Assembly: GCA_001804705.1 (NCBI GenBank)
Contig: MHAY01000086.1
Location: 1-32,350, forward strand
DNA length: 32,350 nucleotides
Direction: 5' to 3'
From: Ignavibacteria bacterium RIFOXYC2_FULL_35_21
GTDB lineage: Bacteria > Bacteroidota > Ignavibacteria > Kapaibacteriales > UBA2268
Shown: piece by piece, positions 1-32,350 of the stretch
Layout: the number at the start of each line of letters is the position of its first letter
Position numbering within the stretch: position 1 is the first letter of the stretch
Notes under the pieces: model-generated
What the model was told of the DNA's origin: nothing
Seen by the model: only the letters and a program-made list of their open reading frames with translations
Database searches by the model: none
Position numbers and translations under genes: made by a program

Positions 1-94
1 ATTGTCAGTTTTAACGAACCGCCGTATGCCGAACGGCACGTACGGTGGTGTGAGAGGACGGTAAGGGAAATAATCCCTTACCTCCTACTCGATT
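1..94 (+). mobile_element. Group II intron 3' end (domains V and VI)
   Basis: The sequence folds like the catalytic end of a bacterial group II intron. Domain V: 18-26 pairs with 41-49 (nine pairs, one G-U), then a 2-nt bulge at 39-40 on the 3' side, then TGCC/GGCA (27-30 with 35-38) closed by a GAAC loop. Domain VI: GAG 52-54 pairs with CTC 88-90, AGG 55-57 with CCT 84-86, and GGTAAGGG 60-67 with CCCTTACC 75-82. A single unpaired A at 87 fits the lariat branch point. The 3' splice site should lie 6-7 nt further on, near 93-94. Domains I-IV and any intron-encoded reverse transcriptase would lie left of the window. The fold is seen directly; whether the intron is active cannot be judged. Confidence 0.85.
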
Positions 95-109
95 GGTTGA
101 AATTATCAT

Positions 110-136
110 CACCATGTTGAAACATGGTGCTAATCT
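110..136. repeat. 27-nt hairpin repeat, copy 1
   Basis: Identical over 27 nt to the copy at 211-237. The first 20 nt are palindromic (CACCATGT, loop TGAA, ACATGGTG), followed by CTAATCT. It lies about 16 nt past the predicted 3' end of the intron. No T tract follows on either strand, so this copy does not look like a terminator by itself. Confidence 0.7.
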
Positions 137-210
137 AATGAGAATAACACCAAGATTTATGCTGGTGAGATGAAATGAACGGATACAGACAAAAATAAAT
201 ATTAAAACCA

Positions 211-237
211 CACCATGTTGAAACATGGTGCTAATCT
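211..237 (-). terminator. 27-nt hairpin repeat, copy 2; likely terminator of the M6 protease gene
   Basis: Second copy of the 27-nt repeat, 101 bp after the first. Its last base overlaps the stop codon of the leftward metalloprotease gene. Read on the minus strand, the 8-bp hairpin (TGAA/TTCA loop) starts about 6 nt after the stop and is followed by TGGTTTTAAT and a further T-rich stretch. That is the layout of a Rho-independent terminator. The terminator function is inferred. Confidence 0.5.
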
Positions 238-3200
238 TATCTCCCAATAATAATTGCCTGTCTTTGTAAGGCAACACCATTTGTTATAATAACAAAATAA
301 ATACCTGGCGGAATTTCTGCAGAAAGCCAATTAATCCGGTGATTACCCTGTAACAGGTATCCTGAAAATATGTCATCCATCTTCTCTCCGAAGAGATTAA
401 ATATACTAATTTCTACATGGGAATCAAATTGTAAGTTTATATCGAAAACAACCGATTCACTCGCAGGATTCGGGTAACTATGCAATGTGAACATTCCTTG
501 ATTATTTGTCTCATCGACAGTGCTGAACTTATCGGTGGTGAATTTCCATGTATTTGACCAATCTGTCGTTCCATCAGGATTAGATGCACTGACATGCCAG
601 TAGTAATCGGACTCAAGGCCAAGATTAACATAGTCAATCGTTGTGTTTGATAAGGAAGTCTCATCAATTATCTTAGTTGCAAAATTATTACTTTGAGAAA
701 GCTGTACATTATAACTTTCTGCACCCTGAACAGACTGCCAGTTTAGCTTGCCATAGTTCTGAATTTTTATTGCATTTTGTGCCGGAGAAATCAGTGAAGG
801 AGTTGCAATCCTTGTTGAGAAATCCCATACTTCTGACCAATCGCCGGTTCCTTCTGTATTCTTAGCGGCGACTCTCCAGTAATATTTTGTATTATTTTCA
901 AGATTTGAGTAATTGTAATTATTTTCAGTGATATTTGAATCATTAACAACAAGGGGGCTAAAATTCGTTGATTTGGAAATCTGCAATTTATAATTCAATG
1001 CACCGGTAACCTGCTCCCACCTAAGTGTGCCGTTTATGTTTACAAAAACATTTCCGTCCGGCGGAGCTGATAAATTTGGGGCTGACAATGAAGTCGAAAA
1101 ACTCCACAGAGCAGACCAATTGCTCCATGAGGAGCCTATCTTAGCCCTGATTTGCCAGTAGTACCGTGTATTTTTTGTCAGGTTGCTGTAATCAAAGGAA
1201 TTTGTAGTCAATGTAGAATCATTAATCACAGTAGTACTGAAGTTCTGAGATGTTGATACCCTTATATGATATAAACCCACTCCGGACATTTCTCCCCAGC
1301 GGAATTCCAGGCTATTTGGAATATTGCTTGCATTGTTTGGCGGATACATCAATAATGGAGCATCGAATGATGTGGCAAAATTCCAGGTCGATGACCATTC
1401 ACCTGTGTTATTTGCAGACTTGCCGCTGACTTTCCAGTAATAGGTACGGTTCTTGTCCAATCCGCTGTAATTATAGCTTGTACCCGTCAACGTGGAATCA
1501 TCAATTATCGTAGATGAGAAATCCTGTTCTTCGGATAGCATCAATTTGTATAAAGCAGCTCCGGCAATAGCATTCCATCTAAATGTTCCGCTGTCGGGGA
1601 CACCGGTTGCAAAATTATTTGGTGAAACGAGAATAGGAGGAGCAAGCTGGGTTGTGAAATCCATTGCCGAAGGCCAGTTCCCGTCACCATCTGAATTATG
1701 TGCAGAAACCCGCCAGTAATATTTTGTATTATTATTCAATCCGCTGTAACTTTGATTTATACCTGAAATCCCTGTCTGGTCAATCGTAGTGGAACTAAAT
1801 GTAGAATCGGCAGAAACCTGTAAATTATAAGTCTGTGCCTGATTAACACCCAGCCATTGGAAAGAGCCGCTGTCCGATACTCCCGTTGAATGATTAGCAG
1901 GTGAAAGAAGAATGGGAGCTCCGAGAATCGTTGTGAAGTCCCATCGAGGCGACCAATTACTTGCATCATATATGCTTGTAGAACTCACTCTCCAAAAATA
2001 TACCGTACCAAATTCAAAACCTTGATATAAAAAGAATGTATCCGAAACATTCGACTGGTCATATATGTTAACCGAAAAGTCCGGGAATCCCGATATTTGC
2101 ACTCTGTAGCTAACAGCTATTGGGTTATTGTTCCAGGTTACGTAACCGCTTTCGGAAACTCTTTTTTCATGGTTTGAAGGCGAGTACAAAGTCGGTGGCC
2201 CAACTATTGTAGAAAAATTCCATGCATTTGACCATTGGCTCGTACCACCGGGATTAGATGCATTAAGACGCCAATAATACCGAGTGCTGTAACTCAAACC
2301 ATCAACATCATAAGTTGTTCCAACTACATTTGATATATTCTTTATGATATTCGAGAAGTCGGCAGTGTTTGAAACCTGCAACCCATATGTATCGGCTCCG
2401 TAAACCGAAGACCAGCTTAGAGTCAGGCTTGTATCCAGAGAATGTGAATTATTTAACGGTGAGACAAGAACCGGGCTATCGAGTATGATGCGGAAATCCC
2501 ATGCAGATGACCAGCTACTGGTATCTATAGCAGTATGGGTTTTGATACGCCAATAATACCTGATTCCATGAGACAGAGGGGTTACAATCTGGTAAGTTGT
2601 ATCGGTCAAACCGGACAAATTTAATAATGGGGCAAAAAAATCCGCTTGGGTTGAAATCTGTAAATCGTAGGTTAATGCATCTGTGCTTCTGTACCATACC
2701 AAAAGGGGAGTAGTCGTTATACCATCGGCACCATTAGCGGGTAATTTAAGAATCGGAGGCAACACTCCGAATCCGATTTTAAATGATATGGTTGCACCTG
2801 CAGAGCTTACGTCATACAGAATTAAACCGCCTTCGGAACCATTGTACAGGAAGCAGGATGGATTCGTTTCATCGTTTATGGCAGTCCTTCCTACATCCGC
2901 ACTGTAGTGTGCCTGGCTTATATTTCCATTTGCACTCGGTGTACCATCCAATCTGTAAATATAAACTTCGTCGGGAGGGCCATCTGAGTTGCCATTGCCG
3001 CAGTCTGTCTTAATCCTATATACGAGCAAGCCCGAACCGGGAACCGAACTCTCAAAAGTTCCCGTTTTTCTCCTGTATTCAACGACAAAATATTCAGTAG
3101 CCGCATTAGGAGAATTAATTCTATAGCAATTATTTGTAGCCGATGTTAGAGGATTTAACTGATATGTGCCTGATGTAGAAATCAGCGGAATTGAAGTAAT

Positions 3201-4322
3201 CCAATTCCCATATTTATATTTCATAAAGGCTCCCATATGTTGGGGCGGGTCCATATCATATTCCATCAAATCCCAATACCCAACCGGAGTCTTTCCGTCA
3301 TATCCATAATGATATAAATCCGGAGCTCCGAATGTATGGAATATCTCATGGCTCAAAACACCCGCATCAACAACAGTTTGAAGCTGGAAATTATATTTCC
3401 ATACTACTTTACTGTTAATCGTAACATTGTAGGAAAATAAATCCCATTGATGGGGCCAGAGCAGGTCAGACCATCCACCTGGCGCACCATAAACAATAAA
3501 ACAGACATTATCAACAAACCCATTGCCATCATAATCAATGTTGAGCCCGGAAGGTATCTGAGATTTAACGGCATCTACAGCGTTTTTCAGCAGTGTATGT
3601 TCCCTATTTGTCCTTTCATTACTGCTGGTATAACCTATAGGATTGTTGACGGAGTGGTAAGGTTTATAATAATTCCTGACGTGGCTGTCCTGAAATGATA
3701 GTACTGTAGCACCTGGTATCGGGTAAAATGTTGAATTAATAGTTAAGGCATTGTAAGAGGCTTCGAGGTAATAGCTTTTCATCGAAGCACTGCCTGTTGA
3801 ATTGAACATATTTGTATAAGTGCTGACTGGGTCTGTAAACTCAGACTCACCATTGAACCTGATGAAAATTACAATGTTATTAATAGTGCCGCTGACTTGT
3901 ATGGTTTCGGATTTATCTTTTTTCCCGGGTTTTTGTGCAGCCTGATGAAATTGTTTAGCCTTTTCATAAATTTTTTCGGGAGCTATTGTCATCCATTTAT
4001 CAATCCCAAGTGTGTTTGGGTCAACCGTCCCCACGATTTTCTTGCTCGAGACAAGTTCTCCATTGATTTTTTCGGCATAAACATAGTATCCTGTTTTAGG
4101 GTCAGCCAAAATAGTATAGCCATCTTTGTCATGCAGCCAGTTGTAATGCTCATCCCCGCTTGCAAAGCAATGGATAATTGTTCCATCAGGTTGAGTTATA
4201 GTTTGTGGAACATTACGTAGATATGCAGCATTTGAAATAAAAAATGCAGCAATTAGTAAAAGTATAATATATGATGTAAATCTAATATGCCTGAATAAAC
4301 TTGAAGTAAAAAACATAATCAT
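237..4322 (-). CDS. M6 family metalloprotease with FN3-like repeats and T9SS sorting domain
   Basis: Predicted secreted zinc protease of the M6 (immune inhibitor A-like) family, 1361 residues from this start. Residue numbers here count from an upstream ATG at 4334. The chosen ATG at 4322 has GGGAG five bases upstream, while 4334 has no ribosome site; 4316 is also possible. A signal-peptide segment (about 16-37) is followed by a propeptide-like region and the catalytic domain. The zinc motif HEIFHTFGAPD is at about 329-339 and a Met-turn-like VGYWDLMEYD follows at about 351. Eight modules of about 90 residues then follow, each starting like P.L.SP.N and ending like YYWRV...W..W.FST. The C-terminal 85 residues (SYPNPASESV ... 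GIYFVII) are a T9SS type A sorting domain, so the protein is probably exported and surface-anchored or released. Substrate unknown. Confidence 0.9.
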   Translation of the reverse strand: MIMFFTSSLFRHIRFTSYIILLLIAAFFISNAAYLRNVPQTITQPDGTIIHCFASGDEHYNWLHDKDGYTILADPKTGYYVYAEKINGELVSSKKIVGTVDPNTLGIDKWMTIAPEKIYEKAKQFHQAAQKPGKKDKSETIQVSGTINNIVIFIRFNGESEFTDPVSTYTNMFNSTGSASMKSYYLEASYNALTINSTFYPIPGATVLSFQDSHVRNYYKPYHSVNNPIGYTSSNERTNREHTLLKNAVDAVKSQIPSGLNIDYDGNGFVDNVCFIVYGAPGGWSDLLWPHQWDLFSYNVTINSKVVWKYNFQLQTVVDAGVLSHEIFHTFGAPDLYHYGYDGKTPVGYWDLMEYDMDPPQHMGAFMKYKYGNWITSIPLISTSGTYQLNPLTSATNNCYRINSPNAATEYFVVEYRRKTGTFESSVPGSGLLVYRIKTDCGNGNSDGPPDEVYIYRLDGTPSANGNISQAHYSADVGRTAINDETNPSCFLYNGSEGGLILYDVSSAGATISFKIGFGVLPPILKLPANGADGITTTPLLVWYRSTDALTYDLQISTQADFFAPLLNLSGLTDTTYQIVTPLSHGIRYYWRIKTHTAIDTSSWSSAWDFRIILDSPVLVSPLNNSHSLDTSLTLSWSSVYGADTYGLQVSNTADFSNIIKNISNVVGTTYDVDGLSYSTRYYWRLNASNPGGTSQWSNAWNFSTIVGPPTLYSPSNHEKRVSESGYVTWNNNPIAVSYRVQISGFPDFSVNIYDQSNVSDTFFLYQGFEFGTVYFWRVSSTSIYDASNWSPRWDFTTILGAPILLSPANHSTGVSDSGSFQWLGVNQAQTYNLQVSADSTFSSTTIDQTGISGINQSYSGLNNNTKYYWRVSAHNSDGDGNWPSAMDFTTQLAPPILVSPNNFATGVPDSGTFRWNAIAGAALYKLMLSEEQDFSSTIIDDSTLTGTSYNYSGLDKNRTYYWKVSGKSANNTGEWSSTWNFATSFDAPLLMYPPNNASNIPNSLEFRWGEMSGVGLYHIRVSTSQNFSTTVINDSTLTTNSFDYSNLTKNTRYYWQIRAKIGSSWSNWSALWSFSTSLSAPNLSAPPDGNVFVNINGTLRWEQVTGALNYKLQISKSTNFSPLVVNDSNITENNYNYSNLENNTKYYWRVAAKNTEGTGDWSEVWDFSTRIATPSLISPAQNAIKIQNYGKLNWQSVQGAESYNVQLSQSNNFATKIIDETSLSNTTIDYVNLGLESDYYWHVSASNPDGTTDWSNTWKFTTDKFSTVDETNNQGMFTLHSYPNPASESVVFDINLQFDSHVEISIFNLFGEKMDDIFSGYLLQGNHRINWLSAEIPPGIYFVIITNGVALQRQAIIIGR

Positions 4323-4334
4323 GCCAACTCCCAT

Positions 4335-4607
4335 TAATATGGCTTATATTTATTGAATTACTATTATTGTATTTATCAACCCCCTTTTTTTTATAAATTC
4401 AAAGTTTAAACGAATAGTAACTTCAATTATTGGTACACTTCCATTCTTTTTATTAATTTTTTCTACATAAAATTGTAAAAAAAAATATTTTGTTTTCAAA
4501 TAAGAAAGTTATACATTAATCGTCTGACGTAATGATATAGGAGAATTTAAACTCTGTGAGTTAAAGTTCATGACTGTTAAAATGAAAATAAAGTTAAATC
4601 AATTTTT
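4335..4607. promoter_or_regulatory. Divergent intergenic region between two T9SS protein genes
   Basis: About 270 bp of very AT-rich DNA between start codons that point outwards, so it must carry promoters for both flanking genes. I could not assign -35/-10 or Bacteroidota-type promoter boxes with confidence. A small inverted repeat (AACTC/GAGTT) lies near 4550-4562. Confidence 0.4.
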
Positions 4608-7600
4608 ATGAGAAATTTATACTCGATTATAAAAATATTAATTTTAACTTTTCTTCCTCTGGCTTCTTATTCGCAGTCATGGAATAAAGTAAGTTCTATA
4701 CCTCCACCCTACAGTTTTAACTATTGGCTGGATGTTTACTTTTTACCTTCTAATCCTAATTACGGTTGGATTTGCGGGTTTAGCGGACAGGTATTAAGAA
4801 CAACAGACAGAGGTAAAACCTGGGCAGGGGCAGTTGTCCCATTTGCCAACCAGCTTGAAAGTGTACATTTTTCATCAACAACAGTTGGCTATACTTCCGG
4901 AATGGATGGTATATTCAAATCAACAAATGGCGGTGTATCATGGGTTGATATTACACCTCCCAATGCCGGGTTGCTTTGGGGTAATTACTTTGTTGATCCG
5001 CTTTATGGTGTTACAGTTGGCGGCGGATGTGATGGAATACAAAAGTTCTTTCTTACAACGGATGGAGGAGCTAATTGGTCTCTTTATACGGATTCGGTAC
5101 CAAACAGCGGTATGGCTGATGTAATACTTTATTCCTCAAATGGGCTTGGGTATGCGTCGAGCAGTGGAAAAATCTGGATAACAACAAATGGCGGTGCAAA
5201 CTGGCAAATTCATAGTTTATCAGGTCCTGAATACTGGCAGGAAGAAATAACAAATGTCGGCAATTCCTTTCTTGTCCCTTTTGGAGGGACAACATGTATT
5301 GGTGCAGGAAACAATGGCGGTATGCACTTCTCGACAGATAACGGATCAACCTGGAATAGTTATACAACAGGTATTCCAATGTTCGGTGCTTTTCTCATCG
5401 ACCAAAGAACAGGCTGGGTTTGTGGCTATAACCGTGAAGTTTATTATACAACAGATGGCGGACAGACTTGGATAAAGCGTAACTGCGGAATTGACAGAGG
5501 GCACCTCGATGATTTATGGTTCATAACTCCAAACGAAGGATGGGTAGTCGGCGAAGGAGTTTATTACATAGGCCCCGACAATCAGGTTGTTACTAAAATG
5601 AACATGGTTTATGGCGATGTCTGCATCCCGGGTTCAATGTATGACACTTTATGGGTCAAGAATCATTCTTTCAATAATGCTGTGATGGCAGCAACAAACA
5701 TTTATGGTGTTAATTTCGAGGATTTCACTATTGTATATCCTCCCGGAGGTTTTGCCCTGCCTGCATGTGATTCACAAATGATTATTGTGCGTTTCATGCC
5801 TCTGAAGGCAGGTGATAATAAAAATGCTAAGCTTGGTATAAATGTTATTGGTGGAAATAATTTCACAATAGACCTTCTTGGCGATGCCAAAGAAAATACT
5901 GCTATTCCCGAAGACTCTTTACTCGAAATTAATCCCGCTTATTGCGGCATGAATACGGTTGATTCATTGCAATGGACTGCTTCCAGTCCTGATAACTCAA
6001 TTATTACAATTCAAAAAGTAGAGGGAAGTTATGAAATAGTATCGGAATCACCGCTCCCGATAAATGTTTATTCCAGTGGCGTATATACTAATTTTTCTGC
6101 TTCTCCTTCCGATACAGGGTGGTTTACATCCCGGTTTAGATTTACACTGTCGCCCTGCTCAAAAGATACATTCATCACAGTGAGAGCTTATGGAGTTTCG
6201 CCGATAATAACTGCAGAAGACAGAATTATGTTTAACCTAAATTGCAAATTATCAGAATTTGATACAATACCTGTTTTTAATACAGGTAACAGCGAACTGA
6301 TTATTTCGGATTATAATTTTAATTCCGCAAACACTGCTTTTTCGTATATAGGCTGGATTAGTGGCAGAGCCTTACCCTTAAAGATTAATCCATTTGAAGC
6401 TGATTCATTGATTATAAAATTTGACCCCCCGATAAGCGGTTCACATAGTGCCGTGTTAAACCTGATTAATAATGATTCAACTTCGATTCGTGGGAGAAAG
6501 AATCCATTTTATATCTCATTTAACGGTATCGTTACCTCGACTGATGTTAAACCAAAAGATACTGTTTTTGTGCTGGGGGATATTTGCCTTGGAGATTCTG
6601 TCATACTAAATGTACCGGTGAAAAACAAAGGTGATTTAACAGCAACATTGCAAAATCCAATATATGATAACAGTGTTTATAGAATATCTGTCCAGGGGCA
6701 ATCATTCCCATTCCAGATAAAAACAAATGATTCGGTTAATTGCCGTATCATATTTAAACCTGATACTACACGACAATACGATGATACAATTTATATCAGC
6801 ACCCTGCCATGTAATGAACTGATGAAGATTATTGTTAATGCAAACTGCGTTGATTCATACATCACTGCTGAACCCGATTCAATTACAGGTGTGATTCAAA
6901 CAGGCCTGCCTTTGAGGAAAGCCGTAACCGTTCATGCTTTTGGCAATATTCCAATGAGTATCACTGATATTAAATTGAATCCTACACAACTCGATTGGAC
7001 AATTAATACATCTCCGACACTGCCATATAGCATAATAGCAGGCGATAGCGTGGTTTTTACTTTTGATTTCATCTCAACCAAAGACACTGTTCTGAACAGC
7101 AGGCTGGTATTCAGTCTCGATAGTTATTGCCCGATGGAAACAAGTCTGCCTGTTAATATATTGAGTCACAGTGTCTGGCTTTTGACTTCTGCCGATTCGG
7201 TAGGTTTTGGGTATAGTAAATGCACTGCAGGTATTATATACGATACCATTACAATTACAAATGCAGGTTCTATTGAGGATACGTTAACCATTCTTGAGAT
7301 ACGGCCTTCAGGTTTGCCTTTCAGTATTGTTAATATGCCTGTTCTACCTCACATCATGCCTTCAGGTTCAGTTGAAAATTATATTATAGCATATGATTCT
7401 TCCATTGAAGGACTTTTTACAGGAACCCTTGTGATTGATTCAAAAAATCTGAGAGGATTGTCAATTAATCTGCCTTTGTCCGGAGAATTCAGGACTGTTC
7501 AAACAAAGCCCGATGCTGTCAACTTTGACTATTCAAATGTCGAGCCCTGCAATGATACAATTGTTAAAACATTTTATATTAAAAACACAGGCACTCTTGC

Positions 7601-8843
7601 TGATTCACTTACTATCGGCAGAACTATAAATCAACCGGGATTTGAAATTATTCCATCAGCAAATATTGCAGTTCAATCGGGTGACAGTGCTTTGATTTCT
7701 GTTTTGCTTATTCCTTCAAAGTTTAATGTAGAAGGAACATTCAATGAAAAATTTATTCTCACAAGCACAGTTTGTCTGAACACTCACACTGTTGATGCGG
7801 CAGTAAATATCATTAGGCCAAGATTAACAATAGAACCATTGAGCCATGATTTCGGCAATGTCTGGATTGATGATTCTGTTCTGAAATATATTGACATAAA
7901 AAATGAGAGCAATTACGATAAGAGTATAACCGGTCTTGCGATTGTGCCTTCTTCATCGCAATTCAGGTTTGATGCTCAATTTCCGGTTGTCCTTGCTCCA
8001 AATGGTTCTCTCCGAGTTCCTGTAACATTTACAGCCCAAAAAGAAGGTGCTGAACAATGCCGGTTTGAGGTTATCGAGGAATCAGTCTGCATTGATACGG
8101 GCTATGTCGAACTGAGTGGAAATGTACCGCCGGAAGTTTATAATACATCGGTGAAAATCGGCAACTACAGGGCGGAGCCGGGTGACACAATCACGCTTGA
8201 AGTCGAACTGCTCGATGCTTTACCAAGAGTAAAACCTGGCCGTCTCGATTTCGCATTATCATTTGATAAAATGTTATTCTATCCATCGAGGGTACTTGCA
8301 AAATTTAAAAACACAAGACAGGCTGTTAACTATTTTTATTATCCTGATACATTGAAGGTGTCGGTCGAGAAACAATTTTCCGAACTGCTTTTCCAGGAAC
8401 CCGGTAATATAATTTTTATTGAGGGTATGGTGCTTAAATCCTATCCCGATTCCACAGGACTCTTCATAACAGAATTCAATCCTGTAACAAGTAAAGTTGT
8501 CAATGTAAGCAGGATTGACGGCTCACTAAAAGCATTGAATATCTGTCCTCCCACAGGCGGCTTCTTTCTTAAGCTTGTAAACAACCTGAAGACAAGCATT
8601 GATGAATCTGTTATCAATTCAGGCCATTTGAACATCGAGGTTTTAATTCCCGATGAACAGGCAATTACCGTTGAAATCTGGGATGTGATGGGCAACAGGG
8701 TACACAATGAAAATATCATTATAAAAAAGGATAGCAGGTCATTCACTCTTGACGTTTCAAATTTATCTAATGGAGCTTATATCCTGACAATAAAATCGGA
8801 CAAAAATTATTCGGCAAGATATAAATTTATTATATACCGCTAA
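4608..8843 (+). CDS. Ycf48/BNR-like propeller protein with anchor-D, cohesin-like and T9SS domains
   Basis: Large exported protein of 1411 residues with a clear signal peptide (about 1-22, ending ASYSQS). Residues about 30-330 hold several repeats of the type GW.CG..G.V..TTDGG.TW, as in Ycf48/BNR/sialidase-type beta-propellers. From about 340 to 1180 there are repeated immunoglobulin-like modules with DTGWF, NTGN and DFGNVWIDD motifs, typical of choice-of-anchor-D (SPD-2/Hydin-like) domains. A cohesin-like segment follows at about 1185-1320 (NYRAEPGDTITLEVELLD). The last about 75 residues (VEIWDVMGNRV ... LSNGAYILTIKS) are a T9SS type A sorting domain. No strong ribosome site precedes the ATG, as is common in this lineage. 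No enzymatic residues are recognisable; binding or adhesion is the likely role, but this is inference. Confidence 0.85.
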   Translation: MRNLYSIIKILILTFLPLASYSQSWNKVSSIPPPYSFNYWLDVYFLPSNPNYGWICGFSGQVLRTTDRGKTWAGAVVPFANQLESVHFSSTTVGYTSGMDGIFKSTNGGVSWVDITPPNAGLLWGNYFVDPLYGVTVGGGCDGIQKFFLTTDGGANWSLYTDSVPNSGMADVILYSSNGLGYASSSGKIWITTNGGANWQIHSLSGPEYWQEEITNVGNSFLVPFGGTTCIGAGNNGGMHFSTDNGSTWNSYTTGIPMFGAFLIDQRTGWVCGYNREVYYTTDGGQTWIKRNCGIDRGHLDDLWFITPNEGWVVGEGVYYIGPDNQVVTKMNMVYGDVCIPGSMYDTLWVKNHSFNNAVMAATNIYGVNFEDFTIVYPPGGFALPACDSQMIIVRFMPLKAGDNKNAKLGINVIGGNNFTIDLLGDAKENTAIPEDSLLEINPAYCGMNTVDSLQWTASSPDNSIITIQKVEGSYEIVSESPLPINVYSSGVYTNFSASPSDTGWFTSRFRFTLSPCSKDTFITVRAYGVSPIITAEDRIMFNLNCKLSEFDTIPVFNTGNSELIISDYNFNSANTAFSYIGWISGRALPLKINPFEADSLIIKFDPPISGSHSAVLNLINNDSTSIRGRKNPFYISFNGIVTSTDVKPKDTVFVLGDICLGDSVILNVPVKNKGDLTATLQNPIYDNSVYRISVQGQSFPFQIKTNDSVNCRIIFKPDTTRQYDDTIYISTLPCNELMKIIVNANCVDSYITAEPDSITGVIQTGLPLRKAVTVHAFGNIPMSITDIKLNPTQLDWTINTSPTLPYSIIAGDSVVFTFDFISTKDTVLNSRLVFSLDSYCPMETSLPVNILSHSVWLLTSADSVGFGYSKCTAGIIYDTITITNAGSIEDTLTILEIRPSGLPFSIVNMPVLPHIMPSGSVENYIIAYDSSIEGLFTGTLVIDSKNLRGLSINLPLSGEFRTVQTKPDAVNFDYSNVEPCNDTIVKTFYIKNTGTLADSLTIGRTINQPGFEIIPSANIAVQSGDSALISVLLIPSKFNVEGTFNEKFILTSTVCLNTHTVDAAVNIIRPRLTIEPLSHDFGNVWIDDSVLKYIDIKNESNYDKSITGLAIVPSSSQFRFDAQFPVVLAPNGSLRVPVTFTAQKEGAEQCRFEVIEESVCIDTGYVELSGNVPPEVYNTSVKIGNYRAEPGDTITLEVELLDALPRVKPGRLDFALSFDKMLFYPSRVLAKFKNTRQAVNYFYYPDTLKVSVEKQFSELLFQEPGNIIFIEGMVLKSYPDSTGLFITEFNPVTSKVVNVSRIDGSLKALNICPPTGGFFLKLVNNLKTSIDESVINSGHLNIEVLIPDEQAITVEIWDVMGNRVHNENIIIKKDSRSFTLDVSNLSNGAYILTIKSDKNYSARYKFIIYR

Positions 8844-8924
8844 AACCGCAAGCTGGGCAAGGCAAAATACATCAACAAACATGGAAAAGAAATCTGGGTC
8901 TTTGAGGAATAGAATTTTAAAATT

Positions 8925-8983
8925 GTCATGCTGAGGGTAGTCGAAGCATCTTTCCCCCTTTTTCAAAGGGGGATTCAGGGGAA
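8925..8983. repeat. Two abutting dispersed-repeat fragments
   Basis: 8925-8950 reads GTCATGCTGAGGGTAGTCGAAGC, a version of a CTGAG..GTCGAAG repeat that recurs near 20079-20101. It abuts 8951-8983, a copy of the palindromic CCCCCTTT..AAAGGGGG repeat (type 1) found at 19976, 20060, 20210, 20842, 28661, 28831 and 29331. The copy here has no inverted partner. Confidence 0.65.
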
Positions 8984-9024
8984 TTTTAGATTCTTCTTAC
9001 ATCAATATTTCCTAATAACTATGC

Positions 9025-9039
9025 CAGGAGTTACTCCTG
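9025..9039. repeat. 15-nt palindrome between convergent genes
   Basis: CAGGAGT T ACTCCTG is a perfect 7-bp inverted repeat around one base, between the converging ends of the genes at 4608-8843 and 9049-9789. No T-run follows on either strand, so a terminator role is uncertain. Confidence 0.4.
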
Positions 9040-9048
9040 ACAATAATT

Positions 9049-9789
9049 CTATTCTCCTTTTTTAGTTTCATCCATTGAGATATTCCGTTCATCAACATCC
9101 CATCTTAAAATTTTATCCTTTCTGAATCTCAATTCAGGATTGAAATAATAGTCTTCAAGCTTGAAAAAAATATACCCTAATTCATTACAGAATATATTAC
9201 TGCAATAATAATCCTTGAATAATCCCATTGCAATGGCTTCGTCATAAGATTTTAGCAAATAAGATTTGTGAGCATTGAAATACTGGCATGTGTTTTTTGT
9301 ATCAAATGAATCAATCACAATCTGAGCCACGTTTTTACCCTTTAAATTTTCAGGTAACATTATTTTTTTACCCTCACGAATTCCCTTGTTATAGTGATTT
9401 TCCCCCCATGCATCCATATTAAATACTCCAAACAAATCCAAATATGTAAGTTTTCCTTCTTTAATATATTTATCAGCTTCTACTATGAATCTATCGCAAT
9501 CTTCACGTGTATATCCGACTTTATTATAAAATTTATAAATGTTATTCTTACTGCTTCTTGAAATTGAGAAGGGTTTTTCTTTTATTATCTGTACCAAGGA
9601 TTCATCAGTCCTTACAATGGGAATGAAAGATAAATTCAATCTTGATGCAAGATTTTTTGCATTCAATGTATAAAATATATTTGGAGGTTTTATTAAAGCT
9701 TCCTTATTGGCTTTCTGGATTGTTAATTTATAAGTCAACAGGTTAATGAGCAGTATTGTCGGTATTATCCAGAATATTTTTGCTTTCAT
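9049..9789 (-). CDS. Membrane-anchored protein of unknown function
   Basis: I do not recognise this 246-residue protein. An N-terminal hydrophobic segment (about 4-19, KIFWIIPTILLINLLTYK) without a clear cleavage site suggests an uncleaved anchor with the rest outside the cytoplasmic membrane. The remainder is polar and has two cysteines in a C-S-N-I-F-C arrangement near residue 200. The start is well supported: AAGGGAGG lies five bases before the ATG. It is a single gene, convergent with its left neighbour, and is followed upstream by nearly 500 bp without a gene. Confidence 0.7.
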   Translation of the reverse strand: MKAKIFWIIPTILLINLLTYKLTIQKANKEALIKPPNIFYTLNAKNLASRLNLSFIPIVRTDESLVQIIKEKPFSISRSSKNNIYKFYNKVGYTREDCDRFIVEADKYIKEGKLTYLDLFGVFNMDAWGENHYNKGIREGKKIMLPENLKGKNVAQIVIDSFDTKNTCQYFNAHKSYLLKSYDEAIAMGLFKDYYCSNIFCNELGYIFFKLEDYYFNPELRFRKDKILRWDVDERNISMDETKKGE

Positions 9790-10281
9790 CGAAGCCTCCC
9801 TTCACTGTGATTTGTTGAACAAGATTTTCTCAGTCAGCCTATTTTTTTTATTAATGCTCGTCAAAGTTTACTTGTGTAATATACCTCTGACATAATCCGG
9901 CTTTTGTTGCTCGAACAGCATGGGAGCGATGTGGCTTTGTGATGCTGCTCATCTTGTTTTGCTTGTCTTTTCTCTCTTTGCCTGCCTCCTTCTTTTATGG
10001 AAACATTTTAACACAAGAAAGGAAAAAATATGCCAATTCATTTTCCGCTTAGTTGATTATTTATAGAAAACCCTTAAAGCCAGTCTGATACAGCGTTTAC
10101 AAATGTTTTGAGTGTTGAGTGTTAAGTTTTAAGTGAATAATGTTGTGTAAAATTAAATTGACAGAGAATGAGATTTTGTGTAAATTAGAAAATACTTAAT
10201 ATTGTTGTTAATAGAAATAAGAATTAAGCAATAAGTAGAACTTATTGAAAATAAATTTTATCTAACATCTACAGGAGCTTT
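9790..10281. other. Gene-free region between divergent genes
   Basis: No credible gene is seen in these 492 bp, which must hold the promoters of two divergent genes. An imperfect inverted repeat (GAACAGCAT 9913-9921 with ATGCTGCTC 9942-9950, one mismatch) lies in a less AT-rich patch. 10105-10135 consists of overlapping direct repeats of the GTTTTGAGTG/GTTTTAAGTG type. The remainder is AT-rich. No promoter could be assigned. Confidence 0.5.
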
Positions 10282-11493
10282 ATGGAAGTATTTATATTAA
10301 TCCTTGTAATATCTTTATTTGCTGCTTTGATATATTTAATCAATAAAAAAAATAAGAAAAAAAAAGAAGCCCAACAATATCCGATTCAGGATTCTCCAAT
10401 AAAAATTGAGGTAACAACAGATAAAGAAGAAGTTTTTGATACTGGTGACATTGTGATAAATCCAGATGGAAGTTATTTAATTAATGATAAAAGCCATTAT
10501 CATATTAATATAATAAATATTAGTTATGAAGAAGTTAAGAAATTGAAAAACACATTAGATAAAGTATTTATTGTAGGTAAATGGGATTTAGTAAATGAAG
10601 TGAAAATCATTGTTGCCAAGACAAATCTGCGATGCAAAGAAATTGAAAATTATATTCTAGAATATAAACCTATTTATGATAATTCAATAAATGAACTAAT
10701 TAATATTTCAAAAGAATGGGCAATATCATCAGATATGGACAAAGAAGATTTATTAATTGAATTTCAAAATCAGGCAATTAATAAGTTAGAAGTAATTCCA
10801 ACAAAAAAAATTATTTCTTTGTTAACTACATCAATTACTGATTTTACAATTGATGATATATTTATAGAAAGATTTGGAATGGAGAATTTTGAATTTTATT
10901 TAAGTTATTTTCATAGTGGTATAAAAGTACATAAGTTAAATGCAGATTCTTGGGGAAGACAGAAATTTGAAAAACTTGTAGAATTAGGTTTAGCAAGAAG
11001 AGGGAAAGAAATTCCTATTGAAGATATAATTAATGTTTTAACATTAAATGAAATGAATGAAATTTTAAAAGGTAGAATTGATAAAAAAATAACAAGGAAA
11101 GCACAGGGAATAGAATTATTCGTAAAACAAGAAGATGCATGGGAATTATTAAGTAAAAATTTATCATTCAGAGAATTATTTCAATTAGTTCAATTACCCG
11201 AAGATTTAAAACCTTATAACTTGGATAAAATTAAAGAATCATGGGAGTATGCTGAAATAATTGCAGAAATTATACTCGATACTTATGAAAGATCATATAA
11301 AGCAAAAAAGGATTTTGATGAACATGTAAAAGAATTGAAGGAGGGATGGATAAAAGAAAATTGGAAGATTCAAAATTACGATGCAATTTGTCCGTGTTGT
11401 ATAAAAGATACAGAAAAGAAATATCCGATAAATAGATATCCTAAAGTTCCTCATCATATTGGTTGTACATGCGAAGTTAATTATGATTTTTAA
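10282..11493 (+). CDS. Membrane-anchored unknown protein with Cys/His-rich tail, upstream of rmuC
   Basis: Unrecognised 403-residue protein. It starts with a transmembrane segment (about 3-20) followed by a lysine-rich stretch, which predicts a cytoplasmic body. The middle is charged and mainly helical, with a segment around 230-310 (LVELGLARRGKEIP.EDIINVLT) that could be a small helical domain. The last about 35 residues carry C-P-C-C ... Y-P ... P-H-H-I-G-C-T-C. This looks like a metal site and resembles the C-terminal Cys/His tail of phage Mu F/SPP1 gp7 head-morphogenesis proteins; the resemblance is tentative. AGGAG lies four bases before the ATG. rmuC follows after 35 bp, so the two are probably one operon. 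Base composition is much more AT-rich than in the neighbouring carboxylase gene. Confidence 0.75.
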   Translation: MEVFILILVISLFAALIYLINKKNKKKKEAQQYPIQDSPIKIEVTTDKEEVFDTGDIVINPDGSYLINDKSHYHINIINISYEEVKKLKNTLDKVFIVGKWDLVNEVKIIVAKTNLRCKEIENYILEYKPIYDNSINELINISKEWAISSDMDKEDLLIEFQNQAINKLEVIPTKKIISLLTTSITDFTIDDIFIERFGMENFEFYLSYFHSGIKVHKLNADSWGRQKFEKLVELGLARRGKEIPIEDIINVLTLNEMNEILKGRIDKKITRKAQGIELFVKQEDAWELLSKNLSFRELFQLVQLPEDLKPYNLDKIKESWEYAEIIAEIILDTYERSYKAKKDFDEHVKELKEGWIKENWKIQNYDAICPCCIKDTEKKYPINRYPKVPHHIGCTCEVNYDF

Positions 11494-11528
11494 TAATAAT
11501 AATTATTAAGATTATTTGGAGAATAATT

Positions 11529-12755
11529 ATGAATGAAATTATAATAATAGTTGCATTTTTATTTGGCTTGATAATAGGTGGTATTATTATTTGGTTTAAA
11601 CAAAAATCCAAAATTGATGTACTAAATCTAGAATTGACTAAGGATAAAGATATATATGAAGAAAAAATCCAAACTCTTCTAAAAGCTGAAGATAATTTTA
11701 AGGATGCTTTTGAAATTTTAGCTAATAATATTTTAAAGAAAAAAAGCGAGGAATTTGAGACTACTGGTATAACTAATATTGAGCACATATTAACACCATT
11801 TAAAGGGAAAATTGATTTACTTAATACTTTAATTGATAGTAAATTTAATGAAGAAGCAAAAGATGTTGCATCTTTAAAAACACAAATTAGTTTATTAATT
11901 GAACAAGCTAGAGAAATAAGTAAGGATGCCAATTATTTAGCAAATGCATTAACAGGTGATGGGCAAAAAATTGGTAGGTGGGGTGAAGATCAATTAGAAA
12001 AATTATTTGAAAATATGGGATTAAAAGTAGATATTCATTATTTGAAACAAGCTCATTTTAAAGATGAAGAAGATAAAACATTAATTCCTGATTATATAAT
12101 AAAATTACCAGATGGGAAATGTTTAATAATTGATTCTAAAGTTTCAATATCAGCGTATGAAAATTATTATGAAACAGATGACGAAATGGAAAAACAAAAA
12201 TATTTAAAGGAACATATTAAAAGTATTGAAAATCATATTAAAGAACTAGCACAGAAAGAGTATCATAAATTATATCAAATAAATCAACCAGATTATGTTT
12301 TAATGTATATTCCTATTGAACCAGCTTTCTTATTAGCTTTAAATGAAGATAAAAACTTATATGAAAGAGCTTATAAAAATGATATTATTCTTGTATCTAC
12401 ATCAATTCTTTTAGCAACATTAAGAACAATTAAATTTATTTGGACACAAGAAAATCAAAAACAAAATGTATTAGAGATTGCGAGGATTGGAGGTGCTTTA
12501 TATGATAAGTTTGTAGATTTTATAAGTGATATGGAAAAAATAAATGATAATATAAATAATATTTCAAAAAGTTATCATAGTGCTATGAGTAAATTAAAAG
12601 ATTCTCCTCAAAAGGGATCAACAATTATCGGCAGGATTGAGCAATTAAAAGAATTGGGAGCTAGAACAACAAAATCTATTCCTTCGAAATATATTGGAGA
12701 TAATACTTCTATTGTTGATGATCAGAACGGAGAACAGGAATTAGCAAAGGTTTAA
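11529..12755 (+). CDS. rmuC: DNA recombination protein RmuC homologue
   Basis: RmuC-family protein of 408 residues. RmuC proteins are membrane-anchored, carry a PD-(D/E)XK nuclease-like fold, and limit inversions between short inverted repeats. Visible here are an N-terminal transmembrane segment (about 4-22), a coiled-coil region (about 28-135), the conserved GRWGE (about 149-153), PDYIIKLPDGK (about 187-197) and the nuclease-like DSKVS (about 202-206), then the family-typical VLMYIPIEPAF and ILVSTSILLATLRTI segments. GGAG sits seven bases before the ATG. It follows the membrane-anchored unknown gene by 35 bp, which suggests joint function. Codon use is strongly AT-biased, like that of its partner, which could indicate horizontal acquisition of the pair. 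Confidence 0.93.
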   Translation: MNEIIIIVAFLFGLIIGGIIIWFKQKSKIDVLNLELTKDKDIYEEKIQTLLKAEDNFKDAFEILANNILKKKSEEFETTGITNIEHILTPFKGKIDLLNTLIDSKFNEEAKDVASLKTQISLLIEQAREISKDANYLANALTGDGQKIGRWGEDQLEKLFENMGLKVDIHYLKQAHFKDEEDKTLIPDYIIKLPDGKCLIIDSKVSISAYENYYETDDEMEKQKYLKEHIKSIENHIKELAQKEYHKLYQINQPDYVLMYIPIEPAFLLALNEDKNLYERAYKNDIILVSTSILLATLRTIKFIWTQENQKQNVLEIARIGGALYDKFVDFISDMEKINDNINNISKSYHSAMSKLKDSPQKGSTIIGRIEQLKELGARTTKSIPSKYIGDNTSIVDDQNGEQELAKV

Positions 12756-12784
12756 TAAAAATTTTAATTATTTATTCCTCCTCA

Positions 12785-14350
12785 TCACAACGGTATATTC
12801 CCGTGCTTACGCGGAGGATTTTTATCCACCTTGTTCTCAAGCAGTGAGAATGCTTCAATCAATCTCTGACGTGTAAACTTCGGCTCGATTACCTCGTCAA
12901 TATATCCGTAGGAAGCCGCAATATAAGGATTCGCAAACTTTTCGTTGAACTCATTAATAAGTTCAGTTTCCCTTTGCTCGCTTTCTTCGGCCGATTCGAT
13001 TTCCTTCTTGAAAATAATTTCCACAGCACCCTTGGCACCCATCACCGCAAGCTCCGCAGTGGGCCAGGCAAAGTTCAAATCGCCCCGCACATGCTTGCTG
13101 TTCATCACATCGTAAGCTCCGCCGTAAGCCTTGCGCGTTATCACCGTAACCTTAGGCACAGTCGCCTCGCAGTAGGCATAAAGCAGTTTCGCACCATTGG
13201 CAATAATGCCTCCCCACTCCTGGTCGGCACCGGGCATAAATCCGGGGACATCTTCGAATGTGAGTATAGGTATGTTGAATGCATCGCAGAAGCGGATGAA
13301 ACGCCCTGCCTTGCGTGATGAATTGATGTCGAGCACTCCCGCCATGATTGCAGGCTGGTTCGCAATCACACCGATTGACCTGCCTCCGAGCCTGATGAAT
13401 CCAACGATGATGTTCATTGCCCAATCTTTGTGCACTTCGAGGAACTCGCTCTTATCAGCAACTTTGCGTATGATTTCCTTCATGTCATACGGTTGATTCG
13501 GATTTGCAGGAATGATATATGTCAAGTCTTCGTCAGCCCTGTCTAACGGGTCATCGTTCGGAATATAAGGAGGCTCCTCGGCATTGTTTGCAGGAATAAA
13601 CGACATAAGCTTCTTCACAATTTCCATCGCTTCCATGTCATTGTCGGCAACGAAGTGAGCCACACCGCTCTTGGATGCATGTACATCCGCACCGCCGAGT
13701 TCATCAGATGTCAGGTCTTCATGTGTAACTGTTTTAACAACTTTAGGACCCGTAACAAACATGTACGAAGTTTTTCTCACCATAATAATAAAATCGGTAA
13801 TCGCAGGAGAATAGACTGCACCACCCGCACATGGACCCATCACAACCGAAATCTGAGGGACAACACCCGATGCAAGAGTATTCAAAAGGAAAATATCTGC
13901 ATATGCACCAAGTGAAATCACACCTTCCTGCACACGCGCACCGCCCGAATCATTCAGCCCAATCACAGGCAAGCCGCTCTTCATAGCCATTTCCATAACC
14001 TTGCAGATTTTCTTTCCATGCTCTTCCGCAAGGCTTCCTCCGAGTACGGTGAAATCCTGGGAAAAGACAAATACCTTCTGACCGTTGATTTCGCCATGCC
14101 CTGTAACGACACCGTCGCCGAAGAACACGGTTTTATTCAGTCCGAATTCGTGTGAATGATGATGGACAAGGCGGTCAATCTCGCGGAAAGAACCTTTGTC
14201 GAGCATAAGGTCGAGCCGCTCACGTGCAGTCAGCTTGCCTTTTGCATGCTGGTCGTCAATTCTTTTCTTGCCGCCGCCGAGAACTGCTTTATCCTGAATT
14301 TCTCTCAGCTTTTGAATCTTCTTGTCAATTAGTTCTTTGTTAGCATCCAT
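12785..14350 (-). CDS. Acyl-CoA carboxylase carboxyltransferase subunit (propionyl/methylmalonyl-CoA type)
   Basis: 521-residue biotin-dependent carboxyltransferase of the PccB/MmdA family, near the usual length of about 510-530. It moves the carboxyl group between biotin and an acyl-CoA, most likely propionyl-CoA giving methylmalonyl-CoA. Diagnostic stretches include KGKLTARERLDLMLD near the N terminus, the first-half oxyanion region GGARVQEGV, GPCAGGAVYSPAITDF, the second-half ITRKAYGGAYDVM, and the C-terminal NPPRKHGNIPL typical of the family. Whether it works as a carboxylase or a Na+-coupled decarboxylase cannot be told from this subunit. No biotin carboxylase or biotin carrier gene lies in the window. 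It has a higher GC content than the AT-rich blocks on both sides. Confidence 0.95.
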   Translation of the reverse strand: MDANKELIDKKIQKLREIQDKAVLGGGKKRIDDQHAKGKLTARERLDLMLDKGSFREIDRLVHHHSHEFGLNKTVFFGDGVVTGHGEINGQKVFVFSQDFTVLGGSLAEEHGKKICKVMEMAMKSGLPVIGLNDSGGARVQEGVISLGAYADIFLLNTLASGVVPQISVVMGPCAGGAVYSPAITDFIIMVRKTSYMFVTGPKVVKTVTHEDLTSDELGGADVHASKSGVAHFVADNDMEAMEIVKKLMSFIPANNAEEPPYIPNDDPLDRADEDLTYIIPANPNQPYDMKEIIRKVADKSEFLEVHKDWAMNIIVGFIRLGGRSIGVIANQPAIMAGVLDINSSRKAGRFIRFCDAFNIPILTFEDVPGFMPGADQEWGGIIANGAKLLYAYCEATVPKVTVITRKAYGGAYDVMNSKHVRGDLNFAWPTAELAVMGAKGAVEIIFKKEIESAEESEQRETELINEFNEKFANPYIAASYGYIDEVIEPKFTRQRLIEAFSLLENKVDKNPPRKHGNIPL

Positions 14351-14526
14351 AAAAAAATATTTCGTTGATATGGTTAAATGCCCCTATTAATGTATTCACA
14401 AAAATATATGAAATGTTTTAATTAATTAGAAAATAATTGATTTTTTTAAAGTGCTGTAACATTTTCCCTTTTTTTGTGTCTTATAGATATACGATGTGCA
14501 ATTTTAAAATACTTTTTTAAAATTTT

Positions 14527-15102
14527 ATGGATGTAGCGTTAATCATAAATAACACCTATATTTTAGTAAATCTTTTACCTGATGTTAAATCAGCGTTAAA
14601 GAACAAATATTCATTTCTGCCTGATGATGAAATTGTGGTGGCTTGCAACATAATATTTTGGAACATTCTCAGACATGACATCTATTTAAAATGCAAGGAT
14701 GATAGTGATTTATACCGATTACTCTATAAATCTTGCAACAATAAAATAAAAAACATAATTAAAAGAAATAAAAAACTCGTATCTCTCGAAGAAACAGCCG
14801 CAGATGCGGGTATGAAGCCTTTAGAATTTATAGATATGAAAATGTGCAACAATCAAATTGATGACATAGAAAAAAACCTCGATTTGGAATTATTGAAAAA
14901 AGCAATGCCCAGTGAATTTTTTACACTGTTATTAATGCATTATTCTAACCATAAACTTGAAAATATTGCAGAGCATTTCCATGTCAGCCGAATTACTATA
15001 ATCAGAAGGTTAGTCAAAGCAAAAGAAATGGCTATTGCATTACTCACCGGCAATCCCCCCCCCCCGAAAAAAGAGAGGAAGAAAAAAATTAAAATAAATT
15101 AA
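14527..15102 (+). CDS. ECF sigma factor-like regulator
   Basis: 191-residue protein with the size and layout of an ECF sigma factor. Residues about 30-90 look like a diverged region 2 (FWNILRHD ... DLYRLLYKSCNNKIKNIIKRNKK). Residues about 125-172 look like region 4, with a helix-turn-helix (ENIAEHFHVSRITIIRRLVKAKE). The match is by pattern only; a non-sigma helix-turn-helix regulator is possible. The C terminus is odd: a run of 11 C encodes four prolines, then a lysine-rich tail. Changing the run by one base would alter only the last about 15 residues. It lies upstream of the exported-peptide and thioredoxin-lipoprotein genes and may control them. The DNA is very AT-rich. Confidence 0.65.
   Translation: MDVALIINNTYILVNLLPDVKSALKNKYSFLPDDEIVVACNIIFWNILRHDIYLKCKDDSDLYRLLYKSCNNKIKNIIKRNKKLVSLEETAADAGMKPLEFIDMKMCNNQIDDIEKNLDLELLKKAMPSEFFTLLLMHYSNHKLENIAEHFHVSRITIIRRLVKAKEMAIALLTGNPPPPKKERKKKIKIN
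15055..15065 (+). repeat. C11 homopolymer in the end of the ECF-like gene
   Basis: Eleven consecutive C in an otherwise AT-rich gene, encoding Pro-Pro-Pro-Pro with the next G. Such runs are prone to slipped-strand length change. By reading the frames, C10 gives a tail beginning PPPRKKRGRKK and C12 one beginning PPPPEKREEEK; both stop within about 15 codons. Confidence 0.8.
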
Positions 15103-15446
15103 AAAAAATGTTTTGTTATTTTAAAGGACTTACAAAGACGCTAAAAAAAATAATTTATAATAAATGATACTTTTTCCATTTTTCATTTGTTATATATATA
15201 GAGGCACTGTGTAATTATAAAAATATTTAGAAATAAAAAAAAGGAGGCAAGAATAAAAACAATTCAAAACAGCAGTGGCAGTAGGATATATCAATTGATG
15301 AGCGTTAGCAAATAAAAAAGGACTAACAAGCTCGCACTCATTAGTCCACGTGTACTGCTTGAATAAAATAGTTAAATGCAATTCAAGCAGGTATTCAAAA
15401 ATATGCTTTTTGATAAGAAAAGCAAAATTTGTAGGGAGGATTTATA
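15103..15446 (+). promoter_or_regulatory. Leader region with two hairpins before the small exported protein
   Basis: 344 bp without a convincing gene. Two inverted repeats stand in tandem. The first is GGACTAA 15320-15326 with TTAGTCC 15341-15347 (7 bp, 14-nt loop). The second is CTGCTTGAAT 15355-15364 with ATTCAAGCAG 15381-15390 (10 bp, perfect, 16-nt loop). They end 56 nt before the start codon at 15447, in the position of a structured 5' untranslated region. An AGGAGG at 15242-15247 is not followed by a usable long frame; a five-codon frame (MSVSK) starts at 15298. No known riboswitch class was recognised, and the regulatory role is inferred. Confidence 0.45.
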
Positions 15447-15797
15447 ATGAAAACGAAAATTTATTTGTTTTGGTTGATTTTCACATTTGTGCTGTTATCA
15501 TTTTCTGCAATATCAATGACTATCACTAAAGAATGGATTGTAAGACATGGTCCTGGTGTTAAGATGGGTTGTTGGGAGTTTATGTGGGAAGACGAGTGGG
15601 GAGGTTCAAACTATCAATGTAAGCCTTGTGGTTTTGTTGGTTGTAGCCCATGGTCATGGAGGGCAGTGTATGAAGGTATGATAGATCCTTGTGCAGAGTG
15701 TAATACTGAACAATATGGTAGAAATCTTATTGATGAGAATACACCTGAAGGTGAGTTGCCACCCCTTTATCAAATTGATTTCTCAATTACTTATTAA
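15447..15797 (+). CDS. Small exported protein with two CxxC motifs
   Basis: 116 residues, family not recognised. The N terminus (about 1-24) is a signal peptide or anchor ending near FSAIS. The mature part is rich in Trp and Cys, with six cysteines at 42, 58, 61, 66, 82 and 85. These include CKPC (58-61) and CAEC (82-85), suitable for disulfides or a metal site. The start is well supported by GGAGG seven bases before the ATG, one of the strongest ribosome sites in the window. A hairpin separates it from the thioredoxin-like lipoprotein gene 53 bp downstream, so the small protein may be made in excess. Small leader-type exported peptides next to TlpA-like lipoproteins are known in Bacteroidota, but no NVEALA-type motif is present here. 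Confidence 0.75.
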   Translation: MKTKIYLFWLIFTFVLLSFSAISMTITKEWIVRHGPGVKMGCWEFMWEDEWGGSNYQCKPCGFVGCSPWSWRAVYEGMIDPCAECNTEQYGRNLIDENTPEGELPPLYQIDFSITY

Positions 15798-15808
15798 AAT
15801 TTTTTAAC

Positions 15809-15833
15809 AAGGGTTGCCTAATAAGCAATCCTT
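15809..15833 (+). terminator. Intercistronic hairpin, possible leaky terminator
   Basis: AAGGGTTGC 15809-15817 pairs with GCAATCCTT 15825-15833 (nine pairs, one G-T) around a 7-nt loop, followed by TTAATTTA. It sits between the small exported protein and the lipoprotein gene and could lower expression of the downstream gene. The T-run is short, so termination would probably be partial. Confidence 0.45.
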
Positions 15834-15850
15834 TAATTTAAAAGTGATTT

Positions 15851-17746
15851 ATGAACATTAAAATTATTATATCATTCTTATTTATATTATTGTTAACTTT
15901 TTGTAATAATGATAGAGGTTATTATAAAAAGTTTTATATTTCCAGTGATGAAATAAAAATAACCAAGGGCATACCCAAAACAGGAGAATCAATCGAATTG
16001 ACATATTATCCAAAAATCATAAGAAACTCAAAATATATAAAAGCAAACATTACAATTTGTTACTATGATTTAAATATTCCATATACATTGAATTTGAATA
16101 ACTATAAAGGAAAATATCAAGCATATTTTACTATTCCTGATCGAAGCCATTTTATTATTATTCAGATAAAAGATTCATCCAACCTATATGAATCATATTT
16201 CCCAGTATTAAAGAATGGTGAACCGCCACAGGGTACACTTCCTTTATTGATGTGGTATTCAAGGTCATATAAAGAATGTATGGAATTATTTAAAGAAGAT
16301 GAAATATTGTATCCAAATGATTTAACAAGATGGGGTGATTTTCTATCACTATTATTAACAAATGATGTTCCAATTGAGGATATAATCCATAGAGTAGATA
16401 GCTTGATGGTCGTATTAAACAAGAATAATAAATTCACAAAAATCGAAAGATTGATTGGCTATTCTGCATTACTGAAGCCTTTAACTTTTATAAATGAATT
16501 TCACAGAGTAAATATTATATTAGATACTTGTAAGAAAATAATAAATGGGAAGTTAAATATTTTGAGTGATAGTACAATATATCCATTTTTTAACTCATTA
16601 AAATATGTGTTTAATGCATTATCTAAAGACGAAACTATTGGATTAAAAAATGATTTAGATTCAATTCATATAAAAGCATTAAATTCATTTCTTGAAATAG
16701 AAAATCAATCTATATTTTATTGTGATTTAGTCAGTGTTTTAAGGAGGGTTGACAGTATTTCATTAACTAAAAATATAAGTTATTTCGAACCAATAATCAA
16801 TAAATTATTTAATAAATTTAATAAAGTTAACTTTCCGGAAAACAAAGAAGAAATTTTATCTGTACATGATGCTTTTGTAATTATATTTAAAGTATTAAAC
16901 TATCTAAGAAATAATGAATACTCAATTTCCATACTTATAAGAGGTATAGAATTTTTTGAAAATTCTGTGAAATTTTCAAATAAATTTGAATTACATCCTG
17001 ATTTAATAGAATCTTCAGGTAATTATTCTTCAATGATCTTTAATCTTGGTAAAACTTATTTGTTAATTAATGATACTGCTAATAGTATCAGTCAATTTAA
17101 AAAAGTTATATCATGCTCAATCAATAATTTCATGAATAAGGGACCTATATCGCTTTCATGTATAGAATTAACAAAAATATATATAAAACAGAAAAATCTT
17201 GACTCATCTGAAAAATTCCTGATATTGGCTTTTAAAATGAAAAGTCCTTTTGCTCCTACTGTTTTTACTGATTATCAAATACTAAGAATTAAAAAAGGCA
17301 AAAGCAAAATTACCATATCTGAATTTTTAAATAAAAATAAAATAGGTTTATACAAAGAATTTCCATCAATACCAGAATTTCACATTATTACTGATAAAAA
17401 TATTATTTATCCTTCTTTCACGAAAGATACTGTTTTATTTTTATTCTTTTATGATGATGAATGTCCGGCTTGCAACATTAAATCTACTGAGCTTCTTAGT
17501 AATATTGTGAAATTGAAAATAATTAATCATAAAGATATTGTTGTATCTGAAATAAATCGTGAAAAGTTACGAAAGGCTTATGGTAATAATATTCTTTATA
17601 CTAAACAGATAAAATTTCTATCAAAAATTTTTAATATTAAAAAGCTACCTTATTTGGTTATAATACAAAACAAAAAGTTAATATATAGTTCGAATCAAAT
17701 ACCTAATAGTTCAATTGATGTAATGAAACTTATAAAATTTGATTGA
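15851..17746 (+). CDS. Lipoprotein with C-terminal thioredoxin-like (TlpA-type) domain
   Basis: 631-residue probable lipoprotein: a hydrophobic leader with a cysteine at 18 (LLLTFC, a slightly unusual lipobox) followed by NND. Residues about 30-130 form a beta-rich N-terminal domain ending near PPQGTLPL. The middle, about 130-480, is helical and TPR-like without strict repeats. The C-terminal about 115 residues resemble a thioredoxin fold, with LFLFFYDDECPACNIKS giving the active-site CPAC at 538-541 and a candidate cis-proline at 600 (KKLPYLVII). It would act as an envelope thiol-disulfide protein, with the double-CxxC peptide encoded just upstream as an obvious candidate partner (inference). 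The DNA is strongly AT-rich and there is no clear ribosome site. Confidence 0.8.
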   Translation: MNIKIIISFLFILLLTFCNNDRGYYKKFYISSDEIKITKGIPKTGESIELTYYPKIIRNSKYIKANITICYYDLNIPYTLNLNNYKGKYQAYFTIPDRSHFIIIQIKDSSNLYESYFPVLKNGEPPQGTLPLLMWYSRSYKECMELFKEDEILYPNDLTRWGDFLSLLLTNDVPIEDIIHRVDSLMVVLNKNNKFTKIERLIGYSALLKPLTFINEFHRVNIILDTCKKIINGKLNILSDSTIYPFFNSLKYVFNALSKDETIGLKNDLDSIHIKALNSFLEIENQSIFYCDLVSVLRRVDSISLTKNISYFEPIINKLFNKFNKVNFPENKEEILSVHDAFVIIFKVLNYLRNNEYSISILIRGIEFFENSVKFSNKFELHPDLIESSGNYSSMIFNLGKTYLLINDTANSISQFKKVISCSINNFMNKGPISLSCIELTKIYIKQKNLDSSEKFLILAFKMKSPFAPTVFTDYQILRIKKGKSKITISEFLNKNKIGLYKEFPSIPEFHIITDKNIIYPSFTKDTVLFLFFYDDECPACNIKSTELLSNIVKLKIINHKDIVVSEINREKLRKAYGNNILYTKQIKFLSKIFNIKKLPYLVIIQNKKLIYSSNQIPNSSIDVMKLIKFD

Positions 17747-17846
17747 TATTCTCTTTAATTATAGGATTTCATTTATGATGAAAAGCAAAAGCTCGAACTG
17801 CAATACAAGCAAAACATAAGGTTTGGTTTTATTGCTATGATTTAGT

Positions 17847-18092
17847 TTATTTTCCTTTTCTTATCCCTTCTATTATCACATTCTTCTGCTTTTCGGTGAA
17901 ATCGTTTTTGTAATATCTCAGAAAGAATTGCACCCTGCGTTCTTCTTCGGGCAGGTCTTTTGGAATGGATGACCAGACAATATTGCGTGCAGTCTCATTC
18001 ATGCTCAAGCCGATTCTGATTCTTTCGTCAGAAGTAAGGCTCATCATCTTTTCACGATAAAATTTTTCAAATTCAGGCGAAGTGTCAGTCAT
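17847..18092 (-). CDS. Small conserved-type protein downstream of parB
   Basis: 81 residues from the chosen start. A start at 18143 would add 17 residues encoded partly by tandem repeat DNA, so it is less likely. The sequence begins MTDTSPEFEKFYREKMMSLT and continues with SDERIRIGLSMNETARNIV. From memory it resembles a widespread family of about 80-residue soluble proteins without a known function. No signal peptide, membrane segment or catalytic motif is visible. It is the last gene of the parA-parB run, 70 bp after parB. Confidence 0.65.
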   Translation of the reverse strand: MTDTSPEFEKFYREKMMSLTSDERIRIGLSMNETARNIVWSSIPKDLPEEERRVQFFLRYYKNDFTEKQKNVIIEGIRKGK

Positions 18093-18133
18093 AGCAAATA
18101 AGTTATAAGGTATAAAGTCAAAAGTTACAAAGT

Positions 18134-18161
18134 CATTAGTCATTAGTAATTAGTAATTATT
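18134..18161. repeat. Four 7-bp tandem repeats after parB
   Basis: CATTAGT, CATTAGT, AATTAGT, AATTATT follow without gaps and end one base before the parB stop codon. A similar ATTCGTA-type tandem lies near 20985-21005. This is short-period slippage DNA with no evident function. Confidence 0.65.
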
Positions 18162-18162
18162 T

Positions 18163-19128
18163 TCACTTCTCCTCGATTGACGAAAACAATTCGAGCAATC
18201 TATCGAGGTCATCGCTGGAGTAGAAATCAAATTCAATCGAGCCGCTTTCCTTTGTCTTTGTGTGGATTTTAACTTCAGTGCCGTAGAGATGCCTCAGCTT
18301 ATCCTCCTGCTCCCTGAGTATGATTGCTACTTCGGGGCTGACTTTGGACTTCTTCTCAGCTTCTTTTGTTTCATCGCCTTTGCTGACTCCATTTTTACCG
18401 ATTAAGACTTTTCCCGATTCTACATCCCTGACCATAGTTTCCGTATCTCTGACGGATAAGCCTTTTTCAAGTATTTGCTTCCATACGAGTGACATTTTCT
18501 TTGTATTAGACAGTCCAAGCAAAGCGCGGGCATGTCCCATCGAAAGTTCTCTTTTGCGAATGCTTTCCTGTATATCTTCGGGCAGGCGAATCAGTCGCAA
18601 AAAGTTTGTAATCGTTGACCTATCTTTGCCTACTTTTGAGGCTACTTCTTCCTGTGTAAGCTGACACTCGTCCATCAGGGATTTATATCCATAAGCCGTT
18701 TCAATCGGATTCAGGTCTTCTCTTTGAACATTTTCTATTAGTGCGAGTACGATTGAATCTGTTCCCTGGTCAACTTCCAGGACGATAGCCGGAACTTTCA
18801 GCATACCTCCTGCCATCATTGCCCTGAGCCGTCTTTCACCTGCAATCAACTCATAACCATTAACAGATTTACGCACTGTAATCGGATTAAGCAAGCCATG
18901 CTCGAGTATGGAATTTTTCAGTCCTTCCAAAGATTCTTTGTCAAAATCCTTACGCGGCTGGTAGGGATTATAATTGATTTTCGAAGCTTCAACTAAAACA
19001 AAATTACCCTGCCTTTCCTCATCTTGTCCTTCATCTGTGAATTTAAAACCTTTATCTGTATATTGAATAGACGGAAGCAAGGCACCTAATCCTTTTCCTA
19101 AGCCGGTTGGTTTTGCAGATTTTGACAT
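18163..19128 (-). CDS. parB: Chromosome partitioning protein ParB
   Basis: 321-residue ParB/Spo0J. It binds parS sites near the origin, acts as a CTP-dependent sliding clamp, and works with ParA in chromosome segregation. Visible are the N-terminal GLGKGLGALLP (about 9-19) that contacts ParA in the family, the nuclease-like CTP-binding domain with NPYQPRKDF and GERRLRAM (GERR about 97-100), ENVQREDLNPIE (about 132-143), a helix-turn-helix (about 157-176, TQEEVASKVGKDRSTITNFL), and a C-terminal dimerisation region. It follows parA by 30 bp, so they are co-transcribed. No convincing parS site was seen in the window. Confidence 0.96.
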   Translation of the reverse strand: MSKSAKPTGLGKGLGALLPSIQYTDKGFKFTDEGQDEERQGNFVLVEASKINYNPYQPRKDFDKESLEGLKNSILEHGLLNPITVRKSVNGYELIAGERRLRAMMAGGMLKVPAIVLEVDQGTDSIVLALIENVQREDLNPIETAYGYKSLMDECQLTQEEVASKVGKDRSTITNFLRLIRLPEDIQESIRKRELSMGHARALLGLSNTKKMSLVWKQILEKGLSVRDTETMVRDVESGKVLIGKNGVSKGDETKEAEKKSKVSPEVAIILREQEDKLRHLYGTEVKIHTKTKESGSIEFDFYSSDDLDRLLELFSSIEEK

Positions 19129-19158
19129 TTTCTTCTCTATGATAATTTTAGTAACATT

Positions 19159-19938
19159 CTATAAATTAAGAAATTTTCTGTTTCTTTCTATGACTTCTTT
19201 CGACAGGTCAATATAATTCTTGGCTCCTGAACTGAAAGCGTCATACAGTATCGCAGGCTTACCGTGGCTCGGTGCCTCCGACAGCCTTACATTTCTCGTA
19301 ATAATCGTTTTGAATACTTTATCTTCAAAATGCTTTTTAACTTCATCAACCACCTGGTTCGATAGCCTCAGCCTCGAGTCGAACATAGTGAGCAATACTC
19401 CCTCGATGGTCAGCCTTTGATTGAGCCTGTACCTAACAATAGAAATTGTATTCAGAAGCTGTCCCAATCCCTCGAGTGCATAATATTCGCATTGAACCGG
19501 AATCAGCACCGAATCAGCCGCAGTGAGTGCATTCAGAGTGAGCAGCCCAAGCGACGGGGGACAGTCAATGATAATAAACTGATAATCATTTTTAATATTA
19601 TCGAGAATATTTTTCAGCACAAGCTCACGGTTTGACCTGTTCACCATCTCGATTTCCGCACCAACAAGATTAATGTGCGATGGCAGTATTTTCAGATTAG
19701 GCATATTTGTCTCAACAATCGCATCTTTGATTGAAACTCCGTTTGTAAGAACTTCATAAATTGAAACATCTAATTCTCTCGATTCAATTCCGACTCCGTT
19801 TGTAGTATTGGACTGAGGGTCAATATCAACAAGTAATACCGAAAAATCCTGTGCCGCAAGAGATGCCGCAAGATTAACTCCCGTTGTAGTTTTACCAACG
19901 CCGCCTTTTTGATTAGCTATCGCAATTATTTTTCCCAT
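19159..19938 (-). CDS. parA: Chromosome partitioning ATPase ParA (Soj)
   Basis: 259-residue ParA-type ATPase, without the extra N-terminal DNA-binding domain of plasmid ParA and so of the chromosomal Soj type. The deviant Walker A KGGVGKTT is at about 11-18, Walker A' [12 protein letters not shown] at about 35-46, and Walker B-type [14 protein letters not shown] near 118. It hydrolyses ATP on non-specific DNA and forms the gradient that moves ParB-parS complexes. It is the first gene of the parA-parB operon. A palindromic repeat begins only 38 bp upstream of the start codon, so the promoter either lies in that short gap or is overlapped by repeat DNA. Confidence 0.96.
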
Positions 19939-19975
19939 ATTTCCTTTATTTTATCATTATCTTTTTTTCAATTTA

Positions 19976-20008
19976 TTCCCCCTTAATAAAGGGGGATTCA
20001 GGGGGTTG
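19976..20008. repeat. Single type 1 palindromic repeat upstream of parA
   Basis: TTCCCCCTTAATAAAGGGGG followed by ATTCAGGGGGTTG is a type 1 repeat without an inverted partner. Just beyond it, near 20023-20047, lies another small palindrome (ATTCTGAAC CAA GTTCAGAAT), which is typical of dispersed intergenic repeats. Confidence 0.65.
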
Positions 20009-20059
20009 TTTTTTTATTTATGGATTCTGAACCAAGTTCAGAATGACAACCTTATCTAC

Positions 20060-20205
20060 TTTCCCCCTTTTCTAAAGAGCCCGTCCTGAGCGAAGTCGAA
20101 GGGGGGATTCAGGGGGATTACTAATTTAATATATCCTTAATGAATAAAATGGATAATTTCTATTAAAAAATCCCTCTTTTATCTCCCTTTAATAAAGGGA
20201 GAAAC
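20060..20205. repeat. Palindromic-repeat element with inverted ends, left end interrupted
   Basis: Starts with a type 1 repeat (TTTCCCCCTTTTCTAAAG) that is split by about 23 bp reading like AGCCCGTCCTGAGCGAAGTC, then resumes GGGGGATTCAGGGGGATTAC. After an AT-rich middle it ends with a type 2 repeat at 20170-20205 (ATCCCTCTTTTATCTCCC..AAAGGGAGAAAC), which is the type 1 repeat in reverse orientation. Total about 146 bp. Confidence 0.7.
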
Positions 20206-20209
20206 CCTC

Positions 20210-20244
20210 TTTCCCACTTAATAAAGGGGGATTCAGGGGGTTGT
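20210..20244. repeat. Single type 1 repeat abutting the Nudix gene stop
   Basis: TTTCCCACTTAATAAAGGGG followed by GATTCAGGGGGTTG. It ends within a base or two of the stop codon of the leftward Nudix gene, where its hairpin could affect 3' end formation. Confidence 0.6.
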
Positions 20245-20802
20245 TTACAACCCATACTTCATCGAATAAAAAAAGAACGCTGTCAGAACCAGGGAATGCC
20301 TGATTCTTCCGTCTAAAATCATAGTCCTAATCTCATTTATTGGTACTTCAATCACCCTTATATCTTCATGCCTGTCAAGTTTCTGTTCAAATTTCAATTC
20401 GCAGTCGAACCAAACATAAGAAAAACACTTATTATTCAAAAATGCAGGATTCGGAAGATTTTCTCCAAGCAAAACAGCGTTTCCGTTTCCTTCATATCCT
20501 GTTTCTTCCCTGCATTCCCTCTCTCCCGCTACGCAGGGTTCCTCATCAGGTTCTACTAATCCTCCCGGCACTTCGAGTGTAATTTCATCTGTGCCTTGTC
20601 TGTACTGTTCTATTAATACTACCTTCTTATCTTTAGTTATCGGAATTATATTCACCCATCTTGGAGAATTCAGTACGACAAATTCTCCTTCTTTACCGGT
20701 ATCGGGATGCCTGCGTCTTATCCATGACAGGTCGAATATCTTGAAATTATCAACTTTTCTTTTTTCTAATGTATCCCACTTCTCTATATGTTTATCGGTC
20801 AT
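20245..20802 (-). CDS. Nudix hydrolase, ADP-ribose pyrophosphatase type
   Basis: 185-residue Nudix protein, probably an ADP-ribose or related nucleoside-diphosphate-sugar pyrophosphatase. The Nudix box GX5EX7REUXEEXGU is complete at residues 81-103 (G81, E87, R95-E96, E99-E100, G102). The sequence before it (KVVLIEQYRQGTDEITLEVPGG) is typical of the NudF/ADPRase group, as is the following NPAFLNNK loop. The exact substrate is inferred. It is a single gene in the same direction as its neighbours, bracketed on both sides by palindromic repeats: one abuts its stop and another begins about 40 bp before its start. Confidence 0.9.
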   Translation of the reverse strand: MTDKHIEKWDTLEKRKVDNFKIFDLSWIRRRHPDTGKEGEFVVLNSPRWVNIIPITKDKKVVLIEQYRQGTDEITLEVPGGLVEPDEEPCVAGERECREETGYEGNGNAVLLGENLPNPAFLNNKCFSYVWFDCELKFEQKLDRHEDIRVIEVPINEIRTMILDGRIRHSLVLTAFFFYSMKYGL

Positions 20803-20841
20803 TTTATAATTTGATAAAGAAATTTATTATTAAATTACTAA

Positions 20842-20964
20842 TTTCCCCCTTTCCTAAAGGGGGACAAAGGGGGATTATTCAAATCTAACAAAATCTTTCA
20901 ATGAACTTTGGATATATTTTAACAATATAATCCCTCTTAATCTCCCTTTAATAAAGGGAGAAAC
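20842..20964. repeat. Palindromic-repeat element with inverted ends, 123 bp
   Basis: Type 1 repeat at 20842-20878 (TTTCCCCCTTTCCTAAAGGG) and inverted partner type 2 at 20930-20964. The AT-rich centre contains TTGGATATATTTT (20908-20920), also present inside the element at 28661-28826, so similarity extends beyond the ends. It lies in the 299-bp gap between the Nudix gene and a VWA gene. Confidence 0.75.
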
Positions 20965-21018
20965 AAATTTCAGAATAGCAGTATAAATTTCATTCGTAAT
21001 TCGTAATTAATAAAATGA

Positions 21019-21053
21019 AGCCCCATTTTTCACTATATGTGAATGATGGGGCT
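21019..21053 (-). terminator. Probable terminator of the VWA gene pair
   Basis: AGCCCCAT 21019-21026 pairs with ATGGGGCT 21046-21053, with an inner CAC/GTG pair in the loop. On the minus strand it lies about 50 bp after the stop codon at 21102 and is followed by TCATTTTATT. This fits a Rho-independent terminator with a moderate U-run. Confidence 0.55.
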
Positions 21054-21101
21054 GCTCATCATTGCTAATGCAAAATTAACAATTATTTGCTTATAATTTC
21101 T

Positions 21102-24100
21102 TTACTTTATTATAATAAACCTCTTCCTGAATAATTGTGTCGGTGTCTGCATAATAACGAAATAAACTCCATCCGACAAATCGTTAGCATCAAAGTATAG
21201 TGACTTGCTTCCCGGCTTCATATCGTCATTTGCAACTGTCAGAATCTTATCTCCGAGTACATTCGATATCCAGATATTTGTTATACCCGGTTCGGATAGT
21301 GTAAAATTAATCTCTGTTACTCCATTTGTCGGATTTGGATTTACAGCCTGTAGGATTGCTCCCGGTCTCGGCTCAAACAATCTCTTTGTGCCATCAGCAT
21401 CAATGCATATTCCTTTCAAAGTCAGTTTGCATACTACAGTATCAAATTTTATCATTCCCTTTACCGAATGGCTGTTCTCAAGTATGAGATAAGTTGTATC
21501 GGTATTCCCGAGCATTGCCCTGAATTTGAATGTTTTTAATAACACTTCATTTGTTGTATTATTAATCGGAATATCCCTCAGAGTAACGAATCTTTCACCG
21601 GTATTTATATCAGTCGAATCGGGATATGGCCCTGCGCTTTCGAGTACAGTTGCATTGCATCTTAGAGTAGTTGTAATGCTCTCATGGAAAGGAGATAAAC
21701 CCTGTGCATCAGACTGCCATATACCAAGGTCAAATTCCTGTCCGGGATAAATTTCATAGTCCTTTGTCTGCAAAGTTGCTGATGCTCCAATAAGGCTGAA
21801 TAATCCGTGGTCATAATTGAACGCCACATTGTCCTTATCCGACCTTGCTCCTGAAATAGTTAATGGTGTGCTCGTTACATTTCCATCTGTTACTAATAGT
21901 TTCAATGTATAAATTTTTTGTTGGGCATTATCTCTTTGAACAAGAATATGCCTGAGTTGAACGACCATGTCATTCCCATTCCTAAACTCATTCCAATCTG
22001 GTGTATTTTGCTTTAATAAACTTGCATCGAATCTTATATCAACATCAATGGAATCTGTTAGGGATTCTGCAAATTTATTTGAATTCCGTAAAACTATATC
22101 GAAGTCTTTAGTTTGACCAATCCAACCTGTGTACTCGTCAATCCAAATCTCAGTCATTGCAAGTGATGGATTACCTACCAAAGGAATCAATACATCATGG
22201 CAGGGCATGCCTGTCAAAACAAGGTTTGTGTTTAATACTACTGCAGCTGTTGGAGTATATCTTATCGTAATATCCAAAAATCCGCCGGGTGGTATTGTAT
22301 AAGGAAGCCCCGGATTCGAACCGACATATGTAAATTGTGTATCCTGGAACGTTACAGGAAGAGTTACACTCAAGCCAACAGATGTTGAAGTATTAGTAAT
22401 TCTGATTGTTGTATCCTTCGGAACTCCCACATTGGATGTTACTGTAACACTTGTAATATCTACTTTCGGGTCATGCACTGTACCGATGAATCTAACGGTT
22501 TTCAGTGTATTACACAGGTCTTCAGTAAATATCAGCACAGTATCAATTGGGCCATCTTTATATGGAGTAAAACTAACATCTACATTTGCATTAGCCCCAC
22601 CGTTCAAATCCCAGAAAGTAGAATTTAAGGTGAATGAAGATGGAATCACCGATGGTATAATATGTAATGCTTTTGTTCCCACGTTATCTAAATTAACTAC
22701 AGTATCCTTCGTTGTACCAAGGCACACGGTTCCCAAATCAACTGTATAACTGTTCGGCACATAATTCACGCTGTCGGCAAATCCTTCTATCCTGATATAG
22801 TAGTCTTCGTTACCATCTGCATCGCTTAGGACATGCAATGAACATACTTTTAATGTTCCGTCGTTCAATCTCGGTTGAAATCGTATTGTTATTTCAACAC
22901 TATCAAGTGCAGGTATAATAGCAGGTAATGGATCAGGTGAATAAGTAAATTCATTTGCATTTGGTCCCGTAAGTCCGCTGCTTCCGGGAGTAATATTCAA
23001 GGGTATAGGTCCCGTATTTTTAAGTTGAATAATTGTGTCCCTGAAAGTTGTTTTACAATCCGTATTTTCGAATACTACTGGGTTAGGTGATGTTATACCG
23101 GGTAAACCTATACCATTTCCGGTTATGTTTGATATTAGTGTAGTATTACCGGTAACTGTTCTGATAACGAGATTAATTTTTGAACTTTTCCCTCCCTGGC
23201 TTTTCGGGCTGAAACGGAATAAAATTGTAATGCATTGTCCCGGATCCAGTTGCTTAGGCAATGTTATTCCGGGAGTAGAAAACGAACTTGCATCACCTGT
23301 TGCAATGTTCAATCCTGTTACTGTGACCGAAGTACAACTTCTGTTGCAAAATACTTCCGAAACTGATACATCTAAATCTGTGTTAACGGTAGCATCACCC
23401 ATGTTTACATTCCGGACGAACTGGTCAAACTGGCCCGTAACAGGCAAATTTCCACTGCATGAACTGCTTGCACCCGGTACTGAAAATTGAATTGTAGCTG
23501 ATGAACACAATGAATCTGTCGGGGTATACCTGATAGTGAATGTCCTCGAAGCCTCTTTATCTAAAGTGAATATTGGTCCCGTTCCTCCCCAGTCAATGAC
23601 AGTATAACGCGGGTCGGTTGATATAAAGCCGGGTTTAATGAAATCAACGTAATTATTCTTTGCAGTCACCTTTACAGAAAAATCCCTGTATGTTGGGGGG
23701 GCAATATTTTTAAAATCAATTCTATTCGGTGCAAATATAAGAATCGGTTTCAAATTGTTATTAACGGTGAACGAAGAGCTTGCTGTCAATGCCGGGTCAC
23801 CTGCCTTCTGGAAAGTAAGGTCTAAGCTCCTGGGACCATCAGGGTCACATTCGCTTTTCCACTCTACATAGCATGGTGCAGGGTAGCCCACTTGTCCGCA
23901 TATCTGAAGCACTTTGTCATAGAATCCGACCAAAGCATCAGGGTCAGTAACATCCATTGCAAGGTTATCGCCAACATTGCCTTCCACACCTGCCATCATA
24001 TTTAAATTTGCTGTACTTGTGCCATCCAAAGCTTCATTCCCAATTTTGACAACAAAAACATAACAATTTCTTTGTTTAGCTAAATTATAGGCATCTCCAA

Positions 24101-24815
24101 CTTTGAATGGACCAGGATCACCGGAAAGCGGTGGATTATGTTTACCATCGGTTAAAAATATTATTACAGGTTTATATTTGGCAAATTTAGCTAAATAAAG
24201 AGCTGAATTTGTTGAGTCGGGAACCGGATTACCACTTGTATCTGTCACAATATTTCTTAGAAAAGCAGTGTTATAATTTGTTTTAATTAAAAAGTTTGGT
24301 ATCTCGCTTACTATTTTGAGCAAACTATCTTTATCATTAGTAAACCGTTGTCTGATTCTGGATAATGTACCAAATTCAATAATAGCACATTCGGTTAAAG
24401 TTGGGTCAAGGGCTTGAATAAAATGGTCCATAGCCCTGAAGGCTACTTCCCATTTTGCAGCTCCGGCAGGTGGATTAATAGTGCCGTCCATTCCGCTTTG
24501 CATTGAGTTTGATACATCAAAAACCAAAATCGCCGAAAAAGCTTTTTGTGCAGGAGGGGGACAGGAAGGAGAACCCGGGTTATGGGTCCTGACTTTTCCA
24601 TTTTCATTAATAATAATATCCTGCGGCATCCATGAATAATTAGGGGGCCTGACCTGGTTTCCTGAAGCATCCTCATAAGTGTAATATGCCTTTATATTCG
24701 GATAGCCGCCAGCTTCTATATAATTAATTACAGCAGTCGGTTGTGTTATTGCATCATTTAGAAATGCACAAATTACCACTGATAAAATTAGCCATCTAAG
24801 TATTTTTCTTTTCAT
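21102..24815 (-). CDS. VWA-domain, anchor-D-domain T9SS protein, downstream paralogue
   Basis: 1237-residue exported protein: signal peptide (about 1-24), a conserved stretch 25-76, then a von Willebrand factor A domain at about 93-310 with a complete MIDAS motif D100-V-S-N-S104 and a later TDGKHNPP. Next come several choice-of-anchor-D (SPD-2/Hydin-like) modules (for example FRFSPKSQGGKSSKI), two cohesin-like segments (about 880-1120) and a T9SS type A sorting domain (NPNPTNGVTEINF ... LSDGVYFVIMQTP). A metal-dependent binding role at the cell surface is likely; the ligand is unknown. AGAGG lies six bases before the start. The homologous gene lies 59 bp upstream, so the two are probably co-transcribed. 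Confidence 0.85.
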   Translation of the reverse strand: MKRKILRWLILSVVICAFLNDAITQPTAVINYIEAGGYPNIKAYYTYEDASGNQVRPPNYSWMPQDIIINENGKVRTHNPGSPSCPPPAQKAFSAILVFDVSNSMQSGMDGTINPPAGAAKWEVAFRAMDHFIQALDPTLTECAIIEFGTLSRIRQRFTNDKDSLLKIVSEIPNFLIKTNYNTAFLRNIVTDTSGNPVPDSTNSALYLAKFAKYKPVIIFLTDGKHNPPLSGDPGPFKVGDAYNLAKQRNCYVFVVKIGNEALDGTSTANLNMMAGVEGNVGDNLAMDVTDPDALVGFYDKVLQICGQVGYPAPCYVEWKSECDPDGPRSLDLTFQKAGDPALTASSSFTVNNNLKPILIFAPNRIDFKNIAPPTYRDFSVKVTAKNNYVDFIKPGFISTDPRYTVIDWGGTGPIFTLDKEASRTFTIRYTPTDSLCSSATIQFSVPGASSSCSGNLPVTGQFDQFVRNVNMGDATVNTDLDVSVSEVFCNRSCTSVTVTGLNIATGDASSFSTPGITLPKQLDPGQCITILFRFSPKSQGGKSSKINLVIRTVTGNTTLISNITGNGIGLPGITSPNPVVFENTDCKTTFRDTIIQLKNTGPIPLNITPGSSGLTGPNANEFTYSPDPLPAIIPALDSVEITIRFQPRLNDGTLKVCSLHVLSDADGNEDYYIRIEGFADSVNYVPNSYTVDLGTVCLGTTKDTVVNLDNVGTKALHIIPSVIPSSFTLNSTFWDLNGGANANVDVSFTPYKDGPIDTVLIFTEDLCNTLKTVRFIGTVHDPKVDITSVTVTSNVGVPKDTTIRITNTSTSVGLSVTLPVTFQDTQFTYVGSNPGLPYTIPPGGFLDITIRYTPTAAVVLNTNLVLTGMPCHDVLIPLVGNPSLAMTEIWIDEYTGWIGQTKDFDIVLRNSNKFAESLTDSIDVDIRFDASLLKQNTPDWNEFRNGNDMVVQLRHILVQRDNAQQKIYTLKLLVTDGNVTSTPLTISGARSDKDNVAFNYDHGLFSLIGASATLQTKDYEIYPGQEFDLGIWQSDAQGLSPFHESITTTLRCNATVLESAGPYPDSTDINTGERFVTLRDIPINNTTNEVLLKTFKFRAMLGNTDTTYLILENSHSVKGMIKFDTVVCKLTLKGICIDADGTKRLFEPRPGAILQAVNPNPTNGVTEINFTLSEPGITNIWISNVLGDKILTVANDDMKPGSKSLYFDANDLSDGVYFVIMQTPTQLFRKRFIIIK
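24592..24745 (-). repeat. 154-bp near-identical tract shared with the neighbouring paralogue (copy A)
   Basis: Matches 28338-28491 at 153 of 154 positions (difference at 24618 versus 28364). It encodes residues about 24-75 of the VWA protein. Identity drops sharply on both sides, although the genes are homologous throughout. Confidence 0.85.
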
Positions 24816-24874
24816 AAGAACCTCTGTACAAAAATTTTTTCTTTCTCTTTAAAACGAATTTATAATTACAATAC

Positions 24875-27800
24875 TCATTTAATTATTGCAAAATTTCTTT
24901 TAAATATTTGTGTTGGTGTCTGCATCATAACGAAATACACCCCGTCGGGTAAATCATTTGCATCGAAGTAAAGCGTTTTGCTCCCCGGTTTCATATCATC
25001 ATTAGCAACATTCAGTATTTTATCTCCAAAAACATTTGTTATCCAGATATTTGTTATTCCGGGTTCGGAAAGTGTAAATTTAATTTCTGTTATTCCGCTT
25101 GTCGGATTTGGATTCACTGCTTCAAGTCCTGCAGAACCACGGGTCGGGTCAAATAACCTTTTTGTACCGTCAGCATCAATACAGACTTTTAATTTTAACA
25201 TACCGTCAACAGTTTCAAAATTAATCTTTCCGCTGTCCGAACGGCTGTTTTCAAGTTTGATATATGTTGTATCAACCGGTCCGAGCATTGGACGGAAGCT
25301 GAATGATTTCAGCATCGTATCTCTCGAAGTATTAATAATCGGAATGCCACTAAGGGTAACAATCCTTTCATCATTTACGACCACATTAGGATGACCTACT
25401 CCTTCAAGTACTGTGGCATTGCACCTCACCTCTGTTGTTATACTCCCATGGAATGGAGACAGGTTTTTAGCATCTTTCTGCCAGATTTCAAGTTCAAATA
25501 CTTCGCCGGGGGATTTTTCGTAAAATTTTGTGTAAAGTTTAGCGGATGCTCCTATAAGGCGGAATATGCCGTCATCCTCATTAAATACAACATTTTTCTT
25601 GTTAGATACTGCATATTTTATATTCAATATAGTACTATCTACATTTCCATCGGTTACTAACAGTTTTAATGTATCAATAACCTGAAAATTATTATGATTT
25701 TTAACGGGCCGTCCTATTAGATGAAGTACCCTGTCAATACCAATAATTGATTCCGGAATGTCCCCAGGTACTACTTGTTGTAGTAAACCTGAATCGAAAC
25801 TTACATCATAATCAATTGTTGTTGTTCCCGATTCCGCAAACTTTTTGGCATTCCTAAGATACACCAGTATGTCTTTTTGTTCACCGACCATGCCTGTATA
25901 GTCCTCGTCAATTACGATATCAACCATCGCAAGCGATGGATTTCCTACTAAAGAAACTACTACAGAATCACAAGGCATTCCTTTAAGTATAAGTTCAGCA
26001 TTCAAAACAACAGCCGTATCCGGTAAATAGCTTATTATTATATCCATAAAACCACCGGGTGGTATTGGGTATGAAAGCGATGGAATAGCTTTTATAAATT
26101 GAAATTGAGTATCAGAAGTTGTAATACTCGAAACAAATAAGTCAACAGAAGTTGATGGATTCGTTATTCTGATAGTATCAATTTTTGCAACACCTACATT
26201 TGAAGTAACAGTAACACTTGATATATCTACCTTCGGGTCATGCACAGTACCTATGAATCTTACAGTTTTCTGAATATTGCACAAGTCTTCAGTCAATATT
26301 AAAACCGTATCAACAGGACCATCTTTGTAAGGTATATAGCTCGTATTAACTATCGTATTTGTATTGCCGTTCAAATCCCATGAACTAACCTGTAGCCTGA
26401 AAGATGATGGTATTGTTGTAGCATCAATATGCAAATCTTTTGTGCCGACATTTCTTAATGGTATATCTGTAACAACAGTATCGCCAAGGCAGACAACACC
26501 CAAATCAATAGTTGTGTCGGGTGGTGCAAAGTTAACGCTATCGGCAAATCCTGTGATTCGTACATAATAAGTAGGTTCGTTCCCTGCATTGCTTATAACA
26601 CGAAGCGAACACTCCTTTGCTCCCCAAGATTTAGGTTCAAACCGAATAATAACTGGTGCATCACTCGATGCAGATATTATCGTAGGTATTCCAGGTGGTT
26701 GAATAATAACAAATTCTGTTGAATCCTTCCCAACTAATATTGAATTAGCAACATCAATCGTTAGAGGCAAGGGACCTGTGTTTCTAAGAAAAACGGTATC
26801 TTCTCTTGTCGGAATCTTGCAGTCAGTGTTTTCAAACATCATTGGATTTGCGGTTATTCCCGGCTGGCCTATGCCATTTCCGATTATGTTGGCTGTATAA
26901 TTACCGGATTCGGTTAAAAGGCTAATCCTGGCAGCCTTTCCGCCACTGCTCGTTGGTTTGAATTTAAAAGTAACCTGAAGGCATTGTCCCGTATCGAGTG
27001 TACAAGGTATAGGCGGTACGACACTTACGATCTCAAACATCTTATAATCACGGGTGTTAATATCCAAACCGGTAATGTTAATCGGAGTCGGACCTCTGTT
27101 ACAAAAAAGCTGTGTTACTGTTGCAGACACGCTGTCGCTCACGGTGCAATCACCCATGTTCACATCCTTACAAAACAGGTCCATCATTCCGCTGAGATTT
27201 ATTATATCACCAAAACAAGCGGAACTATTCAGGTCTATTGTTGCCGAAGAATAGGATGAATCTGTCGGGTCATAACGGACAGTTATAAACCTGGATGAAT
27301 CTTTTGGCAATATATATGGAAATGGAGGTGGTGGTGCGGTTCCCCAGTCCTGCACTTTATATCTTGCATCAGATGAATTGAAGCCGGCAGGCCCCCAGAT
27401 TTCGACAAAATTTCTGCGTGCTGTTATCTTTACCTGTTCATCTTTATAAGTTGTGTAATCAACATTACTAAAAGTTACAGGATTTGGACTAATCTCAAGG
27501 TCGGGCTGGATATTATCTGGTACAGTAAAAGTTGTACTTGCCGTCAGGTTCCCGTGATTAGGGAAATTGAGCTGTAAGTCTCTGACGCCGCTAAAACAAT
27601 CGCTTTTCCATTCTACCCAGCATGGTGCAGGGTAGCCCACCTGCCCGCAAATCTGAAGCACTTTGTCATAATACCCGCTTAATCTGTCTCTGTCGGTTAC
27701 ATCCATTTCAAGATTATCACTCGATTTGCCTTCAATTCCAGCCAAGCCATTCATATAACTAAGGTTTATTCCCGACAGGGTGTCATTTCCTATTTTAATA

Positions 27801-28564
27801 CAGAATACACGAACATTTCTTTCCTTGGCAAGATTAATTACATCACCTATAAAAAACCTTCCGTCGCCGTAAGGAGGATTGGCGAATGAACCCCATTTGG
27901 TTTCGTGATTCCCATCAGTTAAAAAGATGATAACAGGTTTATACTTTGCAGACTTAGCCATATATAAAGCAGTACTTGTTGAATCTCTGTACCTGTCAAT
28001 AATGAATGCTGCATTATAATTTGTTCCCATTCCTAATGTTATATTCCCAGGAGTCAGCGATTGAAACAGACTATCTTTATTATTTGTAAACCTATGTAAT
28101 ATTTTTGCATTTGATGAGAATTGAATAACGGCACATTCCGTTAAATTGGGGTTAAGGGCTGTAATAAAATCCTTCATGGCTTCAACAGCAAGCTCCCATC
28201 TTGCAGCACCAGGGGGAGGATTCCCTGAACCATCCATTCCTTTCTGCATAGTATTTGAAACATCAAATACTAAAATAGCAGAAAAGGTTTTGTCAATCGG
28301 ATTAGGACAGAATGGAGAACCAGGGTTATGATTTCTTACTTTTCCATTTTCATTAATAATAATGTCCTGCGGCATCCATGAATAATTAGGGGGCCTGACC
28401 TGGTTTCCTGAAGCATCCTCATAAGTGTAATATGCCTTTATATTCGGATAGCCGCCAGCTTCTATATAATTAATTACAGCAGTCGGTTGTGCTGCAGTTG
28501 CATCACTTAGAAATGCACAAAGTACTATAGAAAGCAAGAGCCATTTCATAAATTCTTTTTTCAT
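24875..28564 (-). CDS. VWA-domain, anchor-D-domain T9SS protein, upstream paralogue
   Basis: 1229-residue paralogue of the next gene, with the same order: signal peptide (about 1-25), VWA domain (about 94-315), anchor-D modules, cohesin-like segments and T9SS tail (NPNPTSGITEIKF ... LPDGVYFVMMQTP). The MIDAS motif is D101-V-S-N-T105: the third position is Thr where the paralogue has the usual Ser, which may change metal binding. The protein pair aligns end to end with moderate identity, except for residues about 25-76, where the DNA is nearly identical. AGAGG precedes the ATG by five bases in the same context as in the paralogue. It is probably the first gene of a two-gene operon that arose by tandem duplication. 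Confidence 0.85.
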   Translation of the reverse strand: MKKEFMKWLLLSIVLCAFLSDATAAQPTAVINYIEAGGYPNIKAYYTYEDASGNQVRPPNYSWMPQDIIINENGKVRNHNPGSPFCPNPIDKTFSAILVFDVSNTMQKGMDGSGNPPPGAARWELAVEAMKDFITALNPNLTECAVIQFSSNAKILHRFTNNKDSLFQSLTPGNITLGMGTNYNAAFIIDRYRDSTSTALYMAKSAKYKPVIIFLTDGNHETKWGSFANPPYGDGRFFIGDVINLAKERNVRVFCIKIGNDTLSGINLSYMNGLAGIEGKSSDNLEMDVTDRDRLSGYYDKVLQICGQVGYPAPCWVEWKSDCFSGVRDLQLNFPNHGNLTASTTFTVPDNIQPDLEISPNPVTFSNVDYTTYKDEQVKITARRNFVEIWGPAGFNSSDARYKVQDWGTAPPPPFPYILPKDSSRFITVRYDPTDSSYSSATIDLNSSACFGDIINLSGMMDLFCKDVNMGDCTVSDSVSATVTQLFCNRGPTPINITGLDINTRDYKMFEIVSVVPPIPCTLDTGQCLQVTFKFKPTSSGGKAARISLLTESGNYTANIIGNGIGQPGITANPMMFENTDCKIPTREDTVFLRNTGPLPLTIDVANSILVGKDSTEFVIIQPPGIPTIISASSDAPVIIRFEPKSWGAKECSLRVISNAGNEPTYYVRITGFADSVNFAPPDTTIDLGVVCLGDTVVTDIPLRNVGTKDLHIDATTIPSSFRLQVSSWDLNGNTNTIVNTSYIPYKDGPVDTVLILTEDLCNIQKTVRFIGTVHDPKVDISSVTVTSNVGVAKIDTIRITNPSTSVDLFVSSITTSDTQFQFIKAIPSLSYPIPPGGFMDIIISYLPDTAVVLNAELILKGMPCDSVVVSLVGNPSLAMVDIVIDEDYTGMVGEQKDILVYLRNAKKFAESGTTTIDYDVSFDSGLLQQVVPGDIPESIIGIDRVLHLIGRPVKNHNNFQVIDTLKLLVTDGNVDSTILNIKYAVSNKKNVVFNEDDGIFRLIGASAKLYTKFYEKSPGEVFELEIWQKDAKNLSPFHGSITTEVRCNATVLEGVGHPNVVVNDERIVTLSGIPIINTSRDTMLKSFSFRPMLGPVDTTYIKLENSRSDSGKINFETVDGMLKLKVCIDADGTKRLFDPTRGSAGLEAVNPNPTSGITEIKFTLSEPGITNIWITNVFGDKILNVANDDMKPGSKTLYFDANDLPDGVYFVMMQTPTQIFKRNFAIIK
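28338..28491 (-). repeat. 154-bp near-identical tract shared with the neighbouring paralogue (copy B)
   Basis: Partner of 24592-24745, 3746 bp apart in the same orientation. It has one mismatch in 154 bp, including synonymous positions. Confidence 0.85.
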
Positions 28565-28660
28565 AACAACCTCTATATGGTTTTATTCAGTTTTATTTCA
28601 TTATATATATGTATAAACACAAAAAAAACGATTTTGTTACAGTGAAATAAAAATATTTTT

Positions 28661-28826
28661 TTTCCCCCTTTACTAAAGGGGGATTCAAGGGGGATTACAG
28701 ATACAATAAATCCTTTAACAATTCCCCTTGCGGTATTACTATTAAAAAGAACAATTAACCTAATAATTTGGATATATTTTTATTGAAAAAATCCCTCTTA
28801 AATCTCCCTTTTCCAAAGGGAGAAAC
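28661..28826. repeat. Palindromic-repeat element with inverted ends, 166 bp
   Basis: Type 1 at 28661-28697 (CCCCCTTT ACT AAAGGGGG, then ATTCAAGGGGGATTAC) and type 2 at 28791-28826 in reverse orientation (CTCCCTTT TCC AAAGGGAG). Each end is an 8-bp hairpin with a 3-nt loop. The centre contains TTGGATATATTTT and AAAAGAACAATTAACC; the second is shared with 29331-29430. It occupies the gap upstream of the VWA pair. Confidence 0.8.
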
Positions 28827-28868
28827 TCAATTTCCCCCTTTACTAAAGGGTTCGGGGGATTACTAATT
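28791..28868. repeat. Direct repeat left of the DUF559 gene
   Basis: 78 bp consisting of a type 2 repeat, the linker TCAA, a type 1 repeat and ATTACTAATT. It recurs at 29291-29370, exactly 500 bp further on. The only difference is two extra G in the right copy. Confidence 0.85.
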
Positions 28869-28900
28869 CAATAAATCCAATAACTTTTACTTCCATTTTA

Positions 28901-29266
28901 TTAGTTTTCGGATACATTAACCACATGATTATAAATTTCTTCAATCACATTCCTTAAATTTCTTCTAACTTCTTTATTTTGGAACCGTAATATTTTCAAT
29001 CCTAAATTTTTAAAATATTCATCTCTGACAATATCTTTTTCTTTTCCTTCTTCAGTATAATGCTGACCACCATCCAATTCAATTATTAGTTTTGCTTTAG
29101 GGCAATAAAAATCAACAATGTAATTCCCAATGGTTCTTTGCCTGTAAAATTGAGCTTCTCCAATTTGCTTCATTCTAAGTTTTGACCATAAAATTATCTC
29201 TTCTCCCGTCATATTAGTTCTAAGGAGCCGAGAAAAATGCTTTAATTTGGTATTATAATTAAGCAT
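28901..29266 (-). CDS. DUF559-family endonuclease-like protein inside a repeat-bounded unit
   Basis: 121-residue protein of the DUF559 family, a Vsr-like PD-(D/E)XK nuclease fold. The family pattern is clear: N-terminal RLLRTNMTGEEIILWSKLR, then FYRQRTIGNYIVDFYCPKAK, IIELDGGQH and the C-terminal GLKILRFQNKEVRRNL. Likely catalytic residues are D52, E63, D65 and H69. The length is normal for a stand-alone member. It is transcribed alone and sits between an inverted repeat pair (28831-28866 and 29291-29326). Biochemical function is not established for most family members; a role in mobilising or maintaining the surrounding repeats is inference from position. Confidence 0.88.
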   Translation of the reverse strand: MLNYNTKLKHFSRLLRTNMTGEEIILWSKLRMKQIGEAQFYRQRTIGNYIVDFYCPKAKLIIELDGGQHYTEEGKEKDIVRDEYFKNLGLKILRFQNKEVRRNLRNVIEEIYNHVVNVSEN

Positions 29267-29290
29267 AATATGGTTATTAATTTATTTAAA

Positions 29291-29370
29291 ATCCCTCTTA
29301 AATCTCCCTTTTCCAAAGGGAGAAACTCAATTTCCCCCTTTACTAAAGGGGGTTCGGGGGATTACTAATT
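29291..29370. repeat. Direct repeat right of the DUF559 gene
   Basis: 80-bp partner of 28791-28868: type 2 repeat, TCAA, type 1 repeat, ATTACTAATT. The type 2 parts at 28791, 29291 and 29395 are identical over 36 bp. Confidence 0.85.
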
Positions 29371-29430
29371 AAAAGAACAATTAACCAAAAATAAATCCCT
29401 CTTAAATCTCCCTTTTCCAAAGGGAGAAAC
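29331..29430. repeat. Palindromic-repeat element with inverted ends, 100 bp
   Basis: The shortest element of the family here: type 1 at 29331-29366, a centre of about 28 bp containing AAAAGAACAATTAACC, and type 2 at 29395-29430. Its right end lies three bases from the stop codon of the OmpA-type gene, so it may also form that transcript's 3' end. Confidence 0.8.
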
Positions 29431-29433
29431 TAC

Positions 29434-31488
29434 TTACTTACTCAATATCGGGGTTTCTATAACAATATTAACTGTTCTGTTAAAGAAACGGCCTTCGGGC
29501 AAATCGTTGTCATATATCAGTACCTCGCCAAGTCCTTTTGCCTGCCTGGGGTCAATACCCAATGCACGTGCTATGTTTTCCGCTCTTCTTTGAGATAATG
29601 ACAAATTCAAGTCAACATCACCCATTCTGTCGGTATATCCTTCAATCTTAACATTAGAGTTCTTTTCCAGTACACTTTTAGCAATGCTTATAATATGTCT
29701 GTGTTCCTTTGTCAATTCGGCAGAATTAAACGGAAACGAAATGAAACTGAATCTTGAAATTTCTTTATCACTTAGAGTCAGGTCCTCCATTTTTCTCTTT
29801 TTCGTCAACTGTTCGATTGGTAATTCCTGAGTTGGAGATTCCCACAGTTTATTGTCATTGTCAGTGATTTCGAGTTTATATTTCAAAGCCTCATCAAATT
29901 TCGGAATAAATTCTTCCTCTTTTTCAATGTCCCAGTCAACGTTAGGTTCAACGGGCCCTTCCCCCTGGAAAATCTTTAGTTCTCCGACGCTTTGCGAGGT
30001 TACAATTTCCCACCCGGCAACACCTATTTCGGCATTTACTTTAGTTTTAAAACGAATGACAGGAGGATTTGTCTTGATTACAAGCTCATATACGGTTATT
30101 GGCTCGAATATATCCGGATAATTGGCATCCATTTCTACCCTCATATTTTCCTGAGCCCCGTCAGGGTCTGTAGGATTAGACGGCAAATCAGGAAGATTCC
30201 TGGCTTTGACAATTAACCTGCTCGGGTCAATTCCCCATTCGCTGATGAGGAAGCTCTTCACTCTTTCTGCACGGCGTGTTGATAAACCTGTATTACCTTT
30301 TTCAATTCCTGCATCAGAATTACATCCGGTTAATGTCAATACGGCATTTGGATTTTTAAGCATTCTCTTTCCGAGAATATTGAGAATCTGATAATAAACA
30401 TTAATCGTGCTTAAATTAAACAATGCTTTATCGTCATTTTTGAAGTTTGCTTTTTCTTCAGCAGACATTTTTTTATAGCTGATTGGAATGGCAGAAGAAT
30501 TTTCATCAAAGAAAATATATTTCAGGAAGGGCTGTAACCTCGTCGAGGTAAACTCTTCTATAATCATCTTGGAAACTTCGGATTCCGTACTGTCTTTTTC
30601 GAGCGAAACAGCATGAATTGTCGCATCCAGCAGAGGCACTTCCGGCGGTGGTGGCGGCGGCGGAAGCGGCGGCGGCGGCGGTGGCAACGGCGGCGGCTTC
30701 GGAGGAATAACTTTTCTCGGTGCATATTTTATTCCGATTGAGCCGCTGAAAGTATTAATTGACCATCTTTTCTCAACTTTTGATACATTAGTAATACCTA
30801 TGCCATAATAAACTTCAGGTACAATAAACCATTCGTAAGATGCATTAATCGGCAGGTCATAACTTAATCCTGCTAATAGGGCAACTTCAAGTAATGATGC
30901 ATCAGGAATATCTCCACTGAATTCATGTCTTATTCTTTTGCCGCCATCTAAAGAGTCAGGGAAAACACCCCATGATGCGAGTAGCACTTCTTTCTGACTA
31001 AATCTTTTCTGCATTACATAACCAGCTCTTAATCCCGCATGAGCCCTGAACTGGTCGCCTAATCTTATATTTAATTGCGGTATAAAAGCAATTGAAGATA
31101 TTGAAGCATCAACAGAATGTTCAAACTTTTCCTCGCTTCCGATAAAATTTGGAGGCGGTCCGGGTATAAAAATCGGTTCTTCTTTAGAAAGCAATCCACC
31201 AAGCATAGTATATTGAGCCTTGAAAGATAACTCATAAGTTTCAGCTATCGGAAAGCTAAAGTATAATCCTGCATTAATACCTATTCCGTTACCAGTTTCA
31301 TATCTTGGACAACAACTGGGAATATCCGGCAGTTTTGCAAAATCCGCCATGTGCATGTTATAATTAATACCTGCGTACAACCCGAAATAATCCCGTGTCT
31401 GGAACGGGGTTTCTGCGTATTTTTGAGCTAATAAACAACTGCTAAAAGCTATAAAGACAATAAATTTTTTCAATATTTTTCGAAACAT
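29434..31488 (-). CDS. Outer membrane protein with beta-barrel and two OmpA-like domains
   Basis: 684-residue envelope protein. A signal peptide (about 1-21) is followed by an outer-membrane beta-barrel of about 225 residues (about 30-256, alternating strands such as FGLYAGINYNM and VEVALLAGLSYDL-like segments). A proline-rich linker at 262-283 (nearly all Pro, encoded by CCG/CCT-type repeats) follows. The first OmpA-like domain is at about 322-455 (YIFFDENSSAIP, LTGCNSDAG, LSTRRAERVKSFL). A middle segment follows, then a second OmpA-like domain at about 575-680 (FPFNSAELTKEH, IEGYTDRMGDVDLNLSLSQRRAENI). OmpA-like domains bind peptidoglycan, so the protein should tie the outer membrane to the wall. 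Two such domains in one chain are less usual. AGGGA lies eight bases before the ATG. Confidence 0.9.
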   Translation of the reverse strand: MFRKILKKFIVFIAFSSCLLAQKYAETPFQTRDYFGLYAGINYNMHMADFAKLPDIPSCCPRYETGNGIGINAGLYFSFPIAETYELSFKAQYTMLGGLLSKEEPIFIPGPPPNFIGSEEKFEHSVDASISSIAFIPQLNIRLGDQFRAHAGLRAGYVMQKRFSQKEVLLASWGVFPDSLDGGKRIRHEFSGDIPDASLLEVALLAGLSYDLPINASYEWFIVPEVYYGIGITNVSKVEKRWSINTFSGSIGIKYAPRKVIPPKPPPLPPPPPPLPPPPPPPEVPLLDATIHAVSLEKDSTESEVSKMIIEEFTSTRLQPFLKYIFFDENSSAIPISYKKMSAEEKANFKNDDKALFNLSTINVYYQILNILGKRMLKNPNAVLTLTGCNSDAGIEKGNTGLSTRRAERVKSFLISEWGIDPSRLIVKARNLPDLPSNPTDPDGAQENMRVEMDANYPDIFEPITVYELVIKTNPPVIRFKTKVNAEIGVAGWEIVTSQSVGELKIFQGEGPVEPNVDWDIEKEEEFIPKFDEALKYKLEITDNDNKLWESPTQELPIEQLTKKRKMEDLTLSDKEISRFSFISFPFNSAELTKEHRHIISIAKSVLEKNSNVKIEGYTDRMGDVDLNLSLSQRRAENIARALGIDPRQAKGLGEVLIYDNDLPEGRFFNRTVNIVIETPILSK

Positions 31489-31746
31489 TATCTAATCCCT
31501 TTTATTCCTGATTATTTTTTTCCTAAACTCAAACTATAATAGTTCACAACCTTAATCATATCTAATATTTATATTATAAAATTTAGTAATATAAGAAACA
31601 CTAAATAAGTAAAAAAGTTTCCAAAAAAAAAATTAATATGAAATGAAAATAATATTTTATTATCCCTTATGGTTGCTTAATAAGAAATTAGCAGAATAAA
31701 TGAAAATTAAATCCTAATCGAGGGATTATTTCTTAAATGCATGTTT

Positions 31747-31777
31747 TGTAGGGACAGAACAATGTTCTGTCCCTACA
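31747..31777. repeat. 31-nt palindrome (15-bp arms)
   Basis: TGTAGGGACAGAACA A TGTTCTGTCCCTACA is a perfect 15-bp inverted repeat around one base, five bases beyond the stop codon of the Rieske gene. There is no T-run on either side, so it looks like a dispersed palindromic repeat rather than a plain terminator. The rest of 31489-31782 is AT-rich, with no gene seen. Confidence 0.75.
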
Positions 31778-31782
31778 CTGAA

Positions 31783-32256
31783 TCAAAGTGTAATCGTTAA
31801 AATATTAGTAGCAGTGTCAAATGAACTTGGAATTTGCTTCAAAGAAGACTGTGCCGGGCCATTAATTACCGAACCGTCCAGTTCAGAATACTTAGAGCCA
31901 TGGCATGGACATGATATTGTCTTTGCAGAAGTGTCCGGGTCATCAACCATGCATCCCTCATGAGTGCATTTTGACGAAAGTACAAGGAAATTCCCTGCGG
32001 ATTTCCTGATAATTATCACAGGCATGTTTTCATTTAAGCCTGTAAAAGAAATTTTGACAGCACCAAAGTCATTTTGCAATTCAGGATATTGTGAAATATC
32101 AACTTCTTTTTTTACTCCTGTGTTAACAGGGCTTTCGTTTTGCTGGCAGGATGTAATTAATCCGGGTATCGCTGCTGCCGCTATACCTATACCTAATAAT
32201 GAACCGGCCTGTATGAGAAAATGACGTCTTTGTAACGTAGAATCTGATAATTCCAT
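31783..32256 (-). CDS. Rieske [2Fe-2S] lipoprotein
   Basis: 157-residue Rieske iron-sulfur protein. Both cluster motifs are present: C97-T-H99-E-G-C102 and C116-P-C118-H119-G-S. Cluster ligands would be C97, H99, C116 and H119, with C102 and C118 able to form the disulfide seen in high-potential Rieske centres. The N terminus has a twin-arginine pattern (LQRRHFLIQAG) followed by a hydrophobic stretch and LITSC37, a plausible lipobox, so it is probably exported folded by Tat and lipid-anchored. It is small, like bc-complex or alternative-complex-associated Rieske subunits. Partner genes may lie beyond the right edge, which is upstream of it. The last 94 bp of the window hold its upstream region, with no further gene seen. 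Confidence 0.92.
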   Translation of the reverse strand: MELSDSTLQRRHFLIQAGSLLGIGIAAAAIPGLITSCQQNESPVNTGVKKEVDISQYPELQNDFGAVKISFTGLNENMPVIIIRKSAGNFLVLSSKCTHEGCMVDDPDTSAKTISCPCHGSKYSELDGSVINGPAQSSLKQIPSSFDTATNILTITL

Positions 32257-32350
32257 AAACTTTTCTTTCGTTAATTAATATATTCTGTTATTTATATCAA
32301 CAATACTTCGGACAAAAATAATAAAAAATCAGGCAGCAATAGTCCCGTAA

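Follow-up and report, generated by a model that had tools for sequence, protein, structure and literature searches.

A DUF559 nuclease gene between repeats of a putative triplex-forming type: evidence for a recurrent, possibly mobile gene-repeat unit in bacteria

Why does a small nuclease gene sit between inverted repeats, with gene-less copies of the same arrangement on either side of it? This question is raised by a locus in Ignavibacteria bacterium RIFOXYC2_FULL_35_21 (assembly GCA_001804705.1, contig MHAY01000086.1, positions 1 to 32,350; "the window" hereafter). The initial annotation described three repeat-bounded units end to end, the middle one holding a complete DUF559 gene, and proposed a REP/RAYT-like system with a DUF559 enzyme in place of the HUH transposase. 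Our analysis confirms the arrangement as described. The proposed reading is supported, and the conditions named in advance as speaking against it are fulfilled only in part. Three points had not been recognized: the repeats share a triplex grammar, they match a known orphan repeat family (BoxC/PIT), and the unit also lies in frame inside other genes.

The repeat block and its gene

The three units are located at 28661-28826, 28831-29326 and 29331-29430 and are joined by TCAA. The middle unit contains an ORF of 121 aa on the minus strand (28901-29266), which matches DUF559 (PF04480) with E=8.1e-35 and has no Y1_Tnp match at E<=0.001. A 63-nt core is identical at 28788 and 29288, i.e. 500 nt apart, and by reading the longer copies differ by two G. 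In contrast to the 36-bp palindrome of the initial annotation, each repeat is a hairpin of about 20 nt with a G-rich tail, and the two ends of a unit are different variants (CCCCCTTT type left, CTCCCTTT type right). The tails of the gene unit point inward, so its two ends are inverted.

Unit 1 is bounded by a left repeat at 28661-28696 (plus; 0 triad mismatches at 28663-28664, exact pattern match at 28664) and an inverted right repeat of the CTCCCTTT variant at 28788-28826 (minus; 0 mismatches, minus 28823). The left repeat of the gene unit (28831-28864, plus) lacks two G in the stem and is not detected by the perfect-stem scan, whereas its inverted right repeat (29288-29326, minus) fits with 0 mismatches at minus 29323. 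In unit 3, the left repeat (29331-29365, plus) and the right repeat (29392-29430, minus) fit with 0 mismatches at 29334 and minus 29427, respectively. Elsewhere in the window, a further partial copy of the gene-less unit is found at 20143-20242 (80% over 100 nt; fit 0 on minus at 20202) and a further inverted pair without a gene at 20842-20971 (plus 20844 and minus 20961, fit 0). In the own genome, a 33-nt pattern with up to 3 mismatches, which also recovers the three right repeats of the block, gives 23 matches and the reversed control 0; a looser exact pattern gives 63 against 0, although places with an ambiguous gap length can be counted more than once. A second DUF559 gene of the same genome (locus L009) lies between inverted copies of a different hairpin repeat. 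By reading, about 45 nt from the end of the gene upstream of it recur on the far side of the unit (about 545-592 and 1874-1919), as if duplicated on insertion. A search of Rfam gave 6 matches up to E=1, none near a gathering score.

A comparison of related strains for empty sites had been suggested beforehand, and such sites exist. In one same-genus genome the block is present at the same place as gene-less unit, gene unit and gene-less unit. In two others the aligned neighbouring regions are separated by 22 and 44 nt, and window 28662-29446 has no counterpart. The closest DUF559 homologs of these two genomes (L155, 1478-1837; L156, 1353-1736) lie elsewhere, show no hairpin repeat and have lost the conserved E63 and H69, which suggests decay or domestication; one of them scores a direct repeat that is no triplex hairpin. 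For dispersed single repeats, only the first 6 kb of one 20-kb region were inspected closely, and no clean single-repeat empty site was seen there.

The window protein carries conserved E23, D52, E63, D65, H69 and D78. Of the conserved catalytic residues, E23, D52, E63, H69 and D78 are invariant in 34 of 34 sequences, and in a larger set E63 is kept in 157/159 and H69 in 156/159; their role was not tested here. The AF2 model (pLDDT 87.6) was compared to solved structures using Foldseek and matches 3hrl (1.3e-5), the homing endonuclease I-Bth0305I (1.3e-3) and, weakly, Vsr and TnsA (both about 0.45). The predicted fold is that of a Vsr-like PD-(D/E)XK nuclease.

Association of DUF559 genes with triplex-type repeats

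Whether DUF559 genes lie inside repeat pairs more often than other positions had been proposed as a test, and repeats flank DUF559 genes far more often than control ORFs. Of 113 DUF559 loci, long ORFs included, 108 were scorable; a shared inverted repeat (score >=30) occurs in 56, against 11 of 514 random placements. With flanks of other ORFs as control, a score >=34 occurs in 41 of 101 loci against 2 of 149 non-adjacent ORFs (13 of 276 when ORFs next to DUF559 are counted). In regions from a phylum-wide search, paired repeats at >=36 occur in 25 of 39 stand-alone genes against 6 of 156 control ORFs. These 40 stand-alone regions (39 scorable) and 20 long-ORF regions were taken from the top of an E-value list, skipping several at contig ends, and not at random; most other loci were chosen as best matches to the window protein or to the family. 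Over the stand-alone genes with flanks, 114 of 154 have a pair at >=30, some of which are AT-rich matches and no hairpin, and 40 have none. Several of the repeats are long tandem arrays, for example of 216, 321 and 185 nt. In two loci (L094 and L096) the downstream repeat is read into the DUF559 protein as its last residues (PPSPPFSKGGGV).

The repeats differ widely in sequence between loci, but most fit a common grammar: a 5' pyrimidine arm, a purine arm, and a third block that mirrors the purine arm with G over G and A or T over A. Scored with perfect 8-nt stems and at most one triad mismatch, this motif occurs beside 102 of 151 stand-alone DUF559 genes (48 on both sides), 5 of 139 control ORFs, 0 of 22 RAYT loci and 1 of 151 shuffled flanks. 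From 177 genes, 18 had been dropped as long, short or broken, and 8 of the remaining 159 as having a flank under 150 nt; repeated loci were removed, so the window gene itself is not in the set (its ortholog is); it has motifs on both sides. The scoring was not blind, as the grammar had been noticed on some of these loci before; the plasmid-borne and Neisseria loci described below came afterwards. Near-duplicates remain, but after removing proteins at least 70% identical the count is still 71 of 111. Of the 133 loci with any such hairpin, 31 lack the third block, while in control ORFs 5 of 6 hairpins have it, so the third block is a trait of these hairpins wherever they lie. Taking the first hairpin of each locus, its own tail fits exactly in 77 of 130 and within one mismatch in 90 of 130. 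In sharp contrast, tails swapped between unlike hairpins fit in 0.7% and 16.0%, respectively, and shuffled tails within one mismatch in 9.3%. So the tail is adjusted to the stem. Folding of the strand into a triplex was not measured in this study; it has been shown for the E. coli motif in vitro but is not supported as stable in vivo (PMC4666352).

These data also bear on two alternatives. In the first, strong hairpins only insulate a toxic nuclease gene as terminators that keep it weakly expressed, with selection keeping any hairpin there; hairpins often lie within about 150 nt of the gene. However, the third block is not needed for a terminator yet covaries with the stem, repeats inside reading frames (see below) cannot be terminators, and many dispersed copies lie elsewhere; we consider this scenario very unlikely. 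Ownership of the repeats by RAYT (HUH) transposases of the same genomes, with DUF559 as a bystander, is improbable as well. Y1_Tnp matches were found in 14 of 16 genomes checked, but RAYT loci have their own paired repeats (20/22) and none has the triplex motif (0/22). Of the 23 RAYT loci 22 were scorable; two RAYT loci retrieved from the own genome were left out, one because of masked bases. No CCCCCTTT hairpin is present in five RAYT loci of the own genome, where RAYT genes (L253, L254) are flanked by their own, unrelated palindromic repeats, so several repeat systems coexist. In two genomes with repeats and DUF559 (G377 and G361) no Y1_Tnp match was found, although the search can miss genes.

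Repeat and protein vary together. Among 4107 cross-phylum pairs, with phylum labels assigned from record titles, protein identity and repeat similarity correlate with rho 0.515 (0 of 500 permutations; largest permuted value 0.155). Pairs at 65% identity or more share a repeat at score >=34 in 79% (n=66), those at 30-35% in 0.5% (n=432). Within the own phylum the correlation is weaker (rho 0.197, 0 of 500). Transfer of the whole unit would give this result too, which is itself consistent with a travelling unit.

DUF559 genes in related genomes not associated with these repeats, or repeats equally abundant in genomes that lack any DUF559 gene, had been named in advance as observations against the proposal, and these conditions are fulfilled only in part. 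In the same 395 genomes, either of two repeat patterns occurs in 100, of which 76 have a DUF559 hit below 1e-20; of the other 295 genomes, 83 do. The 24 exceptions include one genome (G131) with 6 pattern matches and no hit, while another (G093) has 9 matches (7 places) and only a weak hit. The genome lists were compiled from the search outputs, no tree was used, and neither these counts nor the other association tests are corrected for shared ancestry. Absence of a hit is soft evidence, as PF04480 was not detected in the E. coli control genome although K-12 carries ycjD, which is a DUF559 gene.

The structure of these repeats is the one described by Holder et al. 2015 as intrastrand triplex motifs, earlier BoxC or PIT (PMC4666352). 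That study reports 23 copies of the E. coli motif in MG1655 and states that no activity providing mobility was found around the sites; a text search found no nuclease, DUF or YcjD in it. In E. coli K-12, a BoxC-like hairpin with tail lies between ycjD and fabI, on that side of ycjD only; it is assigned to BoxC by its structure and not from a table of sites, and its stem has a mismatch, so the strict scan misses it. The ycjD region matches in 3365 of 5426 E. coli genomes. The repeat persists in strains without ycjD: of 5105 matching records, 3364 match most of the query, leaving at least 1741 that match the BoxC part without ycjD. In 60 sampled rows, those with ycjD (39) have a mean of 3.38 other BoxC-like places and those without (21) of 1.76, but lineage explains this equally well and we do not use it as support.

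The solved relative 3hrl is NGO0050 of N. gonorrhoeae. In an N. gonorrhoeae record a DUF559 gene has such repeats downstream in a tandem array, fitting with 0 mismatches, and by reading a less perfect copy upstream; downstream of the Neisseria gene the hairpin motifs recur at a 281-nt period (L333, 1704-2400). In 16 plasmid-borne loci (16 of 39 matching records were examined) the motif is seen in only 6. Four cyanobacterial plasmid DUF559 genes (L320, L322, L327, L328) lie beside PglX or DUF1156 genes, and three of the four show no hairpin motif, so a defence-linked subgroup may exist. DUF559 relatives were also seen in 5 phage records, which were not pursued.

DUF559 in frame inside enzymes

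In 20 loci DUF559 lies in an ORF of 1027-1450 aa, and in each of them the domain sits inside the protein. The flanks of the whole ORF lack repeats (1/20), but the triplex motif lies inside the ORF within 350 nt of the domain in 14 of 20, on both sides in 7, so that these ORFs are no valid negative control; 6 of 20 show no motif. According to Pfam, the hosts are B12-dependent methionine synthase (MetH) in 7, type I restriction HsdR in 4, leucyl-tRNA synthetase in 3, Eco57I-type enzymes in 2, and one each of type ISP, N6/N4 methylase, UvrD helicase and methylmalonyl-CoA mutase. One HsdR gene (L247, HsdR-like ORF 2681-6691) carries both a GIY-YIG domain (aa 249-314) and a DUF559 domain (aa 441-545) between its own domains. 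Inserts read as protein (in two long ORFs, L251 and L233, and in MetH) show DUF559 plus short repeat-encoded linkers. No intein family was found at E<=1e-8 in the 20 ORFs; group I/II introns were not sought, and free-standing homing genes need neither intron nor intein.

In one genus, the MetH match continues with a gap of at most 15 nt in 20 of 22 genomes, while 2 of 22 carry about 136 extra residues with DUF559, and the following part of the protein is up to 97% identical to empty orthologs. A DNA alignment of 10 of these (2 occupied, 8 empty) shows inverted C/G-rich ends at the insert, whose stems are too short for the 8-nt scan. Insertion of the type made by insertion sequences or MITEs should leave a target-site duplication, but the flanks are too diverged in the window and the linker at MetH is variable, so our data give no answer either way on this point. 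MetH inserts form one clade from four families (support 0.948) and HsdR inserts one from three (0.991), the latter joined by two stand-alone genes (0.962). This looks like a site preference kept over transfer, or inheritance with loss, and patchy presence in host-gene clades fits the latter as well.

The in-frame inserts invite a homing scenario, in which the DUF559 gene is the selfish part: the nuclease cuts a specific empty site (a repeat array or a conserved gene linker), the gene is copied in by recombination, and the triplex repeats are landing pads or homology arms spread by something else. It is supported by the host-gene-specific clades across families, the patchy MetH insertion, I-Bth0305I as structural neighbour, the placement of a DUF559 gene among the EDxHD homing endonucleases (PMC9403480), and the near-identical direct repeats around the gene unit. 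However, triplex repeats accompany inserts inside genes too and repeat sequence tracks the protein, so the repeats seem to travel with the gene, and no other mobilizer of these repeats was found, though only RAYTs were tested. This scenario is possible but less likely than the one favoured below. A third possibility is a repair nuclease that deals with trouble caused by triplex or hairpin DNA (stalled forks, mismatches), with genes and repeats together because the unit is inherited or transferred together. The Vsr-like predicted fold, the action of the DUF559 protein VsrA in Caulobacter DNA damage (PMC12907096) and the link of triplex motifs to instability (PMC4666352) speak for it; but it explains neither in-frame insertion into MetH with empty orthologs nor why each lineage has its own repeat, and we regard it as unlikely.

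A candidate mobile unit and its closest known systems

Our favoured interpretation, which we hold with moderate confidence, is a small mobile unit: a Vsr-fold PD-(D/E)XK nuclease gene between inverted copies of an intrastrand-triplex repeat, with gene-less derivatives beside it. What our data demonstrate is the pairing of gene and repeat, the covariation of protein, stem and tail, and the presence or absence of whole units at fixed sites. The mechanism, in contrast, is our inference: the nuclease would recognize its own triplex/hairpin repeat or the empty target and nick or cut it, and repair would copy the unit, or the repeats alone, into the break; no cleavage, binding or movement has been shown. 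Each DUF559 lineage would have its own repeat family, as RAYTs have their REPs, but with an unrelated enzyme and a different DNA structure. We cannot tell homing from REP-like movement. In a broader hypothesis, about as likely as not, DUF559 nucleases with clade-specific triplex repeats are a widespread, undescribed class of mobile element that moves by nuclease-induced copying, invades intergenic sites and reading frames in frame, spreads gene-less repeats, and is the source of BoxC/PIT-type repeats in bacteria, including those of E. coli and Neisseria.

A nuclease that travels and covaries with triplex repeats makes the unexplained origin of this repeat family directly testable, and gives DUF559 proteins, mostly annotated as unknown or as loose Vsr relatives, a likely role. 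In-frame insertion into enzymes such as MetH and leucyl-tRNA synthetase would add a splicing-free way for a selfish nuclease to live inside important genes. Literature searches on DUF559 and COG2852, on REP or palindromes with nucleases, on boxC and triplex repeats, on Vsr with repeats, on the homing family and on in-frame palindromic elements, judged mostly by titles and the start of abstracts and limited to open-licence PMC papers, revealed no paper linking DUF559 to these repeats. One paper places a DUF559 gene in the EDxHD homing family, in a section on inteins (PMC9403480).

Vsr and the Caulobacter protein VsrA belong to the same superfamily. VsrA, a DUF559 protein, is required for the DNA damage response of a Caulobacter methylase mutant (PMC12907096); it is linked there to repair after cytosine methylation, and we saw no mention of repeats. 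BoxC/PIT elements share with the present repeats three consecutive triplex-forming blocks, many copies, an intergenic position in E. coli and frequent inverted pairs, but were described without any mobility gene (PMC4666352). Homing endonucleases of the EDxHD family (I-Bth0305I) have a related fold and the same patchy presence between relatives at one place of a conserved gene. Here, however, no intron or intein was seen, the domain stays as an in-frame insert, and it carries triplex repeats; cutting of the empty allele was not examined. Rickettsia palindromic elements (RPE) are palindromic mobile units inserted in frame inside metabolic genes (PMC10969869), but are about 150 bp, with no nuclease mentioned in the text we consulted, whereas here a nuclease domain is part of the insert. 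In REP/RAYT (TnpA-REP) systems, or REPtrons, a nuclease gene is flanked by palindromic repeats that are dispersed in the genome, each gene is tied to its own repeat family, and several can coexist in a genome (PMC6006769, PMC3733652). The DUF559 unit shares one gene per repeat family, flanked by that repeat, with dispersed copies. It differs by a PD-(D/E)XK instead of an HUH (Y1) enzyme and by the GT[AG]G foot, which lies within 10 nt 5' of the stem in only 2 of 338 motif matches at DUF559 loci (and in 2 of 9 overlapping matches in the window block, by reading at one copy in the outer flank), as well as by a third block that mirrors the stem and by units found in frame inside genes.
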